Source: Peptoniphilus vaginalis
Lineage (GTDB): Bacteria; Bacillota; Clostridia; Tissierellales; Peptoniphilaceae
Assembly: GCF_900176605.1 (NCBI RefSeq)
Contig: NZ_FXLP01000005.1
Span: forward strand, 682,001 to 746,000
DNA length: 64,000 nucleotides
Direction: 5' to 3'
The notes under the pieces were generated by a model that saw nothing but the letters and a program-made list of their open reading frames with translations, searched no databases and had not been told where the DNA came from. This document shows, piece by piece, positions 1 to 64,000 of this stretch. The position numbers and the translations under genes were made by a program. How positions within the stretch are numbered: position 1 is the first letter of the stretch; each line of letters begins with the position of its first letter.

Positions 1-1075
1 ATAATTTTTCCCCAGTCTTCTTCATAATTTCTAAGAGGTGGATACCTGTTGCAAGCCCATCTCCCGTTGTATTGTAGTCAAGGAAGATTACGTGACCAGA
101 TTGTTCTGCTCCAATTACATAATCATCGGAAAGCATCTTTTCTAGGATGTACCTGTCCCCAACCTTAGTCTCAACAAAGTCCACGTCAATTTTTTCAAGA
201 TACTTCTTTAGACCCACATTAGACATTATTGTTCCCACTGCTGCATTGTTTTTTAGTCTGCCATTCTTCTTTAAGTAAGTTGCAACAATGGCAAGTATGT
301 GGTCGCCATCTACAATATTGCCTTCTTCATCAACAGCAATAATTCTGTCAGCATCTCCATCAAAGGACATACCAATGTCGGCTCCCTCTTTTTTTACAAG
401 CTCTTGAATTAGATCAGGATTTGTTGAACCACAAGAGTCGTTTATATTCATTCCATTAGGTTCATTGTTGATAATTTTAACCTTGGCACCATAGGACTTT
501 AGGACTTCTTCGGCTATGTGAGATTGGGCACCGTTGCCTGCATCCACTGCAACTTCAAAGTCTGAGAAGTCAAGATCAACTAAATTCTTTAAGTAGTCCA
601 CATATTTTTGAGTAAATTCAGGGGACCTATTTAGCCTTCCAATTTCTTCTCCTGTTACGTCCTTGTATATTTTTGTAGTTGAAAGAATTTTTTCTTCTAT
701 TTCATCTTCTACTTCATCATCTAACTTTAGCCCCTCTGATGAGAAAAATTTAATTCCATTGTGTTCATAAGGGTTGTGAGATGCAGAAATAGATACTCCA
801 CATAGGTAGTCGCCAGTCCTTGTTAAGTAAGCAACACCTGGAGTTGGTATCACTCCTGCCAAGTCCACATCAAGTCCTATACTCATAAAACCTGCCACAA
901 GAGAAGACTCAACTAGGTCTCCTGAAAGTCTTGTGTCTCTTCCAACTAGGACCTTGCCCTTCTTGCCCTTGGCAAGTACATAGGCTGCTGCCCTTCCAAT
1001 ATCATAGCAAAGCTTTGGAGTTAGTTTCTTGTTAGCAATTCCACGAACTCCATCTGTTCCAAATAATCTTGTCAT
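1..1075 (-). CDS. glmM: Phosphoglucosamine mutase GlmM (partial, C-terminus outside window)
   Basis: Interconverts glucosamine-6-phosphate and glucosamine-1-phosphate on the way to UDP-GlcNAc and peptidoglycan. Translating the minus strand gives MTRLFGTDGVRGIAN at the N-terminus, the family signature. The phosphoserine loop reads GVSISASHNPYEHNGIKFF, and the metal-binding loop is DGDADR (in MSFDGDADRIIAVDEEG). The frame stays open to the window edge, so about 358 residues of a usual ~450 are present. Missing are the rest of domain 4 and the stop. The start is ATG at 1075 with an AGGTGATG ribosome site overlapping the end of the preceding gene; the cca stop lies 4 bp upstream, so the two are probably co-transcribed. 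The assignment is secure. Confidence 0.95.
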   Translation of the reverse strand, partial: MTRLFGTDGVRGIANKKLTPKLCYDIGRAAAYVLAKGKKGKVLVGRDTRLSGDLVESSLVAGFMSIGLDVDLAGVIPTPGVAYLTRTGDYLCGVSISASHNPYEHNGIKFFSSEGLKLDDEVEDEIEEKILSTTKIYKDVTGEEIGRLNRSPEFTQKYVDYLKNLVDLDFSDFEVAVDAGNGAQSHIAEEVLKSYGAKVKIINNEPNGMNINDSCGSTNPDLIQELVKKEGADIGMSFDGDADRIIAVDEEGNIVDGDHILAIVATYLKKNGRLKNNAAVGTIMSNVGLKKYLEKIDVDFVETKVGDRYILEKMLSDDYVIGAEQSGHVIFLDYNTTGDGLATGIHLLEIMKKTGEKL

Positions 1076-1079
1076 TTCA

Positions 1080-2402
1080 TCACCTGTAATTTTTATCTAT
1101 ATAATCTATTAAGTAAGTTTTATTATTTTTTTCTGGATCATCTAAGACCATTTCTTCAAGGTCCCTTAAAATCCTTCCAATAATTTTCCCTTGAGAGAAT
1201 CCCAAGGACTTAATATCATTTCCATTAATTTCCAAAAACTTTTCAGTTTTCATTTCTTTTTCGTCTAATAAGACTTTTACCCTATTTTTTCTATTTATAA
1301 TAAAGGAAGCGTCCCTATCTGCCCTTGTGCACATACAATCTGCAATTAATAAGTCATAAAGGTCTAGGACCTTATCTCTTCCCACTCTTTTTATTTGTCT
1401 TCTTAGGGCCTTGTCCGTCATCTCTGCATGGACCTTCATATGGTCTAAGATTAAAATTTTTACCTTCTCAATTATTTTGTTGGGAAGTCTATATCTTTTT
1501 AAAATTTCTTCAACCTTTTCTGCACCAAGGACTTCGTGTCCGTAAAAGTGTCCCCTGCCATCTTCTCCAATTGATAGAGTGTCAACCTTTGAAATGTCAT
1601 GGAAAAGTGCCGCAAGCCTTAGACTTAGATCTGGCTTCACATTATCCATAACACAAATAAGATGGTCAAAGAGGGTCTTGTCATGGTAGGGAGAAAATTG
1701 AACAAAGCCAACTGTCCTCTTTAGCTCTGGGAAAATCACATCAAGTATCCCAGTCTCCTCCATCAATAATAAATAATGAGATGGATTTTCTCCTGTGATC
1801 ATCTTGGAAAACTCATCAAAAATTCTCTCTGGAGCGATTTTCTTTAAGAGTCCTGCATTTAAGGATAGGGCATCAAAAAGTTCTTCCTCAATAAAAAATC
1901 CAAACCTTCCAGCGAATCTAATGGCTCTCATCATCCTAAGAGCATCTTCTCTTATCCTTTCATTTGGATCACCCACAGCCCTAATGATTTTATTTTTTAT
2001 ATCATCTTGACCATGAAAGGGGTCATAAAGATTTCCATCTCCATCCATTGCCATGGCATTAAGGGTAAAGTCCCTTCTCTTTAAGTCTTCTGTGAGATTC
2101 TTAGAGAAAGTAACCTTCTCTGGCTTCCTGTTGTTTATATAAGCTCCGTCAATCCTAAAAGTTGTAACTTCATAGAGAGTATTGTTTAATAAAATGCCAA
2201 CTGTTCCAAAGTCTTCTCCAACTAAGACAGTCTTATAGTCTTGAAAGACTTTTTTAATTTCCTCTGGCCTTGCAGAAGTTGTTATGTCGTAATCATGTGG
2301 CTCAATACCCATTAGCTTGTCTCTCACAGACCCACCAACTATGTAGGCCTCAAAGCCACTTTCTCTTAGTTTGTTTAAAATAAATAGGACATCCTTTGGC
2401 AT
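1080..2402 (-). CDS. cca: CCA-adding tRNA nucleotidyltransferase / poly(A) polymerase family protein with HD domain
   Basis: Adds or repairs the 3' CCA of tRNAs. At 440 aa it has the class II nucleotidyltransferase head: GGSVRDKLMG near residue 23, then DYDITTSA with the two metal-binding aspartates, then RRDFTLNAMA near 110. Next come the tRNA-binding helices (EDALRMMRAIRFAGRFGF near 155). An HD phosphohydrolase domain follows (LAALFHDISKV near 262; the second His-Asp pair is in ILDHMKVHAEM). The ATG at 2402 follows an AGGGTGA ribosome site. It is transcribed toward glmM with a 4-bp gap. The tRNAs encoded later in this window already carry CCA, so repair is a plausible main job. An A-adding or poly(A) polymerase role cannot be excluded by sequence. 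Confidence 0.9.
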   Translation of the reverse strand: MPKDVLFILNKLRESGFEAYIVGGSVRDKLMGIEPHDYDITTSARPEEIKKVFQDYKTVLVGEDFGTVGILLNNTLYEVTTFRIDGAYINNRKPEKVTFSKNLTEDLKRRDFTLNAMAMDGDGNLYDPFHGQDDIKNKIIRAVGDPNERIREDALRMMRAIRFAGRFGFFIEEELFDALSLNAGLLKKIAPERIFDEFSKMITGENPSHYLLLMEETGILDVIFPELKRTVGFVQFSPYHDKTLFDHLICVMDNVKPDLSLRLAALFHDISKVDTLSIGEDGRGHFYGHEVLGAEKVEEILKRYRLPNKIIEKVKILILDHMKVHAEMTDKALRRQIKRVGRDKVLDLYDLLIADCMCTRADRDASFIINRKNRVKVLLDEKEMKTEKFLEINGNDIKSLGFSQGKIIGRILRDLEEMVLDDPEKNNKTYLIDYIDKNYR

Positions 2403-2417
2403 TCAATCACCCTTTTA

Positions 2418-2426
2418 ATTATAACA
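2418..2426 (-). promoter_or_regulatory. Extended -10 promoter of cca-glmM
   Basis: The minus strand reads TGTTATAAT, an extended -10 element (TG-n-TATAAT), 16-24 bp upstream of the cca start. No good -35 is visible, as expected for an extended -10 promoter. It is divergent to the lipoprotein promoter about 50 bp away. Confidence 0.5.
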
Positions 2427-2470
2427 TTCTTGTTCTTAATTTAAAATTATATAATTAAGCCATTGTCTTG

Positions 2471-2479
2471 TGATATAAT
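2471..2479 (+). promoter_or_regulatory. Extended -10 promoter of the lipoprotein gene
   Basis: TGATATAAT (TG-n-TATAAT) lies 22 bp before the ATG at 2502; the ribosome site GGAGG sits between. The same TGTGATATAAT string recurs upstream of the nitroreductase gene at 43751-43761, so it may be a common promoter form in this genome. Confidence 0.55.
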
Positions 2480-2501
2480 GAACTAAAATTGGAGGTAGAA
2501 T

Positions 2502-2990
2502 ATGAAAAAAATTTTTATTATTTCAATGTCATTACTCCTAAGTCTTAGTCTTGCTGCCTGTGGCAAAAAAGATCAAGCTAAGGCTGGAGCTAGTGATGCA
2601 AAAGTTGCATCAGATGTTACTAACAAAGAAACTGATGAAGAGCAAGTTGCAACTTCAAACTTTGACAAAGAAGCTGTTAACGAACTCATCAAAAACTCTG
2701 ATTATATTTCAAGAATTAGAATTTCAACATCTACTGCTGAGGGAATGTCAACAGCCTTCTTAAAGGATTACAAGGGCGACCTTTCTCAAATACAAGTAGA
2801 TATTCCAAAGAACTTAAGTCCTAACAAAGAATATTTAGTTTTTTACAAGGATGACGAAAAGGGAGAAGTTTCTCCAACTGATAGAGATGGAGCCTTCATT
2901 GAGTTGCAAGGAGACAAGGACTCAAACTTAATTTATATTGAAAAGCAATTTGATCCAAACTCTCACACTTCATCAATTAAGAGTAAATAA
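2502..2990 (+). CDS. Small secreted lipoprotein, function unknown
   Basis: 162 aa. The N-terminus is a lipoprotein signal peptide: MKKIF, a hydrophobic stretch, then a lipobox LAAC with the lipidated Cys at residue 20. After it comes a charged Lys/Asp/Glu/Ala linker (about 21-50), then a compact ~100-residue domain with alternating beta-like strands (ISRIRISTSTAEG, YLVFYKDDEKG, LIYIEKQFD). I do not recognise the domain. The ribosome site is GGAGGT, 7 nt before the ATG. The stalk-domain gene follows 14 bp later with its own GGAGG, so the two form an operon and probably act together at the outer face of the membrane. Confidence 0.75.
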   Translation: MKKIFIISMSLLLSLSLAACGKKDQAKAGASDAKVASDVTNKETDEEQVATSNFDKEAVNELIKNSDYISRIRISTSTAEGMSTAFLKDYKGDLSQIQVDIPKNLSPNKEYLVFYKDDEKGEVSPTDRDGAFIELQGDKDSNLIYIEKQFDPNSHTSSIKSK

Positions 2991-3004
2991 GGAGGAAGAT
3001 AAAA

Positions 3005-3955
3005 ATGAAAAAATTTAAGTCTGTATTGTTTTCACTTGTTCTCATGATTTTTGTGACTTCAAATGTTTTTGCAGGAAGAAGTCCTCTTATTGAGTACAAT
3101 GGAAAAATTATAAAATCCGATGTGGCACCCTACATCAAAAATGAAAGGACTATGGTTCCCATAAGATTTATTTCAGAAACTCTTGGCTACAAGGTTACTT
3201 GGGATAAGGACAAGAGAGAAGTTGGCATTAGTGGCAAGGACACAGAAATAAGTCTTAAGATTGATTCCACTAAGGCTAAGGTTAATGGCAAGGAATTAAA
3301 GCTTGATGCTCCTGCATCAATTAAGAAGGATCGTACTTTCGTTCCCCTAAGATTTGTTGCTGAAAATCTAAAGGCTGAAGTTAAGTGGGACAACAAAAAC
3401 TTCAAGGTTATTATTAATGACAATAAGGGACAAGCATCTTCTATTATTGACCTTACAACAGAAGAAGATAAGTATGTAAAAGAGCTTACTTCTCTTCAAG
3501 GAGATTTGAGTAAGTCTATGAAGGATTTAAAGTCATCCTTCTTTGAAAATGCTGCAAAGCTAAGTGATGCTGACTTAACTAATGCTTACGAAAGAGCAGA
3601 TAGAGAAATCAGGGCAACACTAGATAAGCTTAAGGTCCTTGATGTGCCAGAAAAATTTAAAGCTTCTCACCAATACACTTTAAAGGCAAGTGAAAAGGCC
3701 CTAGAAATTCTTCCAGGTCTAAAAAATTCTATCCTATCCAAGGACGAGAAAGCTGCAAAAGCTTTTATAATGGAATTAAATGACTTCCAAGTTAAACTAC
3801 AAGAAGCTACAGATTCCTTTAAGGCTGCTCTTAAGGGAGAGGACTACAAGGTACAAAAAGACATAGAAGTTTACAAGGACCAAAAGGAAAAACAAAATTC
3901 AACTACTAACTTGTTACAAGACAAGACTTTCAAAAATATTATTAAAAATCTTTAA
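3005..3955 (+). CDS. Secreted stalk-domain (copper amine oxidase N-terminal-like) protein
   Basis: 316 aa with a Sec signal peptide (cleavage near SNVFA-G, about residue 24). Residues ~28-140 form the 'copper amine oxidase N-terminal' or stalk domain. This contains two tandem half-repeats: KNERTMVPIRFISETLGYKVTWD and KKDRTFVPLRFVAENLKAEVKWD. The family name is historical; no amine oxidase catalytic domain is present. Residues ~150-300 are Lys/Glu-rich and probably helical, perhaps a coiled coil. It lies directly downstream of the lipoprotein and ends before a bidirectional terminator. In this lineage such domains recur on secreted proteins (three more here), which suggests envelope binding, but the ligand is unknown. 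Confidence 0.8.
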   Translation: MKKFKSVLFSLVLMIFVTSNVFAGRSPLIEYNGKIIKSDVAPYIKNERTMVPIRFISETLGYKVTWDKDKREVGISGKDTEISLKIDSTKAKVNGKELKLDAPASIKKDRTFVPLRFVAENLKAEVKWDNKNFKVIINDNKGQASSIIDLTTEEDKYVKELTSLQGDLSKSMKDLKSSFFENAAKLSDADLTNAYERADREIRATLDKLKVLDVPEKFKASHQYTLKASEKALEILPGLKNSILSKDEKAAKAFIMELNDFQVKLQEATDSFKAALKGEDYKVQKDIEVYKDQKEKQNSTTNLLQDKTFKNIIKNL

Positions 3956-3990
3956 TTTATAATTTTTAACAATTAAATTTCGGCATATGA

Positions 3991-4018
3991 AAAACCCCTC
4001 AAATGAATGAGGGGTTTT
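3991..4018. terminator. Bidirectional intrinsic terminator between convergent genes
   Basis: 11-bp perfect stem (AAAACCCCTCA / TGAGGGGTTTT) with a 6-nt loop. It is A-rich on one side and T-rich on the other, and lies between the ends of the stalk-domain gene and the dehydratase activator gene. Confidence 0.85.
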
Positions 4019-4034
4019 GTCTATTTCAAACTTT

Positions 4035-7000
4035 TTAATTTTTCAAACTTGCCTTTTTCTTTAGGTAGCCTCTGTTGTATTTGTCTTCGCCTTCTTCCAT
4101 ATTTTTCTTGGCTTGTGAAAGCATAAGCTTGATCCTGTTAAATTGATTTACTTCAGAAGCTGATGCGTCGTAGTCAATTGGAATTATATTTGCCTTTTCA
4201 TAGGAAGACCTTATGGCCTTTATGACACCCTTACCTGTGATGTGGTTTGGAAGACATCCAAAGGGTTGAACGCAAATAATATTTTCAACACCTGACTCGA
4301 TTAACTCAACCATTTCACCAGTTAAGAGCCAACCTTCTCCATATTGGTTGCCAAGGTCAACATATTTTTCTGCGTACTTGATTATATCTTCAATTTTTTC
4401 TGGAGAAGTAAATCTCGTACCCTTAAGAGCTTCTCTCACAAACTTCCTATAAGACTCAATGTAAGAAATTCCTATTTCGCAAATAAAGGCAGATAATTTT
4501 GATTTTGAAAGTTCGTCAGCCTTTGCCCTTGCGTTCTTAAAGGAGTACATCATAAAGTCAGTCAAGTCTGGAATGACAACTTCAGCCCCTTCCCTTTCAA
4601 GTAGGTCTGCAAGGTGGTTATTGGCAGCTGGATGATACTTAACTAAAATTTCTCCAACTATTCCAACCTTTGGTTTTTTATCTTTTGTAATTTCAAGTCT
4701 GTCAAACTCACTTACCATTTGATTTACATTTTTCTTAAAAGTCGTCTTGTCGTAAATCAAATTTTCTGAACTTGTAAGGTCAACCCACCTATCACGCAAG
4801 ATATTTGTTGAACCCTTTATGACTTCATAAGGTCTTGTAGCTTGAGTAAGTCTCATTATTAAGTCAGCGTAAAGCAAGCCTTGAATTAATTTTCGACCAA
4901 TCCTAACCATTTGTTTCTTATCAAATTGGAAGCCAGGATGTTCTTCTATCCCTTGGAAGGAAAGTCCTATTACAGGAACGTGACCGTAGCCTGCATCCTT
5001 AAGAGCCTTTCTAATAAAGCCAACATAATTTGATGCCCTGCAGGCTCCACCAGTTTGACTCATTAAGAGTGCCAACCTATTTGTGTCATATTGACCAGAC
5101 TTTACAGCATCAATAAATTGTCCCACTACGAAAATTGATGGGTAACAAGCGTCGTTGTTTACATATTTCAAACCTTCATTGACAACCTTGTGACCTGTGT
5201 CGTGAAGGACTTCTATGTTTATTCCCTCTTGTCTTAGGATTGGTTCAAAGATGCTAAAGTGAAGAGGCGCCATTTGTGGCATCAAAATAGTGTAGTCCTT
5301 TTTCATTTCCTTTGTAAAGATAACTGGTTTATCGTCTAGTAGACCTTCAAGCTCTGCATCAATTTTTTCAAATTCTCTCTTTTCAGCTGCTTCTATAAGG
5401 GACCTAATCCTAATTTTTACTGCACCAAGATTTGAAACTTCATCAATCTTTAGGGCTGTGTAAATTTTATTGTAGGACTCCAAAATCTCTTGGACTTGGT
5501 CAGTTGTTACTGCGTCAATACCACAACCAAAGGAGTTAAGTTGTACAAGCTCCAAGTTTTCGTGCTCTCCAACAAATTTTGCCGCCCTGTATAGTCTTGA
5601 ATGGTAGTTCCATTGGTCAAGAACCCTAAGTCTTGAATCAATTTCTACATTCCTTGCAATACCATCTTCAGAAATAACTGCAAGACCAAGACTTGTAATG
5701 AGTTCAGGTATGCCGTGATTTATTTCTGGGTCTATGTGGTAAGGTCTACCTGAAAGGACAATGGCTCTTTGATTTTTAGAATTTACTTCTTCTAAGATCC
5801 TGTTGCCTTCATTTAAGACATCAAGCCTATACCTATCTTGTTCTTCATATCCAGCTCTTACTGCTTTCTTAACTTCATTCTTAGGTATAAAGTCAAAGAC
5901 TTCAGCCAATCTCTTTTCCAATTTTTTCCTATCGTCAAAGGAGATAAAAGGATTCATAAATTTGACTTTGCCATCAACTATGTCATCCACATTATTTTTT
6001 ATAACTTCAGAATATCCTGCAACTACAGGACAGTTTAATGTGTTGTCTGCATTTTTAAATTGTCTTTCTTCATAAAAGACTGCTGGATAAAATATAAATT
6101 TTATTCCCTTTTCTATTAAATCTTCTATGTGTCCGTGAGAAATTTTTGCAGGATAGCAAGCAGTTTCACTTGTTATTGTTTCGATTCCCTTTTCGTAAAT
6201 CTCTCTTGATGACTTAGAAGATAAGACTACTGAATAGCCAAGCTCTGTGAAGAAGCTATGCCAGAAGGGATAATTTTCATAGATGTTTAAAACTCTAGGG
6301 ATTCCGACAATGCCCCTAGGAGCTTCTTCTTCTGGAAGAGACTTGTAGTCAAAGACTCTCTTGTACTTGTAGACGAACATATTTGGAAGTTGATCTTCCT
6401 TGCTCCTAACCTGACCTGCTCCCTTTTCACACCTATTTCCTGTGATATATCTCTTTCCATTAGGAAATATATTTACAGAGAGGGCACATTGGTTAGTACA
6501 TTGTCTACAATTTGTTGAGATTGATTTATATTTAAAGGCATCCAAGTCTTCCTTGGAAATTATATTTGATTTGCCTGTGGATTTTTCCTTTGCAATAAGA
6601 GCCATGCCAAGAGCACCCATAAGTCCAGCTATCTCTGGTCTTGTAACTTCAACTCCAGTTAAGTTTTCAAAGGCTCTAAGCACTGCATCAGATAAGAAGG
6701 TGCCACCTTGAACAACAATGTGTTGGCCTAGGTCTTTAGGGTCTCTCACCTTTATAACCTTTTGGATAGCATTTCTTATTACTGAGTAAGCAAGTCCAGC
6801 AGAAATATCTGGGACAGATGCCCCTTCCTTTTGAGCTTGTTTAACATTAGAGTTCATAAAAACTGTACAACGTGATCCAAGGTCAACTGGCTCCCTAGAC
6901 CTTGTAGCTTCATTGGCAAATTCTTCTGCAGTCATATTTACTGAGTGGGCGAAGGTTTCCAAGAAGGAACCACATCCTGCTGAGCAAGCTTCATTCAAGA

Positions 7001-8312
7001 GGATGGACTCAATTACTCCATCCCTTATCTTCATAGACTTCATATCTTGTCCACCAATGTCTAAAATGAAATCAACATCAGGATCAAAATACTTTGCCGC
7101 AGTGAAGTGGGCTATGGTTTCAACTTCTCCAAGGTCTAAGTTTAGGGCAGCCTTTAAAAATTCTTCCCCATAACCAGTTGTGCCGCAACCAGCAAAGTAG
7201 GCCTTGTCATTTTTTTCTTCATAAATTTCCTTTAAGTTTTCTATAGCTATGTCAAGTGGATTACCCTTGTTGGATCCATAGAAAGTGTAGAGGATTTCAT
7301 TTTTGTCAGAAATTGCTACTAGCTTCGAAGTTGTTGAACCTGAATCTATTCCAAGATAAATTGGTCCCTCATAAGTTTTTAGGTCAACTTTTTTAAGAGA
7401 TTTTGTCTTGTGTCTTTCCCTAAAGTCTTTAACTTCTTCATCACTTGTAAAGAGGGCTGGCATGACGTCACTTTCCTTTACAAGAATTTCTGCACTTGTG
7501 TTCACCTTGTTGTAAAGTTCCACAAAAGACATGGCTTTGGAATCAAAACTTGAAAGGGCAGCACCCAAAGCAACAAAAATTTGTGAATTTTCTGGAGCGA
7601 TAATTTCATCTTCCTTTAAGTCCAAAGTTTCTACAAATCTTTCCTTTAACATAGGAAGGAAGTGGAGTGGTCCACCCAAGAAGGCAACATTACCCCTTAT
7701 CGGTCTACCACAAGCTAAGTTAGAAATTGTTTGGTTTACAACAGATTGGAAAACTGAAATAGCTATGTCAGCCTTGCTTGCCCCTTGGTTGATTAGAGCT
7801 TGAACGTCAGTCTTGGCAAAAACTCCACATCTTGACGCAATAGGATATAACTTTTCATAGTCCCTTGCCATTTCATTTAAACCTGAGGCATCAGTTTGAA
7901 GAAGTGAAGCCATTTGGTCTATGAAGGCACCTGTACCACCAGCACAAATGGAGTTCATCCTTTGTTCAACAGATCCCCTTAGGTAAGTAATTTTTGAATC
8001 TTCCCCACCAAGTTCAATTGCCACATCAGTCTTTGGAATAAAGCAAGAAATTGCTTCCCTACCTGCCACAACTTCTTGGACAAAATCAATCCCCAAAAAT
8101 TCGTGAACAGAAAGTCCTCCTGATCCTGTTACATTAACAGTTACTGTATCATACTTAAACTGTGGATAGACTTCATTAATAACATCCTTCACAGTTTTTC
8201 TTACATCAGAAAAATGCCTTCTATAAGTTTTATATAAAATATTTAATTTTTCATCGAGTATTACAAGTTTTACAGTAGTTGAACCAACATCTAATCCCAT
8301 GTGAATTAGCAT
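4035..8312 (-). CDS. Fused 2-hydroxyacyl-CoA dehydratase activator-type protein (BadF/BcrA ATPase x2 + DUF2229 + HgdB-like region)
   Basis: 1425 aa. Two ASKHA ATPase domains of the HgdC/BadF type sit in tandem: phosphate loops GLDVGSTTVK (residues 6-15) and GIDSGSTTSK (321-330). Cluster-region cysteines lie in NSICAGGTGAF (Cys123) and NEACSAGCGSF (Cys443, Cys447). A further Cys motif CRQCTNQC is at 602-609, followed by a DUF2229-like region. The C-terminal third resembles the dehydratase component (PFGCLPNHITGKG near residue 1350). Stand-alone activators have ~260 aa; this long form is known in Firmicutes but its substrate is unclear. No dehydratase alpha/beta or CoA-transferase genes adjoin it. 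The ATG at 8312 has GGGGAAAG at proper spacing; a GTG at 8318 lies too close to it. Confidence 0.85.
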   Translation of the reverse strand: MLIHMGLDVGSTTVKLVILDEKLNILYKTYRRHFSDVRKTVKDVINEVYPQFKYDTVTVNVTGSGGLSVHEFLGIDFVQEVVAGREAISCFIPKTDVAIELGGEDSKITYLRGSVEQRMNSICAGGTGAFIDQMASLLQTDASGLNEMARDYEKLYPIASRCGVFAKTDVQALINQGASKADIAISVFQSVVNQTISNLACGRPIRGNVAFLGGPLHFLPMLKERFVETLDLKEDEIIAPENSQIFVALGAALSSFDSKAMSFVELYNKVNTSAEILVKESDVMPALFTSDEEVKDFRERHKTKSLKKVDLKTYEGPIYLGIDSGSTTSKLVAISDKNEILYTFYGSNKGNPLDIAIENLKEIYEEKNDKAYFAGCGTTGYGEEFLKAALNLDLGEVETIAHFTAAKYFDPDVDFILDIGGQDMKSMKIRDGVIESILLNEACSAGCGSFLETFAHSVNMTAEEFANEATRSREPVDLGSRCTVFMNSNVKQAQKEGASVPDISAGLAYSVIRNAIQKVIKVRDPKDLGQHIVVQGGTFLSDAVLRAFENLTGVEVTRPEIAGLMGALGMALIAKEKSTGKSNIISKEDLDAFKYKSISTNCRQCTNQCALSVNIFPNGKRYITGNRCEKGAGQVRSKEDQLPNMFVYKYKRVFDYKSLPEEEAPRGIVGIPRVLNIYENYPFWHSFFTELGYSVVLSSKSSREIYEKGIETITSETACYPAKISHGHIEDLIEKGIKFIFYPAVFYEERQFKNADNTLNCPVVAGYSEVIKNNVDDIVDGKVKFMNPFISFDDRKKLEKRLAEVFDFIPKNEVKKAVRAGYEEQDRYRLDVLNEGNRILEEVNSKNQRAIVLSGRPYHIDPEINHGIPELITSLGLAVISEDGIARNVEIDSRLRVLDQWNYHSRLYRAAKFVGEHENLELVQLNSFGCGIDAVTTDQVQEILESYNKIYTALKIDEVSNLGAVKIRIRSLIEAAEKREFEKIDAELEGLLDDKPVIFTKEMKKDYTILMPQMAPLHFSIFEPILRQEGINIEVLHDTGHKVVNEGLKYVNNDACYPSIFVVGQFIDAVKSGQYDTNRLALLMSQTGGACRASNYVGFIRKALKDAGYGHVPVIGLSFQGIEEHPGFQFDKKQMVRIGRKLIQGLLYADLIMRLTQATRPYEVIKGSTNILRDRWVDLTSSENLIYDKTTFKKNVNQMVSEFDRLEITKDKKPKVGIVGEILVKYHPAANNHLADLLEREGAEVVIPDLTDFMMYSFKNARAKADELSKSKLSAFICEIGISYIESYRKFVREALKGTRFTSPEKIEDIIKYAEKYVDLGNQYGEGWLLTGEMVELIESGVENIICVQPFGCLPNHITGKGVIKAIRSSYEKANIIPIDYDASASEVNQFNRIKLMLSQAKKNMEEGEDKYNRGYLKKKASLKN

Positions 8313-8498
8313 AGCCACTTTCCCCTTTCAAAATAAAAGCCACTAAGTTTTATGTATAAATTAATCCTACTTAAGATTGATATACATTCTGAGATACATA
8401 ATTATTGCACTTTCTAATTGCAAATACAACAAATATTTTAAAAAAGTTTGATTTTTATTATTAAGAAGTTTGACATTTCTTAACAATTGCTTTTGTTT

Positions 8499-8527
8499 AT
8501 TATAAACTACTTTAATGATTTTTGTAA
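8499..8527 (-). promoter_or_regulatory. Promoter of the dehydratase activator gene
   Basis: Minus strand TTACAA, 17-bp spacer, TATAAT. It predicts a 5' UTR of roughly 180 nt before the ATG at 8312. I see no recognisable riboswitch in that leader. Confidence 0.55.
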
Positions 8528-8588
8528 TAGTAAAAGCATTTTTTGTAATTAAATCACCACTTAACTACTTGTTATGATTACAAAGAAA

Positions 8589-8610
8589 GAGGCACGAATT
8601 AACGAGCCTC
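8589..8610 (-). terminator. Terminator-like hairpin, second of a tandem pair
   Basis: On the minus strand GAGGC-T-CG pairs with CG-T-GCCTC around a TTAATT loop, followed by TTTCTTT. It lies about 40 bp beyond the stronger hairpin at 8652-8673, so the 949-aa surface gene appears to have tandem terminators. The rest of the 8313-8706 gap holds only the activator promoter. Confidence 0.55.
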
Positions 8611-8651
8611 CTAAATATTTGACATAGAGTCTATTTAAAATACATAAAAGA

Positions 8652-8673
8652 AAAGACCGATTGCTCGGCCTTT
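8652..8673 (-). terminator. Intrinsic terminator of the 949-aa surface protein gene
   Basis: On the minus strand AAAGGCCGA pairs with TCGGTCTTT (one G-U pair) around a 4-nt loop, followed by TTTTATG. It starts 33 bp after the stop codon. Confidence 0.75.
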
Positions 8674-8706
8674 CTTTATCTTATAACATCTAACAACTTA
8701 TAAGAA

Positions 8707-11556
8707 TTATCTTCTAATCACAACTGTGCCTGGTTTTTCATTATTCCATTCGATATCATGATCTACTCCATCTTGAGTATTGCCATTAGTAAGTCCGAAA
8801 ACATTAGCTACGTTAACCACAGAAACTAAGATTCTGCCATTAATGTTAAGAGGTTTAGAGTCCATCTTTATAGTCTTTCCATTTGAAAGAACAATTTCAT
8901 CACCATCAATTTGGATTTTGGCAGTTAAACCATTATTAGTAAATATAGCAGTTCTTGTTTTATTGTCCCATTTAACATCGACACCGATAGCTTCCGCCAC
9001 AAATCTTAATGGAATCATAGTTCTTCCATTCCTAATAACAGGTTTTACATCCATTTTGTGAGTTATTGTCTCATTATTTCTTACTTCCTCAAAAATTAAC
9101 TTGTCTATGTGGAAGATATACCTAACTGTATCAGATTTCTTTTCCTTAGCTATACTAGGCTTAGCTACACTAACATAAACTGGAGAAGTTCTAGTGTGGT
9201 GGTCCCTAATCTTGATTTCAGGAATCTTTATTTCTGGAACCGGTTTAACTTCAGGCTTAGGTTGAGGTTCTGGCTTTGGTTGAGGTGCTGGTTCCTCCTT
9301 CTTTGTAAAAGTCCAAGTTACAGTGTAAGTTAAAGTTTTATTTTCTGTATCTTTAACTGGTTCAGACCATCCACTTGCTGTCCAAGTACCTATTTCCTTT
9401 CCACTAGGATCTTTTTCAACAAGAGCTTTTTGTACAGCTTCTGCACTTAGATTTAAATCTTGTGGTTTCTTTACATCAGTTTCGTAAACTTCCCCAGTAC
9501 CATCAGCAGGTTTTAAAGCCTTAAGATCTTGTGGAAGTCCTTTGTTAGCTGGATTAGTTTTGAATTCATACTTAACTGTAAATTTGTCATTTTCTTTCCA
9601 AGTCCAAGTACCAGTAAACACGTTGTTTGCTTCAGTTTCACTTACAATTAATTCTGATGGATTCCATTTAACAAATTCCCAATTACCTTTCTTTCCACCA
9701 ATCTCTTCAAAGACTTTAGTAAAATTATTTTGACCTGGTTTTTGTGTAGATCCTATATAATTTTGAGTTTCAACTAGATGGTTTTGTTTTTTTACACCCT
9801 CAGGTAAACGATGCATTTGTGGAACAGGTTTCCCTTGACCAATAACATCTTGATCAATATCAAATTTACGTGTAACTGCTCTTCTTTCAGTTTCAGTTAG
9901 TACCCACTTACCAACAAATTTGTTTTCATTGTCATATGCAGAAACTTTCGGGATATTTGTTACCTTATTTCCATCTTTATACCAACCATCAAACTTCCAA
10001 ATTCCTGTCATATCTCCAAAATTAACTGAATGTTCTGCTGGTGTAATTGTAGGTAATGTAATATCATCGTCTTCATATTTGGTTTCTGATGATGGAACAG
10101 TAGGTTCAAATTTACCTGTAAGAACAGATTTTGGAATTTCAGCTGTTGGCTTATTGCTATTATAGAACTTAAAAGAGTACTCAACAGTTTTTTGATCCTT
10201 TTTGGTAGCCTTTGCTACAAATTCTTTATTTGATTCTATATTAGTATAATCAGCTTGTTCAAGGTCATTTGTTCCATTGTACCATTTGTTATCCTTGTAA
10301 CCATTTTGAAGAGTAGTTGCAGGAATTTCATTAGAATCTAAACTTGTTCCTGGTTTTACATAGTATGTTTCATAAAGAACTGGAGTAGTATTACCTTCTT
10401 TATCTCCAATCTTAACACCTTCGCCTAGCTTAAATTCAACTGCAAACTTACCATCAGGTAAATTTTCTGGATTGATTTGATTTGATTCGCCAGCTTTAAC
10501 AACATTCTTCTCATTTGCTACATACAAAGTTTGATTAGGGACAGTTATTCTTGACTTGTCGCCAAATTTTACTTCAATACTGCCTGTAGCTCCATTAGGA
10601 AGATTTTGCCTTGAAGAATTTCTTTTTTCTTTAAGATCTGTGTCATTTTTTCCAAGGTCAGTAAATGTTGTAGCGATTTCATCTAAAAGATTTTGAAGTT
10701 CTGTGTTTGCTTCTTTAAGCTTAACACCGTCTTTCCAAGTAATTTGATCGCCAACCCAAACCCTAATATCAACTGCCTCTAACTTATCTTTAAGTTGGTC
10801 AGCCATAGTTTGTTTGAAGTTAACTTCCATTACAACATTTTCATTTTTAAAGTTTTCCTCTGTAACTGCTGTTCCTAACGCAACATCTGCTGGTGTGTCT
10901 GTCTTTGTCTTATTTGGTGTGAATTTCCACTCTTTATTAGCATCAATCTTATTAGCATTTTCATCCTTAGACTCAGCAGTCAAATCTGATGCAATTAATA
11001 CATCTTGTAAAGTCTTCCCTCCAACAGGATTTACATAGTAAACAAATGAAGTCTCTGTTTTAGCAGTGTCACCTTTTCTGAATAGACCCTTTGCACCGTC
11101 AACCTTAATAGTAACAGACTTGTAAGTCGCCTTAACATCCTCAGTTGCCTTTGGATTGTCATTACCATAATCATCCTTAGCTGGGATAATGTCAAGAAGT
11201 TTTTCGTAAGGTACTTCCACTGGGCGTCCACCATTTTCCACATACTTTCTATCAGCTACAACGATATTTCCTTTTCTTACATATCCGATAAATTTAGGCT
11301 GAGGAATCAAGTTTGCATCAACATCGTCGCCAACCTTACCTTTAGCCTCACTTGGATACTCTTGACCAACAATATGGTATTTCTCCTTAATAGCGTTACC
11401 CATTTCATCTACATATTGAATAGGAACTTTACCTTCATTATTAGAAGTCGTATCTCCATCTTGCCCTGCGAAAACATTTAATGGCATTACTCCTACTATC
11501 ATTATTATTGCTAGGAAAAAAGCCAAGCATCTTTGACTCATTTGTTTTTTATCCAT
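8707..11556 (-). CDS. Large secreted surface protein: Rib-like and SHIRT-like repeats, proline linker, C-terminal stalk domain
   Basis: 949 aa with a Sec signal peptide (hydrophobic core ~12-27, cleavage near VFA-G). Region ~38-120 begins VPIQYVDEMGNAI, MucBP-like in look. Region ~250-345 (VGDQITWKDGVKL ... GSIEVKFGDKSRITV) resembles a long Rib-type domain. About residues 455-760 hold three SHIRT-like modules, each ending in a G-x-W-x-F-x-GW or similar strand (GIWKFDGWYKDG, GNWEFVKWNP, GTWTASGWSEP). A proline/lysine linker (PQPKPEPQPKPEVKPVP) leads to a stalk domain at ~825-949 with NGRTMIPLRFVAEAIGVDVKWD. No LPXTG motif and no SLH domain are present, so anchoring through the stalk domain is a reasonable guess. 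It has its own promoter and terminators. Likely an adhesin-type protein. Confidence 0.75.
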   Translation of the reverse strand: MDKKQMSQRCLAFFLAIIMIVGVMPLNVFAGQDGDTTSNNEGKVPIQYVDEMGNAIKEKYHIVGQEYPSEAKGKVGDDVDANLIPQPKFIGYVRKGNIVVADRKYVENGGRPVEVPYEKLLDIIPAKDDYGNDNPKATEDVKATYKSVTIKVDGAKGLFRKGDTAKTETSFVYYVNPVGGKTLQDVLIASDLTAESKDENANKIDANKEWKFTPNKTKTDTPADVALGTAVTEENFKNENVVMEVNFKQTMADQLKDKLEAVDIRVWVGDQITWKDGVKLKEANTELQNLLDEIATTFTDLGKNDTDLKEKRNSSRQNLPNGATGSIEVKFGDKSRITVPNQTLYVANEKNVVKAGESNQINPENLPDGKFAVEFKLGEGVKIGDKEGNTTPVLYETYYVKPGTSLDSNEIPATTLQNGYKDNKWYNGTNDLEQADYTNIESNKEFVAKATKKDQKTVEYSFKFYNSNKPTAEIPKSVLTGKFEPTVPSSETKYEDDDITLPTITPAEHSVNFGDMTGIWKFDGWYKDGNKVTNIPKVSAYDNENKFVGKWVLTETERRAVTRKFDIDQDVIGQGKPVPQMHRLPEGVKKQNHLVETQNYIGSTQKPGQNNFTKVFEEIGGKKGNWEFVKWNPSELIVSETEANNVFTGTWTWKENDKFTVKYEFKTNPANKGLPQDLKALKPADGTGEVYETDVKKPQDLNLSAEAVQKALVEKDPSGKEIGTWTASGWSEPVKDTENKTLTYTVTWTFTKKEEPAPQPKPEPQPKPEVKPVPEIKIPEIKIRDHHTRTSPVYVSVAKPSIAKEKKSDTVRYIFHIDKLIFEEVRNNETITHKMDVKPVIRNGRTMIPLRFVAEAIGVDVKWDNKTRTAIFTNNGLTAKIQIDGDEIVLSNGKTIKMDSKPLNINGRILVSVVNVANVFGLTNGNTQDGVDHDIEWNNEKPGTVVIRR

Positions 11557-11613
11557 TTTTATCTCCTTTCTAATTTTATTGGATATTAAAATTTTTATCC
11601 CTCCTAAATTTTG

Positions 11614-11657
11614 TCCATAAGTCTTTACTTCAATATAGTTTATTGCATACTTATGGA
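11614..11657 (-). repeat. Inverted repeat in the 5' UTR of the 949-aa gene
   Basis: TCCATAAGT (11614-11622) and ACTTATGGA (11649-11657) are perfect 9-bp inverted repeats 26 bp apart, inside the transcribed leader just downstream of the predicted start site. They could form a leader stem-loop or be a split operator. Confidence 0.45.
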
Positions 11658-11677
11658 TTATTGCTATTTATGAAAAT

Positions 11678-11706
11678 ATTATAACAAATCTTTAAAATTT
11701 TGCCAA
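11678..11706 (-). promoter_or_regulatory. Promoter of the 949-aa surface gene
   Basis: Minus strand TTGGCA, 17-bp spacer, TATAAT: a near-consensus housekeeping promoter about 115 nt upstream of the ATG at 11556. The gap 11557-12095 also holds the leader inverted repeat, the terminator at 11999-12027 and a T-rich stretch with no credible gene. Confidence 0.7.
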
Positions 11707-11998
11707 TGCTTTCTTTATTTTTAGCCACATTAAAGTAATACCACTTATTTTTATCCAAGCTTAATACTCTATTTATGTTATATTTTATCATAAACTTTAT
11801 GCTTTATATTTTCATCTTTTTCTTTTTTATTTATAATTTAGTCCCTTTTGATTTCTTATTTCTTTCAATATTATTACTCCCTTTTAGTTTTCTTTTTATC
11901 TTAGTTTGTAATTTTTATTTTGTAAATGTTTCTCTATTCCCTACTATCATTATATGCTTTTATAATTTCTTTGACCGGAAAAATTTTTACATAAAAAT

Positions 11999-12027
11999 AT
12001 CTGTTAGAGATTTAATCCCCAACAGAT
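11999..12027 (-). terminator. Intrinsic terminator of the 284-aa stalk-domain gene
   Basis: On the minus strand ATCTGTTGGGGA pairs with TCTCTAACAGAT (two G-U pairs) around a TTAAA loop, followed by ATTTTTATG. It is about 70 bp after the stop codon at 12096. Confidence 0.75.
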
Positions 12028-12095
12028 ATTATAGAGGTCTTTTATTAAAGAATACTTAATTTAAAATTTTCTACAAAAGACTTATCTTGTTAAAA

Positions 12096-12950
12096 TTACT
12101 TAGTACTTTTTAAATTATTTTCAATAACCTTACCATCACGAATAAGCACTAGAGTCTTGTTGACATTATCTGGATCAGTAATTCTAAGACCATAATTAAC
12201 ACCCTTATCATCTTTAATCTGTAAGCTATAATCTTTAATTACACTAATCTCCTCATCAAATGCATCTTTAAAATCCTTTTCTAAAGAATCATTATCTCTT
12301 AAATACCTATAAAAATTTGCAGCCATATCCTTAGGAGTGAGATTGAAAGTAGCATTTTTTTTGTCAAAAGTAATAGCACCACGATCACTTACATTCTCTT
12401 GCAAGACTTTAAGATAAGATTCTGGATTTCTTTCTTTAACAGAAATTTTATTATCTAAAATAACCTTCTTTTCCTTACTATCATTTTTATTCTTCTTTTC
12501 TATTGAAATAGCTTCAGGAATATCACCCACAAAAACAGTAGAAGTATTATCATCCCAATTAACTTTTTCGCCAAATAATTCTGCCACAGCTCTTAGTGGA
12601 ACAAAAGTCCTATCCTTAATAATTTTAGCCGGTGCATCAATAGAAACTTCATCCTTCTTTTTTCCATCATTAAGACTAATAAGCTTAGAGTCGATTTTTA
12701 AAATAAGATTTTTATCATCCTTAGAAATTTTCACTTCACGATTATCATTATCCCATAAAACAACATAACCTAAACTTTCACTGATAACACGAATAGGTAC
12801 TAGAGTCCTATTATTTTCAATAACAGGCATAACGTCACTCTTAACCTCATCACCCCTTACTAAAATCTTAATATCTCTTTCAGCAAATACTTGGCAAGTA
12901 AACAATAATCCAGCCAAAATAAAAACAAATAAAAACTTCCTTAACTTCAT
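12096..12950 (-). CDS. Secreted stalk-domain (copper amine oxidase N-terminal-like) protein
   Basis: 284 aa with a signal peptide (LFVFILAGLLFTCQVFA, cleavage near residue 23). Residues ~27-145 are the stalk domain with both half-repeats: ENNRTLVPIRVISESLGYVVLWD and IKDRTFVPLRAVAELFGEKVNWD. After a Lys/Asp-rich linker comes a ~110-residue C-terminal domain (DMAANFYRYLRDND ... LVLIRDGKVIENN) that I do not recognise; it could be a small alpha/beta or NTF2-like fold. AAGGAG precedes the ATG. It follows the SLH gene by 112 bp, with a terminator-like hairpin between them. It is shorter than, and otherwise unlike, the stalk-domain protein at 3005-3955 outside the shared domain. Confidence 0.75.
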   Translation of the reverse strand: MKLRKFLFVFILAGLLFTCQVFAERDIKILVRGDEVKSDVMPVIENNRTLVPIRVISESLGYVVLWDNDNREVKISKDDKNLILKIDSKLISLNDGKKKDEVSIDAPAKIIKDRTFVPLRAVAELFGEKVNWDDNTSTVFVGDIPEAISIEKKNKNDSKEKKVILDNKISVKERNPESYLKVLQENVSDRGAITFDKKNATFNLTPKDMAANFYRYLRDNDSLEKDFKDAFDEEISVIKDYSLQIKDDKGVNYGLRITDPDNVNKTLVLIRDGKVIENNLKSTK

Positions 12951-12973
12951 AAAAACTCCTTTTCATAGAATAA

Positions 12974-13014
12974 AAGGACTTGGCATAGATCAAAAGTAAT
13001 CTCGCCATGTCCTT
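12974..13014 (-). terminator. Terminator-like hairpin after the SLH protein gene
   Basis: On the minus strand AAGGAC-A-TGGC-G-AGAT pairs with ATCT-AT-GCCA-A-GTCCTT, followed by TTTTATTC. It lies about 50 bp after the SLH gene stop and only 24 bp before the 284-aa gene start, so there is little room for a separate promoter downstream. It may act as a partial terminator or attenuator inside the surface operon. Confidence 0.55.
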
Positions 13015-13062
13015 AAAAATATTTAATCTTCCTAAAATTTTAAAACAAAATTATGCTAAGAT

Positions 13063-15450
13063 TTATTCCAAAATCTCAACCCATGTTTCATCTAAAGTAT
13101 GACTTGGACGCTCATAACGGTGAGTATGTCCAGCTTCAACAATTTCGTAATAAGCCCAATGGCTTTCATCAATATCAGGGAATACTTTGACCTTATCCTT
13201 AACTTTAACTAGACCTGCTTGAGTAACCCTTCTCCTTGCAAAATTATTTAAAAGAGTTGCAGCTTCAGCACGAGTCAAATTATTATCAGGTTTAAAAGTT
13301 CCATCAGGATATCCTTTGATTCGACCATTACCATATTCTTGGTTTATGGCATCCTCAAATACATGACCTCTGATATCTCTATAAGGTGCCTTAGCATCAT
13401 TCATAGAATCCATCTTAGACAAAGCATAAGCAAACTCTCCACGAGTAATAGGTTCATTTGGACGTAACTTATTACCATCAGCAATTAAAAGTTTCTTCTT
13501 CATGGCAGCATTTAAAGCACCATTATACCAAGCAGATGGAGTATCTACAAAGTCAAGTTTTGATTTGTTTGATAAATCCGCCCCAACTAAGCGAAGTAAC
13601 ATAGCAACTGCCTCTGCACGAGTTAGTTTACCTTCAGGACGAATAGTCTTGTCCTCATAACCATAAATATAAATATAATGGATGCCCTTTTCTATCTCCT
13701 CTTGTCTGTGAACATAAACAGGAATAGATTCAACTGGCTCGTGGAACTTTATTCCAGGTAAACCATCATTTGACGAATCAGGTACAGGTTGAGGTTGTGG
13801 TTGAGGTTGTGGTGGTACAGGTGGTGTCGGTGGATTTGGAGCAACTTTCTCTTTGAAAGATGCATTAAATGTTTCTCCTTGACTTACCTTGCCTGTACTT
13901 GGTATAGCCTTATCCCATTTATCTAGTTCATACTTATCTTTTGGATCACCTTGGGTTTGAGGGAATGTAATTCCCGTTTCTGACCAAGGAGTTTCTTTTA
14001 GAACCTTATAGGCAACTTTCTTCACCAATTTTTCTGGAATTGTCCTCGGCATAATTAATTTACCATTAGCTCCAGCTTCAAACATTACAGTTACATACTG
14101 GTCTTTGTCGGTATCAGGAATTTGTGGTTCCCCTCCAGGTTGGTCTGGATCAAATGGCCCATAGGTTACTTGCTTCCATTTCGCTTCTAAACTAGTATTC
14201 CCACTAATTGGTGTAGAAAAATTAAATTTTGATTCTTCTCCTGCTTTAAACCAGCCCTGAAAAATGAAATTTTCCTTTTTAGGGGCACTAGGCTCTTTTG
14301 CAGTCTTATTCTTTTCAATGACTTGTGCAGGAGGTGTTGGATTCCCGCCCTTTGCATCAAAAGTTACAGTAAAAGAATTTTCTGGTAGCAGTTGGATGGT
14401 CCAACCATCTACAAAGTTTCCGGATGTAGAAACCTTAAAAGTTCTACTTGTGCCATCCTTCAAAACACAAGAAATTGTATTTTCATTTGTTTGACCCTCT
14501 AGTTTAATAGTTCCTAAATAAACTTCATCTAAATTAGGTAAATAGATTCTTGGATTTAAAAGTCTTTGATTTCCGCTATCAGATCTTATGATGGTTTCTC
14601 CACCTGCTTTCGGAAGATAATATCGAACAGGTTTTTGAGTTCCATTCTTAGTTCTTCCAGTAAAGAGCCCAATTGGATTTTCTTTTAACTCGATGCCCGC
14701 AGGTAGTTCAAGCTTTATCTTTGAAGCAGCTACTTGATAAATATCATAATCAAATACAAGCTGCTTATTTCCTTCTTTATAAGACCCATTAGAATAGAAC
14801 TCTTTTAAATTGAACTTAAACTTTTCGCTCTGAAAATCATGAGCATAATGGTAGAACCTTATTTCATTATTTACAACGTAATAGGCCTCTGTCTCCCCTA
14901 AAGAAACTTCTCCTGCTTGATTTATTGTCGTAGTTATAGGAGCTCCTACACTAACTTCATTTCCATTTTCATCATATTTTAATTTCTGAATAACTATCTT
15001 TGGAGAATTTTCGTGGAATATATCCATATTCTTATGGCCACTTTGGTCAATGAAATTTTTAAGATTTACCTTTACAATTAATTCATGCTTAATCTTCAAA
15101 ATATCGGGATCAATATTTTGATTTACATGATTCATTCTTAAATTGCCTGCTCTTAAATTCTCAATTTCCAGTCCACCATTTTTATTGGCAGATTTAACCA
15201 AAGATTGAAAAGAATTTTTCCCATGTTCCTTATATAGGTTTTTCATGGCTTCAAAATCGAAAAGACTTTCAAACTCCTTATCATCTTTATTTAGAAGATT
15301 ATAGACATCTTGAATGTCTTTTTCATTCCACTGAGGTTCAACTACAAGTCTCTGTTGATTCGTTTTAGTTCCATAAGCAAAAATATTTATTGGAAGAAGT
15401 GTTAATACAAACAGTAAAGACAAAACAAATGAAAGTATTCTATTTTTCAT
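13063..15450 (-). CDS. SLH-domain surface protein with InlB B-type repeats
   Basis: 795 aa with a signal peptide (MKNRILSFVLSLLFVLTLLPINIFAYG). The N-terminal ~340 residues are an unrecognised ectodomain. At ~355-430 there is a Flg_new/InlB B-repeat (FDAKGGNPTPPAQ ... FIFQGWFKAGEE ... LEAKWKQ). At ~435-545 is a second repeat module that starts after a FDPDQPGG stretch and is shared with the 1284-aa protein upstream. A Pro-Gln linker follows. About 580-780 are three SLH domains (GYEDKTIRPEGKLTRAEAVAMLLRL; LRPNEPITRGEFAYAL; GYPDGTFKPDNNLTRAEAATLLNNF), which in the family bind pyruvylated wall polymers. It has GGAGGTAAAAG before the ATG. It is the last of four adjacent genes and the only one with a known wall-binding domain. 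Confidence 0.85.
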   Translation of the reverse strand: MKNRILSFVLSLLFVLTLLPINIFAYGTKTNQQRLVVEPQWNEKDIQDVYNLLNKDDKEFESLFDFEAMKNLYKEHGKNSFQSLVKSANKNGGLEIENLRAGNLRMNHVNQNIDPDILKIKHELIVKVNLKNFIDQSGHKNMDIFHENSPKIVIQKLKYDENGNEVSVGAPITTTINQAGEVSLGETEAYYVVNNEIRFYHYAHDFQSEKFKFNLKEFYSNGSYKEGNKQLVFDYDIYQVAASKIKLELPAGIELKENPIGLFTGRTKNGTQKPVRYYLPKAGGETIIRSDSGNQRLLNPRIYLPNLDEVYLGTIKLEGQTNENTISCVLKDGTSRTFKVSTSGNFVDGWTIQLLPENSFTVTFDAKGGNPTPPAQVIEKNKTAKEPSAPKKENFIFQGWFKAGEESKFNFSTPISGNTSLEAKWKQVTYGPFDPDQPGGEPQIPDTDKDQYVTVMFEAGANGKLIMPRTIPEKLVKKVAYKVLKETPWSETGITFPQTQGDPKDKYELDKWDKAIPSTGKVSQGETFNASFKEKVAPNPPTPPVPPQPQPQPQPVPDSSNDGLPGIKFHEPVESIPVYVHRQEEIEKGIHYIYIYGYEDKTIRPEGKLTRAEAVAMLLRLVGADLSNKSKLDFVDTPSAWYNGALNAAMKKKLLIADGNKLRPNEPITRGEFAYALSKMDSMNDAKAPYRDIRGHVFEDAINQEYGNGRIKGYPDGTFKPDNNLTRAEAATLLNNFARRRVTQAGLVKVKDKVKVFPDIDESHWAYYEIVEAGHTHRYERPSHTLDETWVEILE

Positions 15451-15471
15451 CTTTTACCTCCTTTAAATTTA

Positions 15472-15500
15472 GGATAAAGCCCAAATACTTGGGCTTATCC
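15472..15500 (-). other. Hairpin in the 57-bp gap between the 1284-aa and SLH genes
   Basis: GGATAA-GCCCAA pairs with TTGGGC-TTTATCC on the minus strand (one bulge, GTAT loop). No U-tract follows directly, so it is more likely an RNA processing or stability element than a full terminator. Confidence 0.4.
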
Positions 15501-15507
15501 TCATTGC

Positions 15508-18500
15508 TTATGATTGTGATCCTTCTGCTGCTGCTTGTGGTTGGTTTGTAGGAGGAGTAACATTTTCCCCTGTCACTGGTCTTACTGTCATAATCGCTGG
15601 TGTGTTGAATTTACTGATATCATTATTTGATACATCTTTTATAACGATAGCATAAATACGTTCATTGGCAACCAATCCATTTTCATCTGAAATACTTAAA
15701 CTTCCCATTCCTGATGAAATTGTAACTTCTCCTAAACTTATTTCATTTCCACCATTGACTTTATATAACTTAACAGTTGCACCTTCTTCAGCAAATACAA
15801 GTATTTCTTTTTCGCCAGCATATCCTTGTTCAATAGTTACTTTTTTGATTTTGCTCTTATCGAAGCTATTGTTTTTATCTACATCACCAGTTGATGTCTT
15901 CTTCTCAGAAATATTTGCAAGATTATCCTTGGCAGTTAAAGTGTATTCATCATCAGTAGTTATAGGCATATCTATTGAAAATGCTCCATCTGTACCAATT
16001 TCAACAAATGTATCAGTTTGATTTGGACCTTTTCCTTTAATCTTAACCCAATAAACTCCTGCCGGTGTATCTGTTACCTTTCCAGTTATTGTTGCTATAT
16101 GAGGTGTCTTCTTTACAATCTTCAAGTCAGCAAATGTAGGTCCTGCCAAATCAAGAGTTATAGAATCTGATGTCTTTTCATTCATTCCCGGTTTTGTTAC
16201 CTTAACCTTTACAATGTCTTTATCCACTACAGTGTTTGGAATTTCTACATAGTTATCGCCTTTTTGTGGATTTGTGACAGTAGCTACTTCTGTACCATCT
16301 TCTTTTACAATTTTATAAGTTGCTCCTGTTGTTGGATCATTTGAAAAGTTAACTTTTAGTACCTTTTGAGCAGTATTATCATCATCTTTTTTATCAGCAG
16401 GAAGAGCTGGACTTACTGTTTGAGTAATGCTTGGTACCACTAAGGCTGTTTCAGACTCGTAGTAAGCTTTGACAGTGATTACGCTCTTACTTGTACCTTG
16501 AATTTCAATTGCTCCATCAAGTTTTTTTGTCTCTTCACCTTTTCTCCACTCTTTAAATTTTTGATCTATTGGTGGAGTGATACCATCATCAGTAGTATTA
16601 TCTGTGGCTACGAAGTTAGTAGCAGAAAATCTTGCTAGATCTGCATAAGTTTTTTTAGAAGATTCTGAACCTGCAACTCCTGCTACGCCTACTCTTACCT
16701 TGTATGAATTTTTAACATTTCCTTTTAAGATACCTCCGTTGCCATCAAAAACAACTCTTAGATATCCTTCTTCATCTTTATTGTCATCTTCTTTGATATC
16801 TTTATCAAATTTAGCGATATAAGTTAATTTAGTTTCTCCTGCTTGTACAAGCTTTTCCAATTTCTTATTTTCATCAGTCGGAAGAGTCGGATTCCAATTT
16901 ACGAATCCATAACCAGTTTCTGGTTCAAATTCACTTGGAATAACAAGTTTTGCTTCTCCTTTTGTTGTATCAGGAGTATATTCTTTGGCTTCTTTCCAAG
17001 TCATATTCTTTAAGATGGCATAGAACTTATTTCCACCCTTAATCTTACCATTTGCTCCTGCTTTAAAAGCTACAACTATATAGTCTGGATCTGGTATATT
17101 TTTGTCTGGAATTGTAGGTCCTTTAGGATCTTCAGGTTCAGTTCCTGGTGTCGGTGGTGTAGGTGGCTTTGGTGTAATGTCTATAATGCTCTTTTTCTTA
17201 TCATATTGAGCTGTTACAATCAATTCTTTCTTATCTTCACTTGTTGCATTTGTACTATTAATAACAAGTGTGTCTGCCTTGTCCCAAGCGTTTGGATCTT
17301 TCTTTTGGCTATATCCTACATTTGGTGTAATTTTTGGTTTTGTGTAATCGCCAACTTTTTTATTTGCCTTTTCTAAGACATCGATAATTAGGTCGGCTTT
17401 ATTGTCAGTAGCAATTGTACCATTTTCACCAGCAGAGAATTTTAGACGAATATATCCATCTGGAATTGGTTCAGTTGTTTCTTTGCCTCTCTTGATTTCA
17501 TTTTGTTCGAATTTTGCGATGAAAGTCTTATCTGTAAGTTCACTAATTTTTTTAGTTCCTTCAGGTAATGAAATTTCAGTGCTACCATCTTTTGTCCACT
17601 TTGTGAAGGTGTAGTTGTCAGCTCCTGTTAATTTTAAAGTTGTGCTGTCAATAGATGGTACGTCCATCTTAGGATCTGCTGATTTTGCATCAGCCCAAGT
17701 TGATGTTTTTAAAACAGCATAAACTTTACGAGTAATATTTTTGCCTGCATTTAAGAATCCGTGTTCATCAGATTTGAAAGTGATTAGTTCATAATCATCA
17801 TCAGGTATTTCTCTCTTATTATTATCACCTTCAGGTTGACTTGGATCAAAATCAGGGTTTGGTTTCTTTGGCAATTCTGGTGTAACATTTGGATCATCTG
17901 GTGTTTTGTCTACAACCTTATCCTTTCCTGTAAATTCAGCTTGATAAGTTGCAGTTTCCACTGTTGTAGTATCTTCAGGTAAGCCAGCTTTTGTTTTATC
18001 TAATGCACCATTTACTTCTTTATACCAAGCATCAAACTTATAATCAGTATTTGGTACTGGTACAGGTACTGTAAGTTTAGGTTCAGCTTCTTTTGCTTCG
18101 CCCCAAGTTAAGCCTTTTTGTACAAAGAATCTTGTCTTCATACCAGTTTTTAATGTACCATTTGCTCCAGCTTTGAAGTTTACTTCATAATGTGTTGAAG
18201 GACATGGTGTAGGTGTTTCACCTTGACCTGGTTCATCTGGAATTATAACTTTGTCTTGCTTAATAAATTTAACAAGTCCACCCTTAACGCAGTCATAAGA
18301 TGTTTCAACCTTAAATGCTATATCTTTATCTTGTTTATCTTTTAAAGTTACATAGCCATCCTCGTTCCAACTGAAATTTTCTGCTCTTCTTAGATGATAT
18401 CTATTTTTACTAATAATAGACAAATCATTTAAAGCTATTAATTTTTGATCTCCAAAGTCTTTTCTTAGGACTGTTTGTTTCTTAGAAAAATCAATAAAGT

Positions 18501-19362
18501 AATTGGCTCCACCTTGAATTCTGCCAAAATAAGCTATTAACTTTTGGCCATCTTTAAGTTCTGACTTAATATCTTTTCCATTCTTATCAACAACTTCATT
18601 TTTCATAGTAGAGTTTGCAATTTGAATTAAGTGTAACTCCATATGAATATAATCTTTATTATAAGCAGGGTCTGCATTGGTCTTTCGAACTCTTAATTGA
18701 ATATTATATTCTACTGAATCCTCCGCTACAATTTCGTAGCTAAATGCCTTGCCGTAGTCATCATAAATTCTGACATTATCTGCCTTTTCTCCAGCTTGTC
18801 TTCTTCCTTCTGTAACATCTTCAGATCCTGCAGCATATTTAAAGGTTACAATTCCTTTTGCATTCCCTGTTTTAGTATCTGTAGCTTCAAGACCAGCTTG
18901 AAGAATCTTATCTGATTCAAAAACATTTTTAATGTTTCCCCTAGAGTCTATTTGATTAATCTTGATTTTAAATCCATCCTTTAATCCAATATCATTAAGA
19001 TTAATTCCTCCTGCGTCAGATCCTGCTTTACTATTTTTAGTCAATATTTGTAATCTTAGAGGAAACAAAAACTCTGTTTTTGGGTCAAATCCCAATTGAG
19101 GATCTGGTTGTGCACTTCTAAATGAAACGCCATTTGAGAAAAGTCTAGCATATCTCTTAACTCGTATTGGATTTTTTGCACGATAACTTTGTTCTCTTTT
19201 TGTTTGAGTGCTTTCGTATTCTGAAAGCCCAAAATCTTTAGCATTGAAGGTCAACTTTTGACCTACAACATTTCCTTCTGCCTTTGCTAATACTGGTTGG
19301 GCTATGATTGTGCTCATTAGCATGAATAGCAAAAGAAGGCTTGAAATAATCTTTCTTTTCAT
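15508..19362 (-). CDS. Giant secreted repeat protein (InlB-like modules, Ig-like C-terminus)
   Basis: 1284 aa, third gene of the surface run. The ATG at 19362 follows GGAGAAAG and opens a clear signal peptide (MKRKIISSLLLLFMLM ... VLA); an upstream in-frame start at 19395 would only prefix a charged stretch. About residues 40-380 are an unrecognised ectodomain. From ~390 to ~1000 there are about five modules of ~110-130 aa. Each begins like V-x-F-K-A-G-A-N-G-x-L (FKAGANGTL, FKSDEHGFL, FSAGENGTI, FKAGANGKI, FDGNGGIL) and ends in an F-x-x-W ... A-x-F strand, with FDPSQPEG-type linkers. The C-terminus has two beta-sandwich-like domains (LTAKDNLANISEKK; VTIEQGYAGEKEILVFAEEG) that match the 1410-aa protein. 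No LPXTG or SLH. Likely an exposed fibre or adhesin. Confidence 0.75.
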   Translation of the reverse strand: MKRKIISSLLLLFMLMSTIIAQPVLAKAEGNVVGQKLTFNAKDFGLSEYESTQTKREQSYRAKNPIRVKRYARLFSNGVSFRSAQPDPQLGFDPKTEFLFPLRLQILTKNSKAGSDAGGINLNDIGLKDGFKIKINQIDSRGNIKNVFESDKILQAGLEATDTKTGNAKGIVTFKYAAGSEDVTEGRRQAGEKADNVRIYDDYGKAFSYEIVAEDSVEYNIQLRVRKTNADPAYNKDYIHMELHLIQIANSTMKNEVVDKNGKDIKSELKDGQKLIAYFGRIQGGANYFIDFSKKQTVLRKDFGDQKLIALNDLSIISKNRYHLRRAENFSWNEDGYVTLKDKQDKDIAFKVETSYDCVKGGLVKFIKQDKVIIPDEPGQGETPTPCPSTHYEVNFKAGANGTLKTGMKTRFFVQKGLTWGEAKEAEPKLTVPVPVPNTDYKFDAWYKEVNGALDKTKAGLPEDTTTVETATYQAEFTGKDKVVDKTPDDPNVTPELPKKPNPDFDPSQPEGDNNKREIPDDDYELITFKSDEHGFLNAGKNITRKVYAVLKTSTWADAKSADPKMDVPSIDSTTLKLTGADNYTFTKWTKDGSTEISLPEGTKKISELTDKTFIAKFEQNEIKRGKETTEPIPDGYIRLKFSAGENGTIATDNKADLIIDVLEKANKKVGDYTKPKITPNVGYSQKKDPNAWDKADTLVINSTNATSEDKKELIVTAQYDKKKSIIDITPKPPTPPTPGTEPEDPKGPTIPDKNIPDPDYIVVAFKAGANGKIKGGNKFYAILKNMTWKEAKEYTPDTTKGEAKLVIPSEFEPETGYGFVNWNPTLPTDENKKLEKLVQAGETKLTYIAKFDKDIKEDDNKDEEGYLRVVFDGNGGILKGNVKNSYKVRVGVAGVAGSESSKKTYADLARFSATNFVATDNTTDDGITPPIDQKFKEWRKGEETKKLDGAIEIQGTSKSVITVKAYYESETALVVPSITQTVSPALPADKKDDDNTAQKVLKVNFSNDPTTGATYKIVKEDGTEVATVTNPQKGDNYVEIPNTVVDKDIVKVKVTKPGMNEKTSDSITLDLAGPTFADLKIVKKTPHIATITGKVTDTPAGVYWVKIKGKGPNQTDTFVEIGTDGAFSIDMPITTDDEYTLTAKDNLANISEKKTSTGDVDKNNSFDKSKIKKVTIEQGYAGEKEILVFAEEGATVKLYKVNGGNEISLGEVTISSGMGSLSISDENGLVANERIYAIVIKDVSNNDISKFNTPAIMTVRPVTGENVTPPTNQPQAAAEGSQS

Positions 19363-19410
19363 ACTTTCTCCTTTTTTAATTTTACATAAAGTCATAAGAA
19401 TTTATATAAC

Positions 19411-22400
19411 TTATTTAACAGTTATTACTGTATCTGTAGCCTGACTTTGATAACCATATTTACTTGCTTTAACATAAATTGTCTGTTCTTTTACAAGTGA
19501 ACTTTCAAGCTTTACTACTGTCATAGAATCAAAAGTTGCAATTGCACTTCCAATTAACGTTTCCGTTTCACCATTCTTAGTAAATACTTCTACTTTAGCT
19601 CCCGGAACTGTGAAAACTAAAATCTCTGTTTCACCAGCAAAAGGTTGTTCAACGCTAACACTAATTTGAGGTTGATCTGCAAGATTTCTCATATCAGTTT
19701 CATCAGTCTTATTTCCAAACTTATCCTCAGCTATAAGAACTATACTTCCCCCTCTTGCAGGTTTACGGATTGTCGCAATAAATGTTCCATTATCACCTAT
19801 ATCAACTGTTCTAATAGTTGCATTGTCTGAAGTTTTTAAAGTGATTTTTCCTGGCAAGTTTTCATCTTGTATTGAACCTGAAATTTTTTGTGCTTGTCCT
19901 GGCATATTTTCAGAAACAATATTTTTTATTTCAGGTGCCTTTTTGTCTAAAATCAGCTTATCACTGACGTTTTCTCCGTAAGCTGCATCAGTTCCTTCGT
20001 AGTAGGCTTTCACTTCAACGGAATCACCATGGTAAACTTTTCGTTCTACTCCTGATGTGTTGTAGGTACTTGGTAAGGTTACAGTAAATTTACCTTCTTT
20101 ATCATAAGGAATTGGATCTATGTCCACTTTATTTCCTAAAATATAGAGGGCAAGTTTTGTTCCTTGTGGTTGGCCTGTGATTGTTCCTGTGATTGTTGTT
20201 TCACCATTATCTGTATTATGTCCTTGACTTATTACAGGTTTTGGCAATTGTGCCTGATTTGTAGGTTTTGCGTTTGCTACAAGGACTGTGACTTCTTTTC
20301 CCTTTTCTCCAAGGACTTTAACTTTTGGAAGTGTTGTAAGAACAGTGTTATTATTGACTTCTTCTTCCTTTAAAGTCGGTTTTGGATCTTGTTTGAAGTC
20401 ATTGTTAAGCAAGTCTTCTTCTGTCATATAAGTTGCACTACCTGATGCAGGTTTTGTGATTTCATATGCATCCATAGCCTTCCAAGTTACTGGTGCTGTA
20501 GATCCTGCTTTTAATTTCAAGCTTGGCAATAAGGCATCTTTAACTTTTTCACCGTCTGCACTAAGGATTGGGAATTGATTTTCAAGTAATTTGAAATCAT
20601 CTTTTGCCTTATAGATATAAAGACTGTTGTCTTTTATCTTTTCTATTCCAGTACCTGGTACAAAGGCTAAATATCCATAATCTTTTGGCAGTGGCAAGAA
20701 TCCTATGTCGCTTGGTTGCTTGTCCTTATTAGGATCAATTGCAAGGTCCGGATATACATAAAGGTCAAAGTTTTTGTTAAGACTTGTATTTTCGTCAAGT
20801 TTAATCTTTACTTGACTTGTTATCATCTTCATTGCCTTTGGCTCTTGTATGTTAGTATCTAAGGTTTCTGGAATTTCAAAAGTAATTTTATCTTTTACTT
20901 TATCCCAAGTTGCTTTTATTTTGTCTTTATTCGGATCACTTTCTACATTGTCATTTAGTCCGACTTGTGCCTTAAAGTCATCTTGACTTGGCTTTTCTCC
21001 TTCCCAAACTGCAAGGGCTTTTACTTGCAAGTATGGAAGTAAAGTCAATAGGTCATTACCACCAAGATTTTTGATAGCCTCATCTATTGTTTTTTTAGCT
21101 TTATCCAATGCCTTTTGATTTTCTTCATTTGGCGTTGTAACTTTTGGACTTCCATCGTCGTTAATCAACTCTTTAGCCTTGTCGATAGCTTTCTTTAAGG
21201 CATCCTTCTTAGTCTTATCCAAGGTGTTGTCTTTACCAAGCTTGTCATAAAGATTATTACCAAGGTCATAGCTTTCCTTTAGTGGTCCAGTGTTTAGTTG
21301 AACCCACTTAGTCCACCAGTGACCCTCTGTCTTATAGCCAGGATGCATTACTTGAACTCGGATTTTTTCTCCTGCAACAAGTTGTCTATTGGTTTCAACT
21401 ATATAGTTCCCAGTGGAGTCCAGAGTTGCTTTTCCTAACAATTCTTTTTGTGTTTCTCCGTCTAATAGTGCGATAGCAACACTACCGCCCTTGTATTCTG
21501 GTTTTTCTTTTCTCAAAGTGACTTTTTCTTGAGTGTCGCCTGCCTTGAAGACTGTGCTGTTGTCATAGTCTGCATGATAAGCTTCTACTTTAACTTTTTG
21601 ATTTTTAAGTTCTAAAGTCGATCCATCTTTAAAGGTTACTTTTATGTTGCCGACTTTATCTCCCGCCGTATCGGCATTTCTACTAGATTGGTCTTCTACT
21701 TTTTCTATTGGAATATCACCTTGAATTTCTTCAGGGAAGGTTTCATCAGGCTTTGGTTGACGTTTTTCAACGGCGCCTTTCCAAAGGTCTTGGATGTCCT
21801 TAATTACATTATCCTTAACTGCCTGATCTGATATATTCTTAATGTCATCATCTTCAGGATTTAATATACGACGTTGAAGGACATTTATATCTTTAACTTG
21901 TAGATAATTTTTCCATTTGTCCGCCATCTTTTGATCCTCATATGATGCATATAAGTTGACGTCGTGGCTATCTGCTATTAACTTTTCTGGAGTGTGGACG
22001 CCGTTTTTAACTTCTCCTAATATATTGGCATCAGTTGCTCTTTCATCTGTGTGCCATGCCTTAAAGGTCATAAATGGACTATCTGCCTTTGGATAGTATC
22101 CGTCTGTTGCCTGCATAATTTGGTCTATAGTAGCAAAGTCAATAGGGGTTTCTTTTCTAATCCAAAAGTTTACTTGGTTGCCCTTTGTTTCATCTTTTCC
22201 ATCTTTTTTTCTATAGATTTTACCGTCACCACGTTCTTTTGTGCTTGCCTTACTTGTTCCGTGTAGTGTAAGAGTTACATAGTTGTCGCCAGGATTGTCA
22301 GCTACATCATCTTTTGGAATGATAACCTTAGTCGGTTCATAGTTGGCCTTTAAGGTTGTTGTTTCAACATAATCATCTGTTTTTCCTGAGAATATATTTT

Positions 22401-23643
22401 CTAAGCCTTTACCCGTCCAAGGATGCTCTTCATTTTGAATTTCGCCTTTATCTCCTTGGGCTGTTATAGCCCTAAGCTTTTGAAGCAATTCCCCGTCGTT
22501 CCATTTTGTTTCATTTCGCACATCAAGATAGGAGCACGCTTGTTTCTTAAAGTTTCCATTTTGGATTTTACCACTTACTGATTGATTGCCAATAGTTGTA
22601 CCATTAGCATCTAGGGTAATACGTTGATATCCATCGGGAACTTTACCAGCTTGATCTGCCGGCACTTCCATAATTTTCGGCATAAGCTCTAGTTCGATCT
22701 TCCCGCCGACGCCTTCCACGTAGCTTGACTTAATGCTTTTAACGCGTTTGCCGTGTCTAAAGTTTCTCGTCCAAACCCTGTCGCCGACAAGATTGGTTCC
22801 GTAATTATCTAAGACAGCTACTTGCGGCATTTCTTTTGTAAAGGCATAGCTATCGAAAACATAGGTTCCGTTTTGGTCTCCGATTTCCCAAAGGTTGTAG
22901 TCGCCCGGTTCCTTTGGTAAATCGAAGGCATCAATGTCATCGTTAGTAGCCTTATCACTTGTCAAGAATTTTACCTTTAACTCTTCCGGCACCATGTCAC
23001 TAATATCGCCCTGATCGGATGCACTAAATTCTGTTCCATAGGGGGTCTTGTAGCTTACATTTAGCATTGGCTTGTGGTGTTCCATAATCTTTGTTTCCAT
23101 AGTGTAAACACCATGAAGTTCACCCTTACTCCAAACACTATGGTTGGCTTTTTCTTGTATCCAACCGGTTGATTCTTCGTAGGTTGCTGGAATGTCTTTT
23201 CTCTCGCTAAAGTTGTTATCGGAATGGAAACCGTAAAACTCTCCATTAAGAGGTGGAATATCAAAAGACCAAGTTAATGTCGGAATGTTCTTTGGTCTTG
23301 ATCCATCTTCATAGCCTGTTGAAAAATGGGAGCCTTCGTTAGGATCGGCTTGGTAGGATGAACTATCCTTAAAGTAGGTAATCCATTGTTTATAGACACC
23401 TATTTGTCCATATCCCATATTTTTAAAGTAGGTGTTCCATGGGAATGCTTTGCCTTTTAAACCCTGAGCGCTGACTTTACTTTGTACGCCAATAGGAATG
23501 GCGTCATTTTCATCTCCTGCATCTCTTGTTTGGTAGCTTTGGGAAGACTTGTTTTGAGTGTCCTCCTCTGCCCAAACAGATGCGGATGGAAGTAACATTA
23601 AACCTGCTAGGAGGATTGAACATATTCTATTTGAAATTTTCAT
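19411..23643 (-). CDS. Giant secreted protein with FIVAR-like segment and Ig-like C-terminus
   Basis: 1410 aa, second gene of the surface run. Signal peptide MKISNRICSILLAGLMLL ... VWA. The N-terminal ~340 residues include VLDNYGTNLVGDRVWTRNFR, which loosely parallels a stretch of the upstream 1372-aa protein (GTRDYGNNLYSYQRHFR). InlB-like modules follow (KAWHTDERAT ... LYASYE). Near the middle is a Rib-like piece (VGNIKVTFKDGSTLEL) and a helical FIVAR-like segment (TKKDALKKAIDKAKELIND; LDKAKKTIDEAIKNL). The last ~180 residues are two beta-sandwich domains (VLIAEDKFGNKTDE; VSVEQPFAGETEILVFTVPG). GGAGGTATGAT precedes the ATG and the upstream stop is 11 bp away. No wall anchor is visible. The 5' part (about 22640-22960) looks richer in G+C than the rest. 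Confidence 0.72.
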   Translation of the reverse strand: MKISNRICSILLAGLMLLPSASVWAEEDTQNKSSQSYQTRDAGDENDAIPIGVQSKVSAQGLKGKAFPWNTYFKNMGYGQIGVYKQWITYFKDSSSYQADPNEGSHFSTGYEDGSRPKNIPTLTWSFDIPPLNGEFYGFHSDNNFSERKDIPATYEESTGWIQEKANHSVWSKGELHGVYTMETKIMEHHKPMLNVSYKTPYGTEFSASDQGDISDMVPEELKVKFLTSDKATNDDIDAFDLPKEPGDYNLWEIGDQNGTYVFDSYAFTKEMPQVAVLDNYGTNLVGDRVWTRNFRHGKRVKSIKSSYVEGVGGKIELELMPKIMEVPADQAGKVPDGYQRITLDANGTTIGNQSVSGKIQNGNFKKQACSYLDVRNETKWNDGELLQKLRAITAQGDKGEIQNEEHPWTGKGLENIFSGKTDDYVETTTLKANYEPTKVIIPKDDVADNPGDNYVTLTLHGTSKASTKERGDGKIYRKKDGKDETKGNQVNFWIRKETPIDFATIDQIMQATDGYYPKADSPFMTFKAWHTDERATDANILGEVKNGVHTPEKLIADSHDVNLYASYEDQKMADKWKNYLQVKDINVLQRRILNPEDDDIKNISDQAVKDNVIKDIQDLWKGAVEKRQPKPDETFPEEIQGDIPIEKVEDQSSRNADTAGDKVGNIKVTFKDGSTLELKNQKVKVEAYHADYDNSTVFKAGDTQEKVTLRKEKPEYKGGSVAIALLDGETQKELLGKATLDSTGNYIVETNRQLVAGEKIRVQVMHPGYKTEGHWWTKWVQLNTGPLKESYDLGNNLYDKLGKDNTLDKTKKDALKKAIDKAKELINDDGSPKVTTPNEENQKALDKAKKTIDEAIKNLGGNDLLTLLPYLQVKALAVWEGEKPSQDDFKAQVGLNDNVESDPNKDKIKATWDKVKDKITFEIPETLDTNIQEPKAMKMITSQVKIKLDENTSLNKNFDLYVYPDLAIDPNKDKQPSDIGFLPLPKDYGYLAFVPGTGIEKIKDNSLYIYKAKDDFKLLENQFPILSADGEKVKDALLPSLKLKAGSTAPVTWKAMDAYEITKPASGSATYMTEEDLLNNDFKQDPKPTLKEEEVNNNTVLTTLPKVKVLGEKGKEVTVLVANAKPTNQAQLPKPVISQGHNTDNGETTITGTITGQPQGTKLALYILGNKVDIDPIPYDKEGKFTVTLPSTYNTSGVERKVYHGDSVEVKAYYEGTDAAYGENVSDKLILDKKAPEIKNIVSENMPGQAQKISGSIQDENLPGKITLKTSDNATIRTVDIGDNGTFIATIRKPARGGSIVLIAEDKFGNKTDETDMRNLADQPQISVSVEQPFAGETEILVFTVPGAKVEVFTKNGETETLIGSAIATFDSMTVVKLESSLVKEQTIYVKASKYGYQSQATDTVITVK

Positions 23644-23654
23644 ATCATACCTCC

Positions 23655-26600
23655 TTAACGTACCTTAACCCTATATGGGTAAGTTGTTTTACCATTTAAT
23701 GAGCCACTAACATCAATAATATCACCAGGTTTTAGACGATCATCCTTGCCGCCTCCTGTAAACCTAAATCTACCTGTATTACCGACTTCACTTAGGGTGA
23801 ATTGTGTACCACCTCTAATAACTTTTACAGTAACACTTGCGCCTTGGCTGTCATCTCTTCTATTAACATAGATATATTTTGAATAACGTTTAGGTTCTAC
23901 AACTCCAAGTGTAATGAATTCCGGCACATTGATTTTCGTCTTTATGGTTTTGCTATTTCCAAAGTAATCGATATAGGTTACGGAAATGTCTTGTCCTAAA
24001 GGTGCAATGCTTGTGCCTATAAATTCTCTTGTTCCATCATTGTTCACTTTTACGCTATTGAGTTGGAACTCTCTAGTCTTACCAGGATAGCTTATCTTAA
24101 TTGTATGGCTCGGTTTTACATCTTCACTCATAATTGCCTTGATACTTGCTCTTAAAGAACCTGGGCTTGTAATGGCTTCTGCCCTATCTAATTTTGCCTT
24201 TGTATCAAGTTTTAAGGTTTCTTCAGAGTAAACTGCCTTTTTCTTCTTTTCCATACTTACAATATAAAAAGTATTGTCATCCAAAGCTTCTGATTCCGGT
24301 TTTGGAATCTTGAAATAGATGGTACTGTTGGAAGGCAAGGCTTCTCGTAGGTAATAAGTGTAGTAGTCTACACCATTTACCGTTACCTTGTAGTTGTGTC
24401 CGTTTTTGCTATCCGCCGCAATTTGTTTGTCTACTTCTGCACTGATAGCTTTGGCTTTTTCCTGTGCATCGGCATCGACAATTCCTTGAGCAAATGTCGG
24501 GTTTTGTTGTGCTCCGGGAACTTTACTGAGGACTTTATCATACTCTTTCTTATTCACTAGGGCGTAAACTGTTCCTTGTTTTGCTTCATAAAGGGTTGGA
24601 GAAGGAAGTGTCGCTGCAATTACAGTATATTCTTTATTGTCTTTCGTTTCATTGTGCTCTTGTCTTAAGTGTACAAGCCTATTGGAATCACGCAAAGGTT
24701 CAAAGGTAACTGGTGTAAATCTTGATTCTTTTTGACCCTTCTTGTTAGATACCCTCATTTTATCAGTCTTTTGTTTACCATCACTGCTTTCGGTACAGAA
24801 GAATTTATTAACATCCGGATTTTTAAAAGCCAATCGAACAGCAGTATGGTTTTTATCTGTAAATTCCGCCTTGAACAAATCTGGAGATGCAGTTGTTCCA
24901 TGGACTGTCCATGTTCCTTTTGCCTTGTCTAAAGTCAATTCATATTCATAGGTTTCACTATCTTTAGGAGTATAATAAATGTGAATCTTATCTACATTTT
25001 GTGCACCAGGAGATTTATTTTCACTGTAGCTAATGATAGCTTCAGTATCACTATGGGTTATGGTATCTACGTTTGGATTTGGAACATCAACAGGAATATT
25101 TGCAACTTTAATTTCGTACCCATTGTAGTCATTAGTACCTTCTTGTTCTTTGCTTTGAATTGTTTTTCTAGTAGTTGCTGCTGTAAAGGCATCAACTTGT
25201 CCCTTATTTTTTTCACTAGGGATGGTTACTGTTTGCAATTTTGCAACTTGTCTACCATCACTCCATGGATCTGCTGGAGCATCTGGATTGATTCCGGCTC
25301 CTGATGCGTGGTGGAAGATTTGTACTCCCAATGTCGCCCAGTCATTTGTAAAATTCATGTAATCATTCATATATTCATCAGGCACTTCTACAAGTGAGTA
25401 GGATATACGTACACCAAATTCGTCATAGCCTCTAACTTTCCATGTCGGTGTATTATTTCCTTTATATTCTTTTAGGACTGTTTGCTTGTAAGCATCCCAA
25501 GACGTTTCATCTACACCATAGTCTCTTGGTCTTAGAGGGTGGTAGTTTGCATCTACGTGAACTGTTGGGTCATTAAAGTTGGTTACATGAGTTCTGTATA
25601 GAAGACCCATATAAACTTTTGGTTTATCCCCATTGTAATCCTCGTACTTCTTCTTAGTCCAATCGTATTTTTTGAATTCTTTTTTCGCTGTTACAGTGAT
25701 ATATGGCTTGTAGTTGGCATATAGATCAATTACACCTTGGTTGTCCTTTGCAATCTGTTGTAAGTCCCCTTCAAGAACCAAGTTGAATCCGTTAGGTAGA
25801 TATGGTGGATTTACATACTTTCCATCTTTTTTTGTCAAACTCTTGCCGTCTTGCAGTTGCTTCAAGGTGTAAACCATATACTTACCCGATGCTTTTGCAG
25901 AGATTTGGTTGGCATTGTCTACTAAGTGATCTCCAAAGGATACATTTAAGCCTTTTTGGATTGTCCAACCAACGAAGGATTGATCCTTCATCTTAAAGTC
26001 ATCCCCAAGATTTCCCGGTGTACTTGAGTTGTAATAAGGTTGATCAATTTTAACTGATGCCTTTCTATTTTGGAACATATCCTTAGTAACTGGGATTTCT
26101 TTTATTCTTTCATCTTTACCATCTTTTCCATTATGAAGGACTATCTTTAAGATAGGCTTATAAACAGCGTAAAGAGTCTTAGCTTCAAGTTCTTTCTTGT
26201 CGCTTTGATAAAATACATCGTTTGTTTTATCAAAGGCATCTTTTTTACTCTCTTCTCCATCTCTAGACCAAGCCCAGTGGGAGAAAACCATATTTTCTAG
26301 TTCAGCCGTTTCCCCTACACCAGGGTAAACATTGTTTGGATAACCGAGTTCTGGATCCATCCCTGTTTTTTTCGCCTTGTCGATTTTTTTATTCTTGTGG
26401 ATGTAGTAAAAGCTTTCTGGTTTTTCAGCTTTATTTACAAGTTTTCCACCTTGGAAACTGTTATAGTCAAAAGTTACTTTTACATAATCCTTCTTAACAT
26501 CTTCGCCATTGTAGGCTAAGAATTCCTTAGGCTCTCCTTCCGAACCCTTAATCAAATCTCTTTTTAACTTTAGATGGTCTGTAATATCCATCTTCACCGG

Positions 26601-27773
26601 TTGATTAAAGGTAAGGTCTGCTCCAGAAGCACCCCTCATGGTATAGCTTAAATTCATCTTGGCTACAACTTTTTTCGCCTTTTGATCAATCTCGTAGCTT
26701 ACGGAACTGTTTTGGATTGCATTTAGTACCTTATCTTGGGTTGCTTTACTTAAAGTTCCCACAGACCTCATTGCTGCTTCTGTTTTCTTTTTGGAATCTT
26801 CCTTTAATAGTTTTTCTATAGCTGCTTTTTCTGTATCTGTTAATTGCAACTTATTGTCTACATAAATATCCTTGGTCATGTCCATACGGGCAATGGCTCC
26901 CACACCCATGGACCCGGATACTCTAAAGTGTCGTTGGTAAGAATACAGATTGTTGCCGTAGTCGCGAGTACCGGCAATCAAAACAACCTTGGAAAGGTCT
27001 GTTCCCTTGCCGTGACTGGTAGTGAACTTCCAAGTGCTCGACGCATCGGCTTGGCTTGCCCAGTCGTTGAGACAGTAGCGGAAGGTTCCATACTTGCCGT
27101 CTCCAACGCCTTCTAAAACATTGTATCGACGCCAAAAATTCAAGGTGTCGAAAAGATCTGTTCCTTGGAAGGCGCTTTCCAAGTACTTATAGTTCATATT
27201 GAAGTAGTTGGTATTGTTTCTATATTGATATTTACCGTCATCTTCAGAACGCCAGCGGTTTTTGTCCGGGTTGTTGAATCTCTGAACGCCGTTGGTTCCT
27301 TCTTGGTCGATTCCTACATTAAGTACATCTTTGGAGGCAACATTCCAGTCTCCGCCTTTCCCGTAGTCATAGCGCCATTTTGTTCGATTTATAACTACAT
27401 CTTTGGCGCTATCATCGGCCATGTGTGGCAAAAATAAGACGTGTTTTATCCCGCCGCCGTTACCACTGGTTAACTTGCTTCGCCATATACCACCTGTGGG
27501 CATAAAGTCAACTTCCCAGTCGATCTTCCCCGTGTCGGGATGTTCTGTTCTTTTGATATTGACATAATCATCATAAGAGTATTGGAAGTTATCATCTCTA
27601 GTGACTGTTTCCATGGCATCATCTCGAATGTCTATGGTTTTCTGTCCTTGTTTATTTTGCCCAAAACCTCCGTGCCATCCGTTCCCAAAGGAAACGTTTG
27701 GTACAATTGATATGGTAATTATTAAGACAAATAAGACTATCAAATTCCCTAAATGCTTAGGGTTTTTTTTCAT
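23655..27773 (-). CDS. Giant secreted protein, first gene of the surface run
   Basis: 1372 aa. The ATG at 27773 has GGAGGA seven bases upstream; a TTG at 27779 is too close to it. Signal peptide: MKKNPKHLGNLIVLFVLIITISIVPNVSFG. Residues ~25-300 are a Trp/Tyr/Asp-rich domain I do not recognise (WEVDFMPTGGIWRSKLTSG; FRYCLNDWASQADASSTWKF). InlB-like modules follow at ~430-560 and ~560-700 (FSHWAWSRDGEES ... LYAVYKP; FVGWTIQKG ... LYANYKP). A ~500-residue middle region is unassigned. The C-terminus is a pair of beta-sandwich-like domains (ISVTYIDYFGNSKTIKT; then a final strand set ending TTYPYRVKVR). No LPXTG or SLH. Its 5' end (26880-27500) is visibly richer in G+C than flanking sequence, suggesting recombination. 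Role inferred: surface adhesin or structural protein. Confidence 0.72.
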   Translation of the reverse strand: MKKNPKHLGNLIVLFVLIITISIVPNVSFGNGWHGGFGQNKQGQKTIDIRDDAMETVTRDDNFQYSYDDYVNIKRTEHPDTGKIDWEVDFMPTGGIWRSKLTSGNGGGIKHVLFLPHMADDSAKDVVINRTKWRYDYGKGGDWNVASKDVLNVGIDQEGTNGVQRFNNPDKNRWRSEDDGKYQYRNNTNYFNMNYKYLESAFQGTDLFDTLNFWRRYNVLEGVGDGKYGTFRYCLNDWASQADASSTWKFTTSHGKGTDLSKVVLIAGTRDYGNNLYSYQRHFRVSGSMGVGAIARMDMTKDIYVDNKLQLTDTEKAAIEKLLKEDSKKKTEAAMRSVGTLSKATQDKVLNAIQNSSVSYEIDQKAKKVVAKMNLSYTMRGASGADLTFNQPVKMDITDHLKLKRDLIKGSEGEPKEFLAYNGEDVKKDYVKVTFDYNSFQGGKLVNKAEKPESFYYIHKNKKIDKAKKTGMDPELGYPNNVYPGVGETAELENMVFSHWAWSRDGEESKKDAFDKTNDVFYQSDKKELEAKTLYAVYKPILKIVLHNGKDGKDERIKEIPVTKDMFQNRKASVKIDQPYYNSSTPGNLGDDFKMKDQSFVGWTIQKGLNVSFGDHLVDNANQISAKASGKYMVYTLKQLQDGKSLTKKDGKYVNPPYLPNGFNLVLEGDLQQIAKDNQGVIDLYANYKPYITVTAKKEFKKYDWTKKKYEDYNGDKPKVYMGLLYRTHVTNFNDPTVHVDANYHPLRPRDYGVDETSWDAYKQTVLKEYKGNNTPTWKVRGYDEFGVRISYSLVEVPDEYMNDYMNFTNDWATLGVQIFHHASGAGINPDAPADPWSDGRQVAKLQTVTIPSEKNKGQVDAFTAATTRKTIQSKEQEGTNDYNGYEIKVANIPVDVPNPNVDTITHSDTEAIISYSENKSPGAQNVDKIHIYYTPKDSETYEYELTLDKAKGTWTVHGTTASPDLFKAEFTDKNHTAVRLAFKNPDVNKFFCTESSDGKQKTDKMRVSNKKGQKESRFTPVTFEPLRDSNRLVHLRQEHNETKDNKEYTVIAATLPSPTLYEAKQGTVYALVNKKEYDKVLSKVPGAQQNPTFAQGIVDADAQEKAKAISAEVDKQIAADSKNGHNYKVTVNGVDYYTYYLREALPSNSTIYFKIPKPESEALDDNTFYIVSMEKKKKAVYSEETLKLDTKAKLDRAEAITSPGSLRASIKAIMSEDVKPSHTIKISYPGKTREFQLNSVKVNNDGTREFIGTSIAPLGQDISVTYIDYFGNSKTIKTKINVPEFITLGVVEPKRYSKYIYVNRRDDSQGASVTVKVIRGGTQFTLSEVGNTGRFRFTGGGKDDRLKPGDIIDVSGSLNGKTTYPYRVKVR

Positions 27774-28008
27774 AATCAATTCCTCCTTTTTTTAGCTTAT
27801 ATTCTTGCAGTTATTTTCTACAGTTCAGACTCTCATTTTATACTCAATCCCCCCTAAAAAGAATCTACCTGAACTTTTCTAAGTTATTATACTCTTTCCG
27901 TGTATGTTCTTCCAGTGCGTTTTTCCAATTTTATTGAATTCACAATCCTATTTTTCAAGTTTCTTTAATCCTTATGTATAAACCCTTGAATTTACGGCTT
28001 TTCTTCTA

Positions 28009-28017
28009 CCCCCCCCC
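28009..28017. repeat. Homopolymer of nine C (poly-G on the minus strand)
   Basis: An uninterrupted run of nine C in an otherwise very AT-rich spacer, flanked CTA and TAGG. Runs of this length are slippage-prone. It sits between two divergent transcription units, about 73 bp upstream of the HTH gene -35 box. Confidence 0.8.
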
Positions 28018-28089
28018 TAGGTTTTTTTTACTTTTATATTTAAACTTTCAATTATTTTTAACTAATTTCCTATTTAATGGGGACTTCTA

Positions 28090-28118
28090 TTTACTTTTCT
28101 TTTTCACTCCTTTATACT
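28090..28118 (+). promoter_or_regulatory. Promoter of the HTH protein gene
   Basis: TTTACT, 17-bp spacer, TATACT. The distance to the ATG at 28163 is 44 bp. Confidence 0.55.
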
Positions 28119-28162
28119 AAATATAAAAATTCTTACATTTTGTTTTGAAAGGACATCGTTGT

Positions 28163-29620
28163 ATGTATTACGAGACTCTCTTAAAATTATTAATTAAAGT
28201 AACCCATTTAAAATCAAAAGACCTATCTCAAGAGTTGCATTACGATTCATCTTACTTTAGCAAGTGGCTAAATGGACACTACTTGCCCAGCTTAAGTCAG
28301 GTTGAATCCACAAACTCTTATTTGTCCAACCGCTTTGCAGATGTTATTTATCGTAATAACCTCCAAGAAGATGTGCGTGGTTTTTTACCAGGTAATCTTG
28401 ATTTGGCTTCAAATGTGATTTTGAAAAAAATCATATATAACGCATTAAATTCTTCCTATATTAAAAGCTTTTACAAACGCAATAAAAATTTAATGTTAAT
28501 TGGTGACAATCCTTTTCAAACCATTGTCGGATTAGATGCAATTAAACAATTTTTGTTTTCGCTCTATTCAAAACCCTTGGGTAATGAAAAAGTAAATTTG
28601 TTTTATCATATTAATTATTCTTTCCTTAAGAGCATCTTCGGCAGTTATCAGAACCTGCTTCTATTTTCAAACGAAACACCTGTGGATGTTCATTTTATCT
28701 TAGAAAATCCTGGTTCTTTTTTTGAATTTGATGATTTTTATGATATTTATTATATTTTGACAGAAATGATTTATTACGATCTTTTTATTTATAATCGTAC
28801 AGTTTCCGCTGGTCAACCAGAGTTTATATATGTGCCTAATCATTTTGTTCTTTATTTCCATATGGATGAAAATGGCTTGCCAATTATTTGTAATTACGTC
28901 ACTGATCCTGATGTACTCGAACAAACGGAAGCTTATATAAAGTCTTTAAATCTTCATCAGCATACGCTGATGAAAACTATTCAAGACCCTTATTTTGAGG
29001 TAGATTTTTTCCAAGGAAATAATTACCGTGATCATAATCTTCATATTTTTGCTTCTTTTTTCGATGGTTTTTTCTTAAATGAAAGCTTGATTAACAAAAT
29101 TTTAAAGCAAAATCACATTAAGAACTTTGATAGCGAAGTATTAAAAAATACCTTAAAATTAAAAAACGCTACTTACCATAATGGAAATATGACTATTACT
29201 ATTAACTCAGTTCCTTTTTTCCGTTCTCTTAGAGAACATAAATTGTCATTAGCATCTCACATCTTGAAAATGGATAATGACGATATGAAAAAATGTATTG
29301 ATCTTATGTCCAAAGGATTGGAGTCCATGAGGGCCTCTCATTTTTATATGATTGACCCTTATGCAAATGAACCTTTAGATTGGGATTTTCCCCTATCTTT
29401 TTACATGACTGATCACACCTTCGTAGCCAAAAAATTGTATTCCTCTTCAAAATGGCGTTTTAAATACATTGTTTCTAACAACCCGGACTTTGTTAAATTC
29501 TTGAGGGAATCTTTCAATTTAATACGCAATGCAGCCTATGCCAAGGAAGTAACTCCTTTAAGGATTAAGGAGCGACTTCTGTCTACTTACCACACCTCAA
29601 TAACTTTGGAAGATGAGTAG
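28163..29620 (+). CDS. Putative HTH regulator of unknown family, divergent from the surface operon
   Basis: 485 aa. I chose the ATG at 28163 with AAAGGA nine bases upstream; a TTG 18 bp earlier lies inside that ribosome site. Residues ~4-55 look like a Cro/CI-type helix-turn-helix: LLIKVTHLKSKDLSQEL, then HYDSSYFSKWLNGHYLPS, where the recognition helix carries S-x-x-S-K-W-x-N-G. The remaining ~430 residues are aromatic-rich (many Phe, Tyr, Asn, Asp) and match no family I know; they could be a ligand or protein sensor domain. There is no signal peptide or membrane segment. The position, head-to-head with the 1372-aa gene, suggests control of the surface run. It could instead be a remnant of a mobile element. 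Moderate confidence that it is a real gene, low on role. Confidence 0.6.
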   Translation: MYYETLLKLLIKVTHLKSKDLSQELHYDSSYFSKWLNGHYLPSLSQVESTNSYLSNRFADVIYRNNLQEDVRGFLPGNLDLASNVILKKIIYNALNSSYIKSFYKRNKNLMLIGDNPFQTIVGLDAIKQFLFSLYSKPLGNEKVNLFYHINYSFLKSIFGSYQNLLLFSNETPVDVHFILENPGSFFEFDDFYDIYYILTEMIYYDLFIYNRTVSAGQPEFIYVPNHFVLYFHMDENGLPIICNYVTDPDVLEQTEAYIKSLNLHQHTLMKTIQDPYFEVDFFQGNNYRDHNLHIFASFFDGFFLNESLINKILKQNHIKNFDSEVLKNTLKLKNATYHNGNMTITINSVPFFRSLREHKLSLASHILKMDNDDMKKCIDLMSKGLESMRASHFYMIDPYANEPLDWDFPLSFYMTDHTFVAKKLYSSSKWRFKYIVSNNPDFVKFLRESFNLIRNAAYAKEVTPLRIKERLLSTYHTSITLEDE

Positions 29621-29639
29621 GCTTATGTTAAAAGATAAT

Positions 29640-29804
29640 TTGTGAAAAATTATCGACTATCGTAACTTGTATTATAGTAGAAATTAAATTTTATATTTAA
29701 ATATAAAGAGCTTGACAGTATAACAAGGAACTCATCCCTGTGGTGGCGATAAGCCAAAATATTAAATAAATATAGAGATATTTAAGAACTATTTCAAATA
29801 TTTT
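29640..29804 (+). other. AT-rich spacer with one GC-richer block; possible small RNA or 3' UTR
   Basis: Between the HTH gene stop and the terminator at 29805. It contains a CTTGACAG string near 29710 and a GC-richer island (CATCCCTGTGGTGGCGATAA, 29733-29752) that stands out from the AT-rich surroundings. I do not recognise an RNA family. It may be the 3' UTR of the HTH gene or a short independent transcript ending at the terminator. Confidence 0.25.
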
Positions 29805-29832
29805 AGAGACTCGTTAAATCAATCGAGTCTCT
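29805..29832 (+). terminator. Intrinsic terminator
   Basis: AGAGACTCG / CGAGTCTCT perfect 9-bp stem, 10-nt loop, followed by TTTTTTATG. It is 185 bp downstream of the HTH gene. From here to the insertion sequence (29833-30040) I see nothing. Confidence 0.8.
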
Positions 29833-30069
29833 TTTTTATGTAAAGAAGAAAAAGAGTATCCACTTTTAACAAACTCGTCAAAAGAAGAAAGTTATTATCC
29901 TTATAAAAACTATCAAAAATTAAATCTTTAAAACCAATAATTTCATCTTATTATTTTGCCCTTATATGTAACTCCTAGCTTTAGGTTTTTAGTTCTTTTA
30001 AGTCTAGGCCTAAATACGTATAAGTGTTTTTTGCAAAAAAATGGGGCTGTTGCAAAAGTCCCATCATAG

Positions 30070-30107
30070 AAAAAAGACGAGGAAACATAAAAATCCTCGT
30101 CTTTTTT
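30070..30107 (+). terminator. Hairpin terminator upstream of the transposase
   Basis: A 13-bp perfect stem (AAAAAAGACGAGG / CCTCGTCTTTTTT) with a 12-nt loop and a T-run, starting about 28 bp inside the left end and 15 bp before the transposase ATG. Insertion sequences often carry such a block to stop read-through from outside promoters. Confidence 0.7.
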
Positions 30108-30121
30108 GATACAATGTATTT

Positions 30122-31681
30122 ATGAAAAGAACTAAAAATACATCATCATTAACTAACTATACACTAGTTAATGATACAATTCAACTAAGATTAAACTTTA
30201 ATACAGAAATATATATAAAAGATGATGTTAAACTAAGGCTTGTAAAAAATATAATTGAAAGGATGAATCTATCAGAACTAAGAAAAGTCTACTCATCACT
30301 TGGAAGAAAACCTACTGTAAATCCAGTAACCATGCTTCAAATAATAATATTCTGCTATTCAGAAGGAATATTTTCATCAAGAGAAATAGAAAAATCATGC
30401 AAATATGATTTAAGAATTAAGTACCTACTCGATACAGAACAACCACCAGACCATAGCACAATAAATAGATTTAGACAGAAAATACAAGAACTAACACCAG
30501 AACTACTAAATCAAATGGTACAAATACTGATAGAAGAAAAACAGATAGACCTATCAAGCATCTATATAGATGGAACAAAGATAGAAGCCTATGCCAACAG
30601 ATATAGTTTTGTATGGAGAGGAAGTATAGAAAAATGGCAAGAAAAATTAATAGAAAAAATAAAAGAAGAACTAGGACTAAGTAAAAGTCTAATTCCAGGC
30701 CAAGTACTTCAAGCAGTAACAACAATCTTTAAGCAATTGAGAAAATACTGCAAAGAGAAAAAAATAAAATTCGTTTATGGAAAAGGAAAAAGAAAAACAA
30801 AAGAACAAAGAGACTATGAACATTTAAAAGAATGGAAAGAAAAACTAGAAAGCTACAAGAAACATCTAGAAATAATGGGAGACAACAGAAACTCCTACTC
30901 AAAAACAGACCATGATGCAACCTTCATGAGAATGAAAGAAGACCACATGAAAAATGGTCAACTAAAACCAGCCTACAATATCCAATTAGCAAGTGCATCA
31001 GGCTTCATCATAGGAGAAAACATATCCCACCATCCATCTGATATGTACACCCTAAAACCATTCTTAAAAGACCTTCTAGAAAAAAATCCAAACAAGCTAA
31101 ACAAGATAGTAGCAGATGCAGGATACGAAAGCGAAGAAAACTATGTATATCTAGCAGAAAATAATTTAACATCCTACATAAAACCATCAAACTATGAAAA
31201 GTCAAAAACACGAAAATATAAAAAAGAGCAAGAATTTAAGAAAAGCTTAAAATACGATGAAAGACAAGACAAATACACATCACAAGAAGGCAAAGAATTC
31301 ATAAGATGCAGTGACAGATACAGAAAAAGAAAAAGTGGATACGTAACAACAACAAAAGTCTACAGATGCTTCGATTGGAACAAAGAAGGACAAAAAACCA
31401 AAGGAATCTACATATCAGAAACATTTCAAAAATATAGAGAAGAATCCTTAAAAAACATAAAATCCGACCAAGGAATAGAAGAAAGAATAAATAGATCAAT
31501 ACAAGCCGAAGGAGCATTCTCCAAAATAAAATCAGGCTTAAACTACAACAGATTCCACCACAGAGGAAAAGAAAATATAAAAAGTGAGATATGCCTCATA
31601 TCAATAGCACTAAACTTAAATAAACTGACATCAAAAATAGAAAATAATAACCTAGAAATCATAAAATACAAAGCTGCTTAA
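30122..31681 (+). CDS. IS1182 family transposase
   Basis: 519 aa, intact. The N-terminal helical domain (PTVNPVTMLQIIIFCYSEGIFSSREIEKSCKYDLRIKYLL ... PPDHSTINRFRQK) is the DUF772-type region of this family. The DDE catalytic core follows: first Asp in IYIDGTKIEAYANRY (~150), second in IVADAGYESEENY (~338), and the Glu near SIQAEGAFSKIKSGLNYNRFHHRG (~465). The coding strand is rich in A, with codon use unlike the neighbouring housekeeping genes, consistent with transfer. No clear ribosome site lies before the ATG; the hairpin at 30070-30107 ends 15 bp upstream. Full length and no frameshift, so potentially active if the ends are intact. Confidence 0.9.
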   Translation: MKRTKNTSSLTNYTLVNDTIQLRLNFNTEIYIKDDVKLRLVKNIIERMNLSELRKVYSSLGRKPTVNPVTMLQIIIFCYSEGIFSSREIEKSCKYDLRIKYLLDTEQPPDHSTINRFRQKIQELTPELLNQMVQILIEEKQIDLSSIYIDGTKIEAYANRYSFVWRGSIEKWQEKLIEKIKEELGLSKSLIPGQVLQAVTTIFKQLRKYCKEKKIKFVYGKGKRKTKEQRDYEHLKEWKEKLESYKKHLEIMGDNRNSYSKTDHDATFMRMKEDHMKNGQLKPAYNIQLASASGFIIGENISHHPSDMYTLKPFLKDLLEKNPNKLNKIVADAGYESEENYVYLAENNLTSYIKPSNYEKSKTRKYKKEQEFKKSLKYDERQDKYTSQEGKEFIRCSDRYRKRKSGYVTTTKVYRCFDWNKEGQKTKGIYISETFQKYREESLKNIKSDQGIEERINRSIQAEGAFSKIKSGLNYNRFHHRGKENIKSEICLISIALNLNKLTSKIENNNLEIIKYKAA

Positions 31682-31810
31682 GAAAAAAATATTCATTAAA
31701 GCCAACTTTATTAAGTGCACCCATTTTTATATGAAACAAGATAAATCTATCCAGAAAATAACTTAAAAGCAAAAAACATAATGGCTAAACTTAAATATTT
31801 GATAAAAAAA

Positions 31811-31848
31811 TGATGTCGCAGAGTAGAATCATCTATTCTGCAACATCA
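31811..31848. repeat. 17-bp near-perfect inverted repeat downstream of the transposase
   Basis: TGATGTCGCAGAGTAGA (31811-31827) mirrors 31832-31848 with two mismatches and a 4-nt loop. On the minus strand these become one G-U pair and one mismatch, and the hairpin is followed by TTTTTTTATC. It can therefore act as a backup minus-strand terminator for ferredoxin transcripts, or be a remnant of an element end. Confidence 0.6.
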
Positions 31849-31851
31849 CCA

Positions 31852-31873
31852 TTTTAGAGCTATGTTTTAGAGC
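31852..31873. repeat. Short direct repeat resembling the 5' half of a type II-A CRISPR repeat
   Basis: TTTTAGAGC occurs twice with TATG between. The first 15 nt, TTTTAGAGCTATGTT, equal the 5' portion (after the initial G) of the classic type II-A CRISPR repeat. There is no array, no spacers and no cas genes nearby, so this is at best a relic and may be chance. Confidence 0.3.
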
Positions 31874-31879
31874 AAACAA

Positions 31880-31905
31880 AAAAGATAGGCCGAAACCTAT
31901 CTTTT
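31880..31905 (-). terminator. Intrinsic terminator of the ferredoxin gene
   Basis: AAAAGATAGG / CCTATCTTTT perfect 10-bp stem with a 6-nt loop; on the minus strand followed by TTTGTTTG. It lies 12 bp after the ferredoxin stop. Confidence 0.8.
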
Positions 31906-31916
31906 CTTTAAGTAAA

Positions 31917-32087
31917 TTAGTCTTCTGGATTTGGAGCACCTACTGGGCAAACAGCTGCACAGCTACCGCAATCGATACATTGAGAATCGTCAATTGTATA
32001 GATATCTCCGTCGCTAATACATCCAACTGGACATTCTGCTTGACATGCACCACATGCGATGCAAGAATCGTTAATTACATATGCCAT
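31917..32087 (-). CDS. 2[4Fe-4S] ferredoxin, clostridial type
   Basis: 56 aa, found by translating the minus strand from ATG 32087 to TAA 31917. Two cluster motifs are complete: CIACGACQAECP (C-x2-C-x2-C-x3-CP) in the first half and CIDCGSCAAVCP in the second. Length and layout match small clostridial ferredoxins. These carry low-potential electrons between oxidoreductases such as 2-oxoacid:ferredoxin oxidoreductase and the Rnf complex, which is also encoded in this window. The ribosome site GGAGG is 9 nt from the ATG. Own promoter and terminator, monocistronic. Confidence 0.95.
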   Translation of the reverse strand: MAYVINDSCIACGACQAECPVGCISDGDIYTIDDSQCIDCGSCAAVCPVGAPNPED

Positions 32088-32108
32088 ATTAAATTACCTC
32101 CATAAAAA

Positions 32109-32117
32109 ATTATACCA
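32109..32117 (-). promoter_or_regulatory. Extended -10 promoter of the ferredoxin gene
   Basis: Minus strand TGGTATAAT (TG-n-TATAAT), 22-30 bp upstream of the ATG. No clear -35. Confidence 0.55.
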
Positions 32118-32235
32118 AAATTTATGAATTCCCTTATTCATAATCTTATGTCACTATATTAACATAATACTTTTAATTTTTCAATCATTATTATCCTTTT
32201 TTTATGATAAAATATCGCTAATTTTGTAAAAAATT

Positions 32236-32270
32236 ATAGGACTTAAGCATTTACAAGGCTTAAGTCCTAT
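32236..32270. terminator. Intrinsic terminator of the P-type ATPase gene
   Basis: 13-bp perfect stem (ATAGGACTTAAGC / GCTTAAGTCCTAT) with a 9-nt loop, T-rich on both sides. It is about 90 bp downstream of the ATPase stop. Confidence 0.8.
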
Positions 32271-32359
32271 TTTAAAATTTTTGAATTATCAATTAAGCTT
32301 TTTTTATCAATTCTTGTATTCATTAAAACTAATAAACCATAGCATTTTACTGTGATTTA

Positions 32360-34417
32360 TTATTCTTTAAAAACTCTAAGGGCATTAAGGATACAAATCA
32401 AGGCAACTCCAACATCAGCAAAAACTGCTAAAGGCATGGACACATAACCCACTGCCCCAAGTCCTAATACTAAGACCTTTAAGAATAGGGCTATAAAAAT
32501 ATTTTGGTAGGCGATCTTCTTTACTCTCTTAGCAATATCAATTGCTCTTACAATAGAAGAAATATCATTTTTTAGGAGAACAATGTCTGAAGTTTCTATT
32601 GCAATATCTGATCCTGAACCCATACTGATACCAAGATAGGCTGATGCAAGTGAAGGAGCATCATTTGTTCCATCGCCAACGAAGGCAACTTTTTTATTCT
32701 TTTCAATTTTCTTGATTTCATTTACCTTGTCTTCTGGAAGAAGAGACCCCTTGTAGTAATCAATTCCAACTTCTCTTGCGATTTCTTCAACAACCCTGTC
32801 CTTGTCGCCTGAGAACATATAGGTCTTAACTCCTCTTTGATGAAGTTTATTGACGCTGTCCTTAACTCCATCTTTTATTTGATCTTTAAGTTTTATAACT
32901 CCAAGGACTTTTTCCTTGTCGGCAACAAATACGTCAACGAAGTTTGATTCCTTGTTCCCTTCAAGGTCTATACCAAAGTCTTCCATTAATTTTTTATTTC
33001 CAACAAGGTAGGACTTGCCTTCAAGTTCAAATTCTATTCCCTTACCGCCAAGATTATTCAAGTGGTCAGGTGTTTTTTTACTTTTAAAGGCTTTTACGAT
33101 TGCCTTGGCTATTGGGTGAGTTGAATAAGCTTCTCCCACGGAAGCAATTTCTAATATTTCATCTCTTGACGCTGAGATTTCTTCTACCTCTGCAATAATA
33201 AATTCTCCCTTAGTTACTGTTCCAGTCTTGTCAAAGGCAACTCCACGGATGTCAGTTAAGGCTTCAATAGAATTTCCTCCCTTAACAAAGATTGACCTTC
33301 TTGAAAGAGATCCTATCCCTGCAAAAATTGTCAATGGAACTGAAATAGCAAGGGCACAAGGACAAGAAATTACTAGAAATATTGCTGCCCTGTAAAGTGC
33401 TTCCTTAAAAGTATGGTCTGTTGCAAAGTTAAGAACTAAAAATAAAATTACTGCAAGGCCTATTACTATTGGAGTGTAAATTTTTGCAAAACGTGTTATG
33501 AATTTTTCGACCTCTGCCTTGTTGACGCTGGCGTTCTTTACCATGTCAATAATTTTTGCAATAGTTCCCTCATTGTAAGTTTTTGTAACTTCAACTTCAA
33601 GAGAAGAGTCTAGGTTTACAAAACCAGATATGATTACGTCCCCTTCTTCAAGAGAAACTGGAGCAAACTCTCCAGAGATATTCGAAGTGTCGAGATTAGA
33701 TGATCCCTTTAAAATTTTTCCATCTAGGGGAACTTTTTCTCCTGGCCTAATTAGAATAACTTGTCCAATAGCAACTTCACTTGGGTCAACTTTTTTAATC
33801 TCTCCATCAATCATTAAGTTGGCAAAGTCTGGCTTTAACTTTAAAGCTTCTCTTATGGATTTCTTTGAAGAGTCCACAGCCTTGTCTTGGATAATTTCAC
33901 CCACGCTGTAGAAAAGCATAACTGCTACAGCTTCTGCATACTCGCCAGAAATTATGGCAGCAAGAGATGCCACTGTCATAAGAAATTTTTCATCCATAAA
34001 ATTGCCTGTAACAATTTTTGTTATTGAAGGCTTTATTACATCGTAACCAATAATAAGATATAGAATTAAATAAGAAATAATTGTAAATTTTTCATTTAAT
34101 TTTGCAAAATGTAAAATCACAAGTCCTACTAAGACGATAATAGACTTGTATATGGAGAAACTTTCTTCTTCCTCCTCTTCTTCTATCTCTTCACCAAGGT
34201 CTTCTGTTACGAAGACACCATCCTCTATGGAGTCAACAATCTCTTGGATTTTGTTTCTTAGTTCACTTGTCTCTTCTTCTGATTCAAAGACAAGCTCGTC
34301 ATTTAGAAAATCGTAGTGAAGATTTTTGAGTTCATCTCTTGACTTAAGTTCCTCTTCTATCTTGCCTGCACAGTTGGCACAAGTAAGTCCTCTTAAGTGA
34401 AAAATATATTTATTCAT
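32360..34417 (-). CDS. P1B-type heavy-metal ATPase (Zn/Cd/Pb-type likely)
   Basis: 685 aa. Exports soft metal ions across the membrane. The N-terminal heavy-metal domain has GLTCANCAGK with Cys13 and Cys16; an acidic run (EIEEEEEEES) near residue 80 may also bind metal. The membrane metal site is SCPCALAIS, the phosphorylation site DKTGTVTKG, the ATP-site histidine is in THPIAKAI, and the hinge is GDGTNDAPSLA. The last helix FADVGVALICILNALR carries the Asp typical of the Zn/Cd/Pb (P1B-2) group rather than the Cu group. The ATG at 34417 follows GGAGAAA; an in-frame ATG at 34477 overlaps the promoter region and is rejected. Monocistronic, with no ArsR/SmtB regulator adjoining. Copper cannot be fully excluded. 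Confidence 0.88.
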   Translation of the reverse strand: MNKYIFHLRGLTCANCAGKIEEELKSRDELKNLHYDFLNDELVFESEEETSELRNKIQEIVDSIEDGVFVTEDLGEEIEEEEEEESFSIYKSIIVLVGLVILHFAKLNEKFTIISYLILYLIIGYDVIKPSITKIVTGNFMDEKFLMTVASLAAIISGEYAEAVAVMLFYSVGEIIQDKAVDSSKKSIREALKLKPDFANLMIDGEIKKVDPSEVAIGQVILIRPGEKVPLDGKILKGSSNLDTSNISGEFAPVSLEEGDVIISGFVNLDSSLEVEVTKTYNEGTIAKIIDMVKNASVNKAEVEKFITRFAKIYTPIVIGLAVILFLVLNFATDHTFKEALYRAAIFLVISCPCALAISVPLTIFAGIGSLSRRSIFVKGGNSIEALTDIRGVAFDKTGTVTKGEFIIAEVEEISASRDEILEIASVGEAYSTHPIAKAIVKAFKSKKTPDHLNNLGGKGIEFELEGKSYLVGNKKLMEDFGIDLEGNKESNFVDVFVADKEKVLGVIKLKDQIKDGVKDSVNKLHQRGVKTYMFSGDKDRVVEEIAREVGIDYYKGSLLPEDKVNEIKKIEKNKKVAFVGDGTNDAPSLASAYLGISMGSGSDIAIETSDIVLLKNDISSIVRAIDIAKRVKKIAYQNIFIALFLKVLVLGLGAVGYVSMPLAVFADVGVALICILNALRVFKE

Positions 34418-34465
34418 AAATTTCTCCTTTTTATTTTTAATACTTCGATACTTGTTCATATATTC

Positions 34466-34493
34466 ATTATATTTCATCCCTTATGATTGTCAA
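34466..34493 (-). promoter_or_regulatory. Promoter of the metal ATPase gene
   Basis: Minus strand TTGACA, 16-bp spacer, TATAAT: consensus boxes, with about 45 nt of leader before the ATG at 34417. Confidence 0.75.
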
Positions 34494-34617
34494 TAGATTT
34501 TTTGTCTTTATTTTTTTAAGCTTTTATGAGATAATACTTAAGCAAGAGATGACCCTAAATTGTTTTAAAAATTTTTAAATAGATTTTTAATAAAATTTAA
34601 AAACTTTTAAAAAACAG

Positions 34618-34646
34618 TTGACAAAAGAAACTCATTACTTTAGAAT
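34618..34646 (+). promoter_or_regulatory. Promoter of the tRNA operon
   Basis: TTGACA, 17-bp spacer, TAGAAT, ending 36 bp before tRNA-Ser. The strong boxes fit a stable-RNA promoter. Confidence 0.8.
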
Positions 34647-34682
34647 GAGTAGAGTAAGTTGCTAAAGAGTGACCTTCGATTT

Positions 34683-34774
34683 GGAGAAATACTCAAGTGG
34701 CTGAAGAGGCTCCCCTGCTAAGGGAGTAGGTCCCGAATAGGGTCGCGAGGGTTCAAATCCCTCTTTCTCCGCCA
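34683..34774 (+). tRNA. tRNA-Ser (anticodon GCU)
   Basis: 92 nt with a 7-bp acceptor stem (GGAGAAA / TTTCTCC), long class II variable arm (TAGGTCCCGAATAGGGTCGC), anticodon loop CTGCTAA (GCT) and encoded CCA. Reads AGC/AGU codons. Confidence 0.95.
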
Positions 34775-34781
34775 ATGGTGA

Positions 34782-34858
34782 GGGCCTTTAGCTCAGTTGG
34801 TTAGAGCGCCCGGCTCATAACCGGTAGGTCCCGGGTTCAAGTCCCTGAAGGCCCACCA
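34782..34858 (+). tRNA. tRNA-Met (anticodon CAU)
   Basis: 77 nt with acceptor GGGCCTT / AAGGCCC, anticodon loop CTCATAA, T loop TTCAAGT and encoded CCA. The first pair is G-C, which argues against an initiator (C-A mismatch). A lysidine-modified tRNA-Ile2 also has a CAU anticodon and cannot be excluded by eye. Confidence 0.88.
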
Positions 34859-34865
34859 TTAACTT

Positions 34866-34941
<76 letters not shown>

Positions 34942-34942
34942 G

Positions 34943-34970
34943 AATAAGTACCAAGTCTTTGGTACTTATT
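34943..34970 (+). terminator. Terminator of the tRNA operon
   Basis: AATAAGTACCA / TGGTACTTATT perfect 11-bp stem with a 6-nt loop, then a run of T. It begins two bases after tRNA-Phe. Confidence 0.88.
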
Positions 34971-34988
34971 TTTTTGCTTATTTTTGGC

Positions 34989-35013
34989 CTCTTGAAATTT
35001 TATTTTTCAAGAG
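34989..35013 (+). terminator. Second hairpin terminator after the tRNA operon
   Basis: CTCTTGAAA / TTTCAAGAG 9-bp stem followed by TCTTTTTTAT. A backup terminator, as is common behind stable-RNA operons. Confidence 0.65.
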
Positions 35014-35077
35014 TCTTTTTTATTTGAAAAGTTTATTTGTTCTTCAACTAATATTTTTTTGTAATTAATTGCATTAT

Positions 35078-35123
35078 AAAAGCACACTACTTTATGCTTG
35101 TCACATAATAGTTGTGTGCTTTT
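35078..35123. terminator. Terminator of the cysteine hydrolase gene (bidirectional)
   Basis: AAAAGCACAC / GTGTGCTTTT 10-bp stem with a 26-nt loop, T-rich on both sides; about 30 bp past the hydrolase stop on the minus strand. Confidence 0.65.
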
Positions 35124-35154
35124 TAATTTCTAATTTTTAAATTTTTCTTATTTC

Positions 35155-35679
35155 TCAAATTATTTTTACTTGACAGGACTCTAGTACATCAAGGGCTGAT
35201 GCCTTCTTTTCATCTGTAAGTCCTTCTGTAAGATCTTTATAAAGATAAATATTTTTTTCTGGTAAGAAGCCCTTAACTAATAAAATATTAGAAACCACAC
35301 AGATGTCTGCAACTAATCCAAGAAAATATATGTCCCCTATTCCCTCTTCTTCATCTAACTTTTTTAAATATTCTCCTAGTTCTACTGAAGCAAAGGTATT
35401 TTTTTCAAACTTCTTTGCTCCTTCAAAGGACTTTGTCATCTTTAAGTCTACTGGAATATCGTGACCCCAAGTCCCCTTGATGCAGTGCTCTATAGGAAGA
35501 TTCTTTCCTTCATTTGTTGAGAGATAATCGTCATAGTGAGTGTCTAGGGTGTAAACCACCTTACCCTTAAAGTCCTTAACTTTTTTGGCAACTTCCTTTA
35601 AGAGCCCTTCACCATCCTTGGTCTTAAGAGCTCCTGTAATAAAATCATTTTGCATATCAATAACTACTAAAATGTCCAT
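35155..35679 (-). CDS. Nicotinamidase-like cysteine hydrolase (isochorismatase family)
   Basis: 174 aa. The catalytic triad of the family is visible: Asp9 in VVIDMQNDFITG, a Lys in KGTWGHDIP, and Cys in GLVADICVVSN near residue 128. The metal-binding Asp/His set of nicotinamidases appears as DTHYDDY (Asp47, His49, Asp51-type spacing). This supports nicotinamide to nicotinate conversion for NAD salvage, but the family also includes other amidases. No other NAD genes adjoin. Divergent from sfsA with a 78-bp gap; ribosome site GGAGGGAG. Confidence 0.8.
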   Translation of the reverse strand: MDILVVIDMQNDFITGALKTKDGEGLLKEVAKKVKDFKGKVVYTLDTHYDDYLSTNEGKNLPIEHCIKGTWGHDIPVDLKMTKSFEGAKKFEKNTFASVELGEYLKKLDEEEGIGDIYFLGLVADICVVSNILLVKGFLPEKNIYLYKDLTEGLTDEKKASALDVLESCQVKII

Positions 35680-35713
35680 TAGCTCCCTCCTTTTTCTCTA
35701 TCTTACTCCATAT

Positions 35714-35742
35714 TTTACATAAATTAAAGTTGCCTGTATAAT
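35714..35742 (+). promoter_or_regulatory. Promoter of sfsA and following genes
   Basis: TTTACA, 17-bp spacer, TATAAT; only 15 bp separate the -10 box from the sfsA ATG, so the leader is very short but still includes GGGGTGA. Confidence 0.65.
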
Positions 35743-35757
35743 ATTTTGGGGTGACTT

Positions 35758-36456
35758 ATGAAATACACTAGCGTTATCAAAGCAGAATTTTTATATAGAA
35801 AGAACAGATTTATATCCTATTGCAAGAAGGGCTCTAAGACCTTGGAGGTCTACGTGCCAAACACAGGTCGCTGCAAGGAGCTTCTCATTGAAGGGGTAAC
35901 AGTTTTCTTGACCTACAATGATAACCCCAATAGGAGGACTTCCTACACCTTAATCGGAGTAGTGAAGGGCGACAGACTTATTAATATTGACTCACAAGCT
36001 CCCAACCAAGTCGTAGAAGAAGCCTTGTTAAAAAATAAAATCGACTTGGGCTTTAAGTACGAGAAAATTAAAAGAGAATACACACATGGGGATTCACGAT
36101 TTGACTTTTATCTTGAAGGCGAGGGACAAAAAGCTCTTATGGAAGTAAAGGGCGTTACCCTTGAGAAGGAGGGCATCGTCGCCTTCCCTGATGCCCCAAC
36201 TAAGAGAGGACTTAAGCACGTCAAGGGACTAGATAAGTCTCACAAGGACTTTATGACCTTTGTCTTATTTGTAATTCAAATGGAAGATGTTAAATTTTTT
36301 ACACCAAATTATTTGACTGACCCAAGTTTTTCAAGAGGACTTAGGGAGGCAAGTGAAAATGGAGTCAAAGTCCTCGCCTATGATTCGGTAGTCACAAGGA
36401 ATTCAATAGAACTTAACAAGGAAGTTCCCGTTATTTTGGAGGAAAGATGGAATTAA
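35758..36456 (+). CDS. sfsA: SfsA family DNA/RNA nuclease-like protein
   Basis: 232 aa, the usual length. The family signature VYVPNTGRCKELL is at residues 30-42. An OB-fold-like N-terminal part is followed by a PD-(D/E)xK-type nuclease core: SRFDFYLEGEGQKALMEVKGVTL (Asp, Glu, Lys near residues 115-133), then FPDAPTKRGLKHVKGL. In E. coli the protein was first named for sugar fermentation stimulation; nuclease activity is reported for the family, and the cellular role is unclear. The stop overlaps the start of the next gene by 10 bp, so it is translationally coupled to the acetyltransferase. Confidence 0.93.
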   Translation: MKYTSVIKAEFLYRKNRFISYCKKGSKTLEVYVPNTGRCKELLIEGVTVFLTYNDNPNRRTSYTLIGVVKGDRLINIDSQAPNQVVEEALLKNKIDLGFKYEKIKREYTHGDSRFDFYLEGEGQKALMEVKGVTLEKEGIVAFPDAPTKRGLKHVKGLDKSHKDFMTFVLFVIQMEDVKFFTPNYLTDPSFSRGLREASENGVKVLAYDSVVTRNSIELNKEVPVILEERWN

Positions 36457-36950
36457 GACTCGCAAGAGAAGATGATAGAGAAATAATTTTACAAATTTAT
36501 GATGATGGATCAAAAAAGTTAAAAGCTTTGGGACTTGACCAGTGGCAGGGTAAAGACAAACCAAATCTTGATAATTTTGAAAAGCTTATAGCGAATAAAA
36601 ATATTTTTGTTTTGGATGATGGAGGTAAAGTTGTATCAAGTGTAATTATTTATGACTACGACATAGACTACGAAAATAATTTAGATGGAAGATGGCAAAG
36701 TCCCAAGCCTTATGTGGCTCTTCACAGGATTGGTACACTTGAGAGCCAATGCAAAAAGGGTTACGGAAGAAAGATTATTGAACTTGCCGAATCTTATGCA
36801 AGAGAAAATCATTTTAAGTCTGTGAGGATTGACACCCACAGGGGTAATAAAACAATGCAAGGGCTTTTTAAGTCTTTAAATTATAAATATGTCGGATTAG
36901 TTTATCTCTCTGGCAAGAATGAAAGATTTGCCTTTGAGAAAGAATTGTGA
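36447..36950 (+). CDS. GNAT family N-acetyltransferase
   Basis: 167 aa. The GNAT fold is visible: strand 1 LRLAREDDREIILQIY, strand 4 ALHRIGTLESQCKKGYGRKIIELAESYA with the acetyl-CoA pyrophosphate loop Q-C-K-K-G-Y-G-R, then a SVRIDTHRGNKTMQGLFKSLNYKYVGLVYL C-terminal part. The sequence LDQWQGKDKPN near residue 30 is common in this subgroup of unassigned acetyltransferases. The substrate is unknown. Start codon inside the sfsA end with GGAGG upstream. Confidence 0.85.
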   Translation: MELRLAREDDREIILQIYDDGSKKLKALGLDQWQGKDKPNLDNFEKLIANKNIFVLDDGGKVVSSVIIYDYDIDYENNLDGRWQSPKPYVALHRIGTLESQCKKGYGRKIIELAESYARENHFKSVRIDTHRGNKTMQGLFKSLNYKYVGLVYLSGKNERFAFEKEL

Positions 36951-36957
36951 GGTTAAA

Positions 36958-37173
36958 ATGTTTAAAGATAAGGATGACAAAAGATTTATAAAAATTTTTA
37001 AAGAAAGAGCTTTTACTGAGTCCATGGAAATTCTCTTAGACACAGAGACTGGAGTAAATTATCTCTACGTCGGTGCAGGTTATGGGATGGGAATCACTCC
37101 CCTCTTGGGTCCTGATGGAAAAGTTGTAGTTTCCAGTCAAAGAGAAATTGAAAATTATAAGGAAAGAATGTAA
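36958..37173 (+). CDS. Small DUF6440-like protein
   Basis: 71 aa. The ATG at 36958 with TGAGGT upstream gives MFKDKDDKRFIKIFKE; a longer in-frame reading would start inside the acetyltransferase gene. The core TGVNYLYVGAGYGMGITPLLGPDGK matches what I recall of DUF6440 proteins (short, single domain, Gly-rich TPLL-x-x-DG motif). The function is unknown. It is last of a three-gene unit with sfsA and the acetyltransferase, ending at a strong terminator. Confidence 0.7.
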   Translation: MFKDKDDKRFIKIFKERAFTESMEILLDTETGVNYLYVGAGYGMGITPLLGPDGKVVVSSQREIENYKERM

Positions 37174-37177
37174 AAGA

Positions 37178-37203
37178 AAAAACTCCTGTCCCCAGGAGTT
37201 TTT
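37178..37203. terminator. Bidirectional terminator
   Basis: AAAAACTCCTG / CAGGAGTTTTT perfect 11-bp stem, 4-nt loop, between the convergent DUF6440-like and leucine-rich repeat genes. Confidence 0.88.
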
Positions 37204-37214
37204 CTCATCGTTTA

Positions 37215-40200
37215 TCAATTTTTTATATTTATTAATATTTCTCTCGTATCTTCTTTATACTCGATATCATTTTCTTTATTATCTTTTAGATTTCCATTAG
37301 TTAAATTAAAAAGTTTAGAAACATTTGTCAAAGGTAAATAAAATCTATCTTTTTTTATTACTCCTTTTGTATCCATTTTAATTACATTACCATTTTCATC
37401 TATAATTTTATCATCATCTACATTTATACTTATTTTTTTATTATCTTTTTCAAAAATAACAGTCCTTGTATCCTCTATCCAATTAACCTTTAATCCGATA
37501 AATTCCGCTATAAATCTAATAGGTAACATAGTTCTTCCATCCTTAACAAAGGGTTTGAATTCAAATTCTTTTTCGACTTTTCCACTTGGTGTAATTTCAA
37601 AATATTTATTAGAATCAAGTTTTAATATTACCTTCTTATTTTTACCTTTGGTATTTCTTTCACTTCTTGAACTACTATTTAATTTACCTTGAACATAGAC
37701 TTTCTCTCCCTTTACACTACTATTCCTTACTGAAATTTTGGGAAGTTCTCTAAAGTCATCAATATTTTCATCTAGGGAATTTGAATTTTCTGAACTCTTT
37801 TTATCTAAAAGAATCTTTGCATCTTTACAAGCATCTTTTACAGCATTGAAAATGCCCTCAACGTGATACTTTTCTAAGTCACCGTAGTCTTTTATAATTG
37901 AAAAATCCGAATTTAGAATGTCTTTTATATTTTTTCCATCATATTGACTTAGACTTCTTATAGCCAATTCATGGTAACCTTCATTATCTTCATCAACATT
38001 TAAAACATCAGCACCAAATTCATTTTTTGTTCCTTCTCCTATGGTATAAGACATATCAAGTACATATAAAATCTTGCCCTGATTATCAAAATACATATTT
38101 ACACCTATATAGTATGGCGGAATTGGAAGAGGACTTTCTAATTTATAAACTCCTTGAACCATATTTGCCTCAGAAATTTCTCCCTTATTAAGGCATAAAT
38201 CTGACAATAAATTTAATTCCTTGCTTGTCCTCTCTATCTTCCAGCTAGGTGATGCTGCATTATTATAAGCTGTATTGGCATAATTTAACTTGTTTTTTAA
38301 AATTTTAATTTCATTCTCTTTTAAGGACTTATTTAAAATTGCCTTACTTGCCTTTTCCATTGCCTTGTCGAGATTAACTCTACCTAAGAAAAATTTAGTA
38401 TCTTTTACAAATTTAAGAAGTTGACCCCTGGTTAGTTTTTCATTCTTTATTAATTCTTCTCCATTTGTAATAATATCATCAAATTGTTTTCTTGTAGATT
38501 CTCTTAGTTCTCTTTTATCAAGATTTTTAATTTCATTTACAATCTTAATTAATTCAGTTTTATCTACAGCTAGTACACTAGGATCAATTTTAAAATTATT
38601 GCCATCAGCTATATTGTTAATATTTTTATTCCCAACTGTATTAATAATTACAGATTTACCTGACCCATCGTTAGTATCGAAAGCATTAAACATTATTGAT
38701 TTTAAATTATCTGATATGTCTAATGTTTCTATTTTATTGTTATAAAATGCCTCTGCTGATATTTCCTCTAGACTATCTGGAATGTTTAACTTTTCAATGT
38801 TATTGTTCCTAAAACTTTGTACTCCTATTTTCTTTAAATTAGGTAATTTTGATAAGTCAAGCTCACCTTTTATATCATTCTCTAGAAAAGCCATATCAGA
38901 AATTTCCTTTAATTCATTAGAAATTAAATATAAAATTGAGATATTATTTTGTCTAAAAGAAGATTTGCCTATATATTTTAGATGTCCTCCTTGTAAAAAC
39001 AACATTTCTATTTTATTTATATGAAAAGCCGCATCATCTATTTTTTCAATTTCATCATTTAATGATAAAGATTCAATTTTATTATTCATAAATGCACCCT
39101 TACCAATCTCTTTAAGATTATTATTTTCAGAAAAATCAATTTCTTTTATATTATTAGATTGAAATGCAAAATCTCCAATCTTTTCAATATTCTTTGGTAA
39201 AACTACACTTTCAATATCATATTTCTTTATACTCGATTCATCGAAATCAACATTTCTAAAAGCATCTGCTGCTACTTCTACTATATCTTCCCCATTTTTA
39301 TTCTTATTTGGTAGTATTAAGTTTTTATTTTTTAAAATTTTTAAAAATCCACTTGTGCTGAATCCTTTAATAGATTTGCCTTCAATAATAAAATCGGAAA
39401 GATTCCACTCACTTGCATCTATATCTAAGCCTTCTGTTCTTTTATCTTCACTTGGATTTACATAAAAATTTGCGCCATCTAATAGATCAATATTTCCATT
39501 GTACTTCACAACTACACGCCTAGCATAACTTGTGCTACCTGTGTTAGCGTTGAAAGCGTCAGGAGAAATCTTCTTTATAGAACTTGGAATTGTTATTTCT
39601 TCAATTTGATTATCTTCAAAAACTTGCTCTTTTAATTCTTCTAATTTTTCTCCATTGAAAATAACTTCTTGGATTTGATTGTTTTTAAAAGCTCTCTCAC
39701 CTATATCACAAACACTTTCAGGTATTACTAATTTACCTTTTATTTCAGAATCAAAAAAAGATGTATCATCAATTTTTTCTAGTCCCCCATTTAAAACAAG
39801 ATTATTAATAGATGTATGTGCACACGCATAATCTTTTATATGCTTTAACGTACTAGGGAATGTGATTTTTTTAAGATTTTTATTATCTCTAAAAGCATCT
39901 GGTCCTATTTCTACATAGCCTTCTGGTATAATAACTTCTTTAATCTCTGTGTTTCTAAAAACTCCGCCTAATTTTTCAACCTTTTCTCCATAGTAATCTT
40001 TTCCATAAGTTTCAGAATCTGGCGACTCGTCTTTTAATAGAAACTCGTCTATTGCAACCATCTTATTTGCTGTAAAGGCAAAAGAAGCAATTTTTGTAAT
40101 CGGATTTCCTTCCTCATCAAAACTTGGTAACTTAACAATTGGGTTTTCTTTCAATTTCTTAAGACCCTTATCTGAAAATCCATAAATTTTATTACCTTTA

Positions 40201-40352
40201 ATTACAAAATCTTCGACTGTATAGATAAGATTATTTACATCAATAGACTTATTATTAGCTAAGCTATTTGAATTCAATGCATAAGTATTATTTAACAAAA
40301 CTACACTTGTTAATGCCGTAGAAACAGCTAAAATTTTTATTTTTTTATTCAT
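37215..40352 (-). CDS. BspA-type leucine-rich repeat surface protein with C-terminal stalk domain
   Basis: 1045 aa. Signal peptide (MNKKIKILAVSTALTSVVLL). Two blocks of BspA/TpLRR repeats (~40-300 and ~310-590), with units such as IEKIGDFAFQSNNIKEIDF and LKEIGKGAFMNNKIESLSL. Each block opens with a similar cap (VEDFVIKGNKIYGFSDKGLKKL and LSDFIIEGKSIKGFSTSGFLKIL). About 600-870 are helical, FIVAR-like, followed by an unassigned stretch. The last ~130 residues are a stalk domain (KDGRTMLPIRFIAEFIGLKVNW) that parallels the 949-aa protein, including a shared LFNLTNGN / VFGLTNGN segment. BspA repeats in other bacteria bind host proteins and other bacteria; that role is inferred here. Own promoter. 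No LPXTG. Confidence 0.85.
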   Translation of the reverse strand: MNKKIKILAVSTALTSVVLLNNTYALNSNSLANNKSIDVNNLIYTVEDFVIKGNKIYGFSDKGLKKLKENPIVKLPSFDEEGNPITKIASFAFTANKMVAIDEFLLKDESPDSETYGKDYYGEKVEKLGGVFRNTEIKEVIIPEGYVEIGPDAFRDNKNLKKITFPSTLKHIKDYACAHTSINNLVLNGGLEKIDDTSFFDSEIKGKLVIPESVCDIGERAFKNNQIQEVIFNGEKLEELKEQVFEDNQIEEITIPSSIKKISPDAFNANTGSTSYARRVVVKYNGNIDLLDGANFYVNPSEDKRTEGLDIDASEWNLSDFIIEGKSIKGFSTSGFLKILKNKNLILPNKNKNGEDIVEVAADAFRNVDFDESSIKKYDIESVVLPKNIEKIGDFAFQSNNIKEIDFSENNNLKEIGKGAFMNNKIESLSLNDEIEKIDDAAFHINKIEMLFLQGGHLKYIGKSSFRQNNISILYLISNELKEISDMAFLENDIKGELDLSKLPNLKKIGVQSFRNNNIEKLNIPDSLEEISAEAFYNNKIETLDISDNLKSIMFNAFDTNDGSGKSVIINTVGNKNINNIADGNNFKIDPSVLAVDKTELIKIVNEIKNLDKRELRESTRKQFDDIITNGEELIKNEKLTRGQLLKFVKDTKFFLGRVNLDKAMEKASKAILNKSLKENEIKILKNKLNYANTAYNNAASPSWKIERTSKELNLLSDLCLNKGEISEANMVQGVYKLESPLPIPPYYIGVNMYFDNQGKILYVLDMSYTIGEGTKNEFGADVLNVDEDNEGYHELAIRSLSQYDGKNIKDILNSDFSIIKDYGDLEKYHVEGIFNAVKDACKDAKILLDKKSSENSNSLDENIDDFRELPKISVRNSSVKGEKVYVQGKLNSSSRSERNTKGKNKKVILKLDSNKYFEITPSGKVEKEFEFKPFVKDGRTMLPIRFIAEFIGLKVNWIEDTRTVIFEKDNKKISINVDDDKIIDENGNVIKMDTKGVIKKDRFYLPLTNVSKLFNLTNGNLKDNKENDIEYKEDTREILINIKN

Positions 40353-40385
40353 AAACTCTCCTTATTTTAGATGTTATCTGTACAT

Positions 40386-40414
40386 AATATATGTAATTAA
40401 AATAATCTTGTTAA
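40386..40414 (-). promoter_or_regulatory. Promoter of the leucine-rich repeat protein gene
   Basis: Minus strand TTAACA, 17-bp spacer, TATATT; about 34 bp before the ATG. Confidence 0.5.
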
Positions 40415-40439
40415 CATTATTTTTATAATATATTAAAAA

Positions 40440-40468
40440 AACATATCAAGCTCTGACCTCGATATGTT
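40440..40468 (-). terminator. Terminator of mgtE
   Basis: AACATATC / GATATGTT 8-bp stem (extendable by an A-T pair with a mismatch), followed on the minus strand by a run of T. It lies 36 bp after the mgtE stop. Confidence 0.75.
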
Positions 40469-40503
40469 CTTTACTGTAAAAATCTTATTTTTTATATGAA
40501 TTT

Positions 40504-41841
40504 TTATATTAATTTTGGTAAAAACACTGTTGCTAGACCTAGGAAGATAAAAAATCCAAAGGTGTCTGTGAAGGTTGTCAAAAATATTGATGATGCAGTG
40601 GCTGGATCAATTTTTATTTTGTCAAGCATAAGTGGAATTAAAAATCCCATAGAGCAGGCGATTATCATATTGAAGATCATTGCCAAGAATAAAATTAAAC
40701 CAAGATAAAAATTGTGATGCCATAATATAAAGACTCCACCAGTTATAATCCCAATTATTGCCCCTTCAGCAATTCCCAAGATGATTTCCTTAAAAATTAA
40801 TTTGTAGTCTTCCTTTAGGGATAATTCTCCCCTTGCAAGAGACGTTATAATAATTGATAAGGTTTGACAGCCTGCATTACCTCCCATTCCTGTTACAATT
40901 GACATTGCAGCTGATAATACTACAACCTGAGATATAGTGCCTTCAAATACCTTTACTACTGATGACGCTAAAAAGGCAGTCAACAAGTTAACAATAAGCC
41001 AAGGTGTTCTTGACTTAAAGGATTCAAAAATACTTGAGTCATATTCTTCATCGGCATTAACCCCGTGCATCTGCAACATATCTTCGTTGTGCTCTTGGTC
41101 AATGACTGCGATGATGTCATCTGATGTAATTACACCAAGGACTGCCATCTTGTTATTTACAACAGGAAGGATGTCTAACTCGTACTTGGAGAAGAGGTTG
41201 GCAGCAACTTCTTGGTCATCTGTCCCATATACATAGAAGTCGTCATCTACCATGAGGTCCTTTAAGAGAGTGTCTGCTTGACAAACTAAGAGGTCCCTCA
41301 TAGTCACTATCCCACTAAGTCTATGCTTGTCATCGGTAACGAAAATCTTGTCAATGATCTCTGTCTTTGGAGAAATTGAAATTATTTTCTTTACTGCCTG
41401 GTCTGCCGTCAAGTGTTCCTTTAGGGCTATAAAGTTTGTTGTCATAATTGAGCCTGCAGATTCTTCGTCAAAGGAGAGAATCATCTTTAGGATGTTTCGC
41501 TTATCACTTTTTATTAGTGACAAGATTTCCTTTCTCCTAACTGTGGAAAGAAATCCAAGAAGGTCTGCCACAATGGAGTTTTCTATAAAGGCAAAAGTTT
41601 CTATTAAGTCTTCATTCGTAAAAAAACTCATTATTATTCTTGCTAATTCTTCTTCTGCCGACTCTAAGAGTATGCCCAGATTTTCCTTGTTTAATAGTTT
41701 TACAAAGATTTCTATTTCTTCGTCTTCATGGTCTTCAAGCTCCAGCGAGATATCGACGGGGTGATATTCTTCAAAGAGCTCGTTGGCTTTTACTTCATCT
41801 CTTTCTAATATTATATTTTTTATTTCATCTATTATGTTCAC
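40504..41841 (-). CDS. mgtE: Magnesium transporter MgtE
   Basis: 445 aa. Order of parts: N-terminal helical superfamily domain (~1-125, with FDEESAGSIMTTNFIAL linking to the next), two CBS domains (~130-255), a plug helix, then five membrane helices (~280-445). The Mg2+ pore region reads MSIVTGMGGNAGCQTLSIIITSLARGE, matching the GGN-x-G-x-Q signature. The cytoplasmic domains close the channel when Mg2+ is high. The start is GTG with GGAGG upstream, and it overlaps the end of the helicase gene by 17 bp. Confidence 0.93.
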   Translation of the reverse strand: MNIIDEIKNIILERDEVKANELFEEYHPVDISLELEDHEDEEIEIFVKLLNKENLGILLESAEEELARIIMSFFTNEDLIETFAFIENSIVADLLGFLSTVRRKEILSLIKSDKRNILKMILSFDEESAGSIMTTNFIALKEHLTADQAVKKIISISPKTEIIDKIFVTDDKHRLSGIVTMRDLLVCQADTLLKDLMVDDDFYVYGTDDQEVAANLFSKYELDILPVVNNKMAVLGVITSDDIIAVIDQEHNEDMLQMHGVNADEEYDSSIFESFKSRTPWLIVNLLTAFLASSVVKVFEGTISQVVVLSAAMSIVTGMGGNAGCQTLSIIITSLARGELSLKEDYKLIFKEIILGIAEGAIIGIITGGVFILWHHNFYLGLILFLAMIFNMIIACSMGFLIPLMLDKIKIDPATASSIFLTTFTDTFGFFIFLGLATVFLPKLI

Positions 41842-43684
41842 TGTTTCCTCCTGCTAAAGTCTCTAAGTCTGTAACAAAGGAAGAAATTTCATTTTTCTTT
41901 CCATTTGTGTAGTGGGAATACATGAGGTAGAGTTCCCTCTTTGCCCTAGTCATGGCTACATAAAAGAGTCTCCTCTCCTCTTCATAAAGGTCTGGTTCTT
42001 CTCTTAGACCCTCCATGCTTGCTGTTGAAGGCAAGGTCCCCTCATACAAGTCTACAACAAAAACTCGAGTGAATTCAAGTCCCTTGGCTGAGTGGATAGT
42101 TGAGAAGGTAAGCTTGGCATCAGTGTCTTTGGCCTTTAAGAGGTCATACTCCAATTCTTTGAGCCTGCCAATAAATAGGTCCAAGGACTTCGTCGACTTT
42201 GCAATCATCTTTAGGTAGTAGAGGTATTCGTTTAAGGTCGCTTCTGTTTCCATAAACCTCTTGGCATTTTCTCTTAGGTAGTCGCCATAGCCCATTTCCT
42301 TGTCAATATAATCTATTGCCTCATAGACGTCTACCCTTGCAATCTTCTTAAAGCCTACTAAGAGTCCATTGATATTCTTGTGGTAATAAGATGGAAGTCC
42401 TGGATAATCCTTTAGGATGTTGAAGATATTTTTTCCCCTGTGCCTCTTTAGGTATTCAATGTGTCTTTTTGAAATATACCCCTTTAATTTAAAATAAAAT
42501 TTTTCATAGAGGTTTATGTCTGAAAGGTCCCCAGCAAAGTTTAAAATATCCAAGATGTCACGAGTTATAAAGTGGGAGAAAAATTTGGTCTTCTTGTCCT
42601 TTATATTAAATTCATAATTTTTTCTCTCAAAGTATTCCACAAGGCCAATGCTTGATAAGTTGTTTCGGTAGAGGACAGCTATGTCACCATCTTCTTTTTT
42701 CAACTCTTCTTCTATTAAGGCGTACTGGTCTTTTGGCACCTTGACCTTAATAATACTTACAGGTTTGTCAAAGGGGTTGTCTGTTACAAGAGTTTTTTCA
42801 AACCTTTTCTCATTTTGACCAATAAAAATATTTGCAATATTTACAATGTTCTTAGTGGAACGAAAGTTGTCTTCCATATAAAAGGTCTTTATGTCCTTGT
42901 ATTCATCCTTTAATTTAAAAAGTTCTTCAGTGTTGGCACCCCTAAAGCCATAGATGGACTGGTCGTCATCGGCAACGACAAATAAATTATTGTTTGGCTT
43001 GGCGAGGAGTTTCAAAACCATAAACTGACTCCTTGAAGTGTCTTGACCCTCATCAAGTTGGATGAACTTGAATCTGTCCCTGTACTTCTTCATAATTGCA
43101 GGGTCATTCTTTAAGACATCGTAGGATAGGTTTATCATATCATCAAAGTCTATAAGTCCCCTGTCCTTCTTAAATTTCTCATAGGTCTCAAAGAACTTTA
43201 CAAAATTATCTGTGTCACACCTCTTGGACTTGGCAAAAGACTGGGGCGACAACATCATATTCTTGCAATAACCAACTTCCGAAATCGCAGTTTCAATTCG
43301 CTCTTCTGTGGGATAAGAATTATTCACCGATTTGTAGATATCTCTAAGGATCTCGTACTTCTTCTTCATATTGGAGTCAATTAAGCTAAGAGACTTGCCA
43401 GACTTCTTGGAATAGTCCCTTACAATTGAATAGCAAAAGGCATGGATGGTGGAGAAGTGAACAGTCCTGTCGCCATCCATTTCTACAAAACGATTCTTTA
43501 TGTCCACAGCCTGAGCCTTGGAAAAAGTAATTGTGAGGATGCTCTTGGGGTCCACTCCCCTCTCTATTAATTTTTTGGTCCTGTGTAAGATCATAGTAGT
43601 CTTACCTGCACCAGGAACTGCCAACACAAGGGCAGGACCCTCAAAGTGGTCTACAGCTTTTAATTGACTTGGTGTTAAATTCAC
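41825..43684 (-). CDS. UvrD/Rep-type superfamily 1 DNA helicase
   Basis: 619 aa. Motif I VPGAGKTT (~24), motif Ia TFSKAQAVDIKNRF, motif II LDEGQDTSRSQ (DEGQD in place of the usual DEAQD), motif III DDDQSIYGFRGA, motif IV NFRST, motif V TIHSAKGLEFTRVFV, motif VI VAMTRAKRELYL. It is shorter than PcrA/UvrD (~720-750), mainly by a reduced 2B region and C-terminal tail, so it is a compact relative rather than the main PcrA. GTG start with GGAGGGAT. Co-transcribed with mgtE; I see no functional link. Confidence 0.88.
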   Translation of the reverse strand: MNLTPSQLKAVDHFEGPALVLAVPGAGKTTMILHRTKKLIERGVDPKSILTITFSKAQAVDIKNRFVEMDGDRTVHFSTIHAFCYSIVRDYSKKSGKSLSLIDSNMKKKYEILRDIYKSVNNSYPTEERIETAISEVGYCKNMMLSPQSFAKSKRCDTDNFVKFFETYEKFKKDRGLIDFDDMINLSYDVLKNDPAIMKKYRDRFKFIQLDEGQDTSRSQFMVLKLLAKPNNNLFVVADDDQSIYGFRGANTEELFKLKDEYKDIKTFYMEDNFRSTKNIVNIANIFIGQNEKRFEKTLVTDNPFDKPVSIIKVKVPKDQYALIEEELKKEDGDIAVLYRNNLSSIGLVEYFERKNYEFNIKDKKTKFFSHFITRDILDILNFAGDLSDINLYEKFYFKLKGYISKRHIEYLKRHRGKNIFNILKDYPGLPSYYHKNINGLLVGFKKIARVDVYEAIDYIDKEMGYGDYLRENAKRFMETEATLNEYLYYLKMIAKSTKSLDLFIGRLKELEYDLLKAKDTDAKLTFSTIHSAKGLEFTRVFVVDLYEGTLPSTASMEGLREEPDLYEEERRLFYVAMTRAKRELYLMYSHYTNGKKNEISSFVTDLETLAGGNSEHNR

Positions 43685-43752
43685 TTTATCCCTCCTCCTA
43701 TAGTTTAAACTATAGGGTGATTATTTTAAATCTATTTTTGAGCCTTAGCTTG

Positions 43753-43761
43753 TGATATAAT
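43753..43761 (+). promoter_or_regulatory. Extended -10 promoter of the nitroreductase-like gene
   Basis: TGATATAAT (TG-n-TATAAT), 33-41 bp before the ATG; same form as at 2471-2479. Confidence 0.55.
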
Positions 43762-43793
43762 CTAAGTATATAAGAGTTTTAGGGGGGATTACT

Positions 43794-44588
43794 ATGTTAA
43801 TGACAAACTTTTTACAAAAAAGAAAATCAGTTAGAAATTTTAAAAAGGATACTGTGCCAAGGGATTCTTTGGAAAATATAAAATTACTTATGGATGAGCT
43901 AGACCGAGAAGAAGGAGAAATTAATTTTTCACTTTACGAAAATGGAAAGATCGTAGCAGAAGGTCTTAGGGGCAAGGCAGGATACGCAGGAGTTATGATT
44001 GAAGCTCCACACTACATTGCACTAGATATTAAAAATGACAAACCACTAAACATATTAAAGGGTGGCTACTGCCTTGAAAAGTTAAACACAAAAATCGTTG
44101 ACCTTGATCTAGATACTTGTTGGATAACAGTAGACGATGTTGACCACGATACTAAGAAGGCAATCTTTGGCGAAAAGGGAACAGGCATCGACTATCTTAT
44201 AGGGATTGGCTACGGTCAAAAGAAAAAATTTTTTGATCCAGAAGTTACAAGCTCAAGACTTACTGTGGAAGAAATTGTCTTTGCTGATACTCTAGGAAAT
44301 CCAATTTCCATTGAAACTCTAGAAAACTACGGAGTCTTTGATGTCTTCTCATCTGTTAGATTTGCACCAAGCCACAAGAACTTCCAACCTTGGAGATTCG
44401 TACTAAAGGGTTCAGTTGTTGAAGCTTACATGGTAAAATCTGATGAAGACTCAAGATCATTAATAGACATGGGCGTTATCCTTTTCTATATGGAAGAAAT
44501 GCTTAAGACAATTGGCATCGAAAAGAAATGGACAATCGACCTAAAGGACGCAGGTAAATATTATTACATCGCTTCCTTTACTTTATAA
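43794..44588 (+). CDS. Nitroreductase-like (TM1586-type) protein
   Basis: 264 aa. It starts like nitroreductases (NFLQKRKSVRNFKKD) and has two half-domains. The second contains FSSVRFAPSHKNFQPWRFVLKG, the SxRxAPSxxNxQPWRF-type FMN-contact motif. This layout, a tandem pseudo-dimer in one chain, fits the 'putative nitroreductase TM1586' family, which binds flavin. The natural substrate is unknown. Strong GGGGGGAT ribosome site. Monocistronic, ending at a terminator that overlaps the convergent AraC gene. Confidence 0.8.
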   Translation: MLMTNFLQKRKSVRNFKKDTVPRDSLENIKLLMDELDREEGEINFSLYENGKIVAEGLRGKAGYAGVMIEAPHYIALDIKNDKPLNILKGGYCLEKLNTKIVDLDLDTCWITVDDVDHDTKKAIFGEKGTGIDYLIGIGYGQKKKFFDPEVTSSRLTVEEIVFADTLGNPISIETLENYGVFDVFSSVRFAPSHKNFQPWRFVLKGSVVEAYMVKSDEDSRSLIDMGVILFYMEEMLKTIGIEKKWTIDLKDAGKYYYIASFTL

Positions 44589-44599
44589 ATTTAAACATT

Positions 44600-44632
44600 A
44601 AAAAGAAGCTCATTCACTTAGAGCTTCTTTTT
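44600..44632. terminator. Bidirectional terminator
   Basis: AAAAAGAAGCTC / GAGCTTCTTTTT perfect 12-bp stem, 9-nt loop. On the AraC side the stem lies inside the last codons of the gene. Confidence 0.85.
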
Positions 44633-45542
44633 TTCTGTATTCACTTGGACTTAGGCCTGTAAATTTTTTAAAGGACCTTGTAAAATTCGATGGACTTGTT
44701 AGACCAAGTTCCATGGAAATTTCTGTTATGTTTTTATTTGTATTAGTCAAAATTTCCTCTGCCTTAATCATCCTCAAATTGTTGAGGTACTTAATAGGAG
44801 TGTACTGAAATTTTCTGGTGAATTTTTTGTTTAGGTTTGACTTAGAGATTTTAAATTTCTTTGTAAGCAAATCTAAAGTGATATCCTTGTCTAAATTCTC
44901 TTTAATAAACTTTTCAATTAAAATAATTTTTTCGTTTCTTTCTTCCTTTTGATAAGATTTTCGTATTTCAGAAGTTTTTTCTCTCGTGATATCGTAAATT
45001 AAATCAAGAGCCTTTATAGAAATCCCCAAGACGTCTTCACTTTTTAGGACTTGAATAAGTTCATTTGCCCTTTGAATTAGTTTTTCATTCCTATAGACAA
45101 AACCCACATCCTTTATGGAATTTATTTTTTTCAAAAATTCCCCTAAGATTTTTCCCTGAAAGGAATCCTTCTCTATCTGATTTTCAAAAATAATAAAATT
45201 AAAGGCTTGAACCCTGTCCTTGGTTGTATAAGATTCCCTTGCATAGGGAAGGGCCTTGCCAATAAAAATTTCTCTCGTTATTAAAATCTTTGTATCATTG
45301 ATATAGGTAAAGTAATTGCCCTCATAGCTATAAGAAATCCTATAACCCTTCATCCCCTTACTATTAGAAGCCTGCACTTGGTACCTTTCCCTTAAGTCAA
45401 TATACATTAGCATAAGACCAGGGAAGAGTTTATAATTTTTCATTTTATTTTTTGGATGGCTTATCCCTTTATACTCTATAAAATCATCATTATCATCTAC
45501 GACCTCAAAGTCCCAGGAAGCTAAATACTTATTATTTTTCAT
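44610..45542 (-). CDS. AraC family transcriptional regulator
   Basis: 310 aa. The C-terminal ~100 residues are two helix-turn-helix motifs: TLDLLTKKFKISKSNLNKKFTRKFQYTPIKYLNNLRMIKAEEIL and EISMELGLTSPSNFTRSFKKFTGLSPSEYRK, the standard AraC signature. The N-terminal ~200 residues should bind a ligand but match no family I can name. It is the last gene of the transporter operon, overlapping the ATPase gene by 11 bp. By analogy with YbtA-type regulators of siderophore uptake, it may sense the imported metallophore and activate the operon (inference). Confidence 0.9.
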   Translation of the reverse strand: MKNNKYLASWDFEVVDDNDDFIEYKGISHPKNKMKNYKLFPGLMLMYIDLRERYQVQASNSKGMKGYRISYSYEGNYFTYINDTKILITREIFIGKALPYARESYTTKDRVQAFNFIIFENQIEKDSFQGKILGEFLKKINSIKDVGFVYRNEKLIQRANELIQVLKSEDVLGISIKALDLIYDITREKTSEIRKSYQKEERNEKIILIEKFIKENLDKDITLDLLTKKFKISKSNLNKKFTRKFQYTPIKYLNNLRMIKAEEILTNTNKNITEISMELGLTSPSNFTRSFKKFTGLSPSEYRKKEALSE

Positions 45543-46938
45543 TTACAAACTCCAAAATATTTTCATCTGTACTCTTAATAAATTCATAATCATGTGTGAT
45601 TATAATAATTGTTTTGTTTTGCTTTTTCATTTCCTTTAAGAAATCAATTAATTTTTTCATATTCTTTAGGCACAAGCCAGAAGTTGGTTCATCTAACAAA
45701 ACTATTTCCTTCTTGCTAGCAAGGGCTAGTCCAAGGGCAAGCCTCTGCTTCTCTCCTCCAGACAAGGCTTGAGGGTGACTGTTCTTCTTATCCCAAAGTC
45801 CCAAATCACGCAAGATTTTTTCCTTTAGGAGGTCGTCATCTGATACTATGGAAATTTCTGAGTAAACTGAATCTGTAAATAATTGATAGTTTACATCTTG
45901 CATGACAAGAGAAATTTTTTCATAGGGTCTCTTTATCTTCTCAGACCCATAATATAAGTCTCCCCTTTGCCCCTTATTAAGTCCACAAATATTTCTTATA
46001 AAGGAGGTCTTTCCTATTCCATTTGCTCCAATTATAAAATAAATTCCCCTGTCAAAGGATAGGTTGAAATCAAAAATCACACTTTCACTCCCCCTATACT
46101 TACAGCGAAAGTTTCGACACTCCATTATCTTGTCACGATCAAAATTTTTATCAAAAAAAGATTTTTTTATGTATTTATCCTTATTCAAATCTTCCTTTGT
46201 TATTTCTCTTAGGGTCCTAAGCTTATGATTTTTTATAAATTCATCATTTACCTTTTCTCTTTCGTAGGAATTTATTTTTTTATCCTCGATGACAAAGAGC
46301 TTATCCATTATATCCCTTAGGTAATAAAGCCTATGCTCTGCAATAATTATAATTTTTTTCTTTTCCTTTAATATCTCGATAATATTTTTTAGTCTTTCAA
46401 TGGATTGATTATCAAGAGAGGCAGAGGGCTCATCAAAAATATAAATTTCATTATCCATTAGGGCAACAGATGTTATAGCAACAAGCTGTTTCTCCCCACC
46501 TGACAATTTGAATAAATCCCTATCAAGTAATTTATCTGTCCCAAAAATCCTTGTATAGTAATCTATTTTACTTAGTATGTCCTCTCTTTTTACATTTCTA
46601 TTTTCAAGAGCAAAGGCCATCTCATCACTTGAATTGATACAGTAGAATTGATTTTTGGGATTTTGAAAAACTGTAGAAATATATTGACTCCTCTCGCTTA
46701 TATTGTCGTCAAATAAATTTTTTCCCTTAAATAAAAGCTGACCCGAAATTTTGGCATTATTTATCTCTGGAATAATTCCATTAATTAGCTTTATAAAAGT
46801 TGACTTGCCTGAACCTGACTCGCCACTTATTACATTTACACTGCCCCCTTCAAAGAACAGATTAATATTTTCAAATATTGTGTTTTCTTTGCCCTCATAA
46901 TTTTCATAGGCTAAGGAAAAATTTTTAAATTCTAACAT
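45532..46938 (-). CDS. ECF transporter ATPase with two fused ABC domains
   Basis: 468 aa, two nucleotide-binding domains in one chain. Domain 1: Walker A SGESGSGKSTFIKL (~40), signature LSGGEKQLVAI, Walker B NEIYIFDEPSASLD. Domain 2: Walker A GANGIGKTSFIRN (~300), signature LSGGEKQRLALGLAL, Walker B KEIVLLDEPTSGL. It combines the roles of EcfA1 and EcfA2 and should pair with the EcfT-like protein just upstream. Overlaps that gene by 7 bp. Confidence 0.9.
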   Translation of the reverse strand: MLEFKNFSLAYENYEGKENTIFENINLFFEGGSVNVISGESGSGKSTFIKLINGIIPEINNAKISGQLLFKGKNLFDDNISERSQYISTVFQNPKNQFYCINSSDEMAFALENRNVKREDILSKIDYYTRIFGTDKLLDRDLFKLSGGEKQLVAITSVALMDNEIYIFDEPSASLDNQSIERLKNIIEILKEKKKIIIIAEHRLYYLRDIMDKLFVIEDKKINSYEREKVNDEFIKNHKLRTLREITKEDLNKDKYIKKSFFDKNFDRDKIMECRNFRCKYRGSESVIFDFNLSFDRGIYFIIGANGIGKTSFIRNICGLNKGQRGDLYYGSEKIKRPYEKISLVMQDVNYQLFTDSVYSEISIVSDDDLLKEKILRDLGLWDKKNSHPQALSGGEKQRLALGLALASKKEIVLLDEPTSGLCLKNMKKLIDFLKEMKKQNKTIIIITHDYEFIKSTDENILEFVNEK

Positions 46939-47627
46939 ATTTTCCCCCTGATGAATAAAACAATTATAAAAATTCCAAAGGCCATTAAGACATAATCTTG
47001 CAATCTTAAGCTTGCATTTGAAATAGATGACCTATCGCCCTCAACTCTCATTCCCCTTGTCATAGCTGATATGGCAACATCATCAGCAGTCTGTGATGTG
47101 ATCATTAAAAGTGGGACAAACTTATATTCCATAATCTTACCAGGCTCTTTGAAAAAATTTTTCATACTTAGTCCATGCATATACATGGCCTCATTTATTT
47201 TAATGTAATCTTCCTTTATTGAATAAAAAAATCTAAACATTACAGAAACTGGAATAATCAAAAAATTTGGCAATCTTATTTTCTGTAAAGAGTAAACAAG
47301 GTCACTCATTTTTGTTGTAACTAGGGCGTAGTAACCCATCATAACCCCAGGCAAGATTCTTATAATTATCCCTGCATAAAGATTTAAAATCATTGTAAAA
47401 AAGTTTTGCGAAAGATTAAGCAAGAGACCTTGTGCTAGGACTGCAACAGAAGTATATAAAAGTCCCTTAATTAAAAGGGACCACTTTCTATCAAATAATG
47501 CAAGTAAATAGGGAAAGATTGCTATTAGAATCCCAAGATAATAATATCTCCTTCCAAGAGAACCTTCAATAGCAGCAATCCCTATTACATTTGTTAAAAA
47601 TATTTTTGTCCTAAAGTCGATTTTCAT
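46932..47627 (-). CDS. EcfT-like transmembrane component
   Basis: 231 aa with about five hydrophobic helices. Near residues 145-205 it carries the coupling-helix pattern of the family: MYMHGLSMKNFFK and AISAMTRGMRVEGDR, where A-x-x-x-R-G-M-R resembles the conserved A-R-G ATPase-contact motif. Couples ATP hydrolysis to movement of the S component. Its start overlaps the S-component stop by one base. Confidence 0.85.
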   Translation of the reverse strand: MKIDFRTKIFLTNVIGIAAIEGSLGRRYYYLGILIAIFPYLLALFDRKWSLLIKGLLYTSVAVLAQGLLLNLSQNFFTMILNLYAGIIIRILPGVMMGYYALVTTKMSDLVYSLQKIRLPNFLIIPVSVMFRFFYSIKEDYIKINEAMYMHGLSMKNFFKEPGKIMEYKFVPLLMITSQTADDVAISAMTRGMRVEGDRSSISNASLRLQDYVLMAFGIFIIVLFIRGKIC

Positions 47628-48208
47628 TAAACCATTCCTGCTTTTTTGAAGTGCTTGTTTAGGATTTTAATTCCAATAGTGCAACCCAAGTATCCACCTA
47701 ACATACCTACTAGAACTACAGGTATAAAGGACCAAGTTGGCATAACAGATAATAGTTTTTCTGCATATTCAGCTCCATAATCTCTATCAATTAAAGATTG
47801 AACAAAGGCATCTCTAGCAAAATAAATTGGTATTAAATTTGCAGCTCCAAAAAGCATAAATACTGTATAAGTTAGTCTTGCAGTCTTTACTGACTTGTAG
47901 CCACCCTTTTTTAATATCACTTCACAAATTAAAGACAAGATAATTATGGCAGGCAGAACTATTGCCCCATGACCTGACATTGAAAATACAAGCCCAAAGA
48001 CTATACCCATGATAAAGACCATGCCAAACTTATCTATCTTTGTTGAATAAAGCATAAAGACTGGTCCTGAAAGTAAACCGCAAGCGAAGGGAACTAGGGG
48101 CATAAGGACAGGTATAAAACCTATCATACCTCCACACCAAGTTGCCATTATAGTTAAAAGCGAAAATACACCGGCATTTACTAAATCCCGAATTCCAAAT
48201 TTTTTCAT
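47627..48208 (-). CDS. ECF transporter S component (MptD/Trep_Strep family)
   Basis: 193 aa, six hydrophobic segments, opening MKKFGIRDLVNAGVFSLLTIMATWCGGMIGFIPVLMPLV, which matches the MptD or 'Trep_Strep' family of putative ECF substrate-binding subunits. Members are often found beside two ABC half-transporters and an AraC regulator, as here. The substrate is not established; the Fur-box-like site upstream of the operon points to an iron or other metal chelate. Confidence 0.83.
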   Translation of the reverse strand: MKKFGIRDLVNAGVFSLLTIMATWCGGMIGFIPVLMPLVPFACGLLSGPVFMLYSTKIDKFGMVFIMGIVFGLVFSMSGHGAIVLPAIIILSLICEVILKKGGYKSVKTARLTYTVFMLFGAANLIPIYFARDAFVQSLIDRDYGAEYAEKLLSVMPTWSFIPVVLVGMLGGYLGCTIGIKILNKHFKKAGMV

Positions 48209-48219
48209 TTTATCATCTC

Positions 48220-49941
48220 CTAATATACAAATTCTTCTGACTTCTTTGATGACTCAATCATCTTCTTGTAAGTCTTGCTTCTTTCTAGTAGTTCTTCATG
48301 TCTTCCAAAGTCTTCGATCTTTCCATCTCTCATAACAATTATTTGGTCTACATTTTCTATTGACTTCATCCTGTGGGATATTATGATAACAGTTTTATTC
48401 TTTGTTAATTTATTCAAAGACTCTTGGATGTACTTTTCATTTTCCACGTCAAGTGATGCAGCAATTTCATCTAAAAGAATTATTTCTGCATCCTTTAAGA
48501 AGGCCCTCGCAATGGAAATTCTTTGTCTTTCTCCTCCAGATAAGTTTGAACCATTTTCGCCAATTTCTGTTTTATATCCCCTTGGCAATTTCTTTACAAA
48601 GTCATCGCAGTTTGCAAGTCTTGCCGCTTCAAGGACTTCTTCATCACTGGCACTGGACCTGCCCAGCCTAATATTTTCCATCACTGATCCATTAAAGAGG
48701 GTTACATCTTGAAAGACCATAGAAATGTGTTTGAACAAGTCTTGTGTGGCAATATTTTTTATCTCCTTGTCATCAATTGTGATTTCTCCAGAGTCATAAT
48801 CATATAGCCTTGCCACTAATTTTATTAGGGTAGACTTACCGCAACCAGATGGACCAACAAGGGCAGTAGTCTTCCCCTGCAGAGCCTTAAAGGAAATATT
48901 ATCTATAACTTTTTTGTCATCGAGATAAGAGAAGGAAAGCTTCCTTCCATTAATGTCAAAGGACTTCAAGTCTGCTCTATTTCCTTTTTGAATTTTTTCA
49001 TTTCTTAGGGCCTTTACCTTTTCAACTGGCGAATCAATATACATTAGCTCTCCATAAAATTGGTTGAAGGCAGCAACTCCATCAATTAATCTTGCTGACG
49101 CAAATAAGTAGCCTGCAAAATACAAGATATTTATTTCTCCATCTATCAAGCTGTTTAATCCAACATATATTGCAAGGGCAAGAGATAAGTTTGCCACAAC
49201 TGTTGCAGAAACAATAGGGATAACTTGTCCCAGTTCTGACTTAATGTGTTCCTTTTCTAAGGACCTTACAAAGTCAACTCCACTTTTTTCCTTTTCTTCA
49301 GTCAAGTTGTAGGACTTGATCTCTGTTGATAGGTCAATGAGTTCTTGGAACATCTTTGAGGACTTTCTTTGCTCCTTGTAGTAAGACCTTATTCCCTTCT
49401 TTTGTATCCTGCTGGAAAGCAAATTCAAAATAGCAGAAATATAAATTGGAATTATAACTGCAAGTCCAAGTTTAAAATTCCCAACCAATAGTAAAATCGA
49501 AATAATTATTAGATTTATTATGAAGCCATAAAAGCCTGGCACTGCATGAGAAAGTCCATGCTCAATTGCCTCTACATCCTTCATTATTGTTTGAGAAAGA
49601 TCTGTTAAATCTCTGCTTGAATAAAAGCTAAGAGGCAAGTCCTTAATTATTTCAGAAATTTCTATCCTTAGATTTGCAGACTCCTTATAGGTTTCATTGT
49701 AAGTTGTAATGTAGTCCCTATTAATTACAAAAATCATAAGAAGGGCAATTATTATATAGGCGATGATTGAAAGCCTTGGACTAAAGTCCCCTAAGTTTAA
49801 CAAGCCTTGCATTACATACATAAGAAGAAACATAGGTAGCATATAAGAAAGGGTCTTTAGGCTGGAATATCTTATTGCAACTAGGGCACCCTCTGCCCCC
49901 TTGTCTGTAAGTCCATAGCGATTTTTCAAATAATTTTTCAT
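48220..49941 (-). CDS. ABC transporter half-subunit (membrane + ATPase), second of a pair
   Basis: 573 aa: six-helix membrane domain (~1-320) fused to an ATPase (~335-573) with Walker A GPSGCGKSTLIKL, Q loop MVFQDVTLFNG, signature LSGGERQRISIARAFL and Walker B EIILLDEIAASLD (Glu followed by Ile instead of the usual Pro or Ala). The start overlaps the preceding gene stop by one base, so the two probably form a heterodimer. Such exporter-fold pairs include the IrtAB siderophore importers, which fits the Fur-box context. An export role is also possible. Confidence 0.87.
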   Translation of the reverse strand: MKNYLKNRYGLTDKGAEGALVAIRYSSLKTLSYMLPMFLLMYVMQGLLNLGDFSPRLSIIAYIIIALLMIFVINRDYITTYNETYKESANLRIEISEIIKDLPLSFYSSRDLTDLSQTIMKDVEAIEHGLSHAVPGFYGFIINLIIISILLLVGNFKLGLAVIIPIYISAILNLLSSRIQKKGIRSYYKEQRKSSKMFQELIDLSTEIKSYNLTEEKEKSGVDFVRSLEKEHIKSELGQVIPIVSATVVANLSLALAIYVGLNSLIDGEINILYFAGYLFASARLIDGVAAFNQFYGELMYIDSPVEKVKALRNEKIQKGNRADLKSFDINGRKLSFSYLDDKKVIDNISFKALQGKTTALVGPSGCGKSTLIKLVARLYDYDSGEITIDDKEIKNIATQDLFKHISMVFQDVTLFNGSVMENIRLGRSSASDEEVLEAARLANCDDFVKKLPRGYKTEIGENGSNLSGGERQRISIARAFLKDAEIILLDEIAASLDVENEKYIQESLNKLTKNKTVIIISHRMKSIENVDQIIVMRDGKIEDFGRHEELLERSKTYKKMIESSKKSEEFVY

Positions 49942-51686
49942 CAGTCAACCCTCCATTCATTTGCCTTCATATACATTTCCACAAACTTCTTATACTTACC
50001 ATCTTCCTCATAAAGTTTATGGTGACTACCTCTTTCAACTAGCCTTCCATCTTCAATTAAAAGAATTTCATCAACTCCCCTTATGGAAGTGAGCCTGTGG
50101 GCAATCATAATTGTAGTCCTATTTTTTATTAATTCCTTAAAGGCAATTTGTAATTCATACTCGTTTTCAGGGTCAGCAGCTGCTGAAGCTTCGTCCATAA
50201 TTATAATTTTTGGATCCTTTAAGAAAATCCTAGCAATACTTACCCTTTGCTTTTCTCCACCAGAAAGATTTACCCCTTCTGCTCCAATCACTACATCATA
50301 AGCATCCTTAAATTTGCCTATGAATTCATCACACCTTGCAAGCTTTAATGCCCTTAAAACTTCTTCATCACTTGCATCACTTTTCGCAAGCTTGACATTT
50401 TCGAAAATAGAAATACCTTGGAAGAGTTGTGGATTTTGAAAAACAATTCCTATGTTTTTCATAAGACTTTCCTTGTCATAGGAAGAAACATTTTTGCCTC
50501 CAATTAAAATTTCTCCTGAGTCAACGGGATACAAGCCAGAAATTAATTTTGCAATAGTCGACTTACCTGAACCCGAACTACCCACCAAGGCATAGACCTT
50601 ATCTTCTTCAAGACTGAGAGAAAACTTATCTAAAATTTTATTTTTTCCATCATAAGAGAAGTCCACGTTCTTAAACTCAATATTCTTATTTGTGAATTCT
50701 CTTTGACTTCCAAATTCTATTTCCTTAGCCTTCATCTCCTGGAATAAATTTTCAAGATTATCAACAGCAGAGTTGGCTTGGAAGATATACATAGCTACAT
50801 ACATAATTTTCATTGTGTTAGAAAAGAATATCCCCATGAATAAAGTGAAAAATAAAATTTTTGCAGCCCAAAGGCCAGGATCAGCTCCCCTATTTACCAT
50901 AAAGATTCCAAAAAATATTGGCGTAATTATAAAAATATTTAAAAGCCATTGGAATAGGACGAAGGGAACCCTACAGGACATAGAATACTTGTAGACCATC
51001 TCCTTATAAATGAGGATTGAATCATAAAGTTTTTTAAAACCAATGAGGGGTGCATTAAAAATCTTTACTACAGGCATAGCCCTTACATACTCAACTGCAC
51101 CTGCATTCATTTCATCAAGCATATCCATATACTTCTTCATAAAGGACTGATCACCCATCATATTTTTTACAAGAACTAAACTTATTAGGACAATGACCAC
51201 AAAAAATATTCCAAGGTAGAAATCCAAGACGAAGGTCAAGATTATCATAAGTATGGGAGTCAAAAATGCTGCAGTTTGATCAGGTATTAGGTGGGCAACA
51301 ATCATGTGAGTTTGCTCAACATTATTGTCAATTATTTTTCTCACTTCTCCAGAATTATGTAGATCAAAAAAAGTATTAGATGCCCTAAGAAGATGCCTTA
51401 TACCTCTTTCACGAAGACGAGTTTCAAGTCTAAAGCCTGCCAAGTGACTCATCCAAAGTCCCATAAAATATAAAAGACCATAGGCAATAAATAAAATTAA
51501 AATTCTTATGGCAAGACTTCTCCCTTCTGACAAGACCCCACCAGTAAAAACATTCCTTAGCAAAATCCAAATTAAATAATAGGCATAAAATTCTAAAACA
51601 ATGCCCACCATTGTAAGTAGACTTGCAAGAAAACCGTGAAGCCTTCTCTCAGGTATGTAGGAAAATAATTTTTTGTATAATTTCAA
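49941..51686 (-). CDS. ABC transporter half-subunit (membrane + ATPase), first of a pair
   Basis: 581 aa: membrane domain (~1-330) plus ATPase (~345-581) with Walker A GSSGSGKSTIAKL, Q loop IVFQNPQLFQG, signature LSGGEKQRVSIARIFL and Walker B KIIIMDEASAAADPE (catalytic Glu present). The start is TTG at 51686 with GAGAGGTG ahead; no better start is visible. First gene of a six-gene operon with one-base or short overlaps between most members. The Fur-box-like palindrome lies 37-51 bp upstream of the start. Confidence 0.87.
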   Translation of the reverse strand: MKLYKKLFSYIPERRLHGFLASLLTMVGIVLEFYAYYLIWILLRNVFTGGVLSEGRSLAIRILILFIAYGLLYFMGLWMSHLAGFRLETRLRERGIRHLLRASNTFFDLHNSGEVRKIIDNNVEQTHMIVAHLIPDQTAAFLTPILMIILTFVLDFYLGIFFVVIVLISLVLVKNMMGDQSFMKKYMDMLDEMNAGAVEYVRAMPVVKIFNAPLIGFKKLYDSILIYKEMVYKYSMSCRVPFVLFQWLLNIFIITPIFFGIFMVNRGADPGLWAAKILFFTLFMGIFFSNTMKIMYVAMYIFQANSAVDNLENLFQEMKAKEIEFGSQREFTNKNIEFKNVDFSYDGKNKILDKFSLSLEEDKVYALVGSSGSGKSTIAKLISGLYPVDSGEILIGGKNVSSYDKESLMKNIGIVFQNPQLFQGISIFENVKLAKSDASDEEVLRALKLARCDEFIGKFKDAYDVVIGAEGVNLSGGEKQRVSIARIFLKDPKIIIMDEASAAADPENEYELQIAFKELIKNRTTIMIAHRLTSIRGVDEILLIEDGRLVERGSHHKLYEEDGKYKKFVEMYMKANEWRVD

Positions 51687-51722
51687 AATATAACACCTCT
51701 CTTTATTAAATTAAAAAAAAAT

Positions 51723-51748
51723 TGATAACAATTATCGAGATTATTATA
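51723..51748 (-). promoter_or_regulatory. Fur-box-like operator and -10 box of the ABC/ECF operon
   Basis: TGATAACAATTATCG (51723-51737) fits the Fur 7-1-7 consensus TGATAAT-n-ATTATCA at 12 of 14 positions and contains the perfect palindrome GATAA-CAA-TTATC. On the minus strand a TATAAT -10 (51743-51748) lies immediately upstream, so a bound repressor would cover the start site. No clear -35 is visible. Confidence 0.65.
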
Positions 51749-51902
51749 GTATTTCTTTTTTCAATTTTCTTAACAAAAATTCTTTTCTATTCAAAAAAAT
51801 TTTTAATTATATTCAATTAGATTTTATTTGTCATATTTTTCTTTCATCACAAGCATACAAAATTTTTTATTAATCCTCTCTTTGCAAGAAATCAATAAAA
51901 AA

Positions 51903-51927
51903 AGTCCCACATTCATCATGTGAGACT
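51903..51927 (-). terminator. Terminator of brnQ
   Basis: On the minus strand AGTCTCACAT pairs with ATGTGGGACT (one G-U pair) around a 5-nt loop, then TTTTTTTATT. It starts 24 bp after the brnQ stop. Confidence 0.82.
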
Positions 51928-51950
51928 GTTTTAAAAAATTCTAAATTGTT

Positions 51951-53294
51951 TTACATATAATTTTCTGCTTTTAGGCTAGCCTTTGATGGTGAGAATAGCC
52001 TTGAGTATCCTTCAACTAAGACTACAGCACAAAGACTTGGTAGGACCCAAGACAAACCACTTGATGCCATTGGAAGGCTTGCTTCAAGCTTTGTCAAAAG
52101 AGGTAGACTTAGATTAAATGTTGACTTGGCAACAGACACAAGTGGTAGGGCAACTGCAAAGAAGGCTGATGCCTTATAAGAGTATTTAGAGTAGCCAACA
52201 AAGTCGTGAGTAAATCCTAGAAGTATTAAGACTAGGGCAACTGGATATATTACAGTTAGTAGTGGCACTGATAAAGCAAGAAGTTTATTAAGACCAAAGT
52301 TTGCCATTACAAAGGAGAAGAAGGTCCAAAGGAAAACCCATCTTCCATAAGACATCTTGTGGTTAAAGAGAGTGCAAAAATATTCAGATCCACTTGATAT
52401 TAAACCTATGCAAGTTGTTAAACAAGCAAGAGTAAATATTGAAGCCAAAAGAACTAAACCAAAGTTGCCAAATACAAGTTTAACAGCTTCTGTAAGAACA
52501 ACTGCGCCATTTTCTACACCAGCGAAAGCCTTTGAAGTAACCATACCCATTGTTGAAAGCATTAGGTAAACTACAAACAAAACACTACCTGCAAGTAGAC
52601 CAGCCTTAGCAGTGTAAGAAGTAACAAGCTTCTTATCTTCAATGCCAAATCTTCTTATAGCAAGAGTGACAACAAAACCAAAATTAAGAGCTGCCACTGC
52701 ATCCATAGTGTCATAGCCTGCAAGAAAGCCAGCAACAACAGGAGCGTCCTTGTAATTTCCACTTGCCATTGCAGGGGCCTTTGGTAAAGTCATAACTTTT
52801 GCAAACATTATAAATATTAAAAGTAAAAGTGTTGGAGTTAAATACTTTCCAACTCTTGCAACTAACTTGTTAGGCTTTAAGCAAACCCACATTGCAACAG
52901 CAAAGAATACAAAGGTATAGGCAAGCCTTACAAGAGATAAGTTAAAAGTTTCAGGTACATAAGGTGCTATTGCCATCTCAAAAGGAACAGATCCAGCTCT
53001 TGGTATTCCAAGACCAGGTCCTATAGAAAGGTATATTGCAGTAGTAAAAACTAGAGCAAACTTTTCTCCAACTCTTGAAGATAAATTTTTAAGTCCGTCA
53101 GTCTTGCCAACAGCTATAGCTCCAAGGACTGGGAAGATAATTGCAGTGATAGAGAAAGCCAAAAGAGAAATTATAGTTTTATTCCCTGCTTGATTTCCTA
53201 AGAAAGGAGGGAAAATTAAATTTCCAGCTCCAAAAAACAATCCAAAGAGCATTATGCTCACTTGAGTAAACTGACTTCTTGATAAATTTTTCAT
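51951..53294 (-). CDS. brnQ: Branched-chain amino acid transporter (LIVCS family BrnQ)
   Basis: 447 aa with about 12 hydrophobic helices. It opens with LFGLFFGAGNLIFPPFLGNQAG, the diagnostic N-terminal motif of cation-coupled Leu/Ile/Val carriers. Imports branched-chain amino acids with Na+ or H+. The start is ATG with TAGGAGGAAAGT ahead. A T-box leader and a consensus promoter lie directly upstream, so expression should rise when the matching tRNA is uncharged. Confidence 0.93.
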   Translation of the reverse strand: MKNLSRSQFTQVSIMLFGLFFGAGNLIFPPFLGNQAGNKTIISLLAFSITAIIFPVLGAIAVGKTDGLKNLSSRVGEKFALVFTTAIYLSIGPGLGIPRAGSVPFEMAIAPYVPETFNLSLVRLAYTFVFFAVAMWVCLKPNKLVARVGKYLTPTLLLLIFIMFAKVMTLPKAPAMASGNYKDAPVVAGFLAGYDTMDAVAALNFGFVVTLAIRRFGIEDKKLVTSYTAKAGLLAGSVLFVVYLMLSTMGMVTSKAFAGVENGAVVLTEAVKLVFGNFGLVLLASIFTLACLTTCIGLISSGSEYFCTLFNHKMSYGRWVFLWTFFSFVMANFGLNKLLALSVPLLTVIYPVALVLILLGFTHDFVGYSKYSYKASAFFAVALPLVSVAKSTFNLSLPLLTKLEASLPMASSGLSWVLPSLCAVVLVEGYSRLFSPSKASLKAENYM

Positions 53295-53324
53295 ACTTTC
53301 CTCCTAAATTTTAATTTTATAAAT

Positions 53325-53575
53325 AAAAAAAGTCCTTTGTCTAAATAATAGACAAAGGACGAATTATCGCGTTACCACCTTAGTTCCTACAAATATGTAA
53401 GCTCTCTTAACAAGCATCAATCAATGCCGAGTATAGATAACGCCTACTAAAGCGGCAAATCTTACTGAGGTTCAGACTTGCATAAAGAAAAAGGATTTTC
53501 GAATTTATCTCCATTATAGACTTTCACCAAACGCCTACTCTCTGAAAACTTAAATAAACCTACTCGTTTTTTCCA
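53325..53575 (-). promoter_or_regulatory. T-box riboswitch leader of brnQ (leucine specifier likely)
   Basis: The minus strand shows the ordered T-box parts: CAGAGAG and GGTGAAAG in stem I, a specifier-loop segment TCTGAACCTCAGTAAG, and the antiterminator bulge sequence AAGGTGGTAACGCG. A terminator follows (GTCCTTTGTCT / AGACAAAGGAC, then TTTTTTT; 53332-53360). In the form GAAC-specifier-A the codon is CTC (53467-53469), leucine, which suits a branched-chain amino acid carrier. The family and class are secure; the codon choice is by eye. Confidence 0.88.
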
Positions 53576-53610
53576 ATATTTTTTATAAATAAAATTATGA
53601 TTTGCTTTAC

Positions 53611-53639
53611 ATTATAGGAAATAAAAAACATCTTGTCAA
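53611..53639 (-). promoter_or_regulatory. Promoter of the brnQ T-box transcript
   Basis: Minus strand TTGACA, 17-bp spacer, TATAAT: perfect consensus. Confidence 0.88.
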
Positions 53640-53653
53640 ATACTTTTTTAAAA

Positions 53654-53732
53654 ATTTTCATTTTGTTAGATTTATAAAATTGAACAGAAAAAAACTGCCG
53701 CCTTCACACGACAGTTTTGATTTGAATTTGAA
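53654..53732. repeat. Left copy of a ~79-bp direct repeat; also hsdR terminator
   Basis: Near-identical, same orientation, to 60681-60758. The core holds a hairpin which on the minus strand reads AAAACTGTCG ... CGGCAGTTTT (one G-U pair), followed by TTTTTTT. It lies 42 bp beyond the hsdR stop and ends the restriction operon. Confidence 0.85.
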
Positions 53733-53773
53733 ATTTATTTTTTAAGACTTCAATAAAAACCTGATGCAAAATT

Positions 53774-56700
53774 TTAAATTCCCACAAAGACCTCAACAAT
53801 TTTTCTAATCTTATCAAGGACAGAATCTTTTTTCTTTTCCCTTGCACCATGTCTACGTGAAGTCGGTGGAAGAATGCGGTCTAGTTCATCCCCTGCATAG
53901 TCCACGTATCCCTTGCTAATAGATTTTTCAATAAACCTTCTTGAATCATCCTTTAACTTTTCATCTTCAATCAAGTCCTCTATCTTTTTACTCTTCTCCT
54001 TCTTGGCAAAAGTGTAAAAAGATTCTAAGATGTCATCAGTATTTTTTAATTCAGACAACCTAGTTGAGTTAATAAAATCCATAATTAATTCTTCCTTAGC
54101 TCTTGTTCCAAGACTGGACCTAATTACCCTTCTTACTTCAACTTTAATACTTTCAACATCTTCATGTTCTTTAGATTTTTCCAAAATTAAAGATAAAATA
54201 TAGTCTAGGTTAATCTCATCAGTTTTAAGCAAGTCGATTTGAAATTCAAGGTCAGAAAAATCAATTCCCTCATCAGACTTACCTTCCCTTTTAGAACTTA
54301 AAACACTTTCTCTAATATCAACATAGACACTCTTCATGTCTTGCATCTGTCTATCAGAAATAATCTTTTCAAAGTTTTCAAACTCATCAAAGTTTTTCAA
54401 AATATTTTCAGCCTTGAGGAGTTCTCCAAAAAGTTCTGCAAATTCTTTCTTGTCTGCTTCCAAAACAATCTCTGTTGGATCTGGAAATTTTGAAACTAAG
54501 TCATTACAAATTTCTACATAGCCCTTTTGAACCTTGCCAGTTTCCTCATCCTTAAAACCATTGATGTATTCTTCGTAAGACTTTTCCAAAATAACATTTA
54601 CGCTGTTTTCATCCCCAAAGGTCTTAATCGCATCCTTTGTCGCCTTCTCCAAGTCCCTAAAGCAGACAATATTTCCAAAAGTTTTTACCTTATTGAGGAT
54701 CCTATTAGTTCTTGAAAAAGCTTGAATAAGTCCGTGATACCTTAAGTTTTTGTCAACGAAGAGTGTGTTCAAAGTAGGAGCATCAAAGCCAGTTAAAAAC
54801 ATACCAACAACAATAAGCAAGTCAACTTGTTTATCCTTTACCTTTAGAGATAAGTCCTTGTAGTAATTTTGAAATTCATTTCCGTTAGTAGAGAAGTTTG
54901 TTTTAAAGTAACCATTGTAGTCATCTATTACCTTATCCAAAAACTCCTTAGCAGAAGATTCCATAGCAGAAGGATCAAAGTTTTCTTCAGAAATTTCTCC
55001 AATAGCCCTTTGCTCTTCATTAGCTGCAAAACTATAAATAGTAGCTACCTTCAACCTCTTATCTTCAGGCAAAGATTCTTGTTGTCTTTGAAACTCTTCA
55101 TAATATAACTTAGCAGCATCAACACTTTGAACAGCAAACATAGCATTAAATCCATTGAGCCTTCTATGTTTTAAATCATAAAACTCATTGCGGTGGGTCT
55201 TGGTATCAAAGACATCGAGAATGTACTTAGTAATCTCACTAATTCTTTCAGGATGAAGAAGCATTTTCTTTTCCAATTGCTCTAACTTCTTTTCATCCTC
55301 TTCTTTTTCAGCATTTTTAAATTTAGGCTTGATGTTGTTGTAATCAACCTTGAACTTTAGGACCTTTCCATCACGAATGGCATCAGTGATTACATAAGAG
55401 TGGAGCTGCGCTCCAAAAATTCCTGCAGTTGTATCGCCACCAAGAGAATTTTCTGGGAAAATTGGCGTACCAGTAAAGCCAAATTGGTAGTATTCCTTAA
55501 AAGCCTTTCTTATATTTTTTTGTGCATCACCAAACTGAGAGCGGTGACACTCATCATAAATAAGAACACACTGCTTATCATAAATATCGTGATTAGGATT
55601 CTTCTTCACAAACTCATTTAACTTTTGAATAGTAGTTACAACAATCCTGTTGTCATCCTTTTCGATGCACCTCTTAAGCTCCTTAGTATCCTTACTACCA
55701 TTGACAGAGTCAGGTTGAAATCTTTGGTACTCCTTCATAGTTTGATAGTCAAGATCCTTCCTATCAACAACAAAGAAGACCTTGTCAATAAAGTCCAAAT
55801 TAGTAGCAAGCCTTGCCGCCTTAAAAGAAGTTAAAGTCTTACCAGACCCAGTAGTGTGCCAAATAAAACCACCGGCCTCAGGTCTGCCAAACTTTTTCGC
55901 CTCATAGCTAGACCTTATCTTCCATAAAATTCTTTCAGTTGCAGCAATTTGATAAGGACGCATAATCAAAAGAGTATTGTTGACATCAAAGACACAATAC
56001 TTAGTAAGGACTTCAAGCACAACACGCTTTTCAAAAAAGGTCTTAGTAAAATCCTCTAAGTCACAGATAACTTTATTCTTAGCATCAGCCCACTCGCAAG
56101 TGAACTCATAATTATTCTTGTTTTGAGCAGTGGTATTTGCAAAATACCTAGTGTAAGTCCCATTAGAAATTACAAAAATTTGGACAAACTTATAGAGAGA
56201 ATTATCACTATTAAAACTTTCCTTGCTATACCTGTGAATTTGGTTAAAGGCCTCATGCAAGTTTACCCCTCTTTTTTTAAGCTCGATATGGACAAGGGGC
56301 AAGCCATTTACCAAAATCGTCACATCATAACGATTATGACTTTTGCCCTCTCCCTTCACCTGATTGGTAACCTGCAAGAAATTATTGTGAATATTCTTCT
56401 TGTCAATAATCTTAATGTTTTTCAAATGACCATCATCAAAAGTGAAATCATAAATATAATCTTCTTGAATCTTCCTAGTCTTTTCAACCATCCCATCACT
56501 GGGAGCATCTAAATACTCAACTAAAAATCTTTTCCACTCATCATCAGAAAAGGAAATGCTATTTAACTTCTCAATTTGTAGCCTCAAGTTCCTATACAAT
56601 TCCTCACTGTTCCTCGTCTTTATAAACTCATAACCCTGAGAAACTAAATTATCAATCATCTTCCTTTCAAGATCACCTTCACTTTGATAAGAAGACTCTC

Positions 56701-56794
56701 TAGCACTTAAATCCCTTTTAAAATTTGCTAGAATAATTCCATTGGTCAACTCAGCAATAGTCGACGTATTGTAATTTATAATTTTCTCGGACAT
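53774..56794 (-). CDS. hsdR: Type I restriction enzyme, R subunit (ATP-dependent translocase/nuclease)
   Basis: 1006 aa, the usual length. The N-terminal nuclease motif is visible as YDVTILVNGLPLVHIELKKRG (D-x(n)-E-x-K, ~153-173). Helicase motor: motif I HTTGSGKTLTSFKAARLA (~314), motif II YDECHRSQFG, motif III FTGTPIFPEN, motif VI FSRTNRILN. The C-terminus is helical and should contact the methylase complex. It cuts DNA at a distance after translocation when the HsdS-recognised site lacks methylation. It is last in the hsdM-hsdS-hsdR operon, 12 bp after hsdS, with GGAG before its ATG. No frameshift seen. Confidence 0.93.
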   Translation of the reverse strand: MSEKIINYNTSTIAELTNGIILANFKRDLSARESSYQSEGDLERKMIDNLVSQGYEFIKTRNSEELYRNLRLQIEKLNSISFSDDEWKRFLVEYLDAPSDGMVEKTRKIQEDYIYDFTFDDGHLKNIKIIDKKNIHNNFLQVTNQVKGEGKSHNRYDVTILVNGLPLVHIELKKRGVNLHEAFNQIHRYSKESFNSDNSLYKFVQIFVISNGTYTRYFANTTAQNKNNYEFTCEWADAKNKVICDLEDFTKTFFEKRVVLEVLTKYCVFDVNNTLLIMRPYQIAATERILWKIRSSYEAKKFGRPEAGGFIWHTTGSGKTLTSFKAARLATNLDFIDKVFFVVDRKDLDYQTMKEYQRFQPDSVNGSKDTKELKRCIEKDDNRIVVTTIQKLNEFVKKNPNHDIYDKQCVLIYDECHRSQFGDAQKNIRKAFKEYYQFGFTGTPIFPENSLGGDTTAGIFGAQLHSYVITDAIRDGKVLKFKVDYNNIKPKFKNAEKEEDEKKLEQLEKKMLLHPERISEITKYILDVFDTKTHRNEFYDLKHRRLNGFNAMFAVQSVDAAKLYYEEFQRQQESLPEDKRLKVATIYSFAANEEQRAIGEISEENFDPSAMESSAKEFLDKVIDDYNGYFKTNFSTNGNEFQNYYKDLSLKVKDKQVDLLIVVGMFLTGFDAPTLNTLFVDKNLRYHGLIQAFSRTNRILNKVKTFGNIVCFRDLEKATKDAIKTFGDENSVNVILEKSYEEYINGFKDEETGKVQKGYVEICNDLVSKFPDPTEIVLEADKKEFAELFGELLKAENILKNFDEFENFEKIISDRQMQDMKSVYVDIRESVLSSKREGKSDEGIDFSDLEFQIDLLKTDEINLDYILSLILEKSKEHEDVESIKVEVRRVIRSSLGTRAKEELIMDFINSTRLSELKNTDDILESFYTFAKKEKSKKIEDLIEDEKLKDDSRRFIEKSISKGYVDYAGDELDRILPPTSRRHGAREKKKDSVLDKIRKIVEVFVGI

Positions 56795-56806
56795 AATAAC
56801 TCCTTT

Positions 56807-58672
56807 CTACTTAGGAAAATTCAAAAGCCTTTCTCTATAATACTCATACTGTTTTTGTCTTAACTCAATCTCTTTAGGTAAGCCTTCCTTAATGTCATTT
56901 ACCAACCTATCAAACTTGTCTAGGATAGAAACAACTTTTTCTTGTACCTCCATTGGTGGCACTAAAATTTTATATTCCATTATTTTTTTCTTATCCCCTC
57001 TTGGCATCTTCGCACCTTTTGAAAAATTAATATTATAATCAAAAAATTTCTCAGAAGATAATACTTGATATAAATATTTTGGTAATATATTATTCTTCCA
57101 ATCGTCTTTTATTACAAAAATAAGAACATCTCCATTTGCTCCACCAAATCTATCTGAGAGCCAAATTTTTCTTAAATAAGGTCTAATATTCCCTAACAAA
57201 ACATCATTCTCTCTAAATATATTAACTTTTCCTTCCGGCGGTAAATAAGAAGAATCAACTTTCCCACATTTATCTTTTAACAAATTATCTACACCAACAT
57301 AATTGCTGTTGTTCAAGTCATTAACATTAATTTTTTCATTAGAATAATTTGTTATATCTTTTAATAAGAAATCACTAACATTATATATAAATCTAATTCC
57401 CACAATATCGCACGCTTGCTTTAATGTAGCAAAGTAACTCCTAAGAGTTATTTTGCGGCGTGCGGCGTGCGGCGTGCGGCGTGCGGCGTGCGGCGTGCTA
57501 TCACTCTTGTCTTCGAATGTCAAGAGTTTTTCACGATAATACTCATATTGTTTTTGCCTTTCTTCAATCTCCTCTGGCAACAAACCCTGACTATCAGAAA
57601 GCAATTCTTGAAACTTATCCAAAACCTCAACAACCTTATTTTGAACATGTATGCTTGGTAAAGGCACCTTATAATTATCTGTAAGGCCAGTTGCTATTTG
57701 GGGTAACTTTCCTGAAATTGCATTATCTTTGAAATATTTCAAATTATTTTTTAAAATATAGTATAAAAACTTTATATTTAATTTTTCTTCATCCAAACTT
57801 GAATAAGACCACATTTCATTTTTATGAGTAAAATCTCTGTCATAATATTCAAAGTCTATGTTTCCTCTTGACTTAACTATTACGCTTGGCTTATTTATAA
57901 TATTTTCAATACCAACCTCTTCAGTCGAAAGATTTGCTGTAGTATTTCCACCAGCGAATACTTTAACACTAGAATTTTCCTTATCTAAGCTCTTCATTTG
58001 CTCAGCGGTTATTTTTATACCTCTCTGTCTTAGACATAGTTCAGATATTTTAACAAAATCAAAGCTTTTTAAATCTTCTATTTGACAGAATTCATTAGTG
58101 AGTTTGGTTAAATATTTTTCACTTAAAAGCGTATCCCTATAATACTCATACTGCTTATTTCTTGCCTGTAACTCAGCCTGTAACTCAGTAACATAATTTG
58201 TAAATTTATCAAGTGTTTTAACAATTTTTTCTTGAATTTCTAAAGATGGGATTGGAATTTTTAAAGTTTTTAATTCACTTGCATTTAGTGCTGGTATTCC
58301 ATTGAAACTGCATAATTTATGAATATCCGTTTGTAAATTATTTAATAAATGATATAAAAATCTAACTCTTAAAATTTCTTTACCTTTAATAGTTACAGAA
58401 TAATTTAGATTTCCTCTGTAATACTTTCCTAATTGATAGGTAATTGATCCTACTCCTGCTCCTCTTGAAGTTATTCCGATTGGATCATCTTCTGTGTTCC
58501 AAATATTTATGTAACCAAGAGGATCTTTCCCACTATTTATGACAGGATATATACCTTTATTTTTTTCAATTTTGGTTTTACTTATAGCTTGACCTGTTTT
58601 TATCTCGCAAACTTCCCCTAACTTCTTCCACTCGACCTTTTCATTCTTTAATAATTCATCTATCTTACTCAT
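56807..58672 (-). CDS. hsdS: Type I restriction-modification specificity subunit with three target-recognition domains and a 7-bp repeat tract
   Basis: 621 aa, about 200 longer than a standard HsdS (~400 aa, two target-recognition domains). Three TRD-plus-helix units are seen. Unit 1 (~15-190) ends [17 protein letters not shown] ... [13 protein letters not shown]. Unit 2 (~205-390) ends [17 protein letters not shown] ... [15 protein letters not shown]. Unit 3 (~420-621) ends [16 protein letters not shown] ... [15 protein letters not shown]. Units 2 and 3 are joined by [14 protein letters not shown] (393-406), encoded by six copies of ACGCCGC. In the two other frames translation stops 2-5 codons after the tract, giving ~405-412 aa two-domain proteins. 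The ATG at 58672 has GGGAG ahead and overlaps the hsdM stop by 8 bp; a TTG at 58678 is less likely. Confidence 0.9.
57455..57496 (-). repeat. Perfect heptanucleotide tandem repeat (6 x 7 bp) inside hsdS
   Basis: Six uninterrupted copies of GCGGCGT on the plus strand (ACGCCGC on the coding strand), 42 bp, followed by a partial GC. The tract is very GC-rich in an AT-rich genome. Seven is not a multiple of three, so gain or loss of one unit shifts the frame of hsdS. Confidence 0.97.
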
Positions 58673-60245
58673 CTTCAAGCTCCCTTACTATTTCATTTAT
58701 AGAAGCTCTTAGCTCGTCTATTTTCTTTACAGTTACATCAATTTCCTTATTGAGGACCTTGATGTCTATCTTTTCCCTTGTGTCTTCCTTTTCTACATAA
58801 GTGGAAACTGAAAGGTTGTAGTCATTTTCTACTATTTCATCTATGTCTACATATCTGGAGAAGTGTTCCTTTTCTTCACGATTTTTAAATTCTTCCACTA
58901 TTGTCTTGATGTTATTTTCTTCTAAGATGTTGTTATTAGTTTCCTTTTTAAATTCCTTGCTTGCATCAATAAATAAGATTTTATTTTCTGTCTTGTTCTT
59001 CGCCATTACGAGGACGCAAGTTGCTATTGATGTTCCGAAGAAGAGATTTTCTGGTAGTTGTATTACACAGTCGATGAAGTTGTTGTCTACTAGGTACTGC
59101 CTAATTGTTTTTTCTGCTCCCTTCCTATAAAAAATCCCCGGAAAGCAAACTATGGCTGCCCTTCCTTGGCTTGATAAATAAAAAAGTGAATGGAGTATAA
59201 AGGCATAATCTGCATAAGATTTTGGTGCCAACTTGCCTGCTGGGGCAAATCTTTCATCACTTATAAGGGTTGGATCCTTATCTCCTATCCACTTTATTGA
59301 GTAAGGTGGATTTGAAACAATGGCATCAAAGGGTTTTTCATCTCCATGAAGGGGATTTATTAGGGTGTCTCCTCTTCTTATAGAAAAGTTGTTGTAGTTG
59401 ACATTGTGAAGGAACATATTCATACGGGCTAGGTTGAAGTTGGTCATGTTGATTTCTTGACCAAAGAAGCCTTCGTCAATTATATGTTCATCAAATTGCT
59501 TCTTCATTTGCAAGAGCAGGGACCCACTTCCGCAAGTAGGATCATAAACCTTGTTGATGCTTGTCTTGCCTTCCATTACTATCCTTGCCAAGAGTTTTGA
59601 TACAGTTTGTGGTGTGAAGAATTCTCCACCTGACTTACCTGCATTGCTTGCGTAGTTAGAGATTAAATATTCGTAGGCATCGCCAAAGGCATCTATGTCA
59701 TTGTCTTTGAAGTCGCCAAAGTTTATTTTATCTATCCCTATTAATATGTCACATAATCTTTTGTTTTTCTCTGCGACTGTTCCGCCTAGTTTGTTGCTTC
59801 TTGTATCTACATCTTCGAAGAGTCCTTTTATATCGTCTTCTGATTGGAAACCTACAGCACTTCCTTCAATGTCTTTAAATATATTTGCAAGGTCTGTGTT
59901 TAAGTTTTCATTATTTTTTGCTGTCTTTACTACATTTTTAAAGAGTTGACTTGGCAAGATAAAGAAGCCCTTATCTTCTACTGTGTTTGGTCTAAAGTCT
60001 TGCTCTGCTTCTTCATCTGAAATTTCTGCGTAGTCAAATTCCAAATCTCCTGCTTCGTGTTCTGCTTTGTTAAAAAATTCTGTAATGTTTTCTGAAATGA
60101 ATCTGTAAAATAAAATTCCTAATATGTATTGTTTGAAGTCCCAGCCGTCTACTGCTCCTCTAACATCATCAGCTATTGCCCATATTTTTCTATGGAGCTC
60201 TGCTCTTTGTACTGTCTCTAAGTTTTCTTTTATCTTATCAGCCAT
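58665..60245 (-). CDS. hsdM: Type I restriction-modification, M subunit (adenine-N6 DNA methyltransferase)
   Basis: 526 aa. N-terminal helical HsdM domain ([24 protein letters not shown], ~33-56), then the methyltransferase domain: SAM-binding motif [16 protein letters not shown] (~237) and the catalytic NPPYSIKW (~313), the NPPY form of N6-adenine methylases. A C-terminal helical tail contacts HsdS. First gene of the operon; the stop TAA overlaps the hsdS start by 8 bp. AGAGGT lies before the ATG. The purine-rich low-complexity stretch lies upstream. Confidence 0.95.
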
Positions 60246-60464
60246 TTATCTTACCTCTCTTATTTATTTTTCATCTTTTATTATTTTGTTTTGTATGACT
60301 TCTTATAAAAGTATTTAAAAGTCCTTATACACAAATAGGATATCATTTTTAGGCCTTTCTTACAAAGAAAATGTTTGCTATCTAAGAATTTCTTTTCTAA
60401 TTTTATTTTACATTAACTCTTTTTATTTTTGCTCTTCTTGTTTGCTCTATTCCCTCCTTGCTCT

Positions 60465-60680
60465 TTAATATTAAATCTATAACTTAACTTTTTTTTATTA
60501 CTTAATACTTATTACTTATTACTTATTACCTCTTACTTCTTACCTCTTGCTCAATTTTTCTTTCTTCTTTCTTCATTCTTCTTTCTTCATTGCTTATTAC
60601 TTCTTTCTTCTTTATTCATTACTTATTATTCATTACTTATTATTCTTTCCTCTTTACTCTCTCCTATTACTTCCAAAATA
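60465..60680. repeat. Low-complexity, nearly G-free tract upstream of hsdM
   Basis: About 200 bp in which the plus strand contains only two G. It is built from imperfect TTATTACT, CTTCTTTC and TTCATT units, so the minus strand (the hsdM sense strand) is purine-rich. The rest of the gap 60246-60464 holds AT-rich sequence with no clear promoter and no gene. Confidence 0.75.
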
Positions 60681-60758
60681 ATTTTCATTTTTTCACTTTA
60701 TAAAATTGAACACAAAAAAACTGTCGCTTTCACACGACAGTTTTGATTTGAATTTGAA
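60681..60758. repeat. Right copy of the ~79-bp direct repeat; also rnf terminator
   Basis: Matches 53654-53732 in the same orientation, with roughly eight differences. It contains AAAACTGTCG / CGACAGTTTT, a perfect 10-bp hairpin; on the minus strand it is followed by TTTTTTTG. It begins 10 bp after the rnfB stop and serves as terminator of the rnf operon. Confidence 0.87.
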
Positions 60759-60767
60759 TTTTAAAGT

Positions 60768-61685
60768 TTAAGCATTAACTTTTTCTTTTTCTGCTTCTAC
60801 TTTCTTAGCTTGGGCTTCTGCAAGTTTTGCTTGTCTTTCTTTTTCTTTCTTTTCTTTTTCCTTTTGTTTCATCTTTTCCACTCTTTCAGGATATTCGCAA
60901 TAGATTGCTCCTGTTGGACATTTTGAAACACAAATTCCACAGTTGATACACTTGCTATAGTCTATTGATGCTAGGTTGTTTTCTACATGGATTGCATCCT
61001 TAGGGCAGTTCTTTTCACAGATGCCACATCCTATACAACCAATGCTACAATTTGTCCTTACAACTTTTCCTGAATCAAGTGACTTACATTCTACAACTGT
61101 TTTTGATTTGTAAGGTCTAAGTGAAATAATTTTCTTAGGACAAATGTTGATACACTTCATACAAGCTACACATTTTTCCTTGTCAACTACTGCTACTCCA
61201 TTAACCATGTGGATGGCGTCAAATTCACATACGCTTACGCATGTTCCACCACCACAGCAACCAAAGTTACAAGCTTTTGCACCTTGTTGGTAGTCGGCTA
61301 TAAGTCTACAGTCAACTAGGTCATTGTAGTCGTATTTATTTTTTGCCTTGTTGCAGCTACCTTGACAGTGAACTACGGCAACATTTCTATCAACATTTCC
61401 TGCATTGACACCCATTATGTGGCTGACTTTTTCTGCTGTGTCTGCACCACCAATTACGCAACCATTTACTGGTGCTTTGCCAGAGGCAATTGCTTCTGCA
61501 AGTCCATCACAACCTGGAAAACCACAAGCTCCACAGTTTGCTCCTGGAAGGGCTTCTCTAACTTCAGCTACCTTGGGATCAACTTCTACAAAAAATACCT
61601 TTGATGCAATGGAGAGTACCACTCCAAAGAAGGCTCCCGCAATTCCTAAAAAGACTACTGGGGTAAGTATTGTACTTAGTTCCAT
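60768..61685 (-). CDS. rnfB: Rnf complex subunit RnfB (iron-sulfur protein)
   Basis: 305 aa. An N-terminal membrane anchor (~5-30) is followed by the Fe-S domain GANCGACGFPGCDGLAEAI (C-x2-C-x4-C type, ~47-65). Several ferredoxin motifs come next: CVACMKCINICPKK, CIGCGICEKNCPKD and CINCGICVSKCPTG. The C-terminus is a Lys/Glu/Ala-rich helix (~265-305) longer than in many homologues. RnfB takes electrons from ferredoxin into the complex, which drives Na+ or H+ export while reducing NAD+. Last gene of the operon (order D-G-E-A-B in this window); a terminator follows at once. Confidence 0.95.
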   Translation of the reverse strand: MELSTILTPVVFLGIAGAFFGVVLSIASKVFFVEVDPKVAEVREALPGANCGACGFPGCDGLAEAIASGKAPVNGCVIGGADTAEKVSHIMGVNAGNVDRNVAVVHCQGSCNKAKNKYDYNDLVDCRLIADYQQGAKACNFGCCGGGTCVSVCEFDAIHMVNGVAVVDKEKCVACMKCINICPKKIISLRPYKSKTVVECKSLDSGKVVRTNCSIGCIGCGICEKNCPKDAIHVENNLASIDYSKCINCGICVSKCPTGAIYCEYPERVEKMKQKEKEKKEKERQAKLAEAQAKKVEAEKEKVNA

Positions 61686-61694
61686 AATTACCTC

Positions 61695-62273
61695 CTATAC
61701 CAATCCGCCGAAACCTGAGAATGCTATTGCCATAAGACCAGCACTCACAAGTGCAATAGGAACACCTTGAAGTGCTTTAGGTACATCTGCTAGCATAAGT
61801 TTTTCTCTTAGGGCTGCTATTAATACTAAAGCTAGTGTGAAGCCTATAGAAGCTCCAAATCCGCTAAAGATTGTTTCTATTAAGTTATATCCGTTTTGCA
61901 CGTTTAATACTGTTACACCAAGTACAACGCAGTTTGTAGTAATTAGTGGAAGGTAAACACCCATGGCTTGATAAAGTGAAGGTGATGACTTCTTAATAAA
62001 CATTTCTACAAATTGTACTAGGGATGCAATTACAAGTATAAATGCAATTGTTTGTAAATACTCAAGTCCAAATTTATCTAATACAAAAATTTGAATTAGC
62101 CATGTTATTGCAGATGCAAGTACAACTACAAAGGTTACGGCTATTCCCATTCCAAGGGCAGTCTCTGTCTTGGAAGATACACCTAAGAAGGGACATATTC
62201 CTAAGAACTGAGCAAAAACATAGTTATTTACAAGTATTGTTGAGATTAAAATAGTTAAAATACTTTCTAACAT
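61695..62273 (-). CDS. rnfA: Rnf complex subunit RnfA
   Basis: 192 aa integral membrane protein with six helices. VNNYVFAQFLGICPFLGVSSKTETALGMG at the N-terminus and TTNCVVLGVTVLN in the middle are typical RnfA/NqrE signatures; the cysteines near 27 and 112 contribute to a membrane Fe-S site in the family. Paralogous to RnfE with inverted topology. The start overlaps the rnfE stop by one base. Confidence 0.95.
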   Translation of the reverse strand: MLESILTILISTILVNNYVFAQFLGICPFLGVSSKTETALGMGIAVTFVVVLASAITWLIQIFVLDKFGLEYLQTIAFILVIASLVQFVEMFIKKSSPSLYQAMGVYLPLITTNCVVLGVTVLNVQNGYNLIETIFSGFGASIGFTLALVLIAALREKLMLADVPKALQGVPIALVSAGLMAIAFSGFGGLV

Positions 62274-62869
62274 TAGTCTGCCCTCCTATTTAATAATATT
62301 TTAAATCCTGCTATTAAGAATCCAAGAAGTATGAAGGCGCCTGCTGGAGCTCCCATAATTCCAATTCCTGGATAGGCTTCTGGAAGAATGTTCTTTCCAA
62401 ATAGTGTCCCGTAACCGAAGAATTCACGTACAAGTCCCATTGAAAGAACTGCTATTGTGTAGCCTACTCCTGTTCCTATTCCGTCAACTATTGATGGGAT
62501 AAGTTTGTTTTTGTAGGCGAAACCTTCTGCTTCACCAAGTATACAGCAGTTAACTACGATTAGTGGTAGGAAGATACCAAGTGCTGCATAAATTGATTGG
62601 GCATATGCTTGAAGGATCATTTGTACTAGGGTTACGAAAGTTGCAATTACTACGATAAAGCAAGGAATTCTTATTTTATCAGGAATTACTTTTCTAAGGG
62701 CAGATACTACACCGTTACTCATTATAAGTACGAAGGTAACTGCTATACCCATTGCTAGTGAGTTTGTTAAACTGTTTGTAATAGCCAGTGTTGAACAAAG
62801 TCCTATAAGTTGTATGAATACAGGATTGTTTTTGAAAGCACCGTCTAAAAATACTTTAGATAATTTCAT
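62273..62869 (-). CDS. rnfE: Rnf complex subunit RnfE
   Basis: 198 aa, six hydrophobic helices, with GLCSTLAITNSLTNSLAMG near residue 24 and VVNCCILGEAEGFAYKN near 109, where the conserved cysteines sit in RnfE/NqrD. Forms the membrane core with RnfA. Eleven bp after rnfG. Confidence 0.95.
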   Translation of the reverse strand: MKLSKVFLDGAFKNNPVFIQLIGLCSTLAITNSLTNSLAMGIAVTFVLIMSNGVVSALRKVIPDKIRIPCFIVVIATFVTLVQMILQAYAQSIYAALGIFLPLIVVNCCILGEAEGFAYKNKLIPSIVDGIGTGVGYTIAVLSMGLVREFFGYGTLFGKNILPEAYPGIGIMGAPAGAFILLGFLIAGFKILLNRRAD

Positions 62870-62880
62870 TTTAAACCTCC

Positions 62881-63465
62881 TTATTCATTCTTTAGAACTT
62901 CGTTATAAACTTTGATGGCGTCATTGGAACCTGCAAGGGCACCCTTTGAAGAAATTGTTGCTGATGTTAGCCACATAACTTCATTGTCGGCCTTTGGATC
63001 CTTAGATATTTTTAATGGACCTGTAGCAGACTTGCCTTCATAGGATGGATAGTATTCATCAGTTGTGATTCTGGAACCAAATCCACTTGTTTCTCCATTG
63101 GATATATTTCTAAATCCAGCGATTTTATCACCGTCTAGTAGAAATCCAATGGCGTTAACCATAGCTCCACCATAACCATTTGATTTTACATTTACACCGT
63201 ATCCAACAACATCTTGTCCCTTTTTGGCAACAAAGATTTTTTCGATGTTTGGATATTTTTCTTTTATTGCATTTAACTTAGCTTCATCGTATTCTTCGAA
63301 ACTATCTGCATTATCACCAAAAATAACTTCATAGGATGCAAGTGTATTTTTAAGTTCAGTTTCTGCAATTACTGGAGCAGTGAAACTATTTACAGCTGCA
63401 AGTAGACCTGCTGATAGGGCACAGAATACTAAAAGTATTATTCCAAATTTTACTGGTTCTTTCAT
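62881..63465 (-). CDS. rnfG: Rnf complex subunit RnfG (covalent FMN protein)
   Basis: 194 aa: one N-terminal membrane helix (~8-28) and an extracytoplasmic FMN-binding domain. The flavinylation motif appears as WLTSATISSKG (S-A-T, threonine near residue 170), the usual S-[GTA]-A-T pattern. Covalent FMN is normally added by ApbE, which is not in this window. Starts directly after rnfD (adjacent genes). Confidence 0.93.
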   Translation of the reverse strand: MKEPVKFGIILLVFCALSAGLLAAVNSFTAPVIAETELKNTLASYEVIFGDNADSFEEYDEAKLNAIKEKYPNIEKIFVAKKGQDVVGYGVNVKSNGYGGAMVNAIGFLLDGDKIAGFRNISNGETSGFGSRITTDEYYPSYEGKSATGPLKISKDPKADNEVMWLTSATISSKGALAGSNDAIKVYNEVLKNE

Positions 63466-64000
63466 TTACTTCGCCTCCCCATATGCACTTGATACTGTAA
63501 GTTTGTCAATTAATGGTGTTGCGAGGTTCATAAGACATATTGCGTATGAAACACCTTCAGGAAGTGATGCCTTAACCCTAATAACTGCTGTTAAGATACC
63601 ACATCCAAGGGCAAAAATAATTCTTCCCTTTTTGTTTATTGGGTTTGTAGTGTAGTCAGTTGCCATAAAGATAGCACCAAGTAACAAACCACCTGCAAGT
63701 AGTTCATAAGGTAGTAGTTCCATTGGGATTCCAAGAACAAATAGACATACTGCAGTAGTTGCTACATAGATAACTGGAATTTCCCAAGTAATTACCCTTC
63801 TTGCTACTAGGTAAACAAAGCCAATTAGAAGTGCAATTGCAGAAGTTTCTCCTATTACACCACCAATATTTCCCATAAACATATCTCCCATTGATGGAAG
63901 ATTTGAAAAATCGCCAGAAGCAATTATTTGAAGAGGTGTTGCAAAAGATATTCCATCCACTGCTGCAGATGATGTTGTAATACCTTGCTTCAATATTTCT
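63466..64000 (-). CDS. rnfD: Rnf complex subunit RnfD (partial, N-terminus outside window)
   Basis: About 178 C-terminal residues of a ~310-aa membrane protein; the frame is open to the window edge, so the true start lies beyond it. The flavin site reads VDGISFATPLQ near the visible N-terminus: the FMN-accepting Thr is kept, with Phe where many homologues have Gly or Ser (S-F-A-T rather than S-G-A-T). Membrane helices follow. rnfC is expected further upstream, outside the window. Confidence 0.92.
   Translation of the reverse strand, partial: EILKQGITTSSAAVDGISFATPLQIIASGDFSNLPSMGDMFMGNIGGVIGETSAIALLIGFVYLVARRVITWEIPVIYVATTAVCLFVLGIPMELLPYELLAGGLLLGAIFMATDYTTNPINKKGRIIFALGCGILTAVIRVKASLPEGVSYAICLMNLATPLIDKLTVSSAYGEAK

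What the first reader, a model, noticed from the sequence alone, without database searches (positions are those of the whole stretch)
57455..57496. Heptanucleotide repeat in hsdS acts as a possible two-domain/three-domain switch
Six perfect copies of a 7-bp unit lie in hsdS between the second and a third target-recognition domain. I checked the three frames after the tract. Six copies read through into domain three (621 aa). Seven copies reach TAG after CAA AAT AAC TCT. Five copies reach TAA after GCA AAA. Both alternatives give ~405-412 aa proteins, the normal length of a complete two-domain HsdS. So slippage would not simply switch the enzyme off: it would toggle between standard HsdS and an extended form, perhaps changing DNA target or activity. 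Phase-variable type I systems are known; a switch that adds a whole third recognition domain is, as far as I know, unusual.
Basis: partly seen in the sequence, partly recalled or inferred. Interest (0 to 1): 0.88.

Follow-up and report, generated by a model that had tools for sequence, protein, structure and literature searches.

The report
Repeat-gated third recognition domain in HsdS
A short repeated DNA stretch in a bacterial restriction-enzyme gene probably slips in length and so decides whether the protein that chooses DNA targets carries two or three recognition domains; the same layout occurs in many related bacteria.

Summary
Six perfect GCACGCC units (57457-57498, minus strand) lie in hsdS between its second and third target-recognition domains (TRDs). 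Six copies read through to 621 aa; 5 or 7 copies stop at 405 or 412 aa. Neighbours are EcoR124-type hsdM and hsdR. The layout recurs: 33 loci, this one included, have a TRD behind a tract at this junction (in 27, both upstream TRDs are on the DNA held). Tract units fall into 11 classes; none is a multiple of 3 bp, none contains T. Eleven loci are in frame, 19 out, 3 unreadable. In 24 loci tested TRD3 is open whatever the state; dN/dS in 10 chosen pairs is 0.085-0.196, and 47 of 48 shifted frames stop within 26 nt. TRD2 and TRD3 resemble the two TRDs of gonococcal NgoAV, whose poly-G tract switches specificity. Best reading: slippage toggles a complete two-TRD HsdS and a three-TRD HsdS that adds or changes methylation motifs. 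Slippage within a strain, activity of the long form and motifs were not observed. I found no description of this class in the papers searched; the main survey of hsdS repeats was not held.

The parts
58665..60245 (-). hsdM, 526 aa, intact
   Evidence: TIGR00497 hsdM, 706 bits; N6_Mtase and HsdM_N
56807..58678 (-). hsdS, three-TRD specificity subunit, 623 aa (621 aa from ATG 58672)
   Evidence: three PF01420 stretches; PADLOC Specificity_I profile PDLC03126 of 690 positions, 583 bits, three stretches
58244..58633 (-). TRD1 (about residues 14-143 of the 621-aa form)
   Evidence: Pfam stretch, model secondary structure; coordinates
58127..58243 (-). central conserved helix CR1
   Evidence: helix 144-182 in the model
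58164..58188 (-). 12-bp in-frame repeat (ELQA) x2.1 in CR1, like the EcoR124 spacer repeat (that likeness is recalled)
   Evidence: 2.8 to 4.1 copies in several relatives
57659..58060 (-). TRD2 (about residues 205-338); TRD2 region 48% identical to NgoAV TRD1 over 176 aa
57521..57652 (-). conserved helices CR2 (end of the two-TRD form)
   Evidence: helices 341-359 and 366-384
57457..57498 (-). (GCACGCC)6 tract, the proposed frame switch
57448..57450 (-). TAA that ends the protein with 5 (or 2, 8, 11) copies
57441..57443 (-). TAG that ends the protein with 7 (or 1, 4, 10) copies
57395..57436 (-). conserved linker [14 protein letters not shown] between tract and TRD3
   Evidence: profile A1 E 4.3e-9 on this locus
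56957..57382 (-). TRD3 (about residues 431-572); TRD3 with CR3 56% identical to the NgoAV TRD2 region over 191 aa
56825..56953 (-). conserved helices CR3, like the canonical distal region
   Evidence: helices 574-592 and 598-616; closer than CR2 to the EcoR124 distal region in 24 of 24 loci
53774..56794 (-). hsdR, 1006 aa
   Evidence: TIGR00348 hsdR 636 bits; EcoR124_C and T1R_D3-like

Best explanation
This is a phase-variable EcoR124-type (type IC) restriction-modification locus. A simple-sequence repeat gates the third TRD of HsdS. Replication slippage changes the copy number of the 7-bp unit. In two of three frames, translation ends at a stop just behind the tract and gives a complete TRD1-TRD2 HsdS. 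In the third frame (3, 6, 9... copies), translation continues through a conserved linker into TRD3 and its distal helix. The long form can pair TRD1 with TRD2 or TRD3 (or TRD2 with TRD3), so the enzyme gains or changes methylation and restriction motifs instead of being switched off. Shown: anatomy, frames, recurrence, constraint on TRD3. Inferred: slippage in this strain, activity of the long form, which TRDs pair, and the motifs.
For: Frame arithmetic. The same junction carries a tract in 33 loci; in the 34 tracts tabulated (these plus L022) there are 11 unit classes, no unit is a multiple of 3 and none contains T, so a tract never holds a stop itself. In the family search 17 of 130 genomes have the linker, and all 17 carry a tract (2.6-14.5 copies; one is a G8 run). 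In 17 relative loci (about 201 kb) scanned for units of 1-9 bp, 12 of 14 strong tracts lie at this junction (a run of N dropped). 11 of 30 readable loci are in frame. TRD3 reads open for 194-220 aa to its terminal helix in 24 of 24 loci, 16 of them out of frame. In-frame relatives have three Methylase_S stretches (8 of 8 tested), out-of-frame ones two before the tract (8 of 8). dN/dS is 0.085-0.196 in 10 chosen TRD3 pairs, three of them between out-of-frame loci. 47 of 48 shifted frames stop within 26 nt. L046 with AG x10 is out and L048 (same genus, junction 93.5% identical) with AG x12 is in. L008 and L011 are 98% identical on both sides of an exchanged TRD3. Some position-3 TRDs are 61-68% identical to position-1 TRDs of other loci. 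NgoAV, homologous in both TRDs, switches motif by poly-G; the three-TRD JHP1422 protein methylates two motifs. Two-TRD relatives end in a CR2-type (L015) or a CR3-type helix (L023, L085; judged by eye), so either may close on CR1.
Against: No copy-number change was seen within one strain or species: the genomes searched are one per species. No methylome data. The first structure model gives good domains but an uncertain arrangement (pTM 0.55) from a mis-registered alignment, and the second is poor (pTM 0.38). dS exceeds 1 in six of the ten pairs, so those ratios are rough. Some tracts are short (AG x5, GCAAGCC x2.6, G8) and may be locked. Loci are related by descent or transfer, so counts are not independent. 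One relative, L087, has the linker without a tract. CR1 was the best match to the EcoR124 central region in only 12 of 19 loci.
Confidence: 0.76

Rival explanations
1. The three-TRD form is inactive or poisons the complex, so the tract is an ordinary on/off switch of the whole system; only the two-TRD form works.
For: An 'off' state would also be adaptive; no activity of the long form has been measured. The model does not show a defined three-TRD arrangement.
Against: TRD3, linker and distal helix are conserved and constrained; a mere off switch needs no intact domain. The three-TRD JHP1422 protein is active.
Confidence: 0.13
2. TRD3 is mainly a silent cassette kept for recombination into positions 1 and 2; the tract matters little.
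For: TRD families occur in different positions, and TRD3 is exchanged with flanks kept (L008 versus L011).
Against: A silent cassette needs no reading frame continuous with TRD2, no conserved linker, and no recurrent non-triplet, T-free tract at the junction.
Confidence: 0.07
3. The tract is a fixed linker or an assembly accident in this strain and does not vary.
For: Only one assembly of this strain is available; some relatives have very short tracts.
Against: The window and P. gorbachii share the unit at 6.4 and 3.4 copies with 87% identical flanks; AG x10 and x12 in L046 and L048; three loci of relatives begin inside the tract, as if assembly broke at the repeat.
Confidence: 0.04

Closest known systems
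NgoAV of Neisseria gonorrhoeae (poly-G in hsdS)
   Same: A slippage tract between two TRDs fuses or separates them and changes the motif: GCAN8TGC truncated, GCAN7STCA fused (PMC9577141 passages). The TRD1 and TRD2 of the gonococcal locus L100, which I identify as NgoAV by its two TRDs and its G run, are homologous to this locus' TRD2 (48%) and TRD3 (56%).
   Different: NgoAV toggles one TRD (half S) and two TRDs by a G run; here a complete two-TRD S gains a third TRD, by a 7-bp unit.
H. pylori JHP1422/JHP1423 (Hpy99XV)
   Same: A three-TRD HsdS; active, with two motifs from different TRD pairs (PMC3936762 section 21).
   Different: No repeat-gated frame between TRD2 and TRD3 is described in the section read; TRD2 and TRD3 are identical duplicates there.
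EcoR124I/II (type IC)
   Same: EcoR124-type HsdM/HsdR, CR1 with in-frame 12-bp repeats, distal helix like CR3.
   Different: EcoR124 HsdS has two TRDs and its repeat changes only spacer length (recalled).
H. pylori type IIG JHP1272
   Same: A second homopolymer tract changes the recognition site by frame (PMC3936762 passages).
   Different: A type IIG enzyme, not a type I S subunit.
Inverting hsdS loci (SpnIII and others)
   Same: Phase-variable specificity of type I systems.
   Different: Recombination between hsdS copies, not slippage (PMC7394358 passages).

Membership tests
Type I R-M system, EcoR124-like (type IC) | adjacent hsdM, hsdS, hsdR of that family | tested here: met
   TIGR00497, PF01420, TIGR00348, EcoR124_C
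Type I R-M system, EcoR124-like (type IC) | HsdS with two TRDs | tested here: not met
   three PF01420 stretches in the 6-copy allele; met only by the predicted 5- and 7-copy alleles
SSR-driven phase-variable locus | non-triplet tandem repeat inside the ORF that changes the frame | tested here: met
SSR-driven phase-variable locus | copy number varies among cells or isolates of one strain or species | not testable with these tools
   one genome per species, no reads; only between-species differences seen
NgoAV-type specificity switch | tract between TRDs; both frames encode S forms with full TRDs | tested here: met
NgoAV-type specificity switch | the two forms methylate different motifs | not testable with these tools
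   needs methylome data
NgoAV-type specificity switch | short form is a half S with one TRD | tested here: not met
   the short form keeps TRD1 and TRD2
JHP1422-type three-TRD HsdS | three consecutive TRDs, each followed by a helical conserved region | tested here: met
JHP1422-type three-TRD HsdS | one S subunit methylates two motifs | not testable with these tools
   needs methylome data

The most novel reading that the evidence does not exclude
A widespread, undescribed class of type I systems in which a simple repeat toggles HsdS between one specificity (TRD1+TRD2) and several at once (TRD1+TRD2, TRD1+TRD3, perhaps TRD2+TRD3), so slippage adds methylation motifs to the genome without losing the first.
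Probability: 0.42. Interest if true: 0.8.

Novelty: new variant of a known kind. Interest (0 to 1): 0.64.

Why it matters
If true, a whole group of mostly anaerobic bacteria carries a slippage switch that does not turn restriction off but adds a recognition domain. It would diversify epigenomes and phage defence at once, and it makes an open question directly testable: which TRDs pair in a three-TRD S subunit. The homology of TRD2 and TRD3 to NgoAV domains with published motifs gives concrete motifs to look for.

Tried and rejected
TRD3 restarted as a separate half-S protein in the out-of-frame state: I saw no shared start codon with a ribosome site. Behind the window's tract an AGGAG is followed by TTG, but that TTG is not in the TRD3 frame and its frame stops after three codons (reading; not a systematic test).

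Structure: model 1 (pTM 0.55) was searched; TRD-plus-helix folds align over model range 12..621, which hints that CR3 packs near TRD1. Its alignment A2 was visibly mis-registered, so I do not rely on it. Model 2, from five in-frame proteins only, was poor (pTM 0.38) and was not searched.

False positives dropped: L050 (tyrosine-recombinase-like reading by eye) and L099 (no HsdS context). L022 has the tract but TRD3 is lost; it is not among the 33 but is in the 34 tabulated. L012 is kept, though its MAG contig may be a chimera. L005 lacks most of TRD1. L033, L043, L094, L095 and L098 are kept although their loci do not reach back over both upstream TRDs; the other 27 do. The 24-locus analyses leave out L005, L088 and the second-linker loci L092-L098. 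The dN/dS pairs were chosen by me among alike TRD3 domains (an eleventh pair was identical).

Viral contigs: one scan, nothing. Phylum-wide search with linker A1: 2 of 398, the window itself and L050. Family of Bisgaardia's genome: 1 of 140, Bisgaardia itself.

Literature: Atack 2020 (survey of repeats in hsdS genes) and the original NgoAV paper are not held (one search used a wrong DOI from memory), so I cannot say whether some of these loci sit in that survey's tables. Searches listed no paper on a repeat-gated third TRD that I recognised from titles and abstract starts. Beyond the listings I saw only the passages and one section.

Full report
WHAT IS THERE. The minus strand of the window carries hsdM (58665-60245), hsdS (56807-58678) and hsdR (53774-56794) of an EcoR124-like type I system. 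hsdS has three Methylase_S stretches. Between the second and third lies (GCACGCC)6 at 57457-57498. In a script I varied the copy number from 1 to 12: 3, 6, 9 and 12 copies read into the third domain; the others stop within a few codons behind the tract, giving 400-421 aa from the TTG start. With 5 copies the protein ends at a TAA (57448-57450), with 7 at a TAG (57441-57443). The tract is not chance: a mean of 0.02 matches to two tandem units with up to 2 mismatches in shuffles, 5 observed, and with up to 1 mismatch nothing elsewhere in the assembly.

IT RECURS. A scan of one genome per species with the HsdS protein gave 30 relatives. Translating junctions showed that many have a third TRD behind a tract of a different unit. 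A short linker follows the tract (consensus about YFxLLKEAADIVGV). A profile of 11 linkers (A1) hit 6 of 14 genomes of the genus, 17 of 130 of the family in 9 of 39 genera, 4 of 291 of the class, 2 of 398 of the phylum (the window itself and one false positive), 9 of 10 genomes of loci already found and 1 of 140 genomes of the family of Bisgaardia (Bisgaardia itself). The 17 family hits all carry a tract, of 2.6 to 14.5 copies, one of them a G8 run. A more distant family member, L088, has a different linker and (CGAA)14.5 at the same place, in frame, with three PF01420 stretches. A profile of that second linker hit 9 of 391 genomes of the class. One is L087, with TRD2 deleted and no tract; one (L099) is false; the other seven have AGAC-type or GAAC tracts at the junction, and in three of them the locus begins inside the tract. 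In total 33 loci have a TRD behind a tract: 24 with the first linker, L005, L088, and seven with the second linker. In 27 of them both upstream TRDs are on the DNA held; L005 lacks most of TRD1, and L033, L043, L094, L095 and L098 do not reach back far enough. L022 has only the tract left.

SIGNATURES OF A SWITCH. In the 34 tracts tabulated (the 33 plus L022), no unit length is a multiple of three and no unit contains T on the coding strand, so the tract never creates a stop itself; the units fall into 11 classes. Of the 30 loci that can be read, 11 are in frame and 19 out, close to the one third expected if frames are random. In 24 loci examined the TRD3 frame is open for 194-220 aa up to the terminal conserved helix, although 16 of them are out of frame. 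In-frame relatives have three PF01420 stretches (8 of 8 tested); out-of-frame ones have two before the tract (8 of 8 tested) and one in TRD3 (2 of 2 tested). TRD3 pairs that I chose have dN/dS 0.085-0.196 in 10 pairs (an eleventh was identical); three are pairs of out-of-frame loci; dS exceeds 1 in six, so those ratios are rough. In both shifted frames a stop comes within 26 nt in 47 of 48 cases (the other, L012, at 89 nt); at random positions in TRD3, 57% stop within 25 nt and 62% within 30 nt. In 17 relative loci, about 201 kb, 14 tracts with units of 1-9 bp passed a strict threshold (a run of N dropped) and 12 of them are at this junction; the other two are AG x6 in L007 and G12 in the two-TRD hsdS of L015; the tracts of L005, L011, L016 and L017 are below the threshold. 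These loci are related by descent or transfer, so the counts are not independent tests.

COPY NUMBER AND CASSETTES. The window and P. gorbachii (L002) share the unit at 6.4 and 3.4 copies, with 87% identical flanks; L046 and L048, 93.5% identical around the junction, have AG x10 (out) and x12. L008 and L011 are 98% identical through the 3' part of hsdM, TRD1, TRD2, tract and linker and again from the end of hsdS into hsdR, but have different TRD3 domains (42% identical), and AG x11 versus x5. TRD families also occur in different positions, e.g. L002 TRD1 with L044 TRD3 at 68%. So TRD3 is a true, exchangeable recognition domain.

WHAT THE LONG FORM MAY DO. The last conserved region, CR3, is closer than CR2 to the distal region of EcoR124 HsdS in 24 of 24 loci; CR1 is the best match to the EcoR124 central region in only 12 of 19. 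By eye, natural two-TRD relatives end either in a CR2-type helix (Parvimonas, L015) or in a CR3-type helix (Ezakiella peruensis, L023, and L085 of the same genus). Either helix may therefore close on CR1, and the long form could use TRD1 with TRD2 or TRD1 with TRD3. A gonococcal locus (L100, unannotated in the record; I identify it as NgoAV) has TRDs 48% and 56% identical to this TRD2 and TRD3, with a G9 run between them in frame. In NgoAV the truncated form, with 7 G, reads GCAN8TGC, and loss of one G gives the fused form, GCAN7STCA (passages of PMC9577141); G9 and G6 are the same frame. In N. lactamica carriage both the G run and a 12-bp repeat in hsdS vary (passages of PMC6232127). An H. 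pylori HsdS with three TRDs methylates two motifs, and engineered TRD1+TRD3 and TRD2+TRD3 forms are each active (PMC3936762 section 21). From these I infer that the long form is active and adds or changes motifs. An AlphaFold2 model has good single domains (mean pLDDT 81) but an uncertain arrangement (pTM 0.55), with low confidence at the tract; a second model was poor. The arrangement is not settled.

SECOND TUNING REPEAT. CR1 holds an in-frame 12-bp repeat (58164-58188, ELQA), 2.1 copies here, 2.8 to 4.1 in several relatives. In EcoR124 such a repeat sets the spacer length (recalled). The gene thus combines a spacing repeat and a domain gate.

KNOWN OR NEW. Phase-variable hsdS by repeats is known: 7.9% of hsdS genes were reported to hold such repeats (Atack 2020, cited in passages of PMC7394358, and PMC9577141; the paper itself is not held). 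Three-TRD S subunits are known (PMC3936762 passages), and PADLOC has a 690-position S profile that fits this protein. I found no paper that describes a repeat gate between TRD2 and TRD3 (searches; open-licence papers only). I therefore call it a new variant of a known kind, widespread rather than unique.

Noticed in passing
L008 242-5160: hsdM of P. faecalis is split near codon 238, with three adjacent serine-recombinase-like ORFs (557, 556, 497 aa; named by eye) directly upstream of its 3' part. hsdM is also in two pieces in G397 and partial in G348, G365, G338 and G009, some at contig ends. hsdM looks like an attachment site of a mobile element.
   Followed up: partly
L087 (G276): HsdS with TRD2 deleted: CR1 is followed at once by CR2, then the linker and TRD3; no repeat tract.
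   Followed up: partly
L022 7197-7267: Peptostreptococcus sp. D1 hsdS ends just behind an (AGAC)17.8 tract; no third TRD follows.
   Followed up: no
L012 1-1303: A contig binned as Campylobacter is 99.9% identical to an Ezakiella MAG contig (L011) through TRD1 and TRD2 and diverges just before the tract; recombination at the tract or a chimeric assembly.
   Followed up: no
L015 6667-6678 (Parvimonas parva): A G12 run between TRD1 and TRD2 of a two-TRD hsdS, the NgoAV position.
   Followed up: no
window 60495-60655: Imperfect 7-bp/43-bp purine-rich (minus strand) tandem array about 250-410 bp upstream of the hsdM start; might affect transcription.
   Followed up: no
L005 5992-7497 (Fenollaria timonensis): hsdS ORF lacks most of TRD1 and has G8 at the TRD2/TRD3 junction, in frame.
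   Followed up: partly
L094, L095, L098: Loci begin inside the AGAC tract, as if assembly broke at the repeat.
   Followed up: no
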